This document shows positions 1 to 57,781 of a DNA stretch of 57,781 nt, one piece after another (position 1 is the first letter of the stretch; each line of letters opens with the position of its first letter). The DNA lies in contig JABDMW010000045.1 of the NCBI GenBank assembly GCA_013001295.1, positions 1 through 57,781 on the forward strand. Reading direction: 5' to 3'. The position numbers were made by a program, and so were the translations under genes. This DNA comes from Hyphomonadaceae bacterium (lineage in GTDB: Bacteria > Pseudomonadota > Alphaproteobacteria > Caulobacterales > Maricaulaceae). The notes under the pieces are model-generated. The model was not told the DNA's origin and made no database searches. It worked only from the letters and a program-made list of their open reading frames with translations.

Positions 1-1438
1 CCTCTGCAACCTCTCCGGTCGATACATTCTCTGCCTTCCACCGGAATGTATCGCCAATCCGGTCGACAAAATAACAATAATCACGCGCGTCGCGGCGCAT
101 GAGATCGCCTGTCCTAAACCATTTATCACCCTTTTTAAAAACGTCATGCAGCACTTTCTTTTTGCTGGCATCTTTGCTCTCATAACCGTCATATTTAAAA
201 CGGGTTTCTCCGGGTCGGATTTCACCGATCAATTCACCGACTTCGTCCGGCGCGGTTTTTATATAGAACCCGTCTGCGTTTTTTGGATGTGTCCCGCTTT
301 CTACATCATAACGAATGATGTCCCCGTTGATTTTATTTTTCAAAAATTTGGGGAGCCGCCCAACTGCGCCGACCGGCCCACCCGTGTTGATAAGACTGAT
401 ATTGCCTTCGGTCGCCCCATAAAATTCTACGACCTGCGGAATATTAAACCGTTTCACGAATTTGGCCCAAACGTCCGGTCGCAACCCGTTGCCGACAATA
501 CACCGTATTGTATGGGCTCTTTCTTTTTTATGCTCGGGTGCATTAAGCAGGAACCGGCAAAGCTCACCCACATACATCATCATGGTCGCTTTATATTCAA
601 CCGCTTCATCCCAAAAACTCGAGACTGAAAACTTAGAGCGCACAATCACAGCCCCGCCATTGCTCAATGCAATCCCGACACCGCAAAGACCGCCGGTGGC
701 ATGATACAGCGGCAAGACCATAATAATCCTGTCCTCGGGCGTCGATTTGCTGGCCATGGCAAACCCGCGCAAATAATATTGTGCCCGTGTGTGTGTCACT
801 TTTGCGGCCTTGGGCAAACCGGTTGTTCCCGACGTGAACATTTTCATCAAAAGATCGCCGGCACGAATTTCAGCCCGGATCGATTTGTCAGGGCGGTGGT
901 CTTTTTGCACCTCGATACCCGCATCAAAATTCCCGAACCCTTTCGGGGGTTTTCCAAATGCGGCAAACGCCTTCGGCTGGGTTTCCATCTGGTCTTGGGC
1001 ACTTTTCCACGCATCTAGCAATTCAATATCAACGATAGCGAGCTTCGTAGTTGAGATATTAATACAATGGGCCAGAGATTTTGCCCGAAGTTGGAAATTG
1101 ATCAAAGCCGGGATGAGACCAACTTTTGACAATCCATACCAAATCGCCACATATTCAAGCCGATTGCGCACGAATACGGCGACGGTATCTCCAACCTCGC
1201 CACCCTCGCTGACCGCCCAATGGGCGACTTTGTTGGCATATGCATCGAAATCACCATAACTCCATTCACGGTCATCTTCAATAAATGCCAGATTTGAGCG
1301 ATATTTATCAACGGCAGATTCAAAATCATCCGTGACCAGATTGGGTGAGTTGGAATTGATGTCTTCAACGCCTTTCAGCATTCTTTTTGCCGTCAGCAAA
1401 AAATCAATGTCTTCTTTCAAGTTTGACAAAAATCCCAT
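1..1438 (-). CDS. Long-chain/very-long-chain acyl-CoA synthetase (FATP-like), partial
   Basis: The reading frame starts at ATG 1438 (MGFLSNLKEDIDFL) and stays open to the left edge, so about 479 N-terminal residues are visible and the C-terminus lies outside. It is an adenylate-forming enzyme that should activate fatty acids to acyl-CoA through an acyl-AMP. Around residues 200-215 it has the AMP/ATP-binding loop FTSGTTGLPKAAKVTH. Further on come VEFYGATEGN (the YGxTE core) and, near the visible end, WFRTGDLMRRD followed by FVDRIGDTFRWKAENVST. The last block is typical of the FATP/SLC27-like branch rather than of classical FadD. A terminator at 1518-1545 separates it from the genes upstream, so it probably has its own promoter. 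Substrate chain length cannot be read from the sequence. Confidence 0.85.
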   Translation of the reverse strand, partial: MGFLSNLKEDIDFLLTAKRMLKGVEDINSNSPNLVTDDFESAVDKYRSNLAFIEDDREWSYGDFDAYANKVAHWAVSEGGEVGDTVAVFVRNRLEYVAIWYGLSKVGLIPALINFQLRAKSLAHCINISTTKLAIVDIELLDAWKSAQDQMETQPKAFAAFGKPPKGFGNFDAGIEVQKDHRPDKSIRAEIRAGDLLMKMFTSGTTGLPKAAKVTHTRAQYYLRGFAMASKSTPEDRIIMVLPLYHATGGLCGVGIALSNGGAVIVRSKFSVSSFWDEAVEYKATMMMYVGELCRFLLNAPEHKKERAHTIRCIVGNGLRPDVWAKFVKRFNIPQVVEFYGATEGNISLINTGGPVGAVGRLPKFLKNKINGDIIRYDVESGTHPKNADGFYIKTAPDEVGELIGEIRPGETRFKYDGYESKDASKKKVLHDVFKKGDKWFRTGDLMRRDARDYCYFVDRIGDTFRWKAENVSTGEVAE

Positions 1439-1517
1439 GGATTCCCCATCCTTAAGTCTGCAGTAGAATAAGAATTGCTTTAACAGGGTCAAGCAAAGCC
1501 CGTCGACGGTTTATTTC

Positions 1518-1545
1518 AAAAAAATGCTCTCCTGGGAGGGAGAGC
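1518..1545 (-). terminator. Rho-independent terminator
   Basis: On the minus strand a perfect 7-bp stem GCTCTCC/GGAGAGC (1545-1539 with 1532-1526) encloses the 6-nt loop CTCCCA and is followed by ATTTTTTT. It ends transcripts coming from the lipoprotein gene at 1765-3165 or from the sigma54 promoter at 1630-1645, before the acyl-CoA synthetase starts. Confidence 0.85.
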
Positions 1546-1619
1546 GAGGGTAGGGAATAATTGAGCGGGAATTCCGTGGGAGAATTCCCGCTCTTGATCT
1601 GTGGGAGCAGTTCAATTGA
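1518..1619 (-). ncRNA. Candidate sigma54-dependent small RNA (~100 nt)
   Basis: This is the interval between the predicted start site of the sigma54 promoter at 1630-1645 (start near 1619) and the terminator U-run at 1518. It has no ATG. It can form a perfect 12-bp hairpin (arms 1563-1574 and 1582-1593, 7-nt loop) and the terminator hairpin. The motif CUCCCA occurs three times: in the single-stranded 5' part (1607-1602), across the first hairpin loop (1582-1577) and exactly as the terminator loop (1538-1533). Such C-rich loops are complementary to GGGAG-type Shine-Dalgarno sequences, as in the UCCC loops of the Listeria LhrC family. Promoter, structure and terminator are seen; that a regulatory RNA is made is inferred. 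Confidence 0.55.
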
Positions 1620-1629
1620 TAATTATAAA

Positions 1630-1645
1630 TGCAATCAGCGTGCCA
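1630..1645 (-). promoter_or_regulatory. Sigma54 (-24/-12) promoter
   Basis: The minus strand reads TGGCACG-CTGA-TTGCA, an exact match to the RpoN consensus TGGCACG-N4-TTGCW. Transcription would start about 12 nt past the -12 C, near 1619. The flank TAATTCAAAAC directly upstream is nearly identical to the flank of the psp promoter at 46257-46272. It lies downstream of the lipoprotein gene, so its product would be the candidate small RNA. Confidence 0.7.
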
Positions 1646-1706
1646 GTTTTGAATTAGGCTTTTTCAGGCGAATGCCGCCGCATTTCACACCTGATGGGCG
1701 AAAATG

Positions 1707-1723
1707 TGTTTCAATTCGAAACA
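1707..1723 (-). promoter_or_regulatory. Inverted repeat, possible upstream activator site
   Basis: TGTTTC and GAAACA form a perfect inverted repeat with a 5-nt centre. It lies about 88-104 nt upstream of the predicted start at 1619, the usual distance for an enhancer bound by a sigma54 activator. The activator is unknown, and this palindrome is not found upstream of the psp promoter. Confidence 0.35.
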
Positions 1724-1764
1724 AATGTCACGTTTTAGGACAGACCAACCGGTCGGCTCGCTGA

Positions 1765-3165
1765 TTATTCACCACCATAAATGATGGGCGTTCCAGCAGA
1801 CCGTTCAGGTTTTGGTACCTGATCGGCGCTTTTTGGCGGAATTACTGACGGTGTTATCCGTTTCCCGTCGGGTGAATATGCCGCGAGCAAAAATCCTGAA
1901 ATGTAATTCGGAGGCAACGCAATTGTTTCTTCAATACCGTTGCGCGGTTTAACATAGAGTAGGAGTCCGTTTTTCTCAGCCGCCAACAAACGTTCGCGCG
2001 GAATGAATACCCGCAGGCTTTCCTGACGCTGGCAACTATAGCTGACTTGATAATCCGTATACCCTGGATCATACCTTCGGCTGTAAGGATCATACCGCAT
2101 TTGCATATTGACCTTTTCGCGGGCCCGGGTGCGAGAATTGTTAGTCTTTTTAAAAGCCCTGTCGGTCGCTCGAGACGTATTTTTAGGCCTGCTTGTTTGC
2201 CGTTTGGCCGGAGGTGGGGGCGGCGGTGGAGCCGGCCTTGATACAGGCGCAGCTTTCGGCGGATTTGGTCGAGACGCCGGCATAGATCTAACGGCCCTGT
2301 TTTGTTGAGCCATATCCGCTTTAATCGTTGAACTCGGTGCGCGTCGGCGCGGTTGCTTTTTCGATGGCGGAATTGTTGACCCGCCCGTTAAAACCCGATC
2401 TCCGCGTCTTGGTGTTGAACGATCCGGATCTCTTTCTACAGGGACACGGCTTTGATCATCGGTCAGGTCCCGGCGCACTACACCTCCACGCCTTGTACCC
2501 GTTGGAATATGTACAGTTTGGCCGTTATCACCTGATACGCCGTCATCACTATGCCGATCGCCGCGCTGATCGTCATTATCGCTGTCATGACGGTCGCCAC
2601 CGCGACGGCCATATCGGTCATTGTACCTCCCGTAGTGACCGCGTCGTCCGTACCCATACCCGCCATAACCGCGCCTGCCATATTGCCCATAATGACCGCC
2701 GTAATGCCCATACCCTGTGTAACCGATGGGAACACGGTAGATATCACGAACATCTTCACGACAATCCAAAACGGTTGCGCCATAATCAACAAGATCCGCG
2801 ATTTCACCGCCGGCCCAATTGACTTGATCAAAGTAGAGCGCGCCTTCAGGGTCAGGCGTCGCTGTGACATAATTCAAAATGATTTCCAGATAGGCACCGT
2901 CATGGTGCACTACATTGTTGCTGTCCGTGAAAGGACCAGCGGTACGCAATTGAACCTGACCGTTGATGGAGGTTCTATTAGACGAGAACGCCTTGATTTG
3001 CGGTGCAAGCACTTCACTGACACCGCTATAGCTATCCGTGCGCTGGAGAGAATCGGAAGCAATATCAAGTGGACTTCGCTCCATTATACTGGTCGAACAT
3101 CCCAGCAACAAAGCGGTTGTGGAAATCGAGAGCAATAATTTTGTACTAAATCGAGAATTCACCAT
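1765..3165 (-). CDS. Putative lipoprotein with Tyr/Gly-rich and Pro-rich low-complexity regions
   Basis: The 466-residue protein begins with a signal peptide ending in a lipobox (LLLGC, Cys about residue 23), so it should be lipid-anchored in the envelope. Residues ~30-145 look like a folded domain. Then comes a striking low-complexity stretch (GYGHYGGHYGQYGRRGYGGY and onward, ~150-185), an Asp/His/Arg-rich run, and a Pro/Arg-rich linker containing PPPPPP (~270-340). The last ~110 residues look folded again (LRVFIPRERLLAAEKNGLLL, TIALPPNYISGFL). I do not recognise a family. It starts at ATG 3165 and lies 69 nt downstream of the stop of the spermidine-synthase-like gene on the same strand. Function unknown; a structural or scaffolding envelope role would be a guess. 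Confidence 0.7.
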   Translation of the reverse strand: MVNSRFSTKLLLSISTTALLLGCSTSIMERSPLDIASDSLQRTDSYSGVSEVLAPQIKAFSSNRTSINGQVQLRTAGPFTDSNNVVHHDGAYLEIILNYVTATPDPEGALYFDQVNWAGGEIADLVDYGATVLDCREDVRDIYRVPIGYTGYGHYGGHYGQYGRRGYGGYGYGRRGHYGRYNDRYGRRGGDRHDSDNDDQRGDRHSDDGVSGDNGQTVHIPTGTRRGGVVRRDLTDDQSRVPVERDPDRSTPRRGDRVLTGGSTIPPSKKQPRRRAPSSTIKADMAQQNRAVRSMPASRPNPPKAAPVSRPAPPPPPPPAKRQTSRPKNTSRATDRAFKKTNNSRTRAREKVNMQMRYDPYSRRYDPGYTDYQVSYSCQRQESLRVFIPRERLLAAEKNGLLLYVKPRNGIEETIALPPNYISGFLLAAYSPDGKRITPSVIPPKSADQVPKPERSAGTPIIYGGE

Positions 3166-3234
3166 ATGTCAAAATAGACTAGCACGAATGATGCCAAGCT
3201 GAAAGTTCTGTTCATCTGGCATTCATAATTGGTT

Positions 3235-6200
3235 TTAAGGTTGGGTGGTTCCGTCTGATGTTTTCGATCCAACTTGCGTTGACGACACATGTTCTAATCT
3301 CGACTTCAACACATTAACCCGCTCCTCAAGTGTCGGATCCGTAACCCTGGAGAGCAGTTGTGCAAATTCCGGCAAATATGACTGTTTTTTTGTGTCTCCG
3401 CCACCTCCGGTCACGTTCAAATTATTTCGGCTGAAAACGATTTGCCAAATCGAATTCAGAACCCGGTCACTATCTTGAAGCCGGTCCGCCAATTTCGCGC
3501 GCAAAATCAACTTTTCCGCTGTCGGTTCGACAAGATGCGATCGCTCAATTAAAGCGATCGCTTTTTCCAACCCCTCTTGATCTTTCAACAACTCAAACCG
3601 CGATCGTGCTCGAAGATAAAGGGCTTGTCCTGCATAAGATCGTGTGACCGGGACCTGGGTCAAGGCTTCATCCTGGTCAAATATGGTTTGCCAATCGCCT
3701 TTTTTGGCCGCTTCACTTAAAATGAACACGGTGGCCAGATCCCTATTTTGAACATTGCCAATAATATCGTCAGTATTTAAGTCAGGATTATCAAGTATCT
3801 CATAATTGGCGATGAAAACAGCGTCGGGATTATCGACTATATTCTGGAAGGCCAAATTGACCGCTTGTTGTGCAGCAAACTTATCCCCGCTTGCCTTATA
3901 AATGATAGCCTGCGCCAATCTCCGGTATTCTTCCGTATCCAGCGTATTCATCACATCCAAGGCCCGGTTCGGCATTCCTAATCGGACCAATGAGCCAAGA
4001 ATATATAGAGCCCGCTCTTTGGGCATGTCCCGTACTTTGAGAGTATTATTATGGATGAGTGGATCGAAGGGCTTTAAAATATTCATCAAAGCGTAAAACT
4101 TCAAACCGTCCCCGTATTGCCGACTAAGAACTGCGAGCTGATTTTGGTTGTCTCGGATAATCTTGCCAGTCCTAGCGAAACTAGTGGTGCCATTTTCATC
4201 CAAAACAATCGCGGCGAGGATATCATTGAAACTGTTGACGCCTATCGAGGCAAATAATTGCTGCTCTTTGGAAATAATTTTGCCAACTGTCGGGAGGTCA
4301 CTTTCAATGTCTAAGGGCGAATTTGATGCGTAAAAATGCAGAGCATTCCGCTGTGCTTGCACCATCCGCACATATCTAAATTCGGAGAGGAGCGTCGCGG
4401 TCAAATCGCGCAATAATGTCTCGGTAACGAATTCAGCGTTGATCCATTGCAGAAAAACTCCCTCACGATTAAGATGCCGCCTGACGAGTTTCATATATTC
4501 TTTGGTAAACAGATGCGACGCGCCAGCTGTCCACGGATGAGACGGTTGCGAAACGATGATATCGAACTTCTTGTTGCTCAATTTCAATGCATTTCGGGCG
4601 TCATTGAAGACAATATTGATCCTCGGGTCCTTTAATGGGTCTTGCATCCGCAAATGGGCTGTTACCCGGTTTGCCTCGATAACTTCGGGTTCTAATTCAA
4701 CAACATCAACACTTTCAATGTGTTGAGGAATTGCTTCCAACACGGCACCACCGCCATAGCCAACGACCAGCATACTCTTTGCATCCGGGCGGAAAAGTGG
4801 CGGGATAGCGCCAAGCCACTGTTGAGACAGGATGGTGGGACCGGCGCCTTTGCGCATGACATTGGCTTCCGGCAATCCGTTAGAACGATAGAAAATTTCG
4901 TGAAATGACGACAAGCTTAAAACCGTCGAAGACCGTCCAACTGCAAAAAACTCTTCATTGGTCGCAGCTTGGCTATGACCGAAAAATGCATGTTTGATAA
5001 TGGCGTCTGGCCGACTGGGCCGCCACAGTACTGCACTGATACATAACGCAATCCCCAAAAGCGTCGAAAACCAGATTTGACTGCGCGGCAGTTGATAGAA
5101 GAAAACAATTAATCCGAGCGCCAAATTAGCGATCACGCACAGGACGATAGTACCTTCAAATCCCAAATTAGGAATGATCACAAACCCTGCGGCCAATGCC
5201 CCGATCACGGCGCCGCACGTGTTCCACATATAGATACGCGCAGCTTGGAGGCTGGATTGTTCGGCTGTGTCGGAGAGGATGCGCACAGCCAAGGGAAAGG
5301 TCATGCCAATAAAAATTGTTGCTGGCAACATGACAGAAAATGCGGTGATGGCATGGGTTTTGACAGACCGTATTCCAGGAACATTTTTCTCGAGATTGTA
5401 ATAAATATAAGCGGAAAAGATGGCGATCAATATTTGCGCTGCAATAAACAACCAACTCGCGCGCTTTTTACTGGTGGCCAATATGCCACCAATGAACCCG
5501 CCTAATGCTATTCCACTTAAAAAGGCGGCCAACATTGTGGCAAATGCAACGACACTGCCCCCGACAATATGTCCCAACATCCGCGTCCACAAAACTTCAT
5601 AAACGAATGAAATGATTCCGGATCCCAACATCACGCACAACATCCAATGCATTTTCTTAGGCACGATTTGCGCCATACCCAATTCGGATGTTCGCGGGCG
5701 CAGCATACGATCCTCAGAATCAATTCCTTGAGCGAGCGCAATGATAACGGCAATTAAATATATCAGGATGTTGACGACAACACCGAACCAAACCGTTCCC
5801 CGCATCCCGAGCGCCGGTAAAAATACAAATGCCGCAATTACTGTCCCAAAAACGGCGCCGATTGTGTTGATGGCGTAGAGCATTCCGGTTCGACTGCCTA
5901 TTTGTCGATCTGAATGGATAACTTGTCGCAGGAGGATGGGCAGCGTCGCTCCCATACAGGTGGTTGGAATCCCAAGAACGATAAATGAAGCGATAATGTA
6001 AAATCCGAGTTGTAAAAAACCGCCTGCATTTGGTAACTCAGCTTGTCCTCCAACAATTGCCGTTAGAGCAAAACCGGAAAACGTCATCAGAAGCGGAACG
6101 CACAAAGCAGAGACCGCAATCATGAGTTCCAGAATGCCGTAGGCAAAAATCGGACTGTGTATTCGGTCTAAATATCGTCCAGCGACCCAGGCGCCGAGCG

Positions 6201-6336
6201 CTAACCCGCCCATATAGGCCGCAAGAACAATTGTGACGGCGTATTCCGACGTGCCAAAAATGGTCGAAAACAGGCGCAACCAGGCCGTCTGGTAAAGCAG
6301 GGCCGCAAACCCTGAGAGCAAGAAACAAAGACACAC
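3235..6336 (-). CDS. Polytopic membrane protein with spermidine-synthase-like domain and TPR-like tail
   Basis: The product has at least 1033 residues. The N-terminal ~430 residues hold two blocks of about six to seven membrane helices with conserved starts (LLYQTAWLRLFSTIFGTS; FVYEVLWTRMLGHIVGGS), as in fused MFS/spermidine-synthase proteins. Residues ~475-680 form a Rossmann methyltransferase-like domain (LVVGYGGGAVLEAIP, VDVVELEPEVI, DIIVSQPSHPW) resembling polyamine synthases. The remaining ~350 residues look helical and TPR-like. Polyamine synthesis is not assured, since many such fusions have unknown substrates. The start is doubtful: GTG 6336 lies inside the first membrane helix, and the frame stays open and plausible up to 6441 with no ATG, GTG or TTG. 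A rare start codon or a frameshift upstream is likely. Confidence 0.75.
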   Translation of the reverse strand: MCLCFLLSGFAALLYQTAWLRLFSTIFGTSEYAVTIVLAAYMGGLALGAWVAGRYLDRIHSPIFAYGILELMIAVSALCVPLLMTFSGFALTAIVGGQAELPNAGGFLQLGFYIIASFIVLGIPTTCMGATLPILLRQVIHSDRQIGSRTGMLYAINTIGAVFGTVIAAFVFLPALGMRGTVWFGVVVNILIYLIAVIIALAQGIDSEDRMLRPRTSELGMAQIVPKKMHWMLCVMLGSGIISFVYEVLWTRMLGHIVGGSVVAFATMLAAFLSGIALGGFIGGILATSKKRASWLFIAAQILIAIFSAYIYYNLEKNVPGIRSVKTHAITAFSVMLPATIFIGMTFPLAVRILSDTAEQSSLQAARIYMWNTCGAVIGALAAGFVIIPNLGFEGTIVLCVIANLALGLIVFFYQLPRSQIWFSTLLGIALCISAVLWRPSRPDAIIKHAFFGHSQAATNEEFFAVGRSSTVLSLSSFHEIFYRSNGLPEANVMRKGAGPTILSQQWLGAIPPLFRPDAKSMLVVGYGGGAVLEAIPQHIESVDVVELEPEVIEANRVTAHLRMQDPLKDPRINIVFNDARNALKLSNKKFDIIVSQPSHPWTAGASHLFTKEYMKLVRRHLNREGVFLQWINAEFVTETLLRDLTATLLSEFRYVRMVQAQRNALHFYASNSPLDIESDLPTVGKIISKEQQLFASIGVNSFNDILAAIVLDENGTTSFARTGKIIRDNQNQLAVLSRQYGDGLKFYALMNILKPFDPLIHNNTLKVRDMPKERALYILGSLVRLGMPNRALDVMNTLDTEEYRRLAQAIIYKASGDKFAAQQAVNLAFQNIVDNPDAVFIANYEILDNPDLNTDDIIGNVQNRDLATVFILSEAAKKGDWQTIFDQDEALTQVPVTRSYAGQALYLRARSRFELLKDQEGLEKAIALIERSHLVEPTAEKLILRAKLADRLQDSDRVLNSIWQIVFSRNNLNVTGGGGDTKKQSYLPEFAQLLSRVTDPTLEERVNVLKSRLEHVSSTQVGSKTSDGTTQP

Positions 6337-6561
6337 AGCAATGTAAATGAGCCCGGACGATATACGTTTCAGTGTACCCCCACGCCCTTGTGTTCCTGAG
6401 TTTTCACTCAGATCAGCTATTGCATCCTGCCCTTGAATGATTCAGCGCCCCATATTCAGTTATTCATCGCATGCCCCAAGCACCGAGAATGATACGAAGT
6501 TCCTACCACCTTATGGGGGGCAGCACAAATTAGGATTGTCTCATGAAGCTTCGCCAAAAAT

Positions 6562-6645
6562 TGGTACGGGTGGTCGGAATCGAACCGACACTCCAAAGGA
6601 ACGGGATTTTGAATCCCGCGCGTCTACCAGTTCCGCCACACCCGC
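6562..6645 (-). tRNA. tRNA-Leu (anticodon CAA)
   Basis: The minus strand folds as a long-variable-arm tRNA. The acceptor is GCGGGTG/CACCCGT, the D arm contains GGCGGAACTGGTAGACGC, the anticodon stem-loop is CGGGA-TTCAAAA-TCCCG (CAA), the T arm is GGTTCGATTCC, and CCA is encoded. It reads UUG leucine codons. Confidence 0.95.
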
Positions 6646-6762
6646 ATCGAAGTGCGGGCAGGTATAAAGCAGGACATTTCAAAAAACTATAGTTGATTTC
6701 ATCAAAAATGAATTTTTCTTACTGGCAACAGGTTCTTAAGGGTTTAGGCGATAGGAAACGGC

Positions 6763-7368
6763 ATGGGATTGAGTTTTTCATTTTTAGATCGGTGGTATGA
6801 AGGCACCAAACAATTGGCGCGGCACAAAAGGGCCGAACCCTTGTTGGCGTTTATCGCGTTTATTGAAAGCATATTTTTCCCGATACCGACCGCCATCATG
6901 ATGCTGCCCATGGCGCAAGCCAGTCGCGACAAAGCGTTCCGGTATGCGGCGATTTGCACGATATTTTCTGTATTGGGCGGTATTCTTGGATATCTCCTGG
7001 GCATGTTTGCTTACGAAGCTCTTGCTGAACCGGTTTTAGAAAGGCTCGGAAAAGCGCACAAAATGGAGAAATTTGAAGGCATGGCTGCGGAATACGGCGC
7101 TCTGGCTGTATTCGGAGCAGGCCTCACACCCTTCCCCTACAAAGTAATCACGATTTTATCCGGTGCTTTAAAACTCAACTTCCTTGTCTTTATCATAGCA
7201 AGTGTTCTCGCGCGTGCCGGGCAATTTTTTCTTTTGGCCGCGATAGTCTGGAAATTTGGCGGAGGCGCGGAAGCTTATATCAAAAAGCATTTTGCGAAGT
7301 TGACCTTTGCTCTCTTCGGCCTCGTGACGGTCGGGTTTCTAATCTGGAAATTTGCGCTAGGCCTTTAA
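6763..7368 (+). CDS. yqaA: YqaA-type small inner-membrane protein (DedA/VTT-like)
   Basis: A 201-residue protein with four or five hydrophobic segments and the marks of the YqaA branch of the VTT/SNARE-associated family: RAEPLLAFIAFIESIFFPIPT near residue 27 and GAGLTPFPYKVITILSGALKL near residue 125. DedA relatives help to maintain lipid distribution and membrane potential across the inner membrane; the exact substrate of YqaA proteins is not established. ATG 6763 follows a GATAGGAAA Shine-Dalgarno-like run. The 3' end overlaps the convergent murI gene by 12 bp. Confidence 0.85.
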   Translation: MGLSFSFLDRWYEGTKQLARHKRAEPLLAFIAFIESIFFPIPTAIMMLPMAQASRDKAFRYAAICTIFSVLGGILGYLLGMFAYEALAEPVLERLGKAHKMEKFEGMAAEYGALAVFGAGLTPFPYKVITILSGALKLNFLVFIIASVLARAGQFFLLAAIVWKFGGGAEAYIKKHFAKLTFALFGLVTVGFLIWKFALGL

Positions 7369-8151
7369 GGTCACAACCTTTTCAAATCCGAATGTCTTAA
7401 ACATAACTTCTCGTTCGAAATTTGCCTGGCCACCAATCAAAAAAGCGGTCGCTGGATGGCTTGGTATCTTTGTATGTTTTAATCCTTGCAAGATGGACAA
7501 GGTTCTGCGGGCGATCGCATTCCCAGAATCGATCCAAGTGACATTTTTCGGAGACGCCGCAGCCAGCTCATTTTGCAGCAGCGGGAAATGGGTGCAGGCC
7601 AATACAATCGTATCAAGGCTCGCCCCTGTTTTTCCCGCAAACAAGGGAGCGATTTCTGATTGAACAGAAGCGATCATTATTTCCGTTCCAGAGAGTTTTT
7701 GCTCGGCCAAGTTCACCAGTTCCGTTGATCCATGCAGACGTACGTCACATCCGCTGGCAAAATCAGCAATGAGTTGATCGACATAGCGTCGCCTGACCGT
7801 TCCGGGTGTGCCCAAGACCGCGATTGTTTTGGTTTGGCTTTGCTCGGCGGCAGGTTTGATCGCGGGAACCACGCCGACAACCGGAACCGAGACGGCATCG
7901 CGAATTTCAGCGAGTGCCGTGGTTGACGCCGTATTGCAGGCCATGACAATAATGTCCGGCTTCAACATCAGACAAAGGGTTTGCAACAAACCCGGGAGCC
8001 GGGACTTCAACTGCGCTTCCGTTTTATCACCATATGGCCGGAATTCGTCATCCGCGACATAACTGAGATACAGATCGGGCGCGATTTTGCGAAGTTCTTC
8101 CACTACGCTTAAACCACCGACGCCAGAATCAAAAACCAATGCATGTGCCAT
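7357..8151 (-). CDS. murI: Glutamate racemase
   Basis: MurI interconverts L- and D-glutamate and supplies D-Glu for peptidoglycan. The 264-residue product from ATG 8151 (MAHALVFDSGVGG) shows the DSGVGG motif, the first catalytic Cys in VMACNTAS and the second in ACTHFPLLQ, with normal family length. The frame continues upstream to a TTG at 8193, but that stretch (LAKNKLNYALNIC) is not family-like, so 8151 is preferred although no clear Shine-Dalgarno is seen there. It is convergent with yqaA and divergent from the glycosyltransferase gene at 8234. Confidence 0.92.
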   Translation of the reverse strand: MAHALVFDSGVGGLSVVEELRKIAPDLYLSYVADDEFRPYGDKTEAQLKSRLPGLLQTLCLMLKPDIIVMACNTASTTALAEIRDAVSVPVVGVVPAIKPAAEQSQTKTIAVLGTPGTVRRRYVDQLIADFASGCDVRLHGSTELVNLAEQKLSGTEIMIASVQSEIAPLFAGKTGASLDTIVLACTHFPLLQNELAAASPKNVTWIDSGNAIARRTLSILQGLKHTKIPSHPATAFLIGGQANFEREVMFKTFGFEKVVTLKA

Positions 8152-8233
8152 ACATATGTTTAACGCGTAATTTAGTTTATTTTTTGCTAGCAAAAAGGCA
8201 TAGACAGAACGTTTTAAGGGTTTGGTCGAAATT

Positions 8234-9736
8234 ATGCGCGGAGAATTTGGGAAATCACCGAATTATCACCAGTGGGTCATCTGGCTGCTGGTCGGGCTGA
8301 CCGCCATTCGTATCACCTGGCTGTTTTTCTCGCCGCTTGGTCTGCACGGCGATGAAGCCCAATATTGGACCTGGTCCCGTTCCTTTGAATGGGGGTATTT
8401 CTCCAAACCGCCGATGATTGCCTGGATGATTGGGACGACGACCGGAATATTCGGCAATGAAGAATGGGCCGTGCGCCTGTCCTCCCCGCTAATCCATCCC
8501 ATAACCGCCTATATGCTGTTCAGGACAGGACGGTTTTTATTTGATGCCCGAACCGGGTTCTTTGCCGCCTGTCTGTATTTTCTCATGCCGGCCGTTTGGT
8601 TATCCTCGGCAATCGCCAGCACCGATGTCGCTCTTTTGCTATTCTGGTCTTTGGCCCTAAACGCATGGGCGCACATGCGCGAAACACCATCGGCGAAATG
8701 GGCGGCTTTGCTCGGGGTTTTTATCGGTCTCGGGTTTTTGTCCAAATATGCGATGTTGTTTTTTGTCATTTCAGTCGCGATCATCGCTTTTTTTGATCAA
8801 AAAACCCGACGCTCCTTATTCTCAAAATATGGGCTAATCGTGGCTACATTAGCCGCGCTCATAATGTCACCCAATATCCTGTGGAATGCCGCCAATGATT
8901 TTCAAACTGTTGGACACACAGCCGCAAATGCAAACCTGAAACAAGGCATTCCATTTCATCCAATAGAGCTTCTGGAGTTTATCGGCAGCCAATTTGGGGT
9001 TTTTGGCCCCCTAACCTTCGTTCTTTTACTGACCGCGCTGGGTTTCACCATTCGGCACAAACTAAACCCCAAAGCGAAAATGCTCGCCGTATTCGTTCTG
9101 GTTCCCCTTTTGGTCATCTGCGCTGAAGCCCTGCTCAGCCGGGCCAATGCCAATTGGGCCGTTACGGCCTATATGGGCGGTTCATTGCTGACTGCTCTCT
9201 TCATCACCGCCCAAACCCCTAAAATCGGAAAGACAGGGATTTGGATAAATGTTGCGCTCGGAACGGCAATGGCTGTCATCAGCCTTTCTCCGGCGCTGAC
9301 AAATGCAGCCGGTTTTGCCAATGGCGTAAAGCGCATGCGCGGGTGGACAGCGACTGCCGATCAGATTTCAAAAACAGCTAAACTCGGACATGACGATCGC
9401 GCGTTCAGCGCGATTGCCACGGATCACCGCCTGACGTTTTTTGATCTCACTTATTATAATGTTGAAAATAAATCCGGCCTGCCATTGCGTGCATGGTTGT
9501 TTTCCAAACACATCCATAATCACGCCGAGGCGACCAAGCCCTTACCGGCAAGCAGTGTCGAAGATCACCCCGTCCTCATCATCAATTATTATGAAAATTA
9601 CGAAAAGTATTTGAGGGAAGACTTTGCACGACTGGAACGCCTTGCACCCATATGGATTGAGCTCGGCGGAGGTAAAATCAGACAGTACAATGCTTGGGCC
9701 GGATACGGCTATACGCCGACCGAGGATTATCGCTAG
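8234..9736 (+). CDS. GT39-family (ArnT/PMT-like) membrane glycosyltransferase
   Basis: The ~500-residue protein has a cytoplasmic start, a first membrane helix, then LGLHGDEAQYWTWSRSFEWG. The acidic GDE motif and the following KPPMIAWM are the signature of the dolichyl-P-mannose/ArnT-like superfamily, which uses polyprenyl-phosphate sugars at the outer face of the inner membrane. Some ten to twelve hydrophobic segments follow, and a soluble C-terminal domain starts near residue 390. The start is ATG 8234; a TTG at 8222 is possible. A GT2 polyprenyl-phosphate sugar synthase-like gene lies 700 bp downstream and could supply its donor. The TAG stop shares CTAG with the stop of convergent msrA. 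Acceptor unknown. Confidence 0.82.
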   Translation: MRGEFGKSPNYHQWVIWLLVGLTAIRITWLFFSPLGLHGDEAQYWTWSRSFEWGYFSKPPMIAWMIGTTTGIFGNEEWAVRLSSPLIHPITAYMLFRTGRFLFDARTGFFAACLYFLMPAVWLSSAIASTDVALLLFWSLALNAWAHMRETPSAKWAALLGVFIGLGFLSKYAMLFFVISVAIIAFFDQKTRRSLFSKYGLIVATLAALIMSPNILWNAANDFQTVGHTAANANLKQGIPFHPIELLEFIGSQFGVFGPLTFVLLLTALGFTIRHKLNPKAKMLAVFVLVPLLVICAEALLSRANANWAVTAYMGGSLLTALFITAQTPKIGKTGIWINVALGTAMAVISLSPALTNAAGFANGVKRMRGWTATADQISKTAKLGHDDRAFSAIATDHRLTFFDLTYYNVENKSGLPLRAWLFSKHIHNHAEATKPLPASSVEDHPVLIINYYENYEKYLREDFARLERLAPIWIELGGGKIRQYNAWAGYGYTPTEDYR

Positions 9737-10374
9737 CTGCCTGTTTTAGTGGCGCCCCAGACCTGTTTGATACGGGCATCGCGGCGACATCCATTGCGGT
9801 AATATTTATACCGCACCGGGTTTTTCTTGTAATAGTCCTGATGGTAATCTTCTGCGAGATAGAAGGTCCCGTGTTTCAAAACAGGTGTTTTAACCGGTGC
9901 CGCCAACCGGCCCGAAGATTTCAGCTTATTCAGAGATGCTTTTGCTATTTCGAGCTGATCCTCGGTGGCAAATATGGCCGGACGGTAGGACTCTCCGCGG
10001 TCACAAAACTGCCCGCCATCATCTGTTGGATCAATCGTTGTCCAAAAATGCTCGACCAGCTCTGTATAACTGATTTGGGCTGGATCATAGGTGATTTCGG
10101 CCGCTTCATAATGACCGGTCCCGCCGCGCGTTACCTGCTTATAGGTCGGGTTTTCAACATGACCGCCTGTGTAACCGGATACCGCTTCGATGACGCCGGG
10201 AAGTTTTTCGAAATCCGCTTCCACACACCAAAAACACCCACCGGCAAACACGGCCTTAGCCGTTTCACCCGAATAGGTCTGTGTGCTGGTTTTGGATTCC
10301 TGGCTGCTTGCAGCACTACAGGCGGTAAGTGCCAATGCACTCAGCGATAAAATGGTCGTGTGTAAAATTTTCAT
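9733..10374 (-). CDS. msrA: Peptide-methionine (S)-S-oxide reductase, lipoprotein form
   Basis: MsrA repairs methionine-S-sulfoxide in oxidised proteins. Residues 43-52 read FAGGCFWCVE with the catalytic Cys47; EGxxGHYEAAEITYDP-type blocks and YHQDYYKKNP complete the MsrA fold. An N-terminal signal ending in LTAC (Cys19) predicts a lipid-anchored, periplasm-facing enzyme, while most MsrA proteins are cytosolic. Length is 213 residues. The stop overlaps the convergent glycosyltransferase stop by 4 bp. Confidence 0.93.
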   Translation of the reverse strand: MKILHTTILSLSALALTACSAASSQESKTSTQTYSGETAKAVFAGGCFWCVEADFEKLPGVIEAVSGYTGGHVENPTYKQVTRGGTGHYEAAEITYDPAQISYTELVEHFWTTIDPTDDGGQFCDRGESYRPAIFATEDQLEIAKASLNKLKSSGRLAAPVKTPVLKHGTFYLAEDYHQDYYKKNPVRYKYYRNGCRRDARIKQVWGATKTGS

Positions 10375-10430
10375 GAGCGTTATTTAGCCGTGCGCTGTCT
10401 CACATACCATACACAAATTCGCGAGCGTGA

Positions 10431-11363
10431 TTAGCGCTCGCTGTCTGAAACACGTAAATAGGCTTGCATTTTTTGCTGAATGCGCGTGCGTTTGACAGTA
10501 TCGAGAATGACACCGCAGGTAAAGCTGAGCGCGGCACCGATCGCCAGACCGGCAGCTAAAACGGCTGACGGCATTTTCGAGACTTCACCGGTTTGGAAAA
10601 ATTCATATACAACCGGAAGACCAACGCCCAAACTAAACAGGCCTATAATGATCGCACCAACGGTAAAAAAGCGAAGCGGCTGTTGGTCACGATAGAGTCG
10701 GCCCATCAACCAGGCGATCCGAGCACCGTCGCGAAATGTACTGAGCTTGCTCTCCCCCCCGACCCGATCAAAAAACGGCACCGGGACTTCAGCAAATGGA
10801 AGGCGCATTTCAAGGCTGTGAATGGTCATCTCGGCTTCGATTTCAAAACCGTCCGACATCATCGGAAACGACTTGATGAATCGACGGGAAAAAATCCGGT
10901 ACCCGGAAAAAATATCGGTAAAGTGCCTGCCAAATGCCGCCCCCATCACCCAGGTGAACAAGCGATTGCCGACCGCGTGCCCGGGGCGGTAGGTGCTGTC
11001 ATCGGAGTCCCGCGCAGCAACTATCATATCGAGTTTTTCATCGATCAATTTTTGGACAAGTTCAGGTGCGGCTGATGCGTCATAAGATCCATCCGCATCG
11101 CACATAATGTAGATGTCGGCGTGAATTTCGCGAAACAAGCGCCGCATGGCATTGCCTTTGCCCGGTAAAGGTTGGAAAAACACCTCTGCACCGGCTTTTT
11201 GAGCAACTTCTGTGGTTTTATCCTTGGAATTATTGTCGCACACAATAATGCGGGCGTCAGGTAAGGACTTGCGGAACCCTTCGATAACGTGCGCAAGGCC
11301 TTCTTCTTCATTGTACGCCGGCAAAAGCACGGCGATTTGTTGTTTTGCTTTTTTGGTTGGCAT
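10431..11363 (-). CDS. GT2 glycosyltransferase, polyprenyl-phosphate sugar synthase-like
   Basis: A 310-residue GT-A enzyme with VLLPAYNEEEG at the N-terminus, the metal/nucleotide motif CDADGS near residue 90 and FSGYRIFSRRF near 160, as in dolichyl-phosphate mannose synthase-like proteins. Two hydrophobic segments at ~220-285 anchor it in the membrane. It probably transfers a sugar from a nucleotide sugar to undecaprenyl phosphate. It lies downstream of the MBL-fold gene on the same strand, with a 66-bp gap. The nearby GT39 enzyme is the expected type of user for its product; that link is inference from neighbourhood. Confidence 0.85.
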   Translation of the reverse strand: MPTKKAKQQIAVLLPAYNEEEGLAHVIEGFRKSLPDARIIVCDNNSKDKTTEVAQKAGAEVFFQPLPGKGNAMRRLFREIHADIYIMCDADGSYDASAAPELVQKLIDEKLDMIVAARDSDDSTYRPGHAVGNRLFTWVMGAAFGRHFTDIFSGYRIFSRRFIKSFPMMSDGFEIEAEMTIHSLEMRLPFAEVPVPFFDRVGGESKLSTFRDGARIAWLMGRLYRDQQPLRFFTVGAIIIGLFSLGVGLPVVYEFFQTGEVSKMPSAVLAAGLAIGAALSFTCGVILDTVKRTRIQQKMQAYLRVSDSER

Positions 11364-11429
11364 TTCGACCCTGTCAATTTCCCGATATTTCGGCAGGGTG
11401 TAGCTGATTTTGGTTTATAACCCGTTTAT

Positions 11430-12503
11430 TTAAACAGATTCATAAATGTACTGGCCAGCATCATTTACGCGGCGCTTCATCAGTCCACGACCCAGCAAAC
11501 AGTTCAAGTGAGCGATACTTTCCCCGACCGCCATCAACCGGTTACCATCGGTAATTTCCCGACGGAACAACACAGAGTAGACTTCTGTCGCCAGCTTAGG
11601 TTCCTTGCAATAACCATGCAATCGGTCGAGTGCCCGCTCATGGTGATAAATAAGCTTATCCAAACGCCGATGGGCTCCAGTAAAGGGGATGCCATGCGCC
11701 GGGCAAATCAGCGTATCGGCAGGCAATACCGTCTTTAATTTGTGGCAAGAGGCAATCCATTCCTCCAGCGGATTGGCTTCCGGCTCGGTCGGCCAGACAC
11801 TGACATTGGATGAAATGTTCGGGAGAAGCTGATCGCCTGTCATACAGATGTTGAGTTCCGGGCACCACAGACACGCATGCTCCGGTGAATGTCCCGATCC
11901 GACAACAACCATCCATTCACGTCCATCAATCTCGAGCGTATCGCCATCTTGCATACGTTGATACCCGTGGGGAATTTTAGAAATGGCTTTCCCGAACCCC
12001 CCGAACCTGGCCTTGTAAAGCTCCAACTGCTCATCATTGAACCCGGCCCGTTCATAAAATTCAATACTGGCGGGCGGGGCCGGCTCCCCGGTATCCCCGG
12101 CCATCAAGCGACATAAAAAATACTCGCCGCGGGTCATTAAAAGTGGGACGCCGAATTTACGACAAATCCACCCCGCCAGACCCGAATGATCGGGATGCAA
12201 ATGCGTAACAATCACCCGATTGACCGGACGCCCCGCCATATCGTCGTCAAAAACTTTCTGCCAATGGGACTTAGCCTCGCGACTGCCGATCCCTGTATCA
12301 ATGACAACCCAGCTATCCTTGTCGCGCAAGAACCAGAGATTGATATGATCCAGGCCCTTCATCGGCAAGGACATGCGGAGCCAGAAAATACCATCCACGA
12401 TATTGGTCACTTCACCCGGCAGTGGTGGCGCGTCTTGAATAAATTTCAAGAGCGGTGAGGATGTATCGCGCGGTTGTGACAGGGCCTGATCAGTTATCGA
12501 CAT
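11430..12503 (-). CDS. MBL-fold metallo-hydrolase
   Basis: A 357-residue metallo-beta-lactamase-fold protein. Metal ligands are visible as THLHPDHSGL near residue 100, GSGHSPEHA near 208, MTGDQLLP near 227 and CPAHGIPF near 272. The C-terminal ~80 residues are helical (winged-helix-like), as in hydrolases with an added C-terminal domain. It starts at ATG 12503, only 34 bp behind the stop of the TetR regulator, so the two are probably co-transcribed and linked to the leucine degradation operon. A thioesterase or glyoxalase-II-like role is possible; the substrate cannot be told. Confidence 0.8.
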   Translation of the reverse strand: MSITDQALSQPRDTSSPLLKFIQDAPPLPGEVTNIVDGIFWLRMSLPMKGLDHINLWFLRDKDSWVVIDTGIGSREAKSHWQKVFDDDMAGRPVNRVIVTHLHPDHSGLAGWICRKFGVPLLMTRGEYFLCRLMAGDTGEPAPPASIEFYERAGFNDEQLELYKARFGGFGKAISKIPHGYQRMQDGDTLEIDGREWMVVVGSGHSPEHACLWCPELNICMTGDQLLPNISSNVSVWPTEPEANPLEEWIASCHKLKTVLPADTLICPAHGIPFTGAHRRLDKLIYHHERALDRLHGYCKEPKLATEVYSVLFRREITDGNRLMAVGESIAHLNCLLGRGLMKRRVNDAGQYIYESV

Positions 12504-12537
12504 GCAGCTTCCTTATTTTGATCGGCACCTTACGCTT

Positions 12538-13161
12538 TTAGGTGGGATTGGCAACGCCGACACTCATTTGTGCGACAAATTGCTGTGCAATATCATCGCC
12601 GCTGATCCGACCCCCCGCCTCATACCAGACGTTGAGCCAGTTCAGGGCCCCCATCAGGAAAAATACGGTGACTTTCGCGTCAGCTTTCTTAATCGAATCA
12701 TCGGCCATGCCTTTTTCAACCAGCCGGGTCACGGCTCGCTCGATCTTGCCCCGGCGTTTTAAGACAGTTTCCTGATTTTCACCGTTGAGAGAGTCAATAT
12801 CAGTCAGCAGTGCTAGCCCGTCTCGGGTCAGCATGTGCGCAAATTCGCCGTACAGTAATTGCAGTTTCTCGAGACCAGTGTCGCCTTGGCCTCGTACAGC
12901 TTTCACCAATTCATCCATCTTGTCGTACACCATGATATGGGCTTCAAACAGGATCTCTTCTTTGGACTTCACGTAATAGTACAGAGCCGCCTTTGTCAGC
13001 CCCAACGACTTGGCGATCTCAGTCATCGACGCATTGTGATAGCCGCGCCTGCGAAAAGCGGCTGCTGCTGATCGGATCACAGCGCGTCTTTTGGCATTGT
13101 ATTGCGCCTCCCTATCAAAGGGACGGTTTTCTGCCAATTTATGCTGCGATGTCACACTCAT
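12538..13161 (-). CDS. TetR-family regulator of the isovalerate/leucine catabolic operon
   Basis: A 207-residue TetR repressor. The N-terminal helix-turn-helix is clear (AAFRRRGYHNASMTEIAKSLGLTKAALYYYVKSKEEIL, residues ~30-65) and the rest is a helical ligand-binding domain. ATG 13161 is chosen because the preceding frame shows no family similarity and crosses the operator region. It is divergent from mccB, and the 87-bp gap between them carries a long palindrome. It probably represses mccB-mccA-ivd and itself, with an acyl-CoA intermediate as inducer, like the LiuQ-type TetR regulators; the inducer is inference. Confidence 0.85.
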   Translation of the reverse strand: MSVTSQHKLAENRPFDREAQYNAKRRAVIRSAAAAFRRRGYHNASMTEIAKSLGLTKAALYYYVKSKEEILFEAHIMVYDKMDELVKAVRGQGDTGLEKLQLLYGEFAHMLTRDGLALLTDIDSLNGENQETVLKRRGKIERAVTRLVEKGMADDSIKKADAKVTVFFLMGALNWLNVWYEAGGRISGDDIAQQFVAQMSVGVANPT

Positions 13162-13184
13162 ATTCAGTTCACCATAGGTTAGAA

Positions 13185-13230
13185 ATAAATTTGACTCAAG
13201 AGTCAAATTTATATATATAGAGTCAAATTT
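13185..13230. promoter_or_regulatory. Palindromic operator with third half-site
   Basis: Between the divergent tetR and mccB genes the half-site GAGTCAAATTT occurs inverted at 13187-13197 and direct at 13200-13210, a perfect palindrome with a 2-nt centre that extends to 13185-13212. A third copy lies at 13220-13230, exactly 20 bp from the second, so on the same helix face. This is the expected binding site of the adjacent TetR protein. Confidence 0.7.
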
Positions 13231-13248
13231 TAAGTGATAGGTGAATTT

Positions 13249-14838
13249 ATGCCGAAATTGGCATCGAAAATTAATCCGGAATCGGAGGACTTTAAAACCA
13301 ATGCCGCCCATATGGAGGCTTTGGTCAAAGACCTACGCGAAAAAGTCGCCAAGATTGCACTCGGTGGATCCGAACGCTCCCGCGAACGCCATCTTTCACG
13401 CGGTAAACTTTCGCCCCGAGACCGGGTTGAGCATCTGCTTGATCCCGGTACGCCGTTCTTGGAGCTGTCACAATTTGCTGCTTACGATATGTATAATGAT
13501 GACATACCTGGCGCTGGCATGATCACCGGTATTGGCCGCGTTGCCGGGCGTGAAGTCATGATCATTTGTAATGACGCCACGGTAAAGGGCGGCACATATT
13601 ATCCGATCACATGTAAAAAACAGGGGCGGGCGCAGGATATTGCCCGCGAAAACCGCCTCCCCTTTATTTATCTGGTTGATAGCGGCGGCGGCAATTTGCC
13701 CCATCAAGCCGAGATTTTCCCGGACCGCGAAGACTTTGGCCGCTGTTTCTATAATGAAGCCACCATGAGTGCCGACGGCATTCCGCAAATCGCGGTCGTC
13801 ATGGGCTCGTGCACGGCGGGCGGGGCCTACGTCCCGGCCATGGCCGACGAAAATGTGATTGTCGCCAATCAAGGCACGATCTTTTTGGGCGGCCCGCCTT
13901 TGGTCGAAGCCGCCACCGGCGAAAAAATCACCGCCGAAGAGCTTGGCGGTGGCGCGCTCCACACAGGTGTGTCCGGCGTGTCTGATCATTTGGCCGCCAA
14001 TGATGATCATGCTTTACAGATTACCCGCGATATTGTCGCTACTCTTGGCAAACCGGACTATTCATACCATCCGGATGAGGTTGAACCACCCGCCTATGAT
14101 GCGGACGAGCTTAACGGGATTGTCCCTGCCGATATCCGCCAACCCTATGATTGCCGCGAGATCATTGCGCGCCTGGTCGATGGATCCAAGTTTCAAGAGT
14201 TCAAGAAACGCTATGGCGAGACGCTGGTCACCGGCTTTGCCAAAATTCACGGTTATCAGGTCGGCATTCTTGGTAATAATGGAGTTCTCTTCTCAGACAG
14301 CGCCCTCAAAGGTGCGCATTTCATTGAACTGTGCTGCCAGCGCAAAATCCCGCTGGTGTTTTTGCAAAATATCACCGGGTTTATGGTCGGATCAAAGGCC
14401 GAAGCCGGCGGCATCGCCAAGGACGGCGCTAAAATGGTGCATGCCGTCGCCAATGCCAAAGTGCCGAAATTCACCATCGTGGTTGGTGGGTCATTCGGGG
14501 CGGGCAATTATGGCATGTGCGGGCGCGCCTATGATCCCCGCTTAATGTTCATGTGGCCAAATGCCCGGATTTCCGTAATGGGCGGCGAGCAGGCGGCCAG
14601 TGTTTTAGCCTCCGTGCATCGCGACCGGGGAAAATGGTCAGAAGCTGACAAAGAAGCCTTCATGCAGCCAATCCGGGAAAAGTATGAGCATGAGGGACAT
14701 CCCTATTTCGCATCGGCCCGGGTTTGGGATGACGGCATCATCGCGCCAACAGACACAAGGCGGGTGTTGGGCCTTGGCCTCGCCATGTGTGCCAATGCAC
14801 CAGTGCCGGAAGCCAAATTCGGCGTATTCAGGATGTAA
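13249..14838 (+). CDS. mccB: Methylcrotonyl-CoA carboxylase, carboxyltransferase (beta) subunit
   Basis: This subunit transfers the carboxyl group from biotin to 3-methylcrotonyl-CoA in leucine degradation. The 529-residue product has the two crotonase-fold halves of the carboxyltransferase: [22 protein letters not shown] and [17 protein letters not shown] in the first, and [24 protein letters not shown] and [18 protein letters not shown] in the second. These match MccB/LiuB better than PccB, and the gene order with mccA and ivd supports this. ATG 13249 is preceded by AGGTG at good spacing; GTG 13234 is an alternative. It is the first gene of the operon behind the TetR operator. Confidence 0.92.
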
Positions 14839-14861
14839 TGATGAACGACAAAACAATCATA

Positions 14862-14982
14862 CCTCTCCTTGGGGAGAGGTCGAGCGAAGCGAGGGTGAGG
14901 GGAAATAAAATGCTCACGCCCGACCCGATGTATGTCCAGCAATCAATATCGCCTCACCTCAACCCTCTCCCCAGGGAGAGGG
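14862..14982. repeat. Pair of facing palindromic intergenic repeats (REP-like)
   Basis: The left unit is a hairpin, CCTCTCC/GGAGAGG (14862-14879), followed by CGAGCGAAGCGAGGGTGAGG. The right unit is the inverted relative, CCTCACC then a CCCTCTCCC/GGGAGAGGG hairpin (14963-14982). The two face each other between mccB and mccA. The same family recurs at 16876-17027 and, in diverged form, at 54823-54917. They are non-coding and may act on the operon mRNA. Confidence 0.75.
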
Positions 14983-15000
14983 AGAATTCAGGTGCGCACA

Positions 15001-16875
15001 ATGTCTGACACAATCAAAAAAATCCTGATTGCCAATCGCGGCGAAATTGCCTGCCGGGTCATCAAGACTGCACGTAAAATGGGCATTCAAACCGTTGCCG
15101 TTTATTCCGATGCCGATAAGAAAGCCCTGCATGTCCGTATGGCCGACGAGGCCGTGCATATTGGCGCCAGTCCGGCTGCCGAAAGCTATCTGGTCATTGA
15201 TAAAATCATTGAGGCCTGCAAACAAACCAAGGCCGATGCCGTACATCCCGGCTATGGCTTTCTGTCTGAAAATCCGGAATTCGCCCGTCGCCTCAAAAAA
15301 GAAAAAATCGTGTTTATCGGCCCGGCGCCTGAAAGCATGGAAGCCATGGGCCTGAAAGACGCCGCCAAGAAATTGATGGAGAAAGCGGGTGTTCCCGTCA
15401 CGCCGGGCTATCACAGCAAAGATCAGGATGTGAAAACACTGAAAACAGAATCTACTAAAATTGGGTATCCTGTTCTCATTAAAGCGGTCGCCGGCGGTGG
15501 CGGTAAAGGTATGCGCAAGGTCGAGGCGGAGAAAGATTTTGAAGACATGCTCGCCTCCTGCCAACGCGAAGCCAAATCCTCATTTGGCGATGACCGGGTC
15601 TTGATAGAAAAATACATCCTCTCGCCACGTCATATCGAAGTGCAGGTGTTTGGTGATACGCATGGCAATGTCGTGCACATGTTTGAACGCGATTGCTCCT
15701 TGCAACGCCGCCACCAGAAAGTCATTGAAGAGGCCCCTGCTCCGGGCATGACCGATGAGGTGCGCAAAGCCATGACCGACGCGGCCGTCAAAGCCGCCCA
15801 AGCCGTTGATTATGTTGGTGCAGGCACTGTCGAATTTATCGTCGATGGCAGTGGCAAGCTGTGCACGGACGGGTTCTGGTTCATGGAAATGAATACGCGC
15901 TTGCAAGTGGAGCATCCGGTCACGGAACTGATCACCGGGCTTGATCTGGTCGAGCTACAAATCCGCGTCGCCCAGGGCGAGAAACTACCAAAGCAAAAAG
16001 ACATCAAAATGCAAGGTCATGCGGTCGAGGCCCGGCTCTATGCCGAAGACCCGGCCAATGACTTCCTCCCGAGTATTGGGAAGCTCGATATTTTGTCGCT
16101 CCCCGATAATTGCCGTATCGATACGGGTGTAGAGGAAGGCGGCGAAGTTTCATTGTTTTACGACCCGATGATCGCTAAAATAATCTCATTAGAAAGTTCA
16201 CGGGAATTGGCGATACAATCCCTCGCCTCGGCGTGTAAAAATTCGCATATATATCCGGTAAAATCCAACCCGCGTTTTTTATTGTCCTGCGTGACCCATA
16301 ACGCGTTCTTAAAAGGTGACGTATCGACGAACTTTATCGCTGAACATCTAAATCCTGAATTAAATGGATCGTCTCTGGAATTTGATAAACCTGCCATAGC
16401 ACATGCACTTAAACCCACGGCCGGCTCTTCTGTCTTTTCAAAAATCGACGGCTGGCGATTGAATCAGCCAGCCCAAACAAAGTTTAAAAGATCACATGCC
16501 GGCGAAAGCCTTTTTCTCGAAATAGATCCGGCTATTTCAAATAGCAGCAAGCTGACGAGGAGATACCGACGTCCGGAAGGTGATGTTGTGTTCGTAGATG
16601 GACTTGCCTATTTAATACGAAACGGTGAAGGCCTCGCGGGTGAAATCGCCGCGGGAGATAACATCACTGCCCCGATGCCCGGGAAAATTCTCGATGTGCG
16701 GGTGAAGGTCGGTGACAGTGTCATCAAGGGCGACAAACTGATCGTTATGGAAGCCATGAAAATGGAAATGAGCCTGGAAGCGCCGCGCGATGGGGTGATT
16801 GAGGTAATCGATTGTGCGGTTGACGATCTCGTCGATGACGGCGCGGTCTTATTAACATTGGAAACTGAAGAATAA
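15001..16875 (+). CDS. mccA: Methylcrotonyl-CoA carboxylase, biotin carboxylase/BCCP (alpha) subunit
   Basis: The alpha subunit carboxylates its own biotin with ATP and bicarbonate. The 624-residue product has the biotin carboxylase domain (KILIANRGEIACRVIKTARKMG; GYGFLSENPEFA; VAGGGGKGMRKVE; FMEMNTRLQVEHPVTE) over residues ~1-450, a linker/BT region, and a C-terminal biotinyl domain with EAMKMEMS, the Lys of AMKM being the biotin site. ATG 15001 with AGGTG seven bases upstream is chosen; the frame runs on to 14932 only through the palindromic repeat. It pairs with mccB in an operon interrupted by repeat elements. Confidence 0.93.
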   Translation: MSDTIKKILIANRGEIACRVIKTARKMGIQTVAVYSDADKKALHVRMADEAVHIGASPAAESYLVIDKIIEACKQTKADAVHPGYGFLSENPEFARRLKKEKIVFIGPAPESMEAMGLKDAAKKLMEKAGVPVTPGYHSKDQDVKTLKTESTKIGYPVLIKAVAGGGGKGMRKVEAEKDFEDMLASCQREAKSSFGDDRVLIEKYILSPRHIEVQVFGDTHGNVVHMFERDCSLQRRHQKVIEEAPAPGMTDEVRKAMTDAAVKAAQAVDYVGAGTVEFIVDGSGKLCTDGFWFMEMNTRLQVEHPVTELITGLDLVELQIRVAQGEKLPKQKDIKMQGHAVEARLYAEDPANDFLPSIGKLDILSLPDNCRIDTGVEEGGEVSLFYDPMIAKIISLESSRELAIQSLASACKNSHIYPVKSNPRFLLSCVTHNAFLKGDVSTNFIAEHLNPELNGSSLEFDKPAIAHALKPTAGSSVFSKIDGWRLNQPAQTKFKRSHAGESLFLEIDPAISNSSKLTRRYRRPEGDVVFVDGLAYLIRNGEGLAGEIAAGDNITAPMPGKILDVRVKVGDSVIKGDKLIVMEAMKMEMSLEAPRDGVIEVIDCAVDDLVDDGAVLLTLETEE

Positions 16876-17027
16876 CCTCTCCCCCCGCGTTTCTTATGAA
16901 ACGCTTTAGGGAGAGATCGCGCGAACGAAGAGAGCTGCGGGTGAGGTGAAACCTGATCCGCCGCTATTGAACTTAAATCGGGGGAAACTGATATCCCCTC
17001 ACCCTAACCCTCTCCCCAAGGAGAGGG
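16876..17027. repeat. Second pair of REP-like palindromic repeats
   Basis: Starting right after the mccA stop, CTCTCCC (16877-16883) pairs with GGGAGAG (16909-16915) around an inner perfect hairpin GCGTTTC/GAAACGC (16887-16893 with 16898-16904), then comes GGGTGAGG. The facing unit has CCCCTCACCC and a CCCTCTCC/GGAGAGGG hairpin (17008-17027). The arrangement copies that between mccB and mccA, and the last unit ends 20 bp before the ivd start. Confidence 0.7.
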
Positions 17028-17046
17028 GAAGAGAACGGAGTAAATC

Positions 17047-18216
17047 ATGAGCACTGCCTATCCTACTTTGAATTTCGGTCACGGCGAAACCGCTGACATG
17101 ATCCGTGAAACCGTTGCCGCATTTGCTCGCGATGAAATCGCGCCCATCGCCGCCGAGATCGATAAAACCAATGAAATGCCGCGTCATCTCTGGAACCGCA
17201 TGGGTGAATTGGGCCTGCTGGGCATCACTGTCTCCGAAGAAGACGGTGGCACCGGCCTGGGGTACTTAGAACATACCATTGCCTGTGAAGAGATCAGCCG
17301 TGCCTCCGCTTCCGTCGGCCTGTCCTACGGCGCCCATTCCCAGCTCTGTGTCAACCAACTCCGTCGCTGGGGCAATGACGAACAAAAAGCCAAATACTTG
17401 CCCAAATTGATGAGCGGTGAACATATCGGTTCGCTGGCCATGTCAGAATCAGGATCCGGGTCTGATGTTGTCTCCATGAAGCTACGCGCCGAGAAAAAAG
17501 GTAATGGCTATGTGCTCAACGGCACCAAAATGTGGATCACCAATTCGCCAAGCGCCGACACGCTGGTTGTCTATGCCAAGACGGATGTGGACGCCGGCTC
17601 CAAAGGCATGAGTGCGTTTATTATCGAGCGTGGCATGAAAGGCTTTTCCGTCGGCAAAAAGCTCGACAAGCTTGGCATGCGCGGCTCTGATACGGCGGAA
17701 CTGATCTTTGACGAATGCGAGATTACAGGCGATCAATTGATGGGTAAGGAAGGCCAAGGTGCGGAGATCCTGATGTCCGGTCTCGACTATGAACGCGTGG
17801 TCTTGTCCGGCGTTTCCACCGGAATTATGCAAGCCTGCCTTGACGAAGTCCTGCCTTATATTCACGAGCGCAAACAATTTGGGAAATCCATAGGTCAGTT
17901 CCAACTGATGCAGGGCAAGCTGGCCGATATGTATGTGGCCCTGTCCACCGCCCGCGCCTATGTCTATGCCGTCGCGCAAGCCTGTGACCGTGGCGAGACC
18001 GCGCGCAAGGATGCGGCCGGCTGTATTCTGTATGCAGCGGAAAAAGCCACGCAAATGGCGCTTGATGCCATCCAGATGATGGGCGGCAATGGCTATATGA
18101 ATGAGAATGCCCCCGGGCGCCTATTGCGTGATGCCAAGCTGATGGAAATCGGTGCCGGCACATCGGAAATCCGCCGCTGGCTCATTGGCCGCGAACTGTT
18201 TGGCGAAACCGCCTAA
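17047..18216 (+). CDS. ivd: Isovaleryl-CoA dehydrogenase
   Basis: This FAD flavoenzyme oxidises isovaleryl-CoA to 3-methylcrotonyl-CoA, the substrate of the carboxylase encoded upstream, and passes electrons to ETF. The 389-residue acyl-CoA dehydrogenase shows [38 protein letters not shown], the IVD-type catalytic Glu in [12 protein letters not shown] (the unusual position shared by isovaleryl-CoA dehydrogenases), [21 protein letters not shown] and [16 protein letters not shown] site precedes ATG 17047. It is the last gene of the operon before the terminator at 18239. Genes for the hydratase and HMG-CoA lyase steps are not in the window. Confidence 0.93.
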
Positions 18217-18238
18217 CGCTTTAATGTGAAATAAAAAA

Positions 18239-18270
18239 AGAGGTGCCTTCCCCCGAAAGCACCTCTCCTT
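18239..18270 (+). terminator. Rho-independent terminator of the leucine catabolic operon
   Basis: AGAGGTGC (18239-18246) pairs perfectly with GCACCTCT (18259-18266) around a 12-nt loop, followed by CCTTTTGC. It is preceded by an A-run and lies 22 bp after the ivd stop. The U-tract is short, so strength is uncertain. Confidence 0.7.
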
Positions 18271-18350
18271 TTGCTGAGCGCAATCCCCAAGAGGTCCCAT
18301 GCGCTCGAAGCAAACCGTTACGTCCGGGTCATCGGATATCGGTTGATAAT

Positions 18351-18465
18351 AGGTGAACCTCACAGCTACACGGGGCGCTTGGTAGGTGAGGTTCCTGCGT
18401 TTCAGACTTGCGTCGTTAACGTGAGATTGGTTTAGCTAATCCAACCTGAATGAATCCTAAACGAA
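18351..18465 (+). repeat. Copy 1 of an unidentified hairpin motif (candidate structured RNA)
   Basis: A 115-bp block shared with 20517-20630 in the same orientation. A perfect 9-bp stem, GAACCTCAC/GTGAGGTTC (18355-18363 with 18386-18394), holds an invariant core CTACACGGGGCGC and TGGTAG. A second conserved stretch, AACCTGAATG then TAAAC, follows at the 3' end. It lies between the ivd terminator and the aldo/keto reductase start at 18535. Together with that terminator it accounts for the 318-bp gene-free gap. I cannot name a known RNA family. Confidence 0.5.
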
Positions 18466-18534
18466 ATTTCAATGTTCACCTAACGCGCGAACTGCTAGGC
18501 TCATTGCGGCGCAAAAAAAGAAAATTCGACTATT

Positions 18535-19428
18535 ATGATCAATCGTCGCGACTTATTGGCAGGATGCATGGCGTTCTTGACCTTGCCCAATGCGGCTATG
18601 GCACGAGTTGGTCAAATTGATAAGAAAATTCCGTCGACTGGAGAAACCATTCCGGCCATCGGCATGGGCAGTTGGCTCACATTTGATGTCGGTGCCAATC
18701 AGGCGTTGCGCGCCCAACGGACACAGGTGTTAAAAACATTTTTTAACATGGGCGGCACATTGATCGACTCCTCGCCTATGTATGGTTCCTCCCAGTCGGT
18801 GATTGGGGACGGTTTGCAGGCTCTTCAAAAACGACCCGATCTATTTGCCGCCGACAAAGTCTGGACCCGGGACGAGACCGCTGGCCCAAAACAAATCAGC
18901 CAAACAACCCAGCGCTGGAAAATTGAAAAATTTAACCTGCTGCAGGTACACAACCTGGTCAATTGGCAAGCGCATTTGCAAACCCTGCTTGAAATGAAAA
19001 GCGAAGGGCAGCTTAAATATGTCGGCGTAACCAGCTATGCCGGTTTGCGATATGATGAGATTGAGCAGATCATGAAAACCGAGCCGATCGATTTTGTGCA
19101 AATCACCTATAATCTTGCAGACCGGGAGGTCGAAAACCGCATTCTACCATTGGCACAGGACAAAGGCATCGCTGTGATCGCCAATCGACCGTTTCGCCAG
19201 GGTGCATTGATCGATTATATGATGAAACGCAAGCTGCCGCCGCTCGCAGCCGAAATCGGTGCGCAGAATTGGGCGCAGCTGCTATTAAAATATATTATCT
19301 CGCACCCGGCGATAACAGTAGCCATCCCGGCGACCCGGCGCGTTGATCATATGCGCGAGAATATGGGGGCGTTGACGGGGCAACTGCCGGATCCGGCTCT
19401 ACGTATAAAAATCGCGGCGTTGATCTAG
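18535..19428 (+). CDS. Aldo/keto reductase with Tat signal
   Basis: A 297-residue aldo/keto reductase. The N-terminus MINRRDLLAGCMAFLTLPNAAMA is a twin-arginine signal, so the folded enzyme is probably exported to the periplasm. The AKR catalytic tetrad is complete: Asp78 and Tyr83 in LIDSSPMYG, Lys108 in ADKVW and His139 in LQVHN. VGVTSYAGLRYDEIEQI and IPATRRVDHMREN are further family marks. It converges on a Tat-signal SDR with a CTAG stop overlap, and both are flanked by copies of the same hairpin motif. Substrate unknown; NADPH use in the periplasm would need a cofactor bound before export. Confidence 0.85.
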   Translation: MINRRDLLAGCMAFLTLPNAAMARVGQIDKKIPSTGETIPAIGMGSWLTFDVGANQALRAQRTQVLKTFFNMGGTLIDSSPMYGSSQSVIGDGLQALQKRPDLFAADKVWTRDETAGPKQISQTTQRWKIEKFNLLQVHNLVNWQAHLQTLLEMKSEGQLKYVGVTSYAGLRYDEIEQIMKTEPIDFVQITYNLADREVENRILPLAQDKGIAVIANRPFRQGALIDYMMKRKLPPLAAEIGAQNWAQLLLKYIISHPAITVAIPATRRVDHMRENMGALTGQLPDPALRIKIAALI

Positions 19429-20432
19429 CCCGCGACACGCTTATGCCATTTTGCGTACGGGCCCTGGCTCAACACCGCTGATTGAATTTTAGCCATGGCA
19501 GCATTGGCGGTATCACTGGCCATAGTGTTCGGGTGCACCGGTTTACGCAGTGGTCGTTGCCCTGTCGGCATCGCCATAATCTCCGCAATAGCACGCGGAA
19601 TATCCATCGGATCCGTCGTTCCGCCGCCATTGAAGAAACCCTCCGCCATTTGCAGGTGGGCGCTATAATCTTCTTTTCGATCATCATCCAAACGCGCAAT
19701 GAGATCATTGTAATAAACGCGACCCTTGTCCCAGATCTTGGTCGGATATCCACCGGGCTGAATAATGGTGATATCGACTCCAAATGGGGCCAATTCATAG
19801 GCCATCGTCTCAAACATCGCTTCGACGGCAAATTTTGTCGCGCAATACATGCCGATATTGGGCAGCAATAACCGACCGAGTTGCGATGATACATTGAAAA
19901 TCTGCCCGCTTTTTGCATCCCGCATTTTCGGCAAGACGGCCCGGGCCATGCGCTGATATCCAAATAGATTTGTCTCAAATATCAATTGCGTTGCCTCAGT
20001 ATCATTGATCTCAATCGGACCTGCCAGGCCGATACCGGCATTGTTGATCAGGACATCGAGCGCCCCTCCGGCGATTTTCTCGGCCTTGGCCACGCCTCTT
20101 TTGACCTGTTTGTCGCTGATTACGTCTATTTCAATAACATGGAGATCAAGATTCTCTTCCTTTGCCAATGTTTTTAATTCAACAGCTTCGGGCCGTTTTC
20201 CGCGGTCCAATTTGCGCATACTGGCAATGACGGTCGCGCCGAGCCGCGCCAGATGGATCGCACTGAGCCGCCCAAATCCAGAGCTCGTCCCGGTAATCAA
20301 TACAGATTTACCAGAAAAATCGACCGTTACGTCTTCTGATGCAACTGCCGCGGTCCCGACACTAGCTGTCGCCAATAAAGATGCCCCAGCCAGCAAGGCA
20401 CGACGATTAAGTTTTAAATCATTAACATTCAT
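19425..20432 (-). CDS. Short-chain dehydrogenase/reductase with Tat signal
   Basis: A 335-residue SDR. The N-terminus has LNRRALLAGASLLATASVG, a Tat-type signal. It is followed by the Rossmann motif TGTSSGFGR, VLINNAGIG and the catalytic pair in MYCATKFAVEAM (YxxxK) with NVSSQ before it. ATG 20432 is chosen because the signal peptide begins there; the frame upstream runs through the hairpin motif. Export to the periplasm is predicted. It overlaps the convergent aldo/keto reductase by 4 bp, and the pair may act on related carbonyl substrates. That link is inference. Confidence 0.85.
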   Translation of the reverse strand: MNVNDLKLNRRALLAGASLLATASVGTAAVASEDVTVDFSGKSVLITGTSSGFGRLSAIHLARLGATVIASMRKLDRGKRPEAVELKTLAKEENLDLHVIEIDVISDKQVKRGVAKAEKIAGGALDVLINNAGIGLAGPIEINDTEATQLIFETNLFGYQRMARAVLPKMRDAKSGQIFNVSSQLGRLLLPNIGMYCATKFAVEAMFETMAYELAPFGVDITIIQPGGYPTKIWDKGRVYYNDLIARLDDDRKEDYSAHLQMAEGFFNGGGTTDPMDIPRAIAEIMAMPTGQRPLRKPVHPNTMASDTANAAMAKIQSAVLSQGPYAKWHKRVAG

Positions 20433-20516
20433 AATTACGCTCCGTTTTACCGGGATCAGCGTAACCCATTCTTCAGACTTGTCCAATTTCAGAATTGTAA
20501 TGTTGGGGGAGAGTGA

Positions 20517-20630
20517 AGGTGGACCCCACAACTACACGGGGCGCGTGGTAGAGCAGGGTCCGGGTTAAAGGCGTACGCCGCTAACCGAGCGTTACATAAA
20601 GAATTGAACCTGAATGCAATCTAAACAAAG
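20517..20630 (+). repeat. Copy 2 of the unidentified hairpin motif
   Basis: Same orientation as the copy at 18351-18465. The stem here is GGACCC/GGGTCC (20521-20526 with 20556-20561), different bases and register from copy 1, while the loop core CTACACGGGGCGC (20532-20544) and TGGTAG are identical. GGTTA/TAACC around GGCGTACGCC adds a second hairpin, and AACCTGAATG...TAAAC is conserved at the end. It lies between the SDR start (minus strand, 85 bp away) and the nitroreductase stop, so it is antisense to the SDR leader if read on the plus strand. Confidence 0.5.
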
Positions 20631-20693
20631 CGCGTGATGCTGGCCTTTTCACAGTAAAACGACATGTTCGGATCAGAAATCAGAAACCGATTT

Positions 20694-21323
20694 CTAATCT
20701 TGTGGCTCCCATTTGGAAATCAGCGCAGCCATATTGGGACGTGCGCGCTCACTCGGCTCTTGGGTAGCTGTTCCCATATATATAAACCCGGCCATTCTCT
20801 CGCTATCGGATAATCCCAATACCGACGCGATTTCTACGTCAAAGGCATACCATTCGGTCAGCCACTGGGCCGCAAATCCGCTCGCTCGTGCCGCTAAAAG
20901 CATATTGTGGCAAACAGCCCCTGCGGACAATTCCTGCTCCCACTTTGGTGTGCCGCGCGGGCAATTTTTTGGGCTGGACACAACGCCAACAATGACAGGC
21001 GCGCGCAAAAACCGTTCCCCTTCAAACTGGACACGGTCCTCCTCTAAATCGGGAAAATCCGTGTGAAATTTAGAGGCAAGATAGGTACCGAATGTGGCAC
21101 GCGCCGCGCCTTGAAACACGATAAATCGCCAAGGCGATAGTTTGCGGTGATCGGGAACCCGGGCAGCAATGCGTAAAATCAAATCCAACTGTTTCTGGTC
21201 GGGGCCAGGACCGGTCATGGCACGGGCCAAAGTTGAGCGACGGCGCGCCAGGAATGATAAGACCTCATCTGATCGGTGTGTCGCGCTTAAAATTTCACCC
21301 TTTTGCGGTGCGTCAAGTTTCAT
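20694..21323 (-). CDS. Nitroreductase-family protein
   Basis: A 209-residue FMN-dependent nitroreductase-fold protein (YdjA-like). Visible marks are RRRSTLARAMTGPGPDQKQLDLILRIAARVPDHRKLSPWRFIVF, with the FMN-phosphate-binding RRS near residue 28 and PDHRKLSPWRF near 57, and AGAVCHNMLLAARASGFAAQWLT. It probably reduces nitro- or quinone-like compounds with NAD(P)H; substrate unknown. Start ATG 21323. It is divergent from the RidA operon with a 65-bp gap. Confidence 0.88.
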   Translation of the reverse strand: MKLDAPQKGEILSATHRSDEVLSFLARRRSTLARAMTGPGPDQKQLDLILRIAARVPDHRKLSPWRFIVFQGAARATFGTYLASKFHTDFPDLEEDRVQFEGERFLRAPVIVGVVSSPKNCPRGTPKWEQELSAGAVCHNMLLAARASGFAAQWLTEWYAFDVEIASVLGLSDSERMAGFIYMGTATQEPSERARPNMAALISKWEPQD

Positions 21324-21388
21324 ATCATTCTCTAAAGTATTGTAGCCATGTTTTAAATCCTGTACCTGATTGTATAAAGGAGAATTTT

Positions 21389-21862
21389 ATGAATGCCATC
21401 GATCAACGGATAAAAGAATTGCAGTTAGACTTACCCGCACCTGTTTTACCCGTCGCCAATTACGTTCCTTACGTAATGTCCGGCGATTTGGTGTTTATTT
21501 CCGGTCAGGTCTCTGTCGCAGCCGATGGATCGGTCATCACAGGTCGGCTCGGAGAAGATTTAACCGTCGAACGGGGTCAGGAAGCCGCTCGCTTGTGCGC
21601 GCTCAATTTGATCGCTCAAATGAAAGCCGCTTGTGACGGAGACCTTACGCGGGTTATGCGGATTGTAAAAGTAGGTGGCTTCGTCAGTAGTGGAACCAAT
21701 GACAGCGATGTGGACATCCCGAAAATAATCAATGGATGTTCCGATTTGTTTGTCGACGTATTTGGCGACGCAGGTCGCCATGCCCGGTTCGCGGTCGGCT
21801 CACCATCACTGCCATTGAATTGCGCGGTGGAAATTGACGCGATTGTGGAAATCGAAAATTAA
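21389..21862 (+). CDS. RidA-family protein
   Basis: A 157-residue RidA/YjgF-like protein of the longer subgroup with LPAPVLPVANYVPYVMSGDLVFISGQVS at the start and RFAVGSPSLPLNCAVEIDAIVEIE at the end. Archetypal RidA deaminates reactive enamine/imine intermediates from PLP enzymes. The Arg that binds the carboxylate in RidA would fall near the C-terminal block; here the context is HARFAVGSPSLP, as in the group that may not have the classical activity. AAGGAG seven bases before ATG 21389 fixes the start. The next gene begins inside its 3' end. Confidence 0.88.
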   Translation: MNAIDQRIKELQLDLPAPVLPVANYVPYVMSGDLVFISGQVSVAADGSVITGRLGEDLTVERGQEAARLCALNLIAQMKAACDGDLTRVMRIVKVGGFVSSGTNDSDVDIPKIINGCSDLFVDVFGDAGRHARFAVGSPSLPLNCAVEIDAIVEIEN

Positions 21863-23021
21863 TCCAGCACCAAATTATACCGCGCGTACCCTTTCGCGTA
21901 TTTCTGAAGTCAAAAAGTCCGAATGGAACGGGCTGCAGGCGGACCGATCAAGCAAAGCTTATCACCCCTTTACTGACTGGGAATTCCTCAACGCATTGGA
22001 GGTTAGCGAATGTGCAACGGAAAACACCGGATGGGCGCCGTGCCACATTTGGATGACGGATGAAAATGAGCGGGCTTTAGGGGCGGCTCCGCTCTATGCG
22101 AAAACCCACTCCATGGGCGAATATATATTTGATCATGCCTGGGCAGATGCGTCCGAGCGGGCTGGGCTCGCTTATTACCCGAAACTGTTGTGCGCAATCC
22201 CGTTCACACCGGCAACCGGGCCGCGCCTTATTTACCAAGACCAACAATATGAACAGACCTTAGCATCGGTTATGCTCGGCGTTTGCGATAAATTTGAAAT
22301 GTCCGGTGTTCACATCAATTTCCTGGAGCGCCCCGTGCAGGACAGGTTAAGTGAATACGGCTTTCTGGCCCGAACCGATCGGCAATTTCATTTTATAAAC
22401 AAGGGCTACAAGAATTTTGATGAATTTCTCGCCGCGCTTAGCTCCCGCAAACGTAAGAAAATTCGCGCAGAGCGACGGCGGGCTACGGAGAGCGTTGAGA
22501 TCAAACGGCTGCGTGGCGAAGATATAAAATCAGAACATTGGGATGTATTCTTCCGGTTTTATATGGACACAGCCCAACGCAAATGGGGACGTCCCTATCT
22601 CAATCGAGACTTCTTTACGGCTGTCCACGACGGCATGCGCGACCAAACCCTGCTGGTGGTTGCCTATCAAGACGGGACCCCTATCGCCGGTGCGCTCAAT
22701 TTTATTGGTGGAAATACTTTATATGGACGCCATTGGGGTACGCTCCAACACATTCAGTTCTTACATTTCGAGTTATGTTATTATCAAGCGATTGAAGCTG
22801 GAATTGAATTGGGACTTGATCGCGTCGAAGCCGGCGCGCAGGGCGAACACAAGTTGGCGCGCGGCTATGAACCGGTCACGACGTATTCGTCTCACTATCT
22901 TGCGCATCCTGGATTGCAAAATGCTATCGGTGAATACTTGCAGCGCGAACGCAGGGCTATTGAACACAATGTGGATGTGCTATCCCAATATACACCGTTT
23001 AAAAAGGAGCCGAACTCATGA
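21834..23021 (+). CDS. DUF482/FemAB-like GNAT-fold protein
   Basis: A protein of about 390 residues of the DUF482 (PF04339) family, a double-GNAT-fold group related to FemAB peptidyltransferases. Recognisable parts are HPFTDWEFLNALEVSEC near residue 45, FDHAWADA near 95, FLAALSSRKRKKIRAERRRA near 200 and GAQGEHKLARGYEP near 345. Function is not established. No ATG is available near the start, so it must begin with TTG at 21834 or 21843, overlapping RidA by 20-29 bp, which points to translational coupling. The stop overlaps the HIT gene start (ATGA). Confidence 0.85.
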   Translation: MTRLWKSKINPAPNYTARTLSRISEVKKSEWNGLQADRSSKAYHPFTDWEFLNALEVSECATENTGWAPCHIWMTDENERALGAAPLYAKTHSMGEYIFDHAWADASERAGLAYYPKLLCAIPFTPATGPRLIYQDQQYEQTLASVMLGVCDKFEMSGVHINFLERPVQDRLSEYGFLARTDRQFHFINKGYKNFDEFLAALSSRKRKKIRAERRRATESVEIKRLRGEDIKSEHWDVFFRFYMDTAQRKWGRPYLNRDFFTAVHDGMRDQTLLVVAYQDGTPIAGALNFIGGNTLYGRHWGTLQHIQFLHFELCYYQAIEAGIELGLDRVEAGAQGEHKLARGYEPVTTYSSHYLAHPGLQNAIGEYLQRERRAIEHNVDVLSQYTPFKKEPNS

Positions 23022-23452
23022 GCCTGAATGGTCAATATGATGATGATAATATATTCGCAAAAATCATCCGCGGTGAGATGCCCTGCGTCAAAGTCTATGA
23101 GGATGAGCATACCCTCGCCTTCATGGATGTGTTTCCGCAAAGCGAAGGCCATACTTTGGTTATCCCCAAAAACGAGAAGGCCCGAAACCTCTTAGAGGTC
23201 GGGCCCAAGGCACTGGGCCGGTTGATCGGCACGGTTCAAAGGATTTCGCGCGCAGTCAACACGGCGCTGTCGCCAGACGGCATTGTCGTCACACAATTTA
23301 ATGGGGCCCCAGCCGGGCAAACCGTATTTCATCTGCATATGCATATCATTCCCCGTTATGAAGGCACAACCTTGGGCGGCCACGCAAGTGGCGAAATGGC
23401 TGATATGGATAAGCTTAATGTGTTGGCCGAAAAAATAAAAACTGCGCTCTAA
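23018..23452 (+). CDS. HIT-family (histidine triad) hydrolase
   Basis: A 144-residue HIT protein: NIFAKIIRGEMPCVKVYEDEHTLAFMDV at the start and the histidine triad in VFHLHMHIIPR near residue 108. These enzymes hydrolyse nucleoside phosphoramidates or related nucleotides in the cytosol. ATG 23018 overlaps the DUF482 stop by 4 bp. It is the last gene of the RidA-DUF482-HIT operon, and its TAA stop overlaps the stop of convergent dsrE-like gene. Confidence 0.92.
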   Translation: MSLNGQYDDDNIFAKIIRGEMPCVKVYEDEHTLAFMDVFPQSEGHTLVIPKNEKARNLLEVGPKALGRLIGTVQRISRAVNTALSPDGIVVTQFNGAPAGQTVFHLHMHIIPRYEGTTLGGHASGEMADMDKLNVLAEKIKTAL

Positions 23453-24006
23453 AACGGGTTAAGCGTGTAGCCTTTTTGCTGCAACAGTGCGTGAGCTGTC
23501 ATAGCGGACAATGACATTTGAACGCCGGGTAATAAGTCCTCATTGTTCAGGTCGTAATAGGTAGCAGACTGCCCACAAACGTAAATTTCCACACCATTAT
23601 TCAACAAAGTCTTCACCAATTCAGCATTGGCATTGTCTTTGATGTCTTCACTGTCCTGATGCCCATGATAATAGTCGTTCTTGGCAACATCGCGGGTTGC
23701 ACCACCATGGATGACAACAGCCAGCTTTATGTTCTTGAGCTTGACGCCAGCCTCGGCATGCATGTTGATAAAGCGGGCTGCGCTGGTCAGGGTCCGGTTC
23801 AATTCACCTGGATTCGCGGCTTTTGCCGTATCAAATGCGATTTTGAATTTGGAATAATTATGGACAGGCTGATCGACGTCGACCGGTGCGATCTTTCCGT
23901 AATTGGGAATAGTTTCCCCGGCAGTAAAATCATCTGGTCCAGCGAATGCCAATGTAGAAATGAGCATGCATAGCCCTGCTATGGCAAACGCGCGAACCGC
24001 CAACAT
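23449..24006 (-). CDS. Exported DsrE/F-like protein
   Basis: A 185-residue protein with a Sec signal (MLAVRAFAIAGLCMLISTLAFA) and a DsrE-like fold: KIAFDTAKAANPG, KLAVVIHGGATRDV and VEIYVCGQSATYY, whose Cys (~147) corresponds to the sulfur-carrying Cys of some family members. DsrE proteins in the cytosol handle sulfur transfer; the role of exported ones is unknown. Its ATG overlaps the clpA stop (TAATG), so it is translated with clpA. That an exported protein follows a cytosolic unfoldase gene is unexpected. Confidence 0.8.
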   Translation of the reverse strand: MLAVRAFAIAGLCMLISTLAFAGPDDFTAGETIPNYGKIAPVDVDQPVHNYSKFKIAFDTAKAANPGELNRTLTSAARFINMHAEAGVKLKNIKLAVVIHGGATRDVAKNDYYHGHQDSEDIKDNANAELVKTLLNNGVEIYVCGQSATYYDLNNEDLLPGVQMSLSAMTAHALLQQKGYTLNPF

Positions 24007-26336
24007 TAAGCGTCTTCTTTTGGCTTCGGAGCCGGTAGGCCTTTGCCGCCTTTTTTACCTTCGATTTTCAATTGAGCCGGCTTGAGAATCGTAAACTTGA
24101 GCTTGTCCTTCTTCACATCCAAACCAACTTTGACCAGCCCACCTTTTTTGAGCTTCCCAAACAAGATCTCGTCAGCAAGCGGCTTTTTGATATGCTCTTG
24201 GATCGCTCTTGATAATGGTCGCGCACCAAATTTTCGATCATATCCTTTAGCCGCCAACCATTTGTTCGCCGCTGAACTGACTTCGAACAAGATTTGCCGG
24301 TCTGCCAGTTGGGCTTCAAGCTGAATAACAAATTTATCCACGACTTTGGAGATGCTGTCCTCATCGAGAGGTGCAAAGCGGACGACTGCGTCTAACCGGT
24401 TTCTAAACTCAGGTGTGAAGAGGCGTTTAATGGCTTTTTCGTCCTCATCCGATTTTGTCCCGCGCCCAAATCCGATTTCGGCTCTCGCCGCGTCCGCTGC
24501 ACCGGCATTGGTGGTCATGATCAAAATCACATTGCGGAAATCCACTTCCCGTCCATTGGCATCTGTCAATGTTCCGTTGTCCATCACCTGCAACAATATG
24601 TTGAAGACATCTGGATGCGCTTTTTCAATCTCGTCCAACAGAAGGATAGAATGCGGGTTTTGATTGACCTGGTCGGTGAGCAAACCACCTTGGTCATACC
24701 CTACATATCCCGGAGGCGCGCCCAGAAGACGCGATACCGTATGACGCTCCATATATTCGGACATATCGAACCGTAAAAGCTCGAGACCAAGGGCCTCCGC
24801 CAGTTGCTTCGCAACTTCGGTTTTACCAACACCGGTCGGACCAGAGAACAAATAAGATCCAATTGGTTTATTGGGTTCGCGCAATCCTGCACGCGACAGT
24901 TTTACTGCACTTGAGACCTGCTCGATCGCTTCATCTTGACCAAACACCACGCGGCGCAAATCAGCACCGAGTGTCTTGAGAACTTTGGCATCGTCCCGCG
25001 ATACGGTTTTGGGTGGGACGCGGGCAATTTTAGAAATCACTGCTTCCACATCTTTAATGCCGATTGTTTTCTTACGTTTGTTTTTCGGTAGGAGTTTTTG
25101 ATATGCACCTGCTTCATCAATTACATCGATCGCTTTATCCGGTAATTTACGGTCGCGAATATGGCGAACAGAAAGATCAACTGCGCCTTTAATCGCCTCT
25201 TGTGTATAGCTGACTTTGTGAAACTTTTCGAAATAGGACTTAAGTCCCGTGAGGATTTTAATACTGTCCTCAACTGTAGGCTCAGTCACATCGATTTTTA
25301 AGAACCGGCGCGCCAGAGCCCGGTCTTTTTCAAAATGTTGGCGGTATTCTTTGTAGGTCGTCGATCCCATGCAGCGTAATTTACCCGACTGAAGTGCCGG
25401 TTTAAGCAGGTTAGATGCATCCATCGCGCCACCTGATGTGGCACCGGCACCGATTATGGTGTGGATTTCATCGATAAACAAAACGGCGCCTTCGGTTTCC
25501 GTCAGTTTTTTCATGACGGCCTTTAACCGCTCTTCAAAATCTCCGCGGTAGCGCGTCCCGGCCAATAGCGCACCCATATCAAGCGAAAATATCGTCGCGT
25601 CTTTCAACACATCCGGTGTTTTCCCATTGACAATTTGACGTGCAATCCCTTCAGCAATCGCGGTTTTACCCACACCGGGATCACCGACCAATAGCGGGTT
25701 ATTTTTCCGTCGGCGTGACAAAACTTGAATACAGCGCTCAACTTCCGCCTCACGACCGATTAAAGGATCAATCCCACCTTCCTTGGCTTTTTCATTGAGA
25801 TTGACACAGTAAGATTCCAGCGGATCTTCCTTAGGCTTGCCGGGATCGCTGGCTTCGTCCTGGCCAGCGCCAAGAATAGGCCGGTTTTCCGTTTCACCGT
25901 TTTTAGAAATCCCGTGCGAAATATAATTGACCGCGTCGTACCTTGTCATATCCCGTTCTTGCAAGAAGTATACGGCATGGCTTTCGCGTTCATTAAACAG
26001 GGCAATCAACGCATTGGCGCCGGTCACTTCTTCGCGTCCAGAACTTTGAACGTGGATCACGGCGCGCTGTATAACCCTGTGGAAACCGGCCGTCGGGCGC
26101 GCCTCTTCAAAGTCCTCAACCACCAATGATGCCAGGTCTTCATCAAGATAACGGGTTAAATCAGCGCGCAAGGGTTCAAGTTCGACATCGCAGGCTGTCA
26201 TCACAGCCGCGGCATCCTTATCATCTATGAGCGCAAGCAGAAGATGTTCAAGTGTGGCAAGTTCCTGTTTACGCTCACTGGCATAGGAAAGCGCCTTATG
26301 AATTGTTTCTTCTAGGACCGGCGAAAATGAAGCCAT
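24006..26336 (-). CDS. clpA: ATP-dependent Clp protease ATPase subunit ClpA
   Basis: ClpA unfolds substrates and feeds them into ClpP. The 776-residue protein has the N-domain (LEETIHKALSYASERKQELATLEHLLLALID), AAA1 with GDPGVGKTAIAEGIAR near residue 220 and LFIDEIHT, and AAA2 with GPTGVGKTEVAKQLAE near 500, LLLDEIEKAHPDV and the terminal Clp D2 domain. The tail is Lys-rich. The adaptor gene clpS lies 63 bp upstream on the same strand, as is usual, and a DsrE-like gene is coupled downstream by a TAATG overlap. Confidence 0.97.
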   Translation of the reverse strand: MASFSPVLEETIHKALSYASERKQELATLEHLLLALIDDKDAAAVMTACDVELEPLRADLTRYLDEDLASLVVEDFEEARPTAGFHRVIQRAVIHVQSSGREEVTGANALIALFNERESHAVYFLQERDMTRYDAVNYISHGISKNGETENRPILGAGQDEASDPGKPKEDPLESYCVNLNEKAKEGGIDPLIGREAEVERCIQVLSRRRKNNPLLVGDPGVGKTAIAEGIARQIVNGKTPDVLKDATIFSLDMGALLAGTRYRGDFEERLKAVMKKLTETEGAVLFIDEIHTIIGAGATSGGAMDASNLLKPALQSGKLRCMGSTTYKEYRQHFEKDRALARRFLKIDVTEPTVEDSIKILTGLKSYFEKFHKVSYTQEAIKGAVDLSVRHIRDRKLPDKAIDVIDEAGAYQKLLPKNKRKKTIGIKDVEAVISKIARVPPKTVSRDDAKVLKTLGADLRRVVFGQDEAIEQVSSAVKLSRAGLREPNKPIGSYLFSGPTGVGKTEVAKQLAEALGLELLRFDMSEYMERHTVSRLLGAPPGYVGYDQGGLLTDQVNQNPHSILLLDEIEKAHPDVFNILLQVMDNGTLTDANGREVDFRNVILIMTTNAGAADAARAEIGFGRGTKSDEDEKAIKRLFTPEFRNRLDAVVRFAPLDEDSISKVVDKFVIQLEAQLADRQILFEVSSAANKWLAAKGYDRKFGARPLSRAIQEHIKKPLADEILFGKLKKGGLVKVGLDVKKDKLKFTILKPAQLKIEGKKGGKGLPAPKPKEDA

Positions 26337-26399
26337 TTTATCTCTTTCTGTTTGGGCGCCTCGGGGGAGTCCGACGCATTACTTAAATGTGAGCCTTAC

Positions 26400-26783
26400 T
26401 CACGCTTTTTCAAGGGTGCATTTCAGTGGATGGCCACCTCTTTTGGCCGAGTCGAGCACCTGTGCAACCTTTGTTTCCGCCACTTCAAACGTATAAACAC
26501 CACAAACGCCGATACCGTTTTGGTGCACATTCAGCATGATTTGCGTGGCTTCTTCATTGGTTTTCTTAAAAATACCCATGAGAATGCTGACCACAAATTC
26601 CATTGGTGTATAGTCGTCATTCAAAAGCAGAACACGATATTGTGAAGGCTTTTTTGTCTTGGGCCGGGTCTTGGTTGCAACACCGCGTTCGGCGTCATTC
26701 TCGTCTTCCGGCGAATTACCCATGTTGGCGCTCATTGCCAGATTGATATGTGTGTCGAATAGCATCAGCCTAAGATAGGTCAT
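26400..26783 (-). CDS. clpS: ATP-dependent Clp protease adaptor ClpS
   Basis: ClpS delivers N-end-rule substrates to ClpAP. The folded core is unmistakable: [59 protein letters not shown] and [10 protein letters not shown], including the hydrophobic pocket residues and the DDYTPM motif. The start is unsure: ATG 26783 gives 127 residues, ATG 26735 (MSANMGNS) gives 111, closer to the normal alphaproteobacterial length; neither has a good Shine-Dalgarno. It is cotranscribed with clpA. Confidence 0.95.
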
Positions 26784-26860
26784 TTTTTTGGCTTTTAAAG
26801 GGCATTTTACGTAAAATTATGTCCATTTTTTTGAGGCTAGATGCAATAGCTTAACGAACG

Positions 26861-26877
26861 TTAACCATTCGGTAAAC
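26861..26877 (+). promoter_or_regulatory. Possible CtrA-like box (imperfect)
   Basis: TTAA-CCATTCG-GTAA matches the CtrA pattern TTAA-N7-TTAA at all but one position and lies 24 bp before the DD-carboxypeptidase start, a typical distance for a regulator of a cell-cycle-linked wall gene. One mismatch in such a short motif makes chance likely. Confidence 0.25.
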
Positions 26878-26900
26878 AGGCACATACTAAGTCATGTGTT

Positions 26901-28178
26901 ATGGGTCATCGAATACTGTATACGATAGCGGCAGCAATTTGGTTCGTCATGATGGGAATGGTTCCTGTTACCGAGGCCAAATCCAGCAAACCCAATAAAT
27001 ATGCGTCGATCATTATTGATAGTGACAGTCTGGAAATTTTACACGCCCGAAAAATTGATGGCGCGCGGTATCCGGCATCTCTCACAAAGATGATGACATT
27101 GTATCTCACATTTGACGCACTCAACCGCGGAGACGTCAAACTAAATGATCAGATGTTGGTCTCGACCAACGCCGCCCGCACCCCGCCGGTAAAGCTGGGG
27201 TTAAAAGCCGGGAAAACCATTACGGTCAATCAGGCTATTCAAGCCCTTGCTGTTCGGTCGGCCAATGATGCGGCGGTCGTCCTGGCCGAACATCTCAGCG
27301 GTTCAGAAGCGGAATTTGCCAAACGGATGACCTTGAAAGCCAAAGCAATCGGTATGCGCTCTACGGTATTTCAAAACCCGCACGGGCTCCCCGATCCCGG
27401 ACAGATCAGTACAGCGCGCGACATGGCGAAACTTGCACATTCCCTACTTCGCAATCATAGCCGTTTTTATCCTTACTTTTCCCAAAAAACGTTCCACTAT
27501 AATGGTCAGACCTACACCAACCACAACGCGTTGTTGGGTACAGTTGACGGTGTTGACGGGTTTAAGACGGGATATACAAGAGCTTCCGGTTACAATCTTG
27601 TGCTCTCGGCAAAACGAGATGGACGCCGGATCATTGCCGTGGTCATGGGCGGCGCATCGGGGAAATCGCGCAACAAGCATATGGCCGACTTGATCGAACG
27701 GGGATACGATGTTTTAGAAAAAAACCAGTCCCTGATCCGCCAGTCAAATCGTATCGACAATCCTGTTAATTTAAATGCCGACTTGCTCCCGCGCCCCACG
27801 GTCCGCAAACATGAAAAGCCCATCGAACGGATAAAGGCCTACTCATTGCGCGCCGCTTCAGGACACAAAACCGATACGGTTCGCATTGTGCATGGACGCA
27901 CAGATATCGCGATCCCGAAAGCTCTCAATTTAAATGCCTGGAGTATACAAATCGGCACCTATCAATCCGAGTTCCACGCCCACCAGGCGAATGCTTACAT
28001 ATTGCATGATCCCGAGCTCAATATCGGGCCCGCCACGCCGCAAATCATTCCCGTTCAACGCGACAGAGGGCCGCTGTTCAGAGCCCGTCTTGCCGGAATA
28101 TCGCACAAACGGGCAAGTGCTGCCTGTAAAACGCTTGCCAGCCGCGGACATTCCTGCTTAGTGATTTCTCCGTCTTAG
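26901..28178 (+). CDS. D-alanyl-D-alanine carboxypeptidase with SPOR domain
   Basis: A low-molecular-weight penicillin-binding protein (peptidase S11) that trims D-Ala from peptidoglycan stem peptides. After a signal peptide (~residues 1-26) come the active-site SLTK (Ser60-Lys63), SAN near residue 120 and DGFKTGYT near 220. Residues ~350-425 form a SPOR domain (WSIQIGTYQSEFHAHQANAY ... FRARLAGISHKRASAACKTL), which binds denuded glycan at the division site. The combination is common in alphaproteobacteria. Start ATG 26901. panC follows 23 bp later on the same strand. Confidence 0.93.
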   Translation: MGHRILYTIAAAIWFVMMGMVPVTEAKSSKPNKYASIIIDSDSLEILHARKIDGARYPASLTKMMTLYLTFDALNRGDVKLNDQMLVSTNAARTPPVKLGLKAGKTITVNQAIQALAVRSANDAAVVLAEHLSGSEAEFAKRMTLKAKAIGMRSTVFQNPHGLPDPGQISTARDMAKLAHSLLRNHSRFYPYFSQKTFHYNGQTYTNHNALLGTVDGVDGFKTGYTRASGYNLVLSAKRDGRRIIAVVMGGASGKSRNKHMADLIERGYDVLEKNQSLIRQSNRIDNPVNLNADLLPRPTVRKHEKPIERIKAYSLRAASGHKTDTVRIVHGRTDIAIPKALNLNAWSIQIGTYQSEFHAHQANAYILHDPELNIGPATPQIIPVQRDRGPLFRARLAGISHKRASAACKTLASRGHSCLVISPS

Positions 28179-28201
28179 ACAAAGAAAACACGGAATGGCA
28201 T

Positions 28202-29056
28202 ATGTCGGCAGCACCGATCATCGTTAGAACCGAAAAAGCATTGCGTGCGCAAATTAGCAAATGGCGTCTCGCTGACCATAAAATCGGCTATGTCCCGACC
28301 ATGGGGGCGCTTCATGATGGACATTTATCCCTGATCACCTTTGCTCGAAAACATACAGAAAGAGTTGTCGCCAGTATTTATGTCAATCCAACGCAATTCG
28401 CTGAAGGGGAAGATCTGGCAACCTACCCAAGACAAGAGAAATCAGACATACGGAAACTCGGTGGTGCCGGCTGCGACCTGGTTTACATTCCAAAATCTGG
28501 CAGCATGTATGATCGAGATCACAGCACGCAAATCAATGTCGGCGGCGCGGCTCTCGGACTCGAAACAGATTACCGTCCGCATTTTTTTGGCGGTGTCGCT
28601 CTCATTGTCACAAAGCTGTTCAACCGCGTCCAACCGGACATCGCTGTTTTTGGTAAGAAAGACTATCAACAATTTCTGACTATACGCCGGATGACGACAG
28701 ATTTCGATATCCCCGTAAGGGTTTACGGCGCACCTATTATTCGGGAAAAAGACGGATTGGCCATGTCTTCGCGCAATCTATACTTTGATGCGGATGCCCG
28801 GCTCGTCGCTGGCCAGCTCAACAAAATTATGCGCGTATGCGCCAAAGAAATAAAAAACGGCTCTCATATTGGAACGGCCACCGCGAAAGCAAAACGGGCC
28901 TTATTGAAATCCGGGTTTCAGTCAGTTGATTATGTCGCCGCTGCCGATCGCCGTAATTTGTCACTTTTGCGCGGACCAATCAAAGATAGAAAAGCCCGCC
29001 TGCTTATCGCTGCCACATGTGCAGGTGTAAGGTTGATTGACAATTGTGATATCTAG
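28202..29056 (+). CDS. panC: Pantothenate synthetase
   Basis: PanC joins pantoate and beta-alanine with ATP. The 284-residue enzyme has VPTMGALHDGHLSLI near residue 30, YVNPTQFAEGEDLATYPR near 60, DIAVFGKKDYQQF near 145 and REKDGLAMSSRNLYF near 180, all family signatures of ATP and pantoate binding. The spacing to the upstream carboxypeptidase gene suggests co-transcription. panB is not in the window. The convergent DUF1489 gene begins 8 bp after its stop. Confidence 0.95.
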   Translation: MSAAPIIVRTEKALRAQISKWRLADHKIGYVPTMGALHDGHLSLITFARKHTERVVASIYVNPTQFAEGEDLATYPRQEKSDIRKLGGAGCDLVYIPKSGSMYDRDHSTQINVGGAALGLETDYRPHFFGGVALIVTKLFNRVQPDIAVFGKKDYQQFLTIRRMTTDFDIPVRVYGAPIIREKDGLAMSSRNLYFDADARLVAGQLNKIMRVCAKEIKNGSHIGTATAKAKRALLKSGFQSVDYVAAADRRNLSLLRGPIKDRKARLLIAATCAGVRLIDNCDI

Positions 29057-29063
29057 ATTTTTT

Positions 29064-29522
29064 CTACCATGCCCCCAGATCAACGAGTTTCGTTCGAAGA
29101 GAAGCCGGCAAATTTCCTGCTTCCCCGAGGCTCGACAAATCTTTCGGAGCATCATCGGAGCTTAAATACCTCCACCCCTGAAAAGCACGCCGTGGCATCG
29201 GGACGACGGGCACCAGCTCTGGATCCAAAACGATCCGGCAAGCCTTGCGTCCATCATTTGTCCGCATCTCTTGCAGATCAAGTATGGGGTTGCGGCATTG
29301 GATGATCCCTTTGATCACCCAATAAACAGACCCGCCATTGAGTAGCGCCTTACGCTGTTTGGGCATCATGCGGGTAATATGGTCGGGATATGCCGCAAGC
29401 CCTTCATTCCCGCGCCGTATCCTCAGGCGTTTCTGCCAATCGGCAAGCGTTTCAATAGACTCCGTACCGACGGAGAGCTTTTGCAAATGAATAAGCGTGG
29501 AATCATCGGTAGAATTGGCCAT
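29064..29522 (-). CDS. DUF1489-family protein
   Basis: A 152-residue protein with the conserved features of DUF1489, a family confined largely to alphaproteobacteria: LHLIKL-like start (LIHLQKLSVGTESIETLADWQ), THxTRMxPKR-like block (DHITRMMPKQRKALLNGGSVYWVIKGIIQCR) and VVPMPRRAFQGWRYLSSDDAP near the C-terminus. No biochemical role is established. It lies 45 bp downstream of the putative dioxygenase gene on the same strand. Confidence 0.85.
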   Translation of the reverse strand: MANSTDDSTLIHLQKLSVGTESIETLADWQKRLRIRRGNEGLAAYPDHITRMMPKQRKALLNGGSVYWVIKGIIQCRNPILDLQEMRTNDGRKACRIVLDPELVPVVPMPRRAFQGWRYLSSDDAPKDLSSLGEAGNLPASLRTKLVDLGAW

Positions 29523-29566
29523 GTCTCGACATAACCCAGATTCAACTTATTTTGCAGAAATATTTT

Positions 29567-30499
29567 TTAGAATGCGCGCTGGTAAGGTTCGACATCCACA
29601 ATGAAGCCCGGTGCATTTTTGTCCACTTTGAACGTGACCATGTCATCACTATCGGGATTATCGTATGCGCCGATCTTGCGAAGAACCCGGCCTGCAATAG
29701 ACTTAACGTATTTCTCCGGCATCGAAGCATCCGCCCAACGGGAATCAACGCCAAATTTCTGGCGCAATACAGCATTGGTAAACATAACGGAGTTTTTAAA
29801 CGCACTTTCCTTGGTGCTGTATTCAGTTGTCACCGAGACACAATAAGACTGGTTATCTACCCGGTGCGGCGCGTTCAGACGCCAGGATATCATTTCATCT
29901 TCACTGAGATCAAAGGCTTTCGCGCCTTTGTCCATGTCTTCAGAATAAGGAATATCATCCTCACGATCATTGGTTATGATTCTGTGATACGCTTCATCCG
30001 GCAAATATTCTTCTGTCGGCGGGTAAAGATACATGCGTTTTTTACCGCGCACATGCCAAAGAATGGTTTCGGTTTGATCGCAATGATAGGGCACGCGAGC
30101 CGCCGGCGATGAAATCAAGATTCCGCCCCGGGCATTAAAGGTTGGCTCTCCTGTAATGTCCGAAATCGCCCCGTACATTTGATCCAACACTGCCTTATAT
30201 TCAGGATGAACATTCATGGCCTCACGCACATTGATCCAGATTTTACCGGCTTTGGCAGCTTCGATCAGCGTTTTGCCATCGCTGTCGCGAAAATCACCGG
30301 TGCGAAACTTGTTCGGGAAAAGCTCAGTACCTTTACCCATAGTGCACACATCGAGTTTTTGCGATGGATGTTTATTTAACAATCGCGCTAAAGCTTCATC
30401 TGTAAATAGCCCGGTTTCGCTTAAACGATGTTTAACCGTGATAATATCTTTTCTGAACTTTTTCGTATGATCATCGGTCCAGTTTTTAAAAATATCCAT
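29567..30499 (-). CDS. Cupin/JmjC-like putative 2-oxoglutarate Fe(II) oxygenase
   Basis: A protein of about 310 residues whose middle contains RVPYHCDQTETILWHVRGKKRMYLYPP. His139, Asp141 and the later His212 (NAPHRVDN) form an HxD...H facial triad in the spacing of JmjC/cupin-8-like oxygenases, and the KRM(Y)LYPP strand also fits. A hydroxylase acting on protein or small molecule is plausible; substrate unknown. ATG 30499 is preferred because GGAG lies eight bases upstream; GTG 30505 is two codons earlier. A consensus TTAA-N7-TTAA box lies 68 bp upstream. It is followed by DUF1489. Confidence 0.7.
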   Translation of the reverse strand: MDIFKNWTDDHTKKFRKDIITVKHRLSETGLFTDEALARLLNKHPSQKLDVCTMGKGTELFPNKFRTGDFRDSDGKTLIEAAKAGKIWINVREAMNVHPEYKAVLDQMYGAISDITGEPTFNARGGILISSPAARVPYHCDQTETILWHVRGKKRMYLYPPTEEYLPDEAYHRIITNDREDDIPYSEDMDKGAKAFDLSEDEMISWRLNAPHRVDNQSYCVSVTTEYSTKESAFKNSVMFTNAVLRQKFGVDSRWADASMPEKYVKSIAGRVLRKIGAYDNPDSDDMVTFKVDKNAPGFIVDVEPYQRAF

Positions 30500-30566
30500 T
30501 CCCACAACTCCAGTTATTGTGTCTAAACCTATTCAAAAATGGTTTAATTTTTGCACAAATACACGG

Positions 30567-30581
30567 TTAACCCGGTGTTAA
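30567..30581 (-). promoter_or_regulatory. CtrA-type box TTAA-N7-TTAA
   Basis: The minus strand reads TTAACACCGGGTTAACC, an exact match to the CtrA consensus TTAA-N7-TTAAC. It lies 68 bp upstream of the putative oxygenase start and just past the lysozyme-like gene stop. The match is exact, but ctrA itself is outside the window. Confidence 0.4.
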
Positions 30582-30589
30582 ATTTGCCC

Positions 30590-31849
30590 TTAATGGGTAG
30601 TAAAAAACGATTTAATCAAGTAGTAGGTCGCGCCCAAAACAACCATCGCACCAACGATGGTTGCCACCGGTGCCAAAAAAGCACTTACCGGATCCAGTCC
30701 GCTTACGGGCCCGATAAACCATTTAAACACACCCCCGCCAAATAAGGATACTCCGATCAGTAAAGCTGCCCAGAACCCGCCTGAACCACCGAATTCTTGG
30801 TCAACTCCATTTACCGTCGTTTTTGATATATAGACATCAGGTGTGCGGATATCTGCCTGATAATCGCGCGTCGAGCGTTTGTATTCGTGATGCGTACCTT
30901 CATTCGCTGCTATTGGTAGATCTGGTTCTGAAACTGGAAACTGACCGGTCGCGTCATCAACGATGGCGACCTTTTCAGTTTTTAATTCCTCAACTCTGGT
31001 GTCAGGTGCGCTGTCTTCCAAATCCTGATTGACGGTTTCCGGTCTGTCAGCAATTAAAGCTTCCAGTCTCTCGCTGACCGCGGCAGCGGCAACAGCAATC
31101 GGCGAAAGTCCGTCAACGTTTTCAGGCAACGCCTCAGGCACATCTTGTGCCTCTTCATCTTGGTCGTCGTCAACGATTTCACTTAATGTCAAGGTCCCTG
31201 CAGGCCCGTCTTCGCGACGACGGTTTTGGGTCGGTGAAAAATCAATATCTTCTTTTGTTTGCGCCTCATACGGGGCACGGCCAACAATACCCTCTTCTGC
31301 ATATCGGCCATACACAGGCATTTGCTCTTCAGATTCAGAGATAATTTGATCCCGCGACGGCGGAATTTCATTGCGTGGAGCTGCGACAACGCCTTCAATT
31401 GGTCGTAAAAATAGGGCCTTTTCGGCTGTACGGCGGCGAACCAATGCATCAATCACATAGGTATTGCCATCAATGATGCTTTTGCGCCATTCGTCGAACG
31501 CGGCTGCAGCATCGAGAGGGCGCCCATTATTCATAGCATGCAGCACATTTGAGGACAAAAACGCCTTCGGTCCAATATTGTAGCTCAGTGAGACAAGGGC
31601 ATCGAATTGGCTTTGCGATAACGGCGCATATACAGACTCATTGATCATCGCCTCGTACGGTTCCAGGTCCGCAGACAACAACAATTCCGCCTTTTCCCGG
31701 CTAATCACGGGCTCTTCTTCGGGTGAATAGCGGTGACCGAATCCGATTACCCGTTGTCCCGAAACCAACGTCGTTTCAACGGGCCGAAACCCTTCATAGG
31801 CTTTAATAAGCTTCAAACCGAAGTCAGAAAGTTTAAACGCATGCGCCAT
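30590..31849 (-). CDS. Membrane-anchored GH24 lysozyme-like protein with degenerate active site
   Basis: From ATG 31849 the product has 419 residues. Residues ~1-160 are a phage-type lysozyme fold (KLIKAYEGFR with Glu19; VIGFGHRY; SQSQFDALVSLSYNIGPKAF; LVRRRTAEKALF). In active GH24 enzymes the Glu is followed by a Y-x-D and a T in a TIGYGH-type motif; here these places read TTL and VIGFGH, so the Asp and Thr are absent. A long acidic, probably disordered linker (~170-340) leads to two C-terminal membrane helices (~350-415). No signal peptide is seen. It may bind or remodel peptidoglycan; catalysis is doubtful. The preceding frame to 31915 is less plausible. Confidence 0.75.
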   Translation of the reverse strand: MAHAFKLSDFGLKLIKAYEGFRPVETTLVSGQRVIGFGHRYSPEEEPVISREKAELLLSADLEPYEAMINESVYAPLSQSQFDALVSLSYNIGPKAFLSSNVLHAMNNGRPLDAAAAFDEWRKSIIDGNTYVIDALVRRRTAEKALFLRPIEGVVAAPRNEIPPSRDQIISESEEQMPVYGRYAEEGIVGRAPYEAQTKEDIDFSPTQNRRREDGPAGTLTLSEIVDDDQDEEAQDVPEALPENVDGLSPIAVAAAAVSERLEALIADRPETVNQDLEDSAPDTRVEELKTEKVAIVDDATGQFPVSEPDLPIAANEGTHHEYKRSTRDYQADIRTPDVYISKTTVNGVDQEFGGSGGFWAALLIGVSLFGGGVFKWFIGPVSGLDPVSAFLAPVATIVGAMVVLGATYYLIKSFFTTH

Positions 31850-31942
31850 ATTTGTTCCATTACAATACACTATTCCAGCCAGAGACCGGTCACGAAGTGA
31901 AATTGCAATTCCCACGCCGAATTCGCGTAATTGAAGAAATTT

Positions 31943-33349
31943 TTACATAAGAAACAGTGACGCAAGCCCCAAAAATGCGAAAAATCCAACCACGTCCGTC
32001 ACAGTGGTCACAAATACGGATGAGGCTACAGCCGGATCCGCTCCCGCCTTTTTAAGGCCCAATGGCACGAGAATACCCGCCAAACCCGCGCAAAACAGAT
32101 TAAATATCAGCGCAGCTGCAATAACCAGCGATAATTCAGCATTCTGGAACCAGATATAAGTGATTCCGGCAAGCAGGACCGCGAATATCACGCCATTCAT
32201 CAGGGCGGCGATCGCCTCTCTTTTGATCACCCGCCAGGCATTGGCCGCAGTCAAATCCCGGGTCGCCAGAGCCCGGATAGCAACCGCAAGCGCTTGTGTT
32301 CCGGTATTGCCGCCCAAAGATGCGACAATCGGCATGAGTACCGCGAGCGCGACAAGCTTTGATATTTCGTCTTTAAACAATGAAATCACAATCGACGCAC
32401 CAATAGCAGTCATCAAATTAACCAAGAGCCAAGGTGCGCGCGCTTTAACAATAGTCACTGATGTATCTGTCAATCCCGCATCACTGACGCCCGCCAATGC
32501 GAGTAAGTCTTCTGTGTTTTCCTCATGGATGACCTCAACCATGTCATCAACCGTGATCATACCGGTTAATCTTCCGTCCGCATCTATGACCGGGGCGGAA
32601 ATCAAATCATATTTACCAAATAAATAGGCCACATCTTCCTGGTCTGTGTCCGGCTCGACCAGGACCGGCAAATCTTTCATGATATCTTTGAGAGGTGTAT
32701 TTCGGTTGTGCCGCATTAACGCGGATAAAGGCAGATATCCGATTGGGTGAAAGCGTGTATCGATGACATAAACATCGAAAAACAGATCCGGTAAGGCATC
32801 GCTGTCTTTCTCACCCTGAGCCCTCATGTGATCAATAGTTTGCCCAACGGTCCAGAACTCCGGTGCCGCAACAAATTCGCGTTGCATAAGACGGCCGGCG
32901 GTTTCGTCATCAAATGAGAATCCGGCCTCCAGATCCTCACGATCCCGGTCTGGCAGGACAGCCAGAACTTCTGCGCGCTGTTGATCATCAAGTTCTTCAA
33001 AGAGCTGAATGGCATCATCAGAATCAAGCTCTTGTACCGCATCGGAAATTTGTTTGGCCGGAAGGCGTGGCAGTACATCTTCAACCACTTCGTCTTCAAG
33101 TTCAGCCAATACGGCCGGGCTTAAAACTTCAGGAGACAGCTCAATGGTTGCTTGACGCTCTTCGGTTGATAATTGTTCGAATTTGTCGGCAATATCGGCC
33201 GGGTGTTCACCCTCTAATAGATTAAATACCTGCCCACTGTCTTTTTGGGCAATGGCGTCACGAAGTTCGACTAGGTTTTGCAGCTCCAGATCGGTTTTTC
33301 CAGTTGGCGTATCGGTATCGGGATGGGTCTGATCAAGTTTATCTGTCAT
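31943..33349 (-). CDS. mgtE: Magnesium transporter MgtE
   Basis: MgtE is a Mg2+-gated channel-like transporter of the inner membrane. The 468-residue protein has the acidic MgtE N-domain (EGEHPADIADKFEQLSTEERQ; LPRLPAKQISDAVQELDSDDAIQLFEELDDQQR), two CBS domains (~155-280), and a five-helix membrane domain with ARAPWLLVNLMTAIGAS, PIVASLGGNTGTQALAVAIRALATRDL and ADPAVASSVFVTTVTDVVGF. Start ATG 33349 follows GGGAGG. The 306-bp gap upstream could hold its leader and promoter. Confidence 0.95.
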   Translation of the reverse strand: MTDKLDQTHPDTDTPTGKTDLELQNLVELRDAIAQKDSGQVFNLLEGEHPADIADKFEQLSTEERQATIELSPEVLSPAVLAELEDEVVEDVLPRLPAKQISDAVQELDSDDAIQLFEELDDQQRAEVLAVLPDRDREDLEAGFSFDDETAGRLMQREFVAAPEFWTVGQTIDHMRAQGEKDSDALPDLFFDVYVIDTRFHPIGYLPLSALMRHNRNTPLKDIMKDLPVLVEPDTDQEDVAYLFGKYDLISAPVIDADGRLTGMITVDDMVEVIHEENTEDLLALAGVSDAGLTDTSVTIVKARAPWLLVNLMTAIGASIVISLFKDEISKLVALAVLMPIVASLGGNTGTQALAVAIRALATRDLTAANAWRVIKREAIAALMNGVIFAVLLAGITYIWFQNAELSLVIAAALIFNLFCAGLAGILVPLGLKKAGADPAVASSVFVTTVTDVVGFFAFLGLASLFLM

Positions 33350-33655
33350 GTCCCTCCCCTTTGTGTTGTGCCGATGGCATGATCCTAAGAATTAATGTTT
33401 AGCAGAATTCAGCGTGGCCTGACGTCAATCAGGCCTTATCGCCTCGAGAACTCTATAGGTTTTGCCTAAAGACAAATCAACATATCATTGGATTTCATGT
33501 ATTATAAGATGTCCGGAAGAATGATCAGCGCATCTTCCACATTAAACGCCGCCGACCTATAAATAGAACCTCTTCACCTGGCGCCTTGTGAATAACCGTT
33601 TTTCGTATAGCGTAGAGAAAGACTGACACATTTTAACTTCGCGAGGTTTGCAAAT
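33350..33655. other. 306-bp gap between divergent mgtE and DUF2805 genes
   Basis: No ORF of note. The only clear structure is a perfect 7-bp hairpin GGCCTGA/TCAGGCC (33416-33422 with 33429-33435, loop CGTCAA), about 70 bp into the leader side of mgtE. It does not resemble the known M-box or mgtA riboswitches. Promoters for both genes must lie here, but I cannot pick convincing -35/-10 boxes. Confidence 0.4.
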
Positions 33656-33916
33656 ATGGTAAAACGCGGTTTTCCAGAAAGTTTTATTGCTGCCGAAAAA
33701 GTCGAGGATGAAGGAGAGTTGACTGTCTCGGAAATCATTGCCATTGCGTGGGACGACAACACTAGCTTTGATGAAATCAAAGCTCAGTCGGGCCTCGCGG
33801 AAAAAGACATAATAAAAATCATGCGGACCCATATGCAACCGAGCAGCTTTCGCTTGTGGCGCAAACGTGTTACTGGCCGCACCAGCAAACACAGCGTTAA
33901 GGCCACCAAAGACTGA
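33656..33916 (+). CDS. DUF2805 / TIGR03643-family small protein
   Basis: An 86-residue protein with the family core ELTVSEIIAIAWDDNTSFDEIKAQSGLAEKDIIKIMRTHMQPSSFRLWRKRVTGRTSKH. The helical pattern (SEIIxxAW...TSFDxI...GLxExDVIxLMR) suggests a DNA- or RNA-binding helix-turn-helix-like fold, but the function is unknown. It starts at ATG 33656. The same family is often met near photolyase-related and DUF2256 genes; here these lie 1-3 kb away on the other strand. Confidence 0.85.
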   Translation: MVKRGFPESFIAAEKVEDEGELTVSEIIAIAWDDNTSFDEIKAQSGLAEKDIIKIMRTHMQPSSFRLWRKRVTGRTSKHSVKATKD

Positions 33917-33966
33917 GGGTGCGCTGTGTGCAACTTTTTCGCTAACAAATCACTAGATCAAAGATG

Positions 33967-34278
33967 CTATCCGCCCCACACGTCGTCGTAGCGCGCAGTG
34001 CCGTCTTCCAATGGATAATCGCGATAGGTCATCGGGCGACTGTCGGAAGCATTCTTAAATACGATCGCTGTGACGGTGACACCGGTGATGAACAAGATAT
34101 GAGCCGCGAGCAACGTTCCATACAAATACCATGCACTGATGCTGGTCGTGAAAATCGCGGTCCACATAGCGCTGAGCACAATCATGATTTGATAGCGTTG
34201 GGCGATGGGGAGTACCTTTAACGGGTTGGCATTCGGATCCATAATTGGCTGCGCAAGTATTGTATTTTCCTGTTTCAT
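33967..34278 (-). CDS. Small integral membrane protein, unknown
   Basis: From ATG 34278, which has a clear AAGGAG eight bases upstream, the product has 103 residues. Two hydrophobic segments are visible (QIMIVLSAMWTAIFTTSISAWYLY and LLAAHILFITGVTVTAIVF, ~30-75), followed by a charged tail ending PLEDGTARYDDVWGG. I do not recognise a family. It lies 90 bp downstream of the RegA-type regulator on the same strand and may be its operon partner. Confidence 0.7.
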   Translation of the reverse strand: MKQENTILAQPIMDPNANPLKVLPIAQRYQIMIVLSAMWTAIFTTSISAWYLYGTLLAAHILFITGVTVTAIVFKNASDSRPMTYRDYPLEDGTARYDDVWGG

Positions 34279-34368
34279 TTTAATCTCCTTATTAATCCCT
34301 ACGCGGAATTGCAGGGATTGGATCAAATCAGGTTTGAACCAGGGTGTCTCGGCTGGAGGTAATCCGAC

Positions 34369-34926
34369 TTACAGGGGTGCCCGTTTAGCCAACATACGTT
34401 GCAACGTCCGACGGTGCATTTTTAGCCGGCGGGCCGTTTCGGAAATATTGTTGTCGCACAATTCATAGACGCGCTGAATATGTTCCCAGCGCACACGGCT
34501 GGCCGACATCGGGTTCTCGGGTATCTCCTCATCGGCGGCTTCGGCAAGTAGCAAGGCGTTACAGATGTCATCTGCATCAACAGGTTTGGCAAGATAATTG
34601 ACTGCACCAAGTTTAATTGCGGCCACGGCGGAGGCGATATTGCCATATCCAGTTATCATCACGATACTACACGCAGGCCTTTTTTCTCGAAGTTGCTCCA
34701 CGATGCTCATCCCATTGCCGTCTTCCAGACGTCTATCAATGATCGCAAACGCGGGTGGATTTAGGTTTACCGCGATCCTGGCCTCTACAAGTGACTGCGT
34801 TAATTTCGGCTCAAACCCGCGGCTGGCCATGGCACGACCCAGACGAATCCGAAACGGTTTATCATCATCCAATATCAGAAGTGAGTTGTCGTCGGGAATG
34901 TTCCACTCAGGTTTATGAAACGACAT
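34369..34926 (-). CDS. regA: RegA/ActR/PrrA-type redox response regulator
   Basis: A 185-residue two-component regulator. Residues ~14-130 are a receiver domain (SLLILDDDKPFRIRLGRAM; phosphoacceptor Asp in AIIDRRLEDGNGM; MITGYGNIASAVAAIKLGA; YLAKPVDADD) and the C-terminus is a Fis-type helix-turn-helix (NISETARRLKMHRRTLQRMLAKRAP). This is the pattern of RegA/ActR, which with the sensor RegB adjusts respiration, photosynthesis or carbon metabolism to redox state. The LEDGNG signature is specific. No RegB kinase gene is adjacent in this window, which is unusual. Start ATG 34926. Confidence 0.9.
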   Translation of the reverse strand: MSFHKPEWNIPDDNSLLILDDDKPFRIRLGRAMASRGFEPKLTQSLVEARIAVNLNPPAFAIIDRRLEDGNGMSIVEQLREKRPACSIVMITGYGNIASAVAAIKLGAVNYLAKPVDADDICNALLLAEAADEEIPENPMSASRVRWEHIQRVYELCDNNISETARRLKMHRRTLQRMLAKRAPL

Positions 34927-35103
34927 CTATTTATCCTTTCGCGCTGTTTGCTATTGTTACGGTCACAAGCGGCGCGGAGATTGATGGCGTGGCAATTTGG
35001 CGCAATTACCGGACATTCAATGTTAGAGGGGTAGAACGGATGTCCGAATCCCACCGGCTCGCTCCGGGTCAGGTCATAGCATCAGTGTGTATACGGTTCG
35101 GCA

Positions 35104-36636
35104 TCAAACGGTTTCACCCGCCTCCAGGGCGTCGAAAAACCGCTGGCTGTCTGCGCGTACAGCCTTCGCCTTATCCGACCCCATGCGCTCAAGCGTTCTG
35201 TAGGTCATGCCGAGCCTCGGATTGTTTCTCAATTTATCTTTATTCCGGATCAAGAAGTCCCAGTACAGATAATTAAACGGGCACGCTTCGGGGCCGTTCT
35301 TCTTGCTGATCTTGTAGCGGCACCCTTTGCAATAGTCCGACATTTTATTTATATAGGCGCCGCTGGCCGCATAAGGTTTGGACGCGAGCAACCCACCGTC
35401 AGCAAACAGGATCATGCCTGTGACGTTCGGGAGTTCGACCCATTGGTAGGCATCCGCATAAACCACCATGAACCAATCATTGACCTCGTCTGGATCAAGG
35501 CCAGCAATCAAGGCGAAGTTCCCGAGCACCATGAGGCGTTGAATATGATGGGCGTAAGCGTTTTCTTTGGTCTCTTGAACGCATTGCGACAGGCAATTCA
35601 TCTGAGTCGGAGCGCCCCAAAACAGCGCTGGTAGCTTGCGCTCAGCACCCAAAAAGTTTTCGGTTTCATAATCCGGCATTTTTAGCCAGTAAATGCCCCG
35701 CACATATTCGCGCCAACCGATTATCTGACGTATAAACCCTTCCGCTGCATTGAGGGGCGCATTGTCTTCACGATAAGCCCGTTCCGCTGCCTGAACACAC
35801 TCCAATGGCAGCAACAAGCCACAATTGATGTAAAAGCTGATATGAGCGTGAAACATCCAGGGCTCGCCTTCGATCATCGCGTCCTGAAAGTCGCCAAATT
35901 TTTTCAAGCGCTGGTCGATAAATTGATCAAGCGCTTGTAAGGCTTGGGACCGCGTGACCGCAAAATGAAACGGCTCCAAGTCTCCGAAATGATCTGAAAA
36001 ACGTTCCTCCACTAGCGCCATCACATCCTCGGTGATTGTGTCCTGTGTAGTTTGATATGTCGGGGGAACGGATAAGCCATTCTTTGGCGGTTTACGGTTT
36101 TCACTATCATAATTCCAATCGCCGCCCGCAGGTTGGTCGCCGTCCATCAATATGCCGAATTTACGACGCATCTCCCGGTAGAAATACTCCATACGCAATT
36201 GTTTTCGACCCTCAGACCATTGCTGGAATTCATCGTGTGTACACAAAAATCGATCATCAGGCCGGATTTCGAGGGGAACGCCCAGGTCCCAGTTTCGCAT
36301 GTCCGTGAGGACCCGATACTCCGCCGGTTCGGTCACGATTACTTTTTCAACGTCTGATCGGTCGAGTGCAGCATTCACCTCGCCTGAAAATGAGCCCGCA
36401 TTGGCCGCATCATTCAGTTTTGTGTACTGGACAGTGTAGCCGCTTTTGATCAGCTCGTTGGCGAAATGGCGCATGGCGGAAAATATGAATGCGATCTTCT
36501 TTTTGTGGTGTTTCACATAAGTTGCTTCGTCCCAAACCTCGCACATCAATATCAGATCGTTTTGTTTATCGACGTCCGAGAGGCTGGAAATGGCTTCGTT
36601 GAGCTGATCTCCGAGAATTAGGCGGAGGACGCTCAT
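35104..36636 (-). CDS. FeS-type bacterial cryptochrome/(6-4) photolyase (PhrB-like)
   Basis: From ATG 36636 ([19 protein letters not shown]) the product has 510 residues. It belongs to the deoxyribodipyrimidine photolyase-related group that carries FAD, a lumazine-type antenna and a 4Fe-4S cluster. The four cluster cysteines are present: Cys348 (QMNCLSQ), Cys436 and Cys439 (DYCKGC) and Cys452 ([11 protein letters not shown]). Their spacing (88, 3, 13) fits Agrobacterium PhrB as I know it. Members repair (6-4) photoproducts with light. Its ATG overlaps the stop of the DUF2256 gene by 4 bp, so both are translated together. Confidence 0.92.
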
Positions 36637-36782
36637 GACTGGCTTTTCCTGCGTTGGTAACTGCACCGTTTGGAACAATAACGCACCTCTTCCCACACAT
36701 CGGCCCATTTTTTACGCCAAGCGAAAGGACGGTTGCAAACTTTGCAGGTTTTGGTCGGCAGACGGGATTTATGATGCACCAT
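36633..36782 (-). CDS. DUF2256 zinc-ribbon-like small protein
   Basis: A 49-residue protein from ATG 36782: [31 protein letters not shown] is the complete DUF2256 signature, with four Cys arranged as a small metal-binding module. The family is strongly associated with photolyase/cryptochrome genes and is sometimes fused to them. Here it precedes the photolyase with an ATGA overlap. Its function is not known; a role in cluster or cofactor assembly would be a guess. Confidence 0.88.
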
Positions 36783-36843
36783 AGTTAAAATACGCACAAA
36801 CCAATGGTTTGGTTCATTATTGGGCATCCTGAACAGCTAAGAA

Positions 36844-36930
36844 TGGTGCGGCCGAGAAGACTCGAACTTCCACGGGTTTTACCCCACAGCGACCTCAACG
36901 CTGCGCGTCTACCAATTCCGCCACGGCCGC
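36844..36930 (-). tRNA. tRNA-Leu (anticodon GAG)
   Basis: The minus strand gives an 87-nt long-variable-arm tRNA with acceptor GCGGCCG/CGGCCGC, D arm GGCGGAATTGGTAGACGC, anticodon stem-loop CAGCG-TTGAGGT-CGCTG (GAG), T arm with GTTCGAGTC and encoded CCA. It reads CUU/CUC leucine codons. Confidence 0.95.
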
Positions 36931-37040
36931 ACGTTAAGTCTGGCAGGCGGCGTACCAAAATAAACAGGCTTTGCAAAGCAAAAACTTTTGATCGCACTGC
37001 ATGTCTTGATTTCAGCGCTTAAACCCGCCATGTCGGGACT

Positions 37041-37721
37041 ATGTCCACGGATACCCAAAAGCCCAGCAGTTACAGCGCCGACATCATTACCTTGCGAGAA
37101 AGCGATCAATTGGTCGCCTACACCGACGCGGTTAAATTTATGGAAAATCGGGTTTTGGAGATTGCGACACAGGGTAAAGCCGAGATGATCTGGTTTTTAC
37201 AACATCCGCCCCTATACACGGCCGGGACAAGCGCCAATGCCGCGGATCTGGTCGATCCGAAAAAGTTTGAGGTTTATAAAACCGGCCGCGGTGGCCAATA
37301 TACCTATCATGGACCGGGGCAGCGGGTTGTCTATGTGATGCTGGATTTAAAAAAACGGGGTCGGGATGTGCGGGCCCTGGTTTGCGCCCTTGAGGACTGG
37401 ATCATTGAAACCCTGGCAGAATTTGGGATCAAAGGCGAGCGGCGCAAGGGCCGGGTCGGTGTTTGGGTTGAAAAACCAGACGGCAGCGAAGCCAAGATCG
37501 CGGCTTTGGGAATTCGTATTCGAAAATGGGTCAGCTTTCACGGAATTTCGATTAATCTCAACCCGGATTTATCGCATTTTGGCGGAATCGTCCCGTGCGG
37601 TATCTCCGAACACGGCGTGACCAGCTTCAAGGATATGGGGCTTGGCACAATTATGGAAGAATTAGACGTTGCCCTTCAGCGCCATTTTGAAAAAAGATTC
37701 GGGCCACTCGTGGCAGAATGA
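37041..37721 (+). CDS. lipB: Octanoyl-[ACP]:protein N-octanoyltransferase
   Basis: LipB moves octanoyl groups from ACP to lipoyl domains, the first step of lipoate synthesis. The 226-residue enzyme has [13 protein letters not shown], the substrate-binding [12 protein letters not shown] near residue 80, the catalytic Lys in [17 protein letters not shown] near 155, and the catalytic Cys in [13 protein letters not shown] near 190. Start ATG 37041. Its stop lies 6 bp from the end of a convergent DUF805 gene. Confidence 0.95.
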
Positions 37722-37727
37722 ACGGCC

Positions 37728-38207
37728 TTATCCTGCGCTCATATCAACCGGGGTCGCTTTATCTGCAATAACGAGGGTTAGAAAGCTCGCGATAACACCG
37801 GCGATCAGCGATGGCAGAGCCAGGCTCCCGGATTCTTGTTCAATCACGGTCATATATTCTGACATTGTGATTTCCTGTTTTGAATAGGCCATCACGGCAT
37901 CCCACAAAGCCGTATTTCCAAACATCTTCAGTGCCACTACCGTTAGCGCAATGAGTAAAAATGCATAAAGCGCGATGTAGGCAATCATCATCTCGCCGCC
38001 TTTGTTTCCGGCGCGCAGGCGCTTGAGCCAAATGCAAATCCATGGATATAGAAGGAAGAAACTTGCCAGACCGGCGAAAAACCCTAAAGACGGAACGGAA
38101 TTCTTTATCAAACTAAAAACGATGCCGGCGATGATCAGCATGACGCCGCCTTTCATGAAATCTTGAGATCCGATCCGTCCGGACGGTGATAAAAATAAAT
38201 TGCCCAT
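37728..38207 (-). CDS. DUF805-family membrane protein
   Basis: From ATG 38207 (CGGAG upstream) the product has 159 residues. It opens with the DUF805-type sequence LFLSPSGRIGSQDFMKGG and has four hydrophobic segments, with KRLRAGNKGG in the loop after the second as in the family. It is the second of two DUF805 genes in tandem, 49 bp apart, which share the N-terminal LFLSP(S/R)GRI block and probably arose by duplication. Function unknown. Confidence 0.8.
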   Translation of the reverse strand: MGNLFLSPSGRIGSQDFMKGGVMLIIAGIVFSLIKNSVPSLGFFAGLASFFLLYPWICIWLKRLRAGNKGGEMMIAYIALYAFLLIALTVVALKMFGNTALWDAVMAYSKQEITMSEYMTVIEQESGSLALPSLIAGVIASFLTLVIADKATPVDMSAG

Positions 38208-38256
38208 GGTGCGCTCCGTTAAATCACGAGAATTAGACAAAAAATATTAACAAAAC

Positions 38257-38784
38257 TCAAGGCTTAAACGAGGCTGGTACCTCTCCATAGGTATTGGTCT
38301 CGGTATGTCCCGGTTTTAATCCCACCCAGAGCGTAAATAAAATCGGGATAGTCGCCATGATCAGTCGGGTTTGCGGCAGGTTTTCAGCGAGTTTCGCCTT
38401 ATAATCCTCATGGACTTTTTTCATCGCTTCAGCATTTTCCGCAATTTCCGGGTTTTCATAAAGCGTTTCAAAATATTCCAGCCCGCCAAAGTTCAACATC
38501 ACAAAAATAGCTGTGATGAGGACAAGAGCGAACATGCCTATCAATGGCCAGGTTGTGCGGCCAAAATCATGTAACCGCTTTCCGTACAAACAGAAGAGGA
38601 TGTGAATATTTAAAAATAATAGACACAGCGCTAAAAAGAAGTTGAGTTGACTGGTTCCAGACACCGAGAACCATATCGCTTGAAGACCGTAAAACAGCAA
38701 CCAAACCAATAGTCCTATGGCAAATGGAGAGCGGTTGATCCGGCCTCGAGGCGATAAAAATAAATGTCGAATACGAGCGAGCAT
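38257..38784 (-). CDS. DUF805-family membrane protein
   Basis: A 175-residue inner-membrane protein with RHLFLSPRGRINRSPFAIGLLVWLLF at the start, the family loop YGKRLHDFGRTTWPLIG near residue 70, and GLKPGHTETNTYGEVPASF at the C-terminus (the GxxGxNxYG-type tail). Four membrane segments are visible, and a charged, helical loop (~105-140, ENPEIAENAEAMKKVHEDYKAKL) precedes the last. It sits directly upstream of a second DUF805 gene. Function unknown. Confidence 0.85.
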   Translation of the reverse strand: MLARIRHLFLSPRGRINRSPFAIGLLVWLLFYGLQAIWFSVSGTSQLNFFLALCLLFLNIHILFCLYGKRLHDFGRTTWPLIGMFALVLITAIFVMLNFGGLEYFETLYENPEIAENAEAMKKVHEDYKAKLAENLPQTRLIMATIPILFTLWVGLKPGHTETNTYGEVPASFKP

Positions 38785-38889
38785 AACGGGCCTTTTTGAC
38801 GTCAGGGCCTTGTGGCATGGCTTAACTATACGTTCAAGATGCTATGCTAGGCAAAATGTCGCGACCCTCAATGCGGAAGGCCATTGGCT

Positions 38890-40083
38890 ATGTTCAAGAC
38901 TTTATTTTTGTCGAGCGTCCTAGCTTGTGCATTTCTGGCCGCTTCATGTTCACAAACCGAACAGGCATTAACGGACGAACCGGAGGTCGCACCTGTCGAA
39001 CAAACCGTCACCGAATCCAATACTGAAACTTCAGTGACATCAAACAAAATCCAGCACCCGGCCCCCGCCCCTAAACAGGTGATCGAGGCACCAGTCTCCG
39101 CTCAAACGTTGACGCAATTTTCAGAGAAACCACCAAAAACGCAACTAAGACAAACTTCGGTTGTGCGAACGCCCTTCCCGGTTAAACGATGTATGAATTT
39201 GGGCAATGCGTTGGAAGCGCCAAATGAAGGTGACTGGGGCTATAGAATTCGAAAGCGCGATTTACAAATCATCAAACAGGCCGGGTTTGATACCATTCGC
39301 TTGCCCGTAAGGTGGGACAATCACACGGCGAACCGGGCCCCATATCAGATTGACGCGAGCTTCATGGCCCGTGTTCAAGATGTTGTCCGCCAGGCACAAG
39401 CAGTCGACCTGGGCGTGATTGTTGATGTGCATCATTTCGAAAAACTGATGCGCCAGCCAAAACGACAGGAAGCCCGCTTCCTCGCGATATGGACCCAAAT
39501 TTCCAAGGCCTTCAAAGGTGCGCCGGCCAATGTTTATTTTGAAGTGCTCAATGAACCAACATTGGAAATTAAAATGTCGCAGGTTAATGCGCTCTATGCC
39601 AAAGTCATTCCAATCATTCGAGCCAATCATCCGAAACGGAAGATTATATTGGGTGGGAATTCCTGGAATTCAGTCGAACGACTTGATGAAGTTCGCTGGC
39701 CTGATGATCCCAATATTATCGCGACATTTCATGATTACGGCCCGCATGCTTTTACCCATCAAGGTGCGGAATGGTCGGAACCCGCCATGCCCCTGGGACG
39801 ATTATGGGGAGGACGGGAGGATGCGGATGAGCTCAAATCAACCTATCAAATTGCGAACGCATTTCTCAAAAAAACCGGCCTTCCGATCCTCGTCGGTGAA
39901 TTTGGCGTTATCGATAAAGTCCCGCAGGCCCAACGCATGAATTGGACGAAGATCCGGCGCCAAACCATGGAGGCCAACAATATGGCCTGGTGCGTTTGGG
40001 ATTTTTCAGGTGCGTTCAAATCCTACGATGCCGGTACCGAACAATGGTTGCCCGGCGTTCAGGACGCATTATTTGGTCCGTAA
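38890..40083 (+). CDS. Glycoside hydrolase family 5 (cellulase-like) lipoprotein
   Basis: A protein of ~397 residues. A signal peptide ends in LAASC, predicting a lipoprotein; a Thr/Pro/Gln-rich linker (~25-95) follows. The catalytic TIM barrel starts at RCMNLGNALEAP and contains DTIRLPVRW, VIVDVHHFE, the acid/base Glu in YFEVLNEPT and the nucleophile Glu in ILVGEFGV. It should cleave a beta-linked glucan or mannan at the cell surface or in the periplasm; specificity is not readable. ATG 38890 with GGAAGG upstream is preferred over TTG 38884. No polysaccharide utilisation genes are adjacent. Confidence 0.88.
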   Translation: MFKTLFLSSVLACAFLAASCSQTEQALTDEPEVAPVEQTVTESNTETSVTSNKIQHPAPAPKQVIEAPVSAQTLTQFSEKPPKTQLRQTSVVRTPFPVKRCMNLGNALEAPNEGDWGYRIRKRDLQIIKQAGFDTIRLPVRWDNHTANRAPYQIDASFMARVQDVVRQAQAVDLGVIVDVHHFEKLMRQPKRQEARFLAIWTQISKAFKGAPANVYFEVLNEPTLEIKMSQVNALYAKVIPIIRANHPKRKIILGGNSWNSVERLDEVRWPDDPNIIATFHDYGPHAFTHQGAEWSEPAMPLGRLWGGREDADELKSTYQIANAFLKKTGLPILVGEFGVIDKVPQAQRMNWTKIRRQTMEANNMAWCVWDFSGAFKSYDAGTEQWLPGVQDALFGP

Positions 40084-40089
40084 ATCGCC

Positions 40090-41094
40090 TTAAGCCGCTT
40101 TGATCATTGGCTTTAAGGACTCATGGATGTCTGGGCACTCCTCGGCCAGAAACGCTAGCAAGGCACGTTCATTTGCATCCAGCTTTCCATCGCGGTTTAA
40201 CCGTTCAATTAACCAATTGGCTTCGCCGTCGGTGATTTTCTCTGCCGCCAATACATTGCCTTGATGCATATGACTGAAAGTTTGATCTTCGGTAGATTTT
40301 AACAGCTTGAAGTTTTCCATGAATTTACCTGGCGTCATATTGCGTCCTAAATTCTGCAACGCACCTTTCCAAGTGGCCTTGGGGATAGAGTCTAAATCTT
40401 CCAGCCAGACTTCCCGACGCAAGGTTTCTTCCATGCTTGGTACCTGATATGCCGCCACCATCATCAAATGATTGGCAATGCCCCGAACAAACAATTTCTG
40501 CCAGCTCGTGTGATTTTCTTCACTTTGAAACCGATCATTAAGATCAAATAAGAGTGCGGCTTCTGCAGTCCTTATGCCGATCCCGCCAAGGCCGCCTGAT
40601 GCATATAAAATTGCGCGAAGGACGTCGACTTCAGCTTCACCAATGATGCCGGGTTTTAGCGTCCGGCCTTGTCCGAGATAACCTGAGCCATGAGCTACCG
40701 CGAGTTTGACCTGATCAAGTGCAAACATTTCCAGTTCTGGCGTAACGTTTTTCGCCAGTTTTAAAACATTCATCAGAAGCTTTAATTCGGTCTCGGTTTC
40801 CACAACCCCTTCTTTTTCGATGCGCGCCCGTAGCCACGAGGCGTTGATTTCGCTGACATATCCTGCTGGCGGCGTCTGATGGATTAGAAACGTTGTGATG
40901 ACCTGGATAAAATAAGCATTCCAGCTTTCCGGTTTCACCGGTAGATCGTTCAATGTGAACAGCAAATCCGCTTCATGAACATCGATATTAAAATCATCAC
41001 CAATGGCGCGCCGTAACGGCAAAATATCGGCTTCTAAAATTTCGCCGCGCGCGATGATATCTGAAACAAATCTTTGTAATGTAGCGTTATCCAT
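40090..41094 (-). CDS. Unknown cytosolic protein, TerB/EF-hand-like features
   Basis: A 334-residue, mostly helical and acidic protein without signal or membrane helix. Repeated patterns such as LLFTLNDLPVKPESW (~45), ALLFDLNDRFQSEENHTSWQKLFVRGIANHLM (~180) and LIERLNRDGKLDANERALLAFLAEE (~295) look like degenerate EF-hand or TerB-type helical repeats, but no complete calcium loop is present. I do not recognise the family with certainty. It starts at ATG 41094; ATG 41118 is eight codons upstream. It ends 6 bp from the convergent GH5 gene. Confidence 0.65.
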   Translation of the reverse strand: MDNATLQRFVSDIIARGEILEADILPLRRAIGDDFNIDVHEADLLFTLNDLPVKPESWNAYFIQVITTFLIHQTPPAGYVSEINASWLRARIEKEGVVETETELKLLMNVLKLAKNVTPELEMFALDQVKLAVAHGSGYLGQGRTLKPGIIGEAEVDVLRAILYASGGLGGIGIRTAEAALLFDLNDRFQSEENHTSWQKLFVRGIANHLMMVAAYQVPSMEETLRREVWLEDLDSIPKATWKGALQNLGRNMTPGKFMENFKLLKSTEDQTFSHMHQGNVLAAEKITDGEANWLIERLNRDGKLDANERALLAFLAEECPDIHESLKPMIKAA

Positions 41095-41241
41095 GACGAT
41101 TCCCGTAAAAATTTGCACTTCTGATACCGAAAAAAACTTACGATTGCGCTAACATAACCAAAAGAAATCGTTAAAGAATTCGCTGGAATCCGGGCGATTA
41201 AAGCCTGTTAATTCACTTTATTCTCTCCTAAAACTCCAAAA

Positions 41242-43050
41242 ATGAACAAGGCCCAAAACCCATTAACCGGCACACCCGCACCAGCGCTTGATTGGTCACG
41301 GGATGGAACGCCTGCTTCAACGAGTTTTGATGATATATACTTCTCGGTTGATGGCGGGTTGGAAGAAACCGAAAATGTATTCTTGAAGGGCAATGATTTA
41401 CCCAATCGGTGGCTCGGCTGTGAAACTTTCTGTATTGGCGAACTGGGATTCGGATCCGGGCTTAATTTTTTAGCTTGCTGGAACTTATGGCAGGACACCG
41501 CGCGCCCGGATGCGCGCCTGCACTTTATCAGCATTGAGGCTTATCCGTGGAGCGCCGATGATCTGAGAAAGGCCCTTAATCATTTTCCCGAATTGGCTGA
41601 TTATGCCGAGCCTTTGATCAATCAATGGCCGGGGCAAGTCAAAGGCATGCACCGTCTGCACTTTGGCAAAGTGAACCTGACGCTTATTCATATGGATGTC
41701 GAAAGAGCCCTCGCCCAATATCAAGGACCTGATATCGACGCCTGGTTCCTTGACGGATTTTCGCCCGCTAAAAATCCAGACATGTGGTCGCCTGCCGTCT
41801 TGGAGGCCCTCGGTAAATTAAGTGCGGATAGTGCAACCATTGGCACGTTCACGGTGGCCGGAGATGTGCGGCGCGGTTTGCAAAAAGCGGGATTTGCGGT
41901 TGAGCGAAAACCGGGCTTTGGTCGCAAACGACATCGTCTGGAAGCAAGGTATATCAAGACAGCAAAAGAAAAGCCCGATCATGTTATAGACAGTGCGCCA
42001 ATAATAATCGGGGCCGGTATTGCGGGTGCCAGCATCGCTCATGCCTTCAGTCGACGCGGGATAAATCCGGTTCTTATTGACCCTGCTCCAGATTTATCCA
42101 ATGCCGCCAGTGGCAACCCTGCCGCACTTGTCATGCCCCGGCTTGATCTACAGGACCGACCGGAATCTCGATTTTTCTTAAATGCTTATCTTTATGCGGT
42201 TCAGCTTTATGAAAAAGACGGTGATACCTTACAAACCGGCGCGGTTCACTTGGCCAAGTCGAGTGATGAACAAAACCGATTCGAAAAAATTGCCGCACAA
42301 GCCGCCCTCCCTGCATCGGACATGCAATTGATTTCGAAGGAAGAGGTTGAGCAGTATCTAAATCTGACCATCACACCGCCCTATTCGGGCTTGAAATTTC
42401 CACACGCTCTAACCATTGATCCTCTTGAAACCATCACCTCATTCACGGCCAAATGTACAAAGATATGCAAAAAAGCGACGAACATCGTGCGCAAGGGAAA
42501 CGACTGGACTGTTCTTGATGACAACGAAGATGAACTTGCCCGTTCTTCCGTCATATTCATCACGTCAGGCGCTGATCTGAAGGCCATTTCGGGTATCAAT
42601 GAACTGCCGGTTCGGTTCACGCGTGGTCAAATCGTTTGGGGAGAAAGCGAAGTTGTTCCAGGCCAACCAATTACCTATGGCGGATACGCCTTAAAATACG
42701 CAAATGGCTTAATGCTGGGCGCAACCCATGAGCATGTTGAATGCGGTCAACTAACAGATGTCCGCACAGAAGATGACGATGAAAATATCAAAAACTTCGA
42801 AGCGCTCACAGGTCAGTCTGTTCCACTTTCACAAACGAAATCACGAGCTGCCGTGCGCGTCACAACAAAAGATACGTTGCCGATTTCAACTGAAATCGAG
42901 CCAGGTCTCTTCGTTATGACGGGGTTGGGGTCGCGGGGGTTTATGATGGCCCCCCTCTTGGGAGAAGCATTGGTGTGTGAAGTTTTGGGCGAACCTCTGC
43001 CCATCACACGACTTACAAAAATGCGCTTTGGAACGAGAGAGAAAATCTGA
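41242..43050 (+). CDS. mnmC: Bifunctional tRNA U34 mnm5 methyltransferase/cmnm5 oxidoreductase
   Basis: MnmC completes mnm5(s2)U at the wobble position of tRNA. The 602-residue protein carries the methyltransferase domain first (~1-240; IGELGFGSGLNFLACW, DAWFLDGFSPAKNPDMW) and the FAD-dependent demodification domain second (~250-600; IIGAGIAGASIAHAFSRRG, NPAALVMPRLDL, and GLGSRGFMMAPLLGEAL near the end). Both domains are intact. Start ATG 41242. It is convergent with the psp operon, whose last gene ends 61 bp away. Confidence 0.94.
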   Translation: MNKAQNPLTGTPAPALDWSRDGTPASTSFDDIYFSVDGGLEETENVFLKGNDLPNRWLGCETFCIGELGFGSGLNFLACWNLWQDTARPDARLHFISIEAYPWSADDLRKALNHFPELADYAEPLINQWPGQVKGMHRLHFGKVNLTLIHMDVERALAQYQGPDIDAWFLDGFSPAKNPDMWSPAVLEALGKLSADSATIGTFTVAGDVRRGLQKAGFAVERKPGFGRKRHRLEARYIKTAKEKPDHVIDSAPIIIGAGIAGASIAHAFSRRGINPVLIDPAPDLSNAASGNPAALVMPRLDLQDRPESRFFLNAYLYAVQLYEKDGDTLQTGAVHLAKSSDEQNRFEKIAAQAALPASDMQLISKEEVEQYLNLTITPPYSGLKFPHALTIDPLETITSFTAKCTKICKKATNIVRKGNDWTVLDDNEDELARSSVIFITSGADLKAISGINELPVRFTRGQIVWGESEVVPGQPITYGGYALKYANGLMLGATHEHVECGQLTDVRTEDDDENIKNFEALTGQSVPLSQTKSRAAVRVTTKDTLPISTEIEPGLFVMTGLGSRGFMMAPLLGEALVCEVLGEPLPITRLTKMRFGTREKI

Positions 43051-43111
43051 TCCAAAGCGCACTCGTCAGATCCGCTCATCTTTTGGGGATATACGGTCTA
43101 ACGAATTCTGG

Positions 43112-44074
43112 TTATCCGTCGATGTGAACGTCGCCGGCAGCACTGTCTTCTGACTGTAGGCGGCCGGATGGGCGTTTAATATAGATGTCACTTGAACCGC
43201 TGGCATAGGCTTCCGCATCTACCGCGCGTCCATCATATTCAATGTTGGAAGAGCCAGATGCCCGCAATGTCATCTTTTCCACTTCGCCGTCCTCAATGTT
43301 TACGTCACCACTTCCACTGGTGCGGACAAAAAGGTCACCTTTGACAAATTCGACGTCCAGATTGGATGACCCTGATCCGCGATACTCCAAGCCGCCACTG
43401 ACAGTTCCAAGTTCAACATCACCCGATCCACGGGTTGAAATATCGGCAAATCCGGCTACGTCTTCAATTTCGACATCACCGGAGCCGGAAACCGATAAAT
43501 TTAGGCTGGCAAAATCATTGCCTTCAAGATCCCCAGATCCTGAGACGGAAACAGTTGTCGCGCCTGCATTGTTCATTGTCACGTCGCCGGACCCGGAAAT
43601 TTTTAAGTCGAGCTCGCCTGTCACATTTGCCAGTTCAATATCGCCGCACGACCGGATTTTCATGTCTGCCGAACCGATTGTTCCAAATTCACCGAAGATT
43701 ACCGCATTGTCGATTACGACGTGCGTTGTGTCAGGTGCAGTTATCTTGACCTTTGGGTATTCATTTAGGTTCTTGTAGCCACCAGATCGCTTCTTCCAGC
43801 CCCAATTTCCAATGCCGATATCGACGGACAACTTATTTTGGCGGCAATTGATTTTGTTTATTGTCTCACCGCCATCGATCGTGACGCCCGAACGGGTGCG
43901 ATCGATTGGAGCGCCGTCCGCGTCAGTCACTTTGATTTCATTATAATCACCGGTGATCACATCGACGGTGCCGATAAAGTTCTCGATTTTTAGTACGGGT
44001 CCATCGTCGGCCATGGCGGCTGTGGATAGAGCCGCCAAACATGCGGCGCTCATAAATGTTGCTGCTATTTTCAT
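43112..44074 (-). CDS. Exported GIN-domain (DUF2807) beta-helix protein, last gene of psp operon
   Basis: A 320-residue protein with a Sec signal (MKIAATFMSAACLAALSTAAMA). From residue ~130 it consists of short repeats of about 18-22 residues built on SGSGD/RGSGD/SGSSN turns (KISGSGDVTM, SVSGSGDLEG, SVSGSGDVEI, STRGSGDVEL, RTSGSGDVNI), the pattern of DUF2807, predicted as a right-handed beta-solenoid. It should lie in the periplasm or on the envelope. DUF2807 and PspC proteins are often encoded together in other phyla, so its place at the end of this psp operon fits an envelope-stress role. Molecular function unknown. Confidence 0.85.
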   Translation of the reverse strand: MKIAATFMSAACLAALSTAAMADDGPVLKIENFIGTVDVITGDYNEIKVTDADGAPIDRTRSGVTIDGGETINKINCRQNKLSVDIGIGNWGWKKRSGGYKNLNEYPKVKITAPDTTHVVIDNAVIFGEFGTIGSADMKIRSCGDIELANVTGELDLKISGSGDVTMNNAGATTVSVSGSGDLEGNDFASLNLSVSGSGDVEIEDVAGFADISTRGSGDVELGTVSGGLEYRGSGSSNLDVEFVKGDLFVRTSGSGDVNIEDGEVEKMTLRASGSSNIEYDGRAVDAEAYASGSSDIYIKRPSGRLQSEDSAAGDVHIDG

Positions 44075-44116
44075 ACTTTCTCTCTCTCTCTGACATTGGG
44101 TCTAATTCGGGGGAGA

Positions 44117-44335
44117 TTAGAACTTTATATGCAGGCGTTGATCGCCCTTTAATTTGATCGTCAACGCAAATGGAGAATGAGACGTCAATTTGGCGCTGAC
44201 GATTTTACCATTCCCGCTTTCGATCCGGACCGGACCTGCTGCCAGTTCCAGACCCGTCGGCGCGATGCCGCTGACGGCGCTGCCTCCAACCAAACCTGTG
44301 CTCAGCGCTCCGATTAAAATTACTTTACTAAACAT
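44117..44335 (-). CDS. Small exported protein in psp operon, unknown
   Basis: A 72-residue protein with a hydrophobic N-terminus (MFSKVILIGALSTGLVGGSAV) that looks like a signal peptide or single anchor, and a beta-rich tail (GPVRIESGNGKIVSAKLTSHSPFALTIKLKGDQRLHIKF). It lies between pspC and the GIN-domain gene with short gaps (27 and 42 bp) and GGAG-type spacing (CGGAGGCGAAA) before ATG 44335. I do not recognise it. The tail loosely recalls one GIN-type repeat. Confidence 0.65.
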   Translation of the reverse strand: MFSKVILIGALSTGLVGGSAVSGIAPTGLELAAGPVRIESGNGKIVSAKLTSHSPFALTIKLKGDQRLHIKF

Positions 44336-44362
44336 TTTCGCCTCCGTTTCGTTTAGTGTGGG

Positions 44363-44833
44363 TTAGTTCTCGAGGTCGCGAAATTGACGACGCAATTGCC
44401 ACTCGCTCGAGGTGATTGATTTCTCCAAGTCCTGTAGCCGCTGCTCCAAGGATCTGAATTTGCCTTTGACATCTCTGTATGACGCTGTGGGCATCGGGTT
44501 TTCCGGATTTTTACGCCGGGCCTTACTGGCCTGACGATATTCCCGGTGATAAGGTGCACGCTTGTCGGACGGCACGAATATCCACATCAGGAAGTAGATA
44601 AATAAAGGCACGCCGAGGAATAGTACGCTTGCGACGTAGACCACCCGGACAACGACCGGGTCGATATCAAAGTAGTCACCGATACCGGCACAAACGCCAC
44701 CCAGAATACCTTCGATCTTGTTACGGCGAAGACGTTTACCGGGCTTACCGGAATATTCGTACCCGTCGTCAGAACCGTCCCAGTTCATATCGTTAAATCC
44801 ACGGTCGGTTTTATTTCTATATCGTCTTGTCAT
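44363..44833 (-). CDS. pspC: Phage shock protein C
   Basis: A 156-residue protein from ATG 44833. The PspC domain is KRLRRNKIEGILGGVCAGIGDYFDIDPVVVRVVYVASVLFLGVPLFIYFLMWIFVP, with one amphipathic and one membrane segment. A charged, coiled-coil-like C-terminal tail follows (SLEQRLQDLEKSITSSEWQLRRQFRDLE). In enterobacteria PspC with PspB senses membrane damage and releases PspA from PspF. The start overlaps the 3' end of pspB by 17 bp. Confidence 0.93.
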   Translation of the reverse strand: MTRRYRNKTDRGFNDMNWDGSDDGYEYSGKPGKRLRRNKIEGILGGVCAGIGDYFDIDPVVVRVVYVASVLFLGVPLFIYFLMWIFVPSDKRAPYHREYRQASKARRKNPENPMPTASYRDVKGKFRSLEQRLQDLEKSITSSEWQLRRQFRDLEN

Positions 44834-45065
44834 TATTCTCTCTCCAATTCGGTACTTCATCATCCAGGATTGATTCCAACACATTGACGCGTTGGTCGAG
44901 GATGTCGGCGATGCGGGACATACGTTCCAGCTCCGCCATTTGGTCATCGGACATTTGTCCCAATGACTTGCTTTTGAAATTGTAGTGGAGTTTAATCCAA
45001 ACGATGAACGGGACCATCCCCACTGCAATTATCGGTATCATCAATGCTAACATATCTTCAGTCAT
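44817..45065 (-). CDS. pspB: Phage shock protein B
   Basis: An 82-residue protein with one N-terminal membrane helix (MLALMIPIIAVGMVPFIVWIKLHYNFKSK) and a C-terminal coiled coil (QMAELERMSRIADILDQRVNVLESILDDEVPNWREN), the standard PspB layout, including the WR near the end. It partners PspC at the inner membrane. It lies 40 bp downstream of pspA and overlaps pspC. Confidence 0.93.
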   Translation of the reverse strand: MTEDMLALMIPIIAVGMVPFIVWIKLHYNFKSKSLGQMSDDQMAELERMSRIADILDQRVNVLESILDDEVPNWRENNDKTI

Positions 45066-45105
45066 AAACTTGTTCTCTCTCGTTTACTCAGACGTCGCGA
45101 CGCGA

Positions 45106-45801
45106 CTATTTGGATGCGACTTTTTTGGCAGGCTTAGACGCCGGTTTTTTCAAAGTTGCTTTCAGGGCCGCTAATTCCTCTTCGACCGCTTCGTCAGCTT
45201 CAAGAGCTGCAAACTGGCTTTCCAGGCTTTGGCCACTTCCGAGATCGAAAGCTTCAACATGCGCTTCCAGCTCGTCCACTTTGCGCTCCATGCGCTCGTA
45301 ACGGGCCAACGCATCATCGACCTTGTTGGTGGTCATATGTGTGCGCATCTTGATTTGGTTCTTGGCCGTGGTGCCTCGCATCATCAATGCTTTGTGCTTG
45401 GCCTTGGCTTCATCCAATTTGGCTTGTAATTTCGCCAGATCAGCATCGGCCTTACCGACGGCTTCGTCAAGAATGTCAATTTCGCTACGGACAACTTCAG
45501 CCATTTGAAGGGCCTGTTGTTTAGCAGATACAGCGCCGCGTGCCAGATCTTCGCGATCTTTAGTCAGGGCCAGTTCAGCTTTTGCGCCCCACTCAGCAGC
45601 GCGCTCTTCATAAGCTTCTGCTTTGCGTTTAAGTTCTTTCTTTTCAGCGATATTGCTCGCTGCAGATGTCCGGACTTCAACAAGTGTGTCTTCCATTTCC
45701 TGGATGATCAGTCGTGCGATCTTTTCCGGATTTTCAGCTTTATCGATCATCGCGTTCAAGTTTGAATTGATGATATCGCCCATGCGTGAAAAAATTCCCA
45801 T
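45106..45801 (-). CDS. pspA: Phage shock protein A
   Basis: A 231-residue, almost fully helical coiled-coil protein: MGIFSRMGDIINSNLNAMIDKAENPEKIARLIIQEMEDTLVEVRTSAA is the PspA signature. PspA binds stressed membrane and stabilises it, and in the resting state holds PspF inactive. The C-terminal tail is rich in Ala/Lys (KKPASKPAKKVASK), beyond the usual PspA end. It is the third gene after the sigma54 promoter at 46257-46272, behind two small genes. Confidence 0.96.
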   Translation of the reverse strand: MGIFSRMGDIINSNLNAMIDKAENPEKIARLIIQEMEDTLVEVRTSAASNIAEKKELKRKAEAYEERAAEWGAKAELALTKDREDLARGAVSAKQQALQMAEVVRSEIDILDEAVGKADADLAKLQAKLDEAKAKHKALMMRGTTAKNQIKMRTHMTTNKVDDALARYERMERKVDELEAHVEAFDLGSGQSLESQFAALEADEAVEEELAALKATLKKPASKPAKKVASK

Positions 45802-45843
45802 TTTATTCTCCTATTTGCAGTGTTGGTTTAGATTGGGGTTAAG

Positions 45844-45999
45844 TTAAAAGATTGTTGCGATAATGTAGCCGGCGAGGAAGAAGCCCCAGCACTCGATTGG
45901 ACGGGTGCTGAGATATCTTACAAACCGCCAGAATTTCCCTTGCAGGCTCTGACGGTCCCGGATGCGGCTTTCAAAATCAAACTCGTCGTGGTTTGCCAT
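45844..45999 (-). CDS. 51-residue single-TM protein of psp operon (PspD-like position)
   Basis: This small gene encodes a soluble charged N-terminus (MANHDEFDFESRIRDRQSLQ) followed by GKFWRFVRYLSTRPIECWGFFLAGYIIATIF, with one membrane segment at the C-terminus. AGGAG lies nine bases before ATG 45999, and the TAA stop is 42 bp before pspA. It has the size and position of psp-associated small membrane proteins, but I cannot show homology to enterobacterial PspD. Real gene status rests on the ribosome site, the tight operon spacing and the membrane profile. Confidence 0.65.
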   Translation of the reverse strand: MANHDEFDFESRIRDRQSLQGKFWRFVRYLSTRPIECWGFFLAGYIIATIF

Positions 46000-46010
46000 C
46001 TTTGCCGCTC

Positions 46011-46160
46011 CTAAATGCCGAAGCCGCTGACAGATGGGCCAGCATTATAGTGTGACATTGCCAAAGCGCGACGACGACGGCGTAAGTGCCGAACCGGTGC
46101 GCTGGCGCCTGCGAAAGTGCGGGCTGTTGTGTTGTCAGTATCATTTGTACGATACGTCAT
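46011..46160 (-). CDS. 49-residue basic protein, first gene of psp operon
   Basis: ATG 46160 is preceded by AAGGAGAGAAACC, a strong ribosome site, and the frame encodes MTYRTNDTDNTTARTFAGAS then APVRHLRRRRRALAMSHYNAGPSVSGFGI. The RHLRRRRR run makes it very basic; no membrane segment is visible. The stop lies 11 bp before the next gene. Being the first cistron after the sigma54 promoter it would be strongly made in stress. No family recognised. Confidence 0.55.
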   Translation of the reverse strand: MTYRTNDTDNTTARTFAGASAPVRHLRRRRRALAMSHYNAGPSVSGFGI

Positions 46161-46256
46161 GGTTTCTCTCCTTTGTGTGGTCCCAAATCTAATCAAGAGA
46201 CCGATGATTTACTTCGCCACTTTTCCGGGGGGGATTGCGTGGCATGCCAACTTAAT

Positions 46257-46272
46257 TGCAACAGCCGTGCCA
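46257..46272 (-). promoter_or_regulatory. Sigma54 promoter of the psp operon
   Basis: The minus strand reads TGGCACG-GCTG-TTGCA, an exact RpoN consensus, with the expected start near 46246, about 85 nt before the first small gene. The divergent pspF encodes a sigma54 activator, as in enterobacterial psp. The AT-rich 130 bp between promoter and pspF would suit IHF binding and enhancer sites. Confidence 0.88.
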
Positions 46273-46388
46273 GTTTGGAATTAATTTTATATCTCATTGA
46301 TTTTAAACGTTTTTATTTTTATTTTTTAGCTATTCAAGAAATAAAATTAGCATTTTAGACTGTTTTTTAGTTTACATTGCCGCATATT

Positions 46389-46407
46389 TTTAGTATTTTT
46401 TACTAAA
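46389..46407. promoter_or_regulatory. Inverted repeat before pspF, possible PspF enhancer/autoregulatory site
   Basis: TTTAGTA and TACTAAA form a perfect inverted repeat with a 5-T spacer immediately before the pspF ATG and about 145 nt upstream of the psp start. Position suits both enhancer action and autorepression of pspF. AT-rich palindromes arise easily by chance, so support is weak. Confidence 0.3.
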
Positions 46408-46408
46408 T

Positions 46409-47422
46409 ATGGCAGCCATTCCACAACAACTCATCGGCCAAAGCCCGGCATGGCTGGCCACATTGGACCAGATATCCGGCTCGGCGGCGCTTGACCGCTC
46501 AATGTTGGTTATTGGGGAACGAGGTACCGGTAAGGAGCTGGTCGCAGCCCGCCTGCACTTTTTATCTCCTCGCTGGGAAAAAACCTATATTCCGGTGAAT
46601 TGTGCGGCTCTTTCCGACGAACTCCTGGACTCGGAATTATTCGGACATGAGCAAGGCGCATTTACAGGGGCATCCAAACGTCGTCTCGGCCGTTTTGAAC
46701 GTGCGGATGGCGGCACACTGTTCTTGGATGAAATCGCCACTGCCAGTGCCCGCGTCCAGGAAAAACTGCTGCGCGTGATCGAATACGGGGAATTTGAACG
46801 ACTTGGTGGTGATCAGACGCTGAAAGTGGATGTGCGCGTCATTGGCGCCACAAATGTGGATCTGCCCGCCGCGGTAAAAAAAGGCAATTTTCGCGCCGAT
46901 CTTTTGGACCGTCTGGCATTTGACGTCATCACCCTGCCGCCCCTTCGCATCCGAAAGTCAGACATTTTTCCGTTGGCCGAGCATTTTGGCCGCAAAATGG
47001 CAGTTGAGCTGGGCGAGGAAAGCTTTCCGGGCTTTGCTCCGGAAGTTATGGAGTTTATGGCCGATTATGATTGGCCCGGAAATGTGAGAGAGCTTAAGAA
47101 TGTTGCAGAACGGGCGGTTGGCCGCGCTTTTAATGATGAAGGCGGCCTTACGGCCCCGATCCGTCAGATCAATATTGATCCATTTGAAGCGCCGTGGCGT
47201 CTCACAAACGAGGACAAGCCCGACATACCTAAACCCATAAGCCCGGATACACCAGATATCCAGGGTACCGACTTTACGGAACGCACCCACGCTTTCGAAC
47301 TGTCTCTCGTGAAAGAAGCCCTTTCGCAATGTGAGAACCATCAGGGCCGTGCATCGAAATATCTCGGACTCACCTATCACCAATTCCGGGGGTTGCTGAG
47401 AAAGCACGGGTTACGGAAATAG
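46409..47422 (+). CDS. pspF: Psp operon transcriptional activator PspF (sigma54 enhancer-binding protein)
   Basis: A 337-residue AAA+ activator with no N-terminal receiver or sensor domain, as in PspF. Walker A GERGTGKELVA near residue 36, the sigma54-contacting loop ELFGHEQGAFTGASKRR near 80, Walker B GGTLFLDEI near 103, and WPGNVRELKNVAERAV near 220. The C-terminal Fis-type helix-turn-helix is HQGRASKYLGLTYHQFRGLLRKHGL. It should activate the divergent psp operon from upstream sites and be held in check by PspA. No Shine-Dalgarno precedes ATG 46409. Confidence 0.93.
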   Translation: MAAIPQQLIGQSPAWLATLDQISGSAALDRSMLVIGERGTGKELVAARLHFLSPRWEKTYIPVNCAALSDELLDSELFGHEQGAFTGASKRRLGRFERADGGTLFLDEIATASARVQEKLLRVIEYGEFERLGGDQTLKVDVRVIGATNVDLPAAVKKGNFRADLLDRLAFDVITLPPLRIRKSDIFPLAEHFGRKMAVELGEESFPGFAPEVMEFMADYDWPGNVRELKNVAERAVGRAFNDEGGLTAPIRQINIDPFEAPWRLTNEDKPDIPKPISPDTPDIQGTDFTERTHAFELSLVKEALSQCENHQGRASKYLGLTYHQFRGLLRKHGLRK

Positions 47423-47556
47423 AATGCGTAGGCTATCCCATATATGGGTCAGCTAGGCTTTAAATTGGTTACATATATATGCCATATTAACCAAACAATT
47501 TAAATTTTTATTAGAAATATTATATTATTCTCGTAATAATTGTAATGGAGGCTTGA

Positions 47557-47850
47557 ATGGGGCCCATCGACACAATTCCAAAACTACCCTACCCCGCATT
47601 TGAGATATCGCGGTTTGCACCGCTTGCGGCCAAAATCAGCAAAGAAAATGACTTTATCGCTGAAGCAGTCAAAAACGACCAGCAAAAGAAAAGCTCGTCC
47701 GATGTCTCTTCACCGCGAATGGGCCTGGAGTTTACATCATTACAGGAGCACTATAGCCGTTTAGACGCACTTGACGCTGCAGAAGATTACTTAAAGCTGG
47801 CGCAGGACTTGAACAATGTGTTCCAGCGTACGCTCGATACATATATGTAA
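47557..47850 (+). CDS. Small unknown protein
   Basis: A 97-residue protein (MGPIDTIPKLPYPAFEISRF ... SRLDALDAAEDYLKLAQDLNNVFQRTLDTYM). GGAGG six bases before ATG 47557 is a strong ribosome site. No signal or membrane helix; the C-terminal ~40 residues look like one amphipathic helix, and the middle is polar. It lies between pspF and the WecG/TagA gene, 92 bp before the latter. I do not recognise a family. Confidence 0.6.
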   Translation: MGPIDTIPKLPYPAFEISRFAPLAAKISKENDFIAEAVKNDQQKKSSSDVSSPRMGLEFTSLQEHYSRLDALDAAEDYLKLAQDLNNVFQRTLDTYM

Positions 47851-47942
47851 TCCAATCCCCTCTAAACGATCGCAATCCTTACTTTAGTAACCCTATTTTT
47901 ATTTCCTGTGTGTAGAGGTTGGGAGAAATTGGGTGGGATATT

Positions 47943-48788
47943 ATGCGCGCAGATCGCAATTCAGAAAAATCATATGGATTGGTACCGCCTGTGCCCCGCG
48001 GCGAAGACCGGCGCAGTGAAATCAGGGACAGTAACGATTGGCGCGTAAATCCAAGGAGTTACGAGTTTTGCGGGGCTGTGTTTGACCCGCTCGATCCGCT
48101 TCAGACCCTGGCCCGATGCAAGTGGGTCACCGCCGAACATGGGTTTCGCTATATTGTAACGCCGAATGTGGATCATCTTGTGCGTCTCAATAAAGAACCA
48201 GACCTATATGGCCCTTTGTATAAAGGATCGTGGCTATCGGTTTGCGACAGCAGAATTCTTGAACTTTTAGCGAAATTTACCGGCATTCCTTTGAAGGCCG
48301 TGCCCGGTTCAGATTTGACTGCGCAGCTGTTCGACAACGTCATTAAAAAGGACGAGCCGATCAATGTGATTGGCGGCGATGAAGATGTGATTACCAAAGT
48401 CAAGGAACGCTATGGATTGACAGCGCTCAATCATTGTCAGCCTCCGATGGGTCTTCGCCACAATCCGGACGAAGTGGTAAAGTGCGCAGAATTTATTGCC
48501 AATAACCCGGCCCGCTACACTTTTATCTGCGTAGGGTCGCCACAGCAGGAAATGGTTGCAATGGCCGCCAAACAGCGTGGCGATTGTGCGGGACTCGGGC
48601 TTTGCGTCGGCGCCAGCCTTGATTTTCTCGCGGGAAAAGTGAAACGGGCTCCGAAATGGATGCAATTTATGCGCACAGAGTGGCTGTACCGACTACTCTC
48701 GGAGCCGCGCCGACTTTGGAAGCGCTACCTTGTTGATGGCCCCCGAATTTTCGCGATCTGGGCCAAATGGATATTCAAACGCAAATAG
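47943..48788 (+). CDS. WecG/TagA/CpsF-family glycosyltransferase
   Basis: A protein of ~281 residues of GT26. Family marks: FRYIVTPNVDHLVRLNKEPDL near residue 65, SDLTAQLFDNV near 120, INVIGGDEDVI near 140, FICVGSPQQEMVAMAAK near 195 and LGLCVGASLDFLAGKVKRAPKWMQFMRTEWLYRLLSEPRRLWKRY at the C-terminus. Such enzymes add a hexosamine uronate or N-acetylmannosamine to a lipid-linked sugar in polysaccharide synthesis. ATG 47943 is used; a TTG at 47919 is possible. No other polysaccharide genes are adjacent. Confidence 0.9.
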   Translation: MRADRNSEKSYGLVPPVPRGEDRRSEIRDSNDWRVNPRSYEFCGAVFDPLDPLQTLARCKWVTAEHGFRYIVTPNVDHLVRLNKEPDLYGPLYKGSWLSVCDSRILELLAKFTGIPLKAVPGSDLTAQLFDNVIKKDEPINVIGGDEDVITKVKERYGLTALNHCQPPMGLRHNPDEVVKCAEFIANNPARYTFICVGSPQQEMVAMAAKQRGDCAGLGLCVGASLDFLAGKVKRAPKWMQFMRTEWLYRLLSEPRRLWKRYLVDGPRIFAIWAKWIFKRK

Positions 48789-48839
48789 GTTTACGTGTCC
48801 GCGTTTTCACCGCTTGCAAATCAATATTATCACGCGTAT

Positions 48840-49005
48840 TGCAGCCCATGTTGGTGCCCGAAAGGGCTTGATAGGGAAGCCGGTGTAAATCCGGCGCTGC
48901 TCCCGCAGCTGTAAGCGGCGAGGATCAAATACAGGCCACTGGAATTTCCGGGAAGGCATTTGATCCATTAGAGCCGTAAGTCAGAAGACCTGCCAGCACC
49001 GTCGC
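48840..49005 (+). ncRNA. Cobalamin (AdoCbl) riboswitch
   Basis: The leader contains the conserved elements in order: TTGGTGCCCGAAAGGGC, GATAGGGAAGCCGGTG, TAAATCCGGCGCTGCTCCCG, CAGCTGTAAGCGG, GGCCACTGG, and the B12 box GTCAGAAGACCTGCC at 48980-48994. It lies ~100 nt upstream of the TonB receptor gene; the intervening GCGCC/GGGCGC hairpin just before the GGAG site may be the expression platform. B12 would repress the uptake operon. End points are approximate. Confidence 0.93.
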
Positions 49006-49101
49006 CAGCGCGGCTCGGGCGGGATGCACCGAAACGCATGGATTTATCCAATGACGACATTTGTTTGAAACGCGCCTTTGGGCGCAAAATGGAGTCGTTT
49101 G

Positions 49102-51030
49102 ATGAAACGTTTTTTACTTATAACTGCTGCGCTCGGTGCAATCAGCACACCGGTTCTTGCCCAATCCGAGCCGACCGAAGAGACGGAAGAAATAATTCTT
49201 TGGCACCCCTACCCTGATTCAACCATAATTACGGTTGGTCAGCGCAGTGGATTCTTAAAGACAGATGAAGCTACGAGCCCGTCCACATTGATCACTCTTG
49301 ATGACCTTGAAAATCGCGGCAGCTCGACCGTCGCGGATTTCCTGCGCACTGTGCCCGGCGCGTCGGTCAACCGGTCCGGTCCCGCCGGCAGTTTAACGCA
49401 GCTCCGGTTGAGGGGCGCAGAGGCTAATCAAACACTGGTCCTGATTGACGGGGTGGAAGTGTCCAACCCCAATACGGGCGAGTTTGACTTTGCCTCACTA
49501 CGCTCAGAAGACGTGATCAAAATCGAAGTCCTGCGCGGTGAACAATCAGCCTTGTGGGGCTCGGATGCCTTGGGCGGGGTGATCAATATCATTACCAGCG
49601 CCGGAACATTGAACGCAGCCACTTTGCCTGAATACCAGCTTTCGGTTGAGGGAGGCAGTTTCAATACGGGCGAGGCGCAAGTTTCGGCTCGAATTCCACT
49701 CGGGCTCGATACCAATCGAGCATTTCATGAATCAATCTTGTCCATAAATGGCAATCTATTCTCAACAGACGGATATGATATTTCGGGATCAGACGGCGAC
49801 AAAGACGGATCTGAAAGTCGCGGCCTAAATATTGGACTCAATCATGTTGACTTAGCTGGCATTGAGTTCTCAGCCAAATATTCCGCGCAACATGCTGTCA
49901 ATGAATTTGACTCAGATACAGATTTTAACGGGCGCCTCAATGACATAGATGCCGAAAGTGAAACCGATATAAAAATAGCCCTATTAACAGGGCGGTTTGA
50001 ACTGGTCGGGTTCGATCATACGATCAACCTCAGTCATGTCAGTACGGATCAGGTGACCTCGGGCACTTCATTTAAAAATGACACGGCTGGCAAGCGCACA
50101 ACGCTCAACTGGGTTGGGTCACAAACATGGGATGATCACACACTCACACTGCTCGCGGAAACGGAAGAAGAATCGTTTTCTAATTTCGGGGGTGTTGGTG
50201 GCGGTCAAAACCAGGAGCAGTCGATTCGCAACAACGCTTTGGCTGGCGACTACAGGTTTGACAACGATGCATTGACGTTAAGCGTATCAGCGCGGCAAGA
50301 TTTCAATGATATGTTTGACGACAGCCTGACCTGGAGGGCTGGTGTCGGGTACAATCTTGAAAACTTAAATGGACGGGTGCGAGGATCCGTTGGGACGGGC
50401 GTGAAAAACCCGACAATGACTGAAATTTTTGGATTTTTCCCGGCCTTTTTTGTTGGCAATCCCGACATCCAGCCTGAAAAATCACTCGGCTATAATATCG
50501 GATATGAACAATCTCTTTTTGAGAATGATTTGTTTATCAGCGTTGATTATTTCCGCTCCGATTTGGAAAATGAAATCCTGACGGATTTCAGCGTATTTCC
50601 ATCAACAGTAATCAATCTGGAATCGGAGAGCCAACGCGAAGGCGTTGAAATTGAAGGCCGTTGGAATATATCGGAATACCTCAGTGGCCGCGCCTCTGTT
50701 ACCTTCCTTGATACGGAAGAAAACGGTGTCAAAGAATTGCGCCGTCCGGAATTCCAAGCCAGCGGCACATTGACATGGGACGTCGATCCTTTTTCACTTA
50801 CTTTGTCGGCGGATCATACCGGTTCGCAGATCGATACCGACTTCGCAACCTTTAGCCGTGTTGAGCTCGATAGCTTCACTCTGCTTGGATTAAATGCGGT
50901 TTACCATATTAATGACATAATCTCGGTTTCCTTACGGGGAGAAAACCTGCTAGATGAGAACTATCAGGAAGTGGTGGGCTACGCATCGCAAGGAAGGGGA
51001 TTTTATGCGGGACTACGCGCTGATTTTTAG
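49102..51030 (+). CDS. btuB: TonB-dependent vitamin B12 receptor (BtuB-like)
   Basis: A 642-residue outer-membrane receptor from ATG 49102 (GGAG upstream). After the signal peptide comes the plug domain (TLITLDDLENRGSSTVADFLRTVPGASVNR; LRLRGAEANQTLVLIDGVEVSNP; IEVLRGEQSALWGSDALGGVINIIT), then a beta barrel ending SVSLRGENLLDENYQEVVGYASQGRGFYAGLRADF with the terminal Phe. The cobalamin riboswitch upstream and the btuFCD-like genes downstream identify cobalamin as the likely ligand. The next gene starts within its last 26 bp. Confidence 0.92.
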   Translation: MKRFLLITAALGAISTPVLAQSEPTEETEEIILWHPYPDSTIITVGQRSGFLKTDEATSPSTLITLDDLENRGSSTVADFLRTVPGASVNRSGPAGSLTQLRLRGAEANQTLVLIDGVEVSNPNTGEFDFASLRSEDVIKIEVLRGEQSALWGSDALGGVINIITSAGTLNAATLPEYQLSVEGGSFNTGEAQVSARIPLGLDTNRAFHESILSINGNLFSTDGYDISGSDGDKDGSESRGLNIGLNHVDLAGIEFSAKYSAQHAVNEFDSDTDFNGRLNDIDAESETDIKIALLTGRFELVGFDHTINLSHVSTDQVTSGTSFKNDTAGKRTTLNWVGSQTWDDHTLTLLAETEEESFSNFGGVGGGQNQEQSIRNNALAGDYRFDNDALTLSVSARQDFNDMFDDSLTWRAGVGYNLENLNGRVRGSVGTGVKNPTMTEIFGFFPAFFVGNPDIQPEKSLGYNIGYEQSLFENDLFISVDYFRSDLENEILTDFSVFPSTVINLESESQREGVEIEGRWNISEYLSGRASVTFLDTEENGVKELRRPEFQASGTLTWDVDPFSLTLSADHTGSQIDTDFATFSRVELDSFTLLGLNAVYHINDIISVSLRGENLLDENYQEVVGYASQGRGFYAGLRADF

Positions 51031-51781
51031 CGCATTGCTGCTGATGGGCTTAGATGTGCCTACTCCGCGGATTGCCTCAACATCCCTTTGTGGCGACGCC
51101 TATGTGCTCGAAAAAATTCCACATCACCATATCGCGGCGCTGTCCTGGCAATCTGGCAGCGCTCTTTCTACGGCCCCACTAGAGTTTGAACCACGCCCCA
51201 AAGCCAGTGACGACATCGAGCGACTGCTCGCATTGAACCCAACTTTGGTCGTGTTTGGCCCCGGCGAAGGAATTAAGTCAAAACCAATTTTGGAAAAGGC
51301 CGGGATCGAAACGCTCCAGATTGATTGGGGTGAAAATCTTGAGGATGTGAATGCCAATCGACTAAAGCTCGCGAACAGTGTGGGCTATACGGTCAAATTA
51401 GAAGCTGACAACACGCCTATATTTATCAACCCGCCGCAGGTTCTTTATTTATCGCGTGCAGGCGGAACTGCAGGACCCGGAACCTATGTCGACGCCGCCA
51501 TCGAGGCTGCGGGCGGTCTCAACATTATTAAAACTCAAGGGTGGCACACACCCGATCCGGAAACTCTCGTGGGGATTAAGCCCGATTTAATTATCACGTC
51601 GTTCTTTGAACATGGATATGAAAGCATCAATGCCAGCGGGACGCGGCACCGTCTTCTACAAGAAAAGCTTAAAACCACACCGCATGTGAATATCCCGGGA
51701 GCTCTCTGGCCCTGTGCAGGTCCAGGTTTGTCGACAGCGACCCGTATTATCAATTCAGCAATTAACGAGTTGCCGAAGTGA
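51005..51781 (+). CDS. btuF: Periplasmic cobalamin-binding protein (BtuF-like)
   Basis: A 258-residue class III binding protein from ATG 51005 (AGGAAGGGG upstream). It has a signal-like N-terminus (MRDYALIFSALLLMGLDVPTPRIA), then STSLCGDAYVLEKIP, DIERLLALNPTLVVFGPGEG and GGLNIIKTQGWHTPDPETLVGIKPDLIITSF, typical of BtuF/FhuD-type proteins. It overlaps the receptor gene by 26 bp and the permease gene by 4 bp (GTGA), showing a tight operon. Confidence 0.87.
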   Translation: MRDYALIFSALLLMGLDVPTPRIASTSLCGDAYVLEKIPHHHIAALSWQSGSALSTAPLEFEPRPKASDDIERLLALNPTLVVFGPGEGIKSKPILEKAGIETLQIDWGENLEDVNANRLKLANSVGYTVKLEADNTPIFINPPQVLYLSRAGGTAGPGTYVDAAIEAAGGLNIIKTQGWHTPDPETLVGIKPDLIITSFFEHGYESINASGTRHRLLQEKLKTTPHVNIPGALWPCAGPGLSTATRIINSAINELPK

Positions 51782-52752
51782 GTGTTCGCGTAAAATGGGG
51801 TCTTTTGGGGCTGTTTACCGTGCTCAGTGCGCTCATCTCACTGACTGTGGGCGCGCTACCATTATCCCCTTCGGAATTTTTTTTGGCTCTGATCGGCGCG
51901 GGTGAACCCACCCACAGAACGATTGTTCATGACATTCGCTTGCCACGTACATTACTTGCCTTGTTGATTGGCGCCGGCCTCGGCGCATCAGGTGCCGCTT
52001 TGCAATCCTACACTCGCAATCCTCTCGCCGATCCGGGCATTCTGGGGTTTTCAGCCATGGCGGCGCTCGGTGCCGTCATCGCTTTATATTTTGGACAGTC
52101 CATGTTTGTCACACCCGGCGCGCTGATTGGTGCAGGACTGGGCGCTCTTTTGATTTTAGCGATTGCGGGTCGGCAACAAGGTTCCACGCTTCTGGTCCTG
52201 GCTGGCGTTGGTGTCGGCTCCCTGGCCACGGCCTTAACGGGGTTGATCATGAATTTTGCCCCAAATCCTTGGGCGCTGTCAGAAATTGTGTACTGGCTCA
52301 TGGGAAGTTTGCGCAATGCCAGTTGGACGGGTGTCGGGATGTGTGCCGGTCTTACCCTCGCAGGTTTAGCCGCATTGTTTATCTGCGCCATTGATTTTCG
52401 CACGCTTAGCCTGGGGGAAGATACGGCAAAATCCTTAGGCGTTTCTTTGAGTCGCGTCCGGTTTTTAACTGTCGTCGGCGTTGCGCTTTGTGTTGGTTCC
52501 GGCGTCGCCATTGCCGGTGCGATCGGATTTATCGGATTGTTCGTTCCTCATATCCTCAGAGGTATTTTTGGCCCTGACCCTGCAAGACTGCTGCCACTTT
52601 CTGCAATCGGCGGCGCAGGATTTCTTGCCCTCGCTGACACACTTACCCGTCTGCTCTCAACGCAGGGAACAATTCTTTATCTTGGGATTTTAACCGCCCT
52701 GATTGGGGCACCATTCTTTATCTGGCTGGCCGTAAAGGAAAAACTGTCATGA
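51778..52752 (+). CDS. btuC: FecCD-family permease for cobalamin (BtuC-like)
   Basis: A 324-residue polytopic permease of the FecCD/BtuC type: HDIRLPRTLLALLIGAGLGASGAALQSYTRNPLADPGILGFS near residue 45, the coupling-helix region with TAKSLGVSLSRVRFLTVV near 215, and GAIGFIGLFVPHILRGIFGPDPARLLPLSAIGGAGFL near 250. About ten membrane helices. It starts with GTG 51778 overlapping the btuF stop, and its stop overlaps the btuD start by 4 bp. Confidence 0.93.
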   Translation: MSVRVKWGLLGLFTVLSALISLTVGALPLSPSEFFLALIGAGEPTHRTIVHDIRLPRTLLALLIGAGLGASGAALQSYTRNPLADPGILGFSAMAALGAVIALYFGQSMFVTPGALIGAGLGALLILAIAGRQQGSTLLVLAGVGVGSLATALTGLIMNFAPNPWALSEIVYWLMGSLRNASWTGVGMCAGLTLAGLAALFICAIDFRTLSLGEDTAKSLGVSLSRVRFLTVVGVALCVGSGVAIAGAIGFIGLFVPHILRGIFGPDPARLLPLSAIGGAGFLALADTLTRLLSTQGTILYLGILTALIGAPFFIWLAVKEKLS

Positions 52753-53537
52753 GTTTGGAACTCAGACATATATCCGCCGGATATGGTAAAACGCCCGTGC
52801 TTGAAAACGTCCATACGCGCGCGGCCAAAGGCGATTTCATTGGTCTCGTGGGACCGAACGGCGCAGGAAAGTCGTGCCTGTTGAAAACGATTGCCGGTCT
52901 GATCAAGCCTACAGAGGGCGAGCTTGGGTTAAGCGGTTTCGATTTGTCCACATTCCCGGCGAAAGCTCGCGCAAAACATATTGCTTATTTGGCCCAAGAG
53001 AGGAACGCCGCCTGGCCGTTGACCGTACGTGAACTGGTCACGCTGGGCCGCGCACCGTTTCGGGGCCCGCTCGGAGATTTATCCAAGGCCGGCGAATCGG
53101 CCATTGACCAAGCCATTACTGCGGTACAATGCGAAGATATAATGGACCGCCGCTTCGACCATCTGTCGGGCGGGGAACAGGCTCGTGTTTTATTGGCCCG
53201 CGCACTGGCCGTCGATGCTCCCGTTCTTTTGGCGGATGAGCCCGTGGCATCTCTGGATCCGTATTATCAACTTTCCATCATGCAGAGTTTACATGCAGAG
53301 GCGATACGGGGGAAAACAGTGATTGCATCGTTGCACGATTTGGGACTTGCCCAACAATTCTGTTCCCGCATTTGGGTTTTAGACAAAGGAAAACTGGTCC
53401 GCGATGACCTAGCAGAACGCGCCTTAGGCGCACAAATTCTGCATGAGGTGTTCGGTGTCCGGCGTGTCACTGACGGTTTTGCATTGAGCGGAGATGCAGC
53501 CGCCGATTCAGTTCCCCCGCCACCGGTTCAGTTTTAA
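52749..53537 (+). CDS. btuD: ABC transporter ATP-binding protein for cobalamin (BtuD-like)
   Basis: A 262-residue ATPase with Walker A GPNGAGKSCLLK near residue 37, Q-loop in YLAQERNAAWPL, ABC signature LSGGEQARVLLARAL near 140, Walker B PVLLADEPVASLDP near 160 and the H-switch in IASLHDLGLAQ near 195. It powers the BtuC permease. Start ATG 52749 (ATGA overlap). Last gene of the riboswitch-controlled operon; it ends 1 bp from the stop of the convergent HNH gene. Confidence 0.93.
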   Translation: MSLELRHISAGYGKTPVLENVHTRAAKGDFIGLVGPNGAGKSCLLKTIAGLIKPTEGELGLSGFDLSTFPAKARAKHIAYLAQERNAAWPLTVRELVTLGRAPFRGPLGDLSKAGESAIDQAITAVQCEDIMDRRFDHLSGGEQARVLLARALAVDAPVLLADEPVASLDPYYQLSIMQSLHAEAIRGKTVIASLHDLGLAQQFCSRIWVLDKGKLVRDDLAERALGAQILHEVFGVRRVTDGFALSGDAAADSVPPPPVQF

Positions 53538-53538
53538 G

Positions 53539-53871
53539 CTAGATTTGATTTCGCAATCGCAATCCATGCCACCGGCCAGCTTGTAGTTCCTGACGCACAT
53601 GCACGCAAAACTGGTCCGGCGATAATACGGGTTCCGTGCGGTGCCGCGCCTGGTTGCAAAAATGACAGGCCGCGACAATATTGTCATCCGTGTCCGGGCC
53701 ACCTTCTGTCCTCGCGACCAGATGTTCTGCAGTACATTTTAGATTGAGCGCCATATCCTTGGCCAGACTGAATTGCGTACAAAACCCTTTGATATCCTGA
53801 AGCCACATAGGCTGTTGGCAATAATAGCAAAGTCCGTTTTGTGCTCGCATTTGACGATTTCGGATGCGCAC
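53539..53871 (-). CDS. HNH endonuclease-like protein
   Basis: A 110-residue protein with CYYCQQPMW near residue 15, AEHLVARTEGGPDTDDNIVAACHFCNQARH (~48-77) and paired Cys residues, the zinc-bound HNH fold. It may nick or cut DNA, but stand-alone HNH proteins of this size have varied roles. GTG 53871 follows the upstream gene stop by two bases; ATG 53850 is an alternative. The N-terminal MRIRNRQMRAQNG fits a full-length protein. Confidence 0.82.
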   Translation of the reverse strand: MRIRNRQMRAQNGLCYYCQQPMWLQDIKGFCTQFSLAKDMALNLKCTAEHLVARTEGGPDTDDNIVAACHFCNQARHRTEPVLSPDQFCVHVRQELQAGRWHGLRLRNQI

Positions 53872-53873
53872 AA

Positions 53874-54044
53874 TTAACCGCGTCCCATGCGACGGGCCAG
53901 ACCATCTCCGATAGATTGAATTATATCCAACAGCCCGCCGTCCTGATCCGGTCGGTAATCTTGCAACTGCATCCAGATAAATCCGATGAGCGCGCTTAGG
54001 ACGATCAACACGATTAGCCCATTAATGGGTCGCCGGCGCTTCAT
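53874..54044 (-). CDS. Small single-TM protein, unknown
   Basis: From ATG 54044 the frame encodes 56 residues: MKRRRPINGLIVLIVLSALIGFIWMQLQDYRPDQDGG followed by LLDIIQSIGDGLARRMGRG. Basic N-terminus, one membrane helix, short amphipathic tail. It lies 16 bp after the YceI stop and 2 bp before the HNH gene, so it is probably a real cistron of that operon. No family recognised. Confidence 0.55.
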   Translation of the reverse strand: MKRRRPINGLIVLIVLSALIGFIWMQLQDYRPDQDGGLLDIIQSIGDGLARRMGRG

Positions 54045-54060
54045 CTTATATATCCACGGA

Positions 54061-54705
54061 TTATGTGCGCTCAAAAACCAACGAGAACGTCACCGGTACC
54101 GTTGGTGTTATATTTTCGAGGCCCGCAAGTTCGCGTAATTTCTCTACACCCGCCTCAAGACCGAAGTCCGAAGCATCGATAAGTACCGGCGCCTTGTTTT
54201 CCACGAGAACTTTGTTGACCCCCAGTCGTGTGACCATCACATAGGATTCCCGTTCTGCATTTTGGCCATGCATACCAAGATTGTAAGACAGAAGCGTTGT
54301 GCGACGCTCGCCGGTCTCCATGTCTTTAAATGCCTCGAGATCAAGGGTAGCGTTCACCGAAATATAAGGGTATTTGTCAGTTTTAAACAAATACTGCCGC
54401 ATGCGCGGGTCCCGGATATCGTTATTCGTATCGATACTGTCGATGACGATGATGAATTCTGCAACCCCGTCAGCAGTAACCGTTCCATTCAGCGACTTAA
54501 ACGTCCCGATCTCGGCCAGATTTGATTGCTTGATTGTGACGAAGCTCATGCCTGAATTATCTGTATCCAGCTTCCAAGGCCCCAAAGCTTCGACTTCTGG
54601 TGTGAAATTCGCATTTCCTCGCGCGTGATCATTGTTGCATGCGACCAGAACAAGCGCAGCGGCACCACATAAAAATGCATTTATGAATTTTGAGCACGTT
54701 TTCAT
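54061..54705 (-). CDS. YceI-family lipoprotein
   Basis: A 214-residue protein from ATG 54705 (GGGAG upstream). Signal peptide with lipobox LVLVAC, then a YceI lipocalin-like domain: WKLDTDNSGMSFVTIKQSNLAEIGTFKSLNGTV near residue 45, IDTNNDIRDPRMRQYLFKTDKYPYISV near 95, and a beta-strand-rich rest. YceI proteins bind isoprenoid or similar lipids in the periplasm. The upstream frame to 54897 passes through a repeat and is not part of the gene. Confidence 0.88.
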   Translation of the reverse strand: MKTCSKFINAFLCGAAALVLVACNNDHARGNANFTPEVEALGPWKLDTDNSGMSFVTIKQSNLAEIGTFKSLNGTVTADGVAEFIIVIDSIDTNNDIRDPRMRQYLFKTDKYPYISVNATLDLEAFKDMETGERRTTLLSYNLGMHGQNAERESYVMVTRLGVNKVLVENKAPVLIDASDFGLEAGVEKLRELAGLENITPTVPVTFSLVFERT

Positions 54706-54822
54706 CAAGATCTCCCTATTGCACCCAAAGTAACACGAAATCATTTTATTTAAAAACACGATGTTTTGAATAGGAAAGGGCCGCCCGGATTGGCGACCCT
54801 GACTCGCGCCCTTTAAATCATA

Positions 54823-54917
54823 TTCCCTCACCCGACCCTCCGCGCCCCAGAAGGTCCAATGTCGCGCCCGCCATCGGTCTTCCCCCTTGATCAACAAGGG
54901 AGGAGCGGGTGAAGGAA
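54823..54917. repeat. Diverged REP-like palindromic element
   Basis: Outer arms TTCCCTCACCCG (54823-54834) and CGGGTGAAGGAA (54906-54917) are inverted with one mismatch; inside is a perfect hairpin CCCTTG/CAAGGG (54884-54889 with 54895-54900). The composition resembles the repeat pairs around mccA. It lies between the YceI gene and the small membrane gene at 54968. Confidence 0.55.
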
Positions 54918-54967
54918 AGAACTACCGGCGCATGAAGGGATTGCGCCCGGCAGTATTCCAATCAACC

Positions 54968-55123
54968 TTAAGCGATTTGAAGTATCGCGAGTGGCAGGAA
55001 AATCATCAGAAAGAGGAGCGAAAATCCGATCCCAAGATAAAGGAATTTACGCGTTCGCACGCTTTCCAATTCTTTGCGGTCAAATTCGAATTTGACCAAT
55101 AGCTTGTCTATGGTCTTTGTCAT
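54968..55123 (-). CDS. 51-residue single-TM protein, paralogue of 55402-55557
   Basis: The frame encodes MTKTIDKLLVKFEFDRKELE then SVRTRKFLYLGIGFSLLFLM and IFLPLAILQIA. A charged amphipathic N-terminus precedes one membrane helix. It is clearly homologous over its whole length to the product of 55402-55557 (IDKxLxKxxFDRxEL, YLxxGIGxxLL, xPLAIxx). Both starts follow AGAGAGACGAA. Conservation of length and sequence between the two copies shows that it is a real gene. No known family recognised. Confidence 0.7.
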   Translation of the reverse strand: MTKTIDKLLVKFEFDRKELESVRTRKFLYLGIGFSLLFLMIFLPLAILQIA

Positions 55124-55401
55124 ATTTCGTCTCTCTCAAAGGCCTGACGGGCGAGATATGTCTCCCGATCAAAGGGGGAAAGACGGATTTTGACCCAAAC
55201 GATTCTAGCAGGTTCTCTCTCCTTAACCCTTTGTAATCACGGGGGAAATCGTCCCTCCCTTGACGATATATGTGGGGATGATCCGGTTAGGTTTCAAGAT
55301 ATCTGCGACCGATTTTCGCAAAAATCGTACACGGGGACAAAGTAAGTAATCCCGGCCAAGAAATTTATACAAACCGCTTAGCCGGGATACATACTCGGGC
55401 C

Positions 55402-55557
55402 CTACAAAAACTCAATTATGGCGAGGGGGATAAAAATAATATTGACCAGAAGAAGGACGCCTATGCCGGCATAAAGATAATGACGTGATTTATCGCGGAT
55501 CAATTCTTCTCGGTCGAAGTCCAGTTTGATTAAAAATTTGTCGATGGCGTTTACCAT
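55402..55557 (-). CDS. 51-residue single-TM protein, paralogue of 54968-55123
   Basis: The frame encodes MVNAIDKFLIKLDFDREELI then RDKSRHYLYAGIGVLLLVNI and IFIPLAIIEFL: the same layout as its neighbour, roughly 45-50 percent identical by eye. Just downstream is a perfect 8-bp hairpin ATCCCGGC/GCCGGGAT without a U-run. Upstream, CCTCCT/AGGAGG forms a hairpin whose second arm precedes another ATG in a different frame. Role unknown; tandem small membrane proteins can be regulators, toxins or complex subunits, and nothing here decides between them. Confidence 0.7.
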   Translation of the reverse strand: MVNAIDKFLIKLDFDREELIRDKSRHYLYAGIGVLLLVNIIFIPLAIIEFL

Positions 55558-55791
55558 TGTTCGTCTCTCTACTCATTCGATACCCCTCCTCCCAGGAGGC
55601 ATCGGTTTGCTGATATGGGGCAAGCCCAGCCCGTTTTGTGCGGTCCCGTCCCTTGGGTGCGCAATTTCACTATACAAGAAAATGAGTGCGCCCGCTTTCA
55701 CCTTTGATCACATGAACGTGTCTAAAGTAAGGTGATATTAACCATAATTCTATCCCCCATTTGGGTGGATTGCCGTGATTCCTGTCACGCT

Positions 55792-56979
55792 TTAAACAAG
55801 CGGTTTACAGAAATCCGCGATACGGTCGCATGCCTGTTTCAATTCATCCATGCCTGATGCATAGGAAATACGGATATGGTCCGGCGCATAAAACGCGGTA
55901 CCGGGAACGACCCCGACGTGAACCTCGTCAATCAAGGCAGTAGAAAATTCTATGTCGGTTTTAAACTTTCTGCCAAGCAATCCAGAAATTTCTGGAAAAA
56001 CATAGAATGCACCATCCGGGTTCGGGCAAGAAATACCTTCAATCGCATTGAGCCGGTCTACTACAAAGTCTCGGCGTTCCTTAAATATAGTGTTGCGCTC
56101 CGCGAGAAAATCGTGAGGGCCGTTGAGTGCGGCTACAGCCGCCCATTGTGAGATCGAGCTAGGGTTGCTGGTCGTTTGACCCATAACTTTAGCCATTGCA
56201 CCTATCAATGGGCGCGGTGCACCGGCATAACCAATTCGCCAGCCTGTCATCGCGTAGGCTTTTGATACACCATTCATGGTGAGCGTTCTTTCCCAGAGGT
56301 CGGGAGCGACATATGCCAGTGTTGTAAATTCAAACCGATCATATACGAGGTGCTCATATATATCGTCCGTCAAAATCCAAACGTGGGGATATTTGCGTAA
56401 TACTTCTGCCAGCCCCAGTAACTCGTCCCGGTTATAAGCAGTCCCGGTCGGATTTGATGGCGAATTCAAAATTAGCCAACGGGTCTTCGGTGTTATCAAC
56501 CTATCCAATGTCACGGGTGTTAGTTTAAACTCTGGATCAGGTTGGGCCATGACCGGAACACCGCCGGCAAGTTTGACCATATCTGGATAACTGACCCAGC
56601 ACGGAGTCGGTATAATGACTTCGTCCCCTGGGTCCAAAGTTGCGACCAATGCATTGTACAGGACCGCCTTCCCGCCCGGTGACACATTGATTTGACCCGG
56701 CGTATATGCGAGGTCATTGTCCCGTGCAAATTTATCGCAAATCGCCTGTTTGAGCTCGGGAATACCGTCGACATTGGTATATTTGGTTTTACCCGCAGCG
56801 ATGGCGTCAATGGCCGCCTGTTTAATATGATCAGGCGTATCAAAATCCGGTTCCCCGGCTCCAAGGCCAATCACATCTTTACCTTCGGCTTTCAAAGTCC
56901 GTACTTTTTGGGTGATAGCGAGCGTCGCTGAGGGCGCAATTTTTGATAGTCGTTGAGATATTAGCTTATCAGTGGACAT
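55792..56979 (-). CDS. Class I/II PLP aminotransferase, aspartate aminotransferase-like
   Basis: A 395-residue fold-type I aminotransferase of the 1-gamma group: LGAGEPDFDTPDHIKQAA near residue 40, PTPCWVSYPDMV near 125, ILNSPSNPTGTAYNRDEL near 170, ILTDDIYEHLVYD, and the PLP-binding Lys in TMNGVSKAYAMTGWRIGYAG near 238. Aspartate (or aspartate/prephenate) is the likely amino donor. A conserved Arg in the C-terminal DHIRISYA binds the substrate carboxylate. Start ATG 56979. It has no obvious operon partner. Confidence 0.92.
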   Translation of the reverse strand: MSTDKLISQRLSKIAPSATLAITQKVRTLKAEGKDVIGLGAGEPDFDTPDHIKQAAIDAIAAGKTKYTNVDGIPELKQAICDKFARDNDLAYTPGQINVSPGGKAVLYNALVATLDPGDEVIIPTPCWVSYPDMVKLAGGVPVMAQPDPEFKLTPVTLDRLITPKTRWLILNSPSNPTGTAYNRDELLGLAEVLRKYPHVWILTDDIYEHLVYDRFEFTTLAYVAPDLWERTLTMNGVSKAYAMTGWRIGYAGAPRPLIGAMAKVMGQTTSNPSSISQWAAVAALNGPHDFLAERNTIFKERRDFVVDRLNAIEGISCPNPDGAFYVFPEISGLLGRKFKTDIEFSTALIDEVHVGVVPGTAFYAPDHIRISYASGMDELKQACDRIADFCKPLV

Positions 56980-57097
56980 GAAATCGTTTTATCGCAAATT
57001 GGTACAAGAGGGAATGCTTGAATATATTTGAATTTCCAGGTCTAAGGGATGCCCAAAACAATACTCTCTTTGGAGGGCTTTGACGGAACGGTATTTT

Positions 57098-57197
57098 CGA
57101 TCTAAGGGGCGCACATAAAACAATGCACCAAGGGTGCGCATTTTTTACGTGCTATTACGCAAAAAGGGTCCCGAGAGGGACCCTTATTTGCTTTGGT
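57098..57197 (-). repeat. Tandem repeat unit A (hairpin + terminator)
   Basis: First of three ~100-bp units (A 57098-57197, B 57298-57397, C 57517-57616) separated by two copies of a second block. Each unit has a hairpin with GTGCATT/AATGCAC-type inner arms and a perfect terminator stem AAGGGTCCC/GGGACCCTT (57164-57172 with 57177-57185 here). Spacing A to B is 200 bp and B to C 219 bp. Unit A is the most distal from the tRNA. Confidence 0.8.
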
Positions 57198-57297
57198 AGG
57201 TTTGAACCCGCGTTGTGCCCGCAATCGATCAAGGATCGATTGCAACAACGCGCCGAACCGTCGTGAGACGGTGAGGTTATAGCTCCGTTGGTATCTC
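57198..57297 (-). repeat. Spacer block 1 with tRNA T-arm-like piece
   Basis: On the minus strand this contains CCGTC/GACGG, a nested stem CGCGTTGT/ACAACGCG enclosing GCAATCGATC/GATCGATTGC, then GCGGGTTCAAACCTACC, which recalls a tRNA T arm. It repeats almost exactly at 57416-57516. No full tRNA can be folded. Confidence 0.6.
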
Positions 57298-57397
57298 CGA
57301 TTTTAGGGGCGCACATAAAACAATGCACCAAGAGTGTGCATTTTTTACGTGCTGTTACGCAAAAAGGGTCCCGAGAGGGACCCTTGTTTGCTTTGGT
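57298..57397 (-). repeat. Tandem repeat unit B (hairpin + terminator)
   Basis: Second copy, nearly identical to A and C, with terminator stem 57364-57372/57377-57385. On the minus strand it follows CCCGCAACCA, the same last ten bases as the initiator tRNA gene. Confidence 0.8.
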
Positions 57398-57516
57398 TGC
57401 GGGATGGCAGCGGGTAGGATTTGAACCCGCGTTGTGCCCGCAATCGATCAAGGATCGATTGCAACAACGCGCCGAACCGTCGTGAGACGGTGAGGTTATA
57501 GCTCCGTTGGTATCTC
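57398..57516 (-). repeat. Spacer block 2 with tRNA-fMet 3'-end-like piece
   Basis: As block 1 but with 19 extra bases at the tRNA-proximal side of unit B. On the minus strand it ends GGTTCAAATCCTACCC ... CCCGCAACCA, which matches the T loop, T-stem 3' strand and acceptor end of the neighbouring initiator tRNA, while the 5' T-stem strand is replaced. It looks like a remnant of a tRNA-fMet 3' end. Confidence 0.55.
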
Positions 57517-57612
57517 CGATTTTAGGAGCGCACATAAAAGAATGCACCAAGGGTGTGCATTTTTTATGTGCTGTTACGCAAAAAGGGTCCCGAGAGGGAC
57601 CCTTGTTTGCTT

Positions 57613-57616
<4 letters not shown>
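57517..57616 (-). repeat. Tandem repeat unit C, adjoining tRNA-fMet
   Basis: Third copy. It contains a hairpin with arms GCACATAAAA (57530-57539) and TTTTATGTGC (57562-57571) and the terminator. Its right end overlaps the CCA end of the tRNA gene, so this copy is the natural downstream region from which the others could have been duplicated. Confidence 0.8.
57580..57604 (-). terminator. Rho-independent terminator of tRNA-fMet
   Basis: Perfect 9-bp stem AAGGGTCCC/GGGACCCTT (57583-57591 with 57596-57604), tetraloop, followed on the minus strand by a T-run. It lies 9 bp after the tRNA CCA. Identical stems recur at 57361-57385 and 57161-57185. Confidence 0.85.
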
Positions 57617-57689
<73 letters not shown>

Positions 57690-57781
57690 TCAATTCTGAT
57701 AGTCATATAAGGCGTCTGTTCGCCAAATACAACAAAACGGAGCCTTGGCTCCGCATAATATGTGTTTTGTTTCGTAAGGAG

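Follow-up and report, generated by a model that had tools for sequence, protein, structure and literature searches.

What is made from the exact sigma-54 promoter that lies near the left end of the window (the whole stretch of 57,781 nt analysed here), which activator would switch that promoter on, and would its product act on distant mRNAs or on the gene beside it? The original prediction for this DNA proposed a sigma-54-dependent small RNA carrying the motif CUCCCA three times.

The promoter, the RNA and its relatives

On the minus strand, positions 1645-1630 read TGGCACG-CTGA-TTGCA, as originally proposed, and the form TGGCA[C/T]-N5-TTGCA is found in 10/10 loci. The sigma-54 consensus is given as TGGCACN5-7TTGCT in excerpts of PMC12316311, and a -24/-12 element of this published type stands at conserved spacing in each of the ten. 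The predicted +1, taken 12 nt on from the GC element, falls near 1619, in agreement with the start proposed before. The exact pattern TGGCACGN4TTGC occurs six times in the 3.49-Mb genome: judged by eye from their flanks, three occurrences lie ahead of genes (the sRNA, staR and pspA) and three apparently inside genes.

Table 1. Features at and around the small RNA gene (positions in the window)
Feature	Position	Strand	Basis or remark
Long-chain acyl-CoA synthetase gene, cut by the window start	2..1438	-	PF00501; neighbour in 10/10 loci
Sigma-70-like promoter of the downstream gene, TTGACC-N16-TATTCT	1465..1492	-	pattern match to a similar element in G008 and 7/10 sRNA loci
SL3, intrinsic terminator with T7	1518..1545	-	stem 1545-1526; mean pairwise identity 60.5% (ten genomes)
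Small RNA, ~102 nt	1518..1619	-	both ends predicted
SL2, hairpin of variable sequence	1563..1593	-	folding, alignment; mean pairwise identity 52% (ten genomes)
SL1, conserved 5' hairpin	1594..1615	-	loop CUCCCA at 1607-1602; mean pairwise identity 92%, loop 100% (ten genomes)
Sigma-54 promoter, TGGCACG-CTGA-TTGCA	1630..1645	-	conserved in 10/10 loci; distance to CTGCTCCCACAG 34-35 nt
Upstream palindrome 2 (proximal), TGTTTCGAATTGAAACA	1707..1723	-	score 19.24; the TGG of the -24 element follows 78 nt downstream
Upstream palindrome 1 (distal), TacA-type operator candidate	1726..1742	-	staR-trained motif score 13.07

The predicted transcript folds far more stably than its shuffles: its energy is -39.8 kcal/mol, where 200 dinucleotide shuffles give -18.3 (sd 3.0; z -7.1). 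The 12-bp hairpin and the terminator with T7 of the original prediction are both present by sequence and folding: the former (SL2, 1593-1563) has a U-G closing pair in addition, and the latter has CUCCCA as its loop, its stem being followed by A and then by seven T up to 1518. The count of three CUCCCA also holds for this genome, where 1/5000 dinucleotide shuffles of the RNA reaches three copies and 0/5000 exceed them, but the repetition is not conserved (three copies in the source genome, two in G011, one in each of the other eight). The placing of the copies needs correction as well. The first, assigned before to a 5' single strand, caps a small conserved hairpin, SL1 (1615-1594), as its apical loop, and the copy ascribed to the loop of the 12-bp hairpin is indeed in SL2, but with its first C paired. 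It is the 5'-most copy that is kept in 10/10 genomes, as the loop of SL1.

Ten of 14 genus genomes (Robiginitomaculum-type MAGs) carry the promoter, SL1 and the terminator at fixed spacing. The search of relatives for the promoter-hairpin-terminator unit, proposed with the original prediction as a check, thus returned ten true loci, and the predicted sigma-54-dependent small RNA gene is supported by it: RNA and promoter are conserved together in these 10/14 genomes, with the C-rich loop as the most conserved feature. Predicted transcript length varies from 61 to 107 nt across the family, and the linker (42% mean pairwise identity) is less alike than any of the three hairpins (Table 1).

The family was delimited by several searches. 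First, blastn found relatives in 7/13 other genomes of the same genus and in 0/47 other genomes. Second, a covariance model built from eight sequences was run over 137 family genomes with stricter filters, at which weak matches are lost; it gave 25 rows in 21 genomes, ten of them true, and the remaining 15 were judged by eye to be bare terminator hairpins that lack SL1 and the promoter. Among 385 evenly drawn genomes of the class, the covariance search matched only the source genome. Third, an exact-pattern scan of a named contig collection gave ten stretches (eight from Robiginitomaculum sp., one from an Alphaproteobacteria bacterium and one from Pseudomonas cedrina); the Pseudomonas cedrina match was taken as chance because it has neither the hairpins nor the flanking gene, and one viral-contig match was likewise taken as chance. 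More diverged relatives elsewhere could have slipped through these searches. The sigma factor itself (rpoN, PF04552) is present in 13/14 genus genomes; G007 carries the RNA, yet its assembly (94% complete) yielded no rpoN. At gathering score, Rfam has no match to the sRNA unit in the window or in five relatives; sX13 (RF02232) reaches 18.3 bits against a gathering score of 50, and other weak Rfam matches are likewise far under cut-off.

Structural support differs between the whole RNA and its first hairpin. For a model-fitted alignment of 11 distinct rows (the ten true loci and the remnant locus of G008, discussed below), which leans towards its model, 0/500 shuffles reach any of five measures, and the hairpins retain their pairing through two-sided changes. 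SL1 alone was tested on a sequence-only alignment of the ten true rows, the G008 remnant being left out: the covariation score is reached by 1/500 shuffles, the number of pairs with changes in both partners by 16/500 and the number of pair types by 136/500. Five of its eight pairs are invariant, one pair is unpaired in 9/10, and a slide of +3 scores 0.086 against 0.089 for the true register. Covariation is therefore thin, and SL1 is conserved mainly as sequence. In G013 its stem is 7 bp long without interruption and carries the same loop, and in G002 it is open in the best fold. A coding function for this part was rejected: G013 lacks the ATG or TTG at which the frame in SL1 opens in the others, and the pairing is retained there.

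Other features of the window include a 466-aa Arg/Gly-rich ORF (1765-3165, minus strand) with no Pfam or NCBIfam match, of which G005 alone, among 13 oriented loci, has a homologue upstream of the sRNA; a 1033-aa fused MFS/spermidine synthase (3235-6336, minus strand); and a cobalamin riboswitch (48835-49011, plus strand; 122.7 bits).

The upstream operator and its activator

Sigma-54 promoters require an enhancer-binding activator. The original prediction missed the palindromes upstream of the promoter, which are common to staR and spmX and point to the activator TacA. Palindromes of 17 bp precede the sRNA promoters, mostly 76-119 bp upstream; five of the ten loci have two of them, 19 bp apart, the second being weak (7.6, 9.1) in two of these five.

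The helix-turn-helix gene behind one of the exact promoters of the source genome is presumably staR. Close orthologues of it (76-91% identical) with TGGCAC-N5-TTGCTC promoters occur in 13 genus genomes, the source genome included. A motif trained on these 13 upstream regions only, leaving out staR-like genes that are about 40% identical (L100-L114), reads TGTnCCAAnTTGGnACA, and it recurs upstream of the sRNA promoter in 10/10 loci. In nine of them it scores 15.4-20.8 within 220 nt of the promoter, a usual distance for an enhancer; in the tenth (G004) a pair lies at -374/-355, with scores of 16.4/13.5. The background, 302,527 bases of other genus sequence that was not limited to intergenic DNA and from which the sRNA-operator loci L056-L059 were excluded, holds three sites of at least 15, two of at least 16 and none of at least 17, and one of these sites is that of spmX at window position 31853. 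We take the lysozyme-domain gene in the window to be spmX. The set compared comprised 14 loci, after two lysozymes of G001 (L115, L129; 271 and 283 aa) had been dropped: the motif scores at least 13 in 11/14, and the remaining three have 8.5-10.6 at the corresponding position. A scan of 14 genomes for the palindrome and promoter pattern combined gave six rows in four genomes, five of which belong to sRNA promoters; the sixth is at another place in G005. Judged by these motif matches, the sRNA operator is common to staR and spmX. The spmX-like gene of the window (31421-31869, minus strand) and loci L116-L128 and L130 have the palindrome directly ahead of the start codon, downstream of a sigma-54-like element, which is an unusual position for an enhancer site.

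Sigma54_activat matches and sequence reading leave four enhancer-binding proteins in the source genome. One is PspF, which is above its equivalog cut-off and is encoded in the window: in the stretch 45106-47422, pspF (46409-47422, plus strand) faces a sigma-54 promoter (46272-46258, minus strand), downstream of which, on its own strand, lie first a short Arg-rich ORF (within 46011-46196) and then pspA (45106-45801). Two adjacent proteins, both on contig C55, we take to be NtrC and NtrX. The fourth, on contig C8, has receiver, AAA and Fis-type domains and the sequence GSFTGA, and is the sole receiver-domain activator with a sigma-54-contact loop. No TacA model is among the matches listed for it, nor does the protein end in Ala-Gly as Caulobacter TacA is reported to. 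Caulobacter has four activators, NtrC, NtrX, FlbD and TacA, of which, in excerpts of PMC10274813, only FlbD and TacA have GAFTGA; TacA drives staR and spmX there, as described in part of PMC7010744.

Could a different activator be at work? If the C8 protein had an FlbD- or NtrC-like role, or if PspF acted here, the RNA would answer to nutrient, flagellar or envelope signals and not to stalk development. This is unlikely, even though ntrC is the best NCBIfam match of the C8 protein (427.7, under its cut-off of 558.6) and PspF is encoded in the same window. Against PspF, the staR-trained motif is absent from the pspA promoter; against the C55 proteins, neither has a GAFTGA-like loop in its sequence; against FlbD, its model gives the C8 protein 354.2 of the 750 demanded; and the operator is the one that staR and spmX have in common. 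Because PspF, the C55 proteins and FlbD can be set aside in this way, TacA is the likeliest activator, identified by exclusion and from sequence. The C8 activator gene is itself preceded, at a distance of about 50 nt, by the same palindrome (16.06; L066, about 2487-2503; source genome only), which suggests autoregulation.

The neighbouring enzyme gene and the possible targets

The reading that we favour, with a probability of about 0.55, is a trans-acting sRNA under TacA/sigma-54 control, a genus-level family whose CUCCCA loop pairs with UGGGAG-type start regions. Comparison between genomes shows the RNA gene, its promoter, its structure and the sharing of its operator; TacA as activator, the cell-cycle timing and the pairing mechanism are what we infer. 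A TacA-type response regulator would bind one or two of the 17-bp palindromes and switch on sigma-54 polymerase, giving a transcript in which a conserved 5' hairpin displaying CUCCCA is followed by a second, variable hairpin and by a terminator. The loop, which is complementary to UGGGAG, would seed on UGGGAG-type translation starts of mRNAs and reduce their translation, and this action would coincide with the cell-cycle stage at which TacA is active (the swarmer-to-stalked transition).

The gene next to the RNA offers another function, that of a terminated 5' leader of the acyl-CoA synthetase mRNA with conditional sigma-54 read-through, the RNA acting in cis. The same enzyme gene (in the window, best NCBIfam match PRK08279 long-chain-acyl-CoA synthetase, under cut-off on the cut protein) is next downstream on the same strand in 10/10 loci, and G001, G010 and G012 (assemblies 90%, 83% and 92% complete), which lack the RNA, have no close enzyme homologue at E 1e-100 either. 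Three observations nevertheless make a leader quite improbable: a terminator with a T run lies between sRNA and enzyme gene in 10/10 loci; a sigma-70-like promoter stands, by pattern, ahead of the enzyme gene in 7/10 (Table 1); and G008 (L057, L079) retains the enzyme gene and the sigma-70-like promoter, along with a degraded second hairpin and terminator (21.8 bits), at a locus where no sigma-54 promoter, SL1 or palindrome was found. From its sequence, the G008 locus is a remnant, a natural loss in which promoter, SL1 and palindrome appear to have gone together.

For the trans-acting sRNA that we favour, target mRNAs were sought with two pattern scans of 14 genomes, TGTGGGAG-N2-12-ATG (95 rows) and TGGGAGCA-N0-12-ATG (141 rows). 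The rows used came to 60 automatic loci (14 genomes) and 123 hand-taken stretches (the ten sRNA-bearing genomes); left out were nested duplicates, matches antisense to the sRNA itself and, for the four sRNA-less genomes, the rows beyond the automatic loci. Among the resulting 71 ORFs there were four clusters (one in four genomes, one in three and two in two), of which the largest is the start of ribosomal protein L3, in four genomes that include the sRNA-less G008; no convincing conserved target was found among these ORFs. Pairing with the staR 5' UTR, computed in ten genomes, was no better than with shuffles (fractions 0.12 to 0.995).

These scans, which gave no mRNA target, and the SL1 stem sequence, which is conserved in addition to the loop, would also suit a protein-binding or sponge RNA, in which a protein or another RNA binds SL1 and no mRNA is seeded. 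We consider this as improbable as the leader: the CUCCCA loops of the AbcR RNAs have a documented role in regulating mRNAs, according to excerpts of PMC5461406. Given the C-rich loops of AbcR (motif M1), LhrC and CcnA, seed pairing with G-rich start regions is the likeliest mechanism by analogy. That there is no functional RNA at all, and that a chance promoter merely stands beside a stray terminator, is a reading with next to no probability left, rejected on the fixed spacing in 10 loci, where promoter, SL1 and terminator are conserved and the hairpins show paired changes.

Known systems and what the RNA may mean

The original prediction knew of no described family with this layout, which needs qualifying in two respects: the AbcR RNAs have CUCCCA in their first hairpin as motif M1 (PMC5461406, in part), and CUCCC at three places is a feature of LhrC (PMC4132741, in part). 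AbcR1 and AbcR2 of the Rhizobiales are alphaproteobacterial, as is the RNA here, and are described as acting by negative regulation via six-base motifs (PMC5461406). CUCCCA lies in the first hairpin loop in 10/10 of our loci. AbcR motif M2, GUUCCC between SL1 and SL2, is by eye absent from the ten aligned sequences, and AbcR is not named among the weak Rfam matches. In the portions available of the AbcR study, mutation showed M1 and M2 to be needed for regulation, though no more than one target was reported to rely on M1 by itself, and the AbcR genes adjoin a LysR-type regulator gene in plant-associated species (PMC5461406), whereas the promoter here is of the sigma-54 type. In LhrC of Listeria, the three CUCCC lie in a loop, a single strand and the terminator loop (PMC4132741, in part). 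The threefold motif is found here in the source genome only, and no membership is claimed.

Two rhizobial RNAs, SmelA075 and SmelA099, presumably of the cuckoo type, also resemble the present RNA. They have C-rich anti-Shine-Dalgarno loops which are repeated, but the loop is CCUCCUCCC in three or four hairpins, as given in part of PMC3927594, and not CUCCCA in one conserved hairpin. CcnA of Caulobacter, likewise a stalked alphaproteobacterial host, shares a C-rich loop and is a cell-cycle RNA acting on G-rich 5' UTRs; it differs in that the loop is CCCC, expression is presumed to be CtrA-dependent and the proposed effect is activation of ctrA, with raised CtrA (PMC8959179, in part).

The system that the locus resembles in its control is the TacA/sigma-54 regulon of Caulobacter, the operator being common to the sRNA and the genus homologues of staR and spmX and the sigma-54 promoter being like that at staR. 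Qrr, GlmY and CrcZ are trans-acting sRNAs made from enhancer-activated sigma-54 promoters, with other activators, hosts and sequences. The members of the TacA/sigma-54 regulon named in excerpts of PMC7010744 and PMC10274813 are protein genes, and in the part available of a study of Caulobacter cell-cycle ncRNAs tacA is named only as a predicted target (PMC5988900). Among the matches listed from the open-access literature there is no TacA-controlled sRNA and no sigma-54-controlled sRNA of Caulobacterales/Maricaulales. The parts are thus of known kinds, and their combination with a TacA-type operator is, as far as we can tell, new.

TacA and sigma-54 time stalk formation in Caulobacter. With the same kind of operator as staR and spmX, the sRNA, which is confined in these searches to a single genus of marine bacteria, may therefore belong to the programme by which swimming cells become attached ones. 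Tentatively, and with the odds slightly against it, the TacA pathway would have a riboregulatory arm, in which a pulse of sRNA at the swarmer-to-stalked transition silences mRNAs with G-rich starts through an AbcR-like loop. If this is true, post-transcriptional control would be added to a textbook circuit of cell differentiation, and the C-rich seed of the AbcR RNAs would have come under quite different control.
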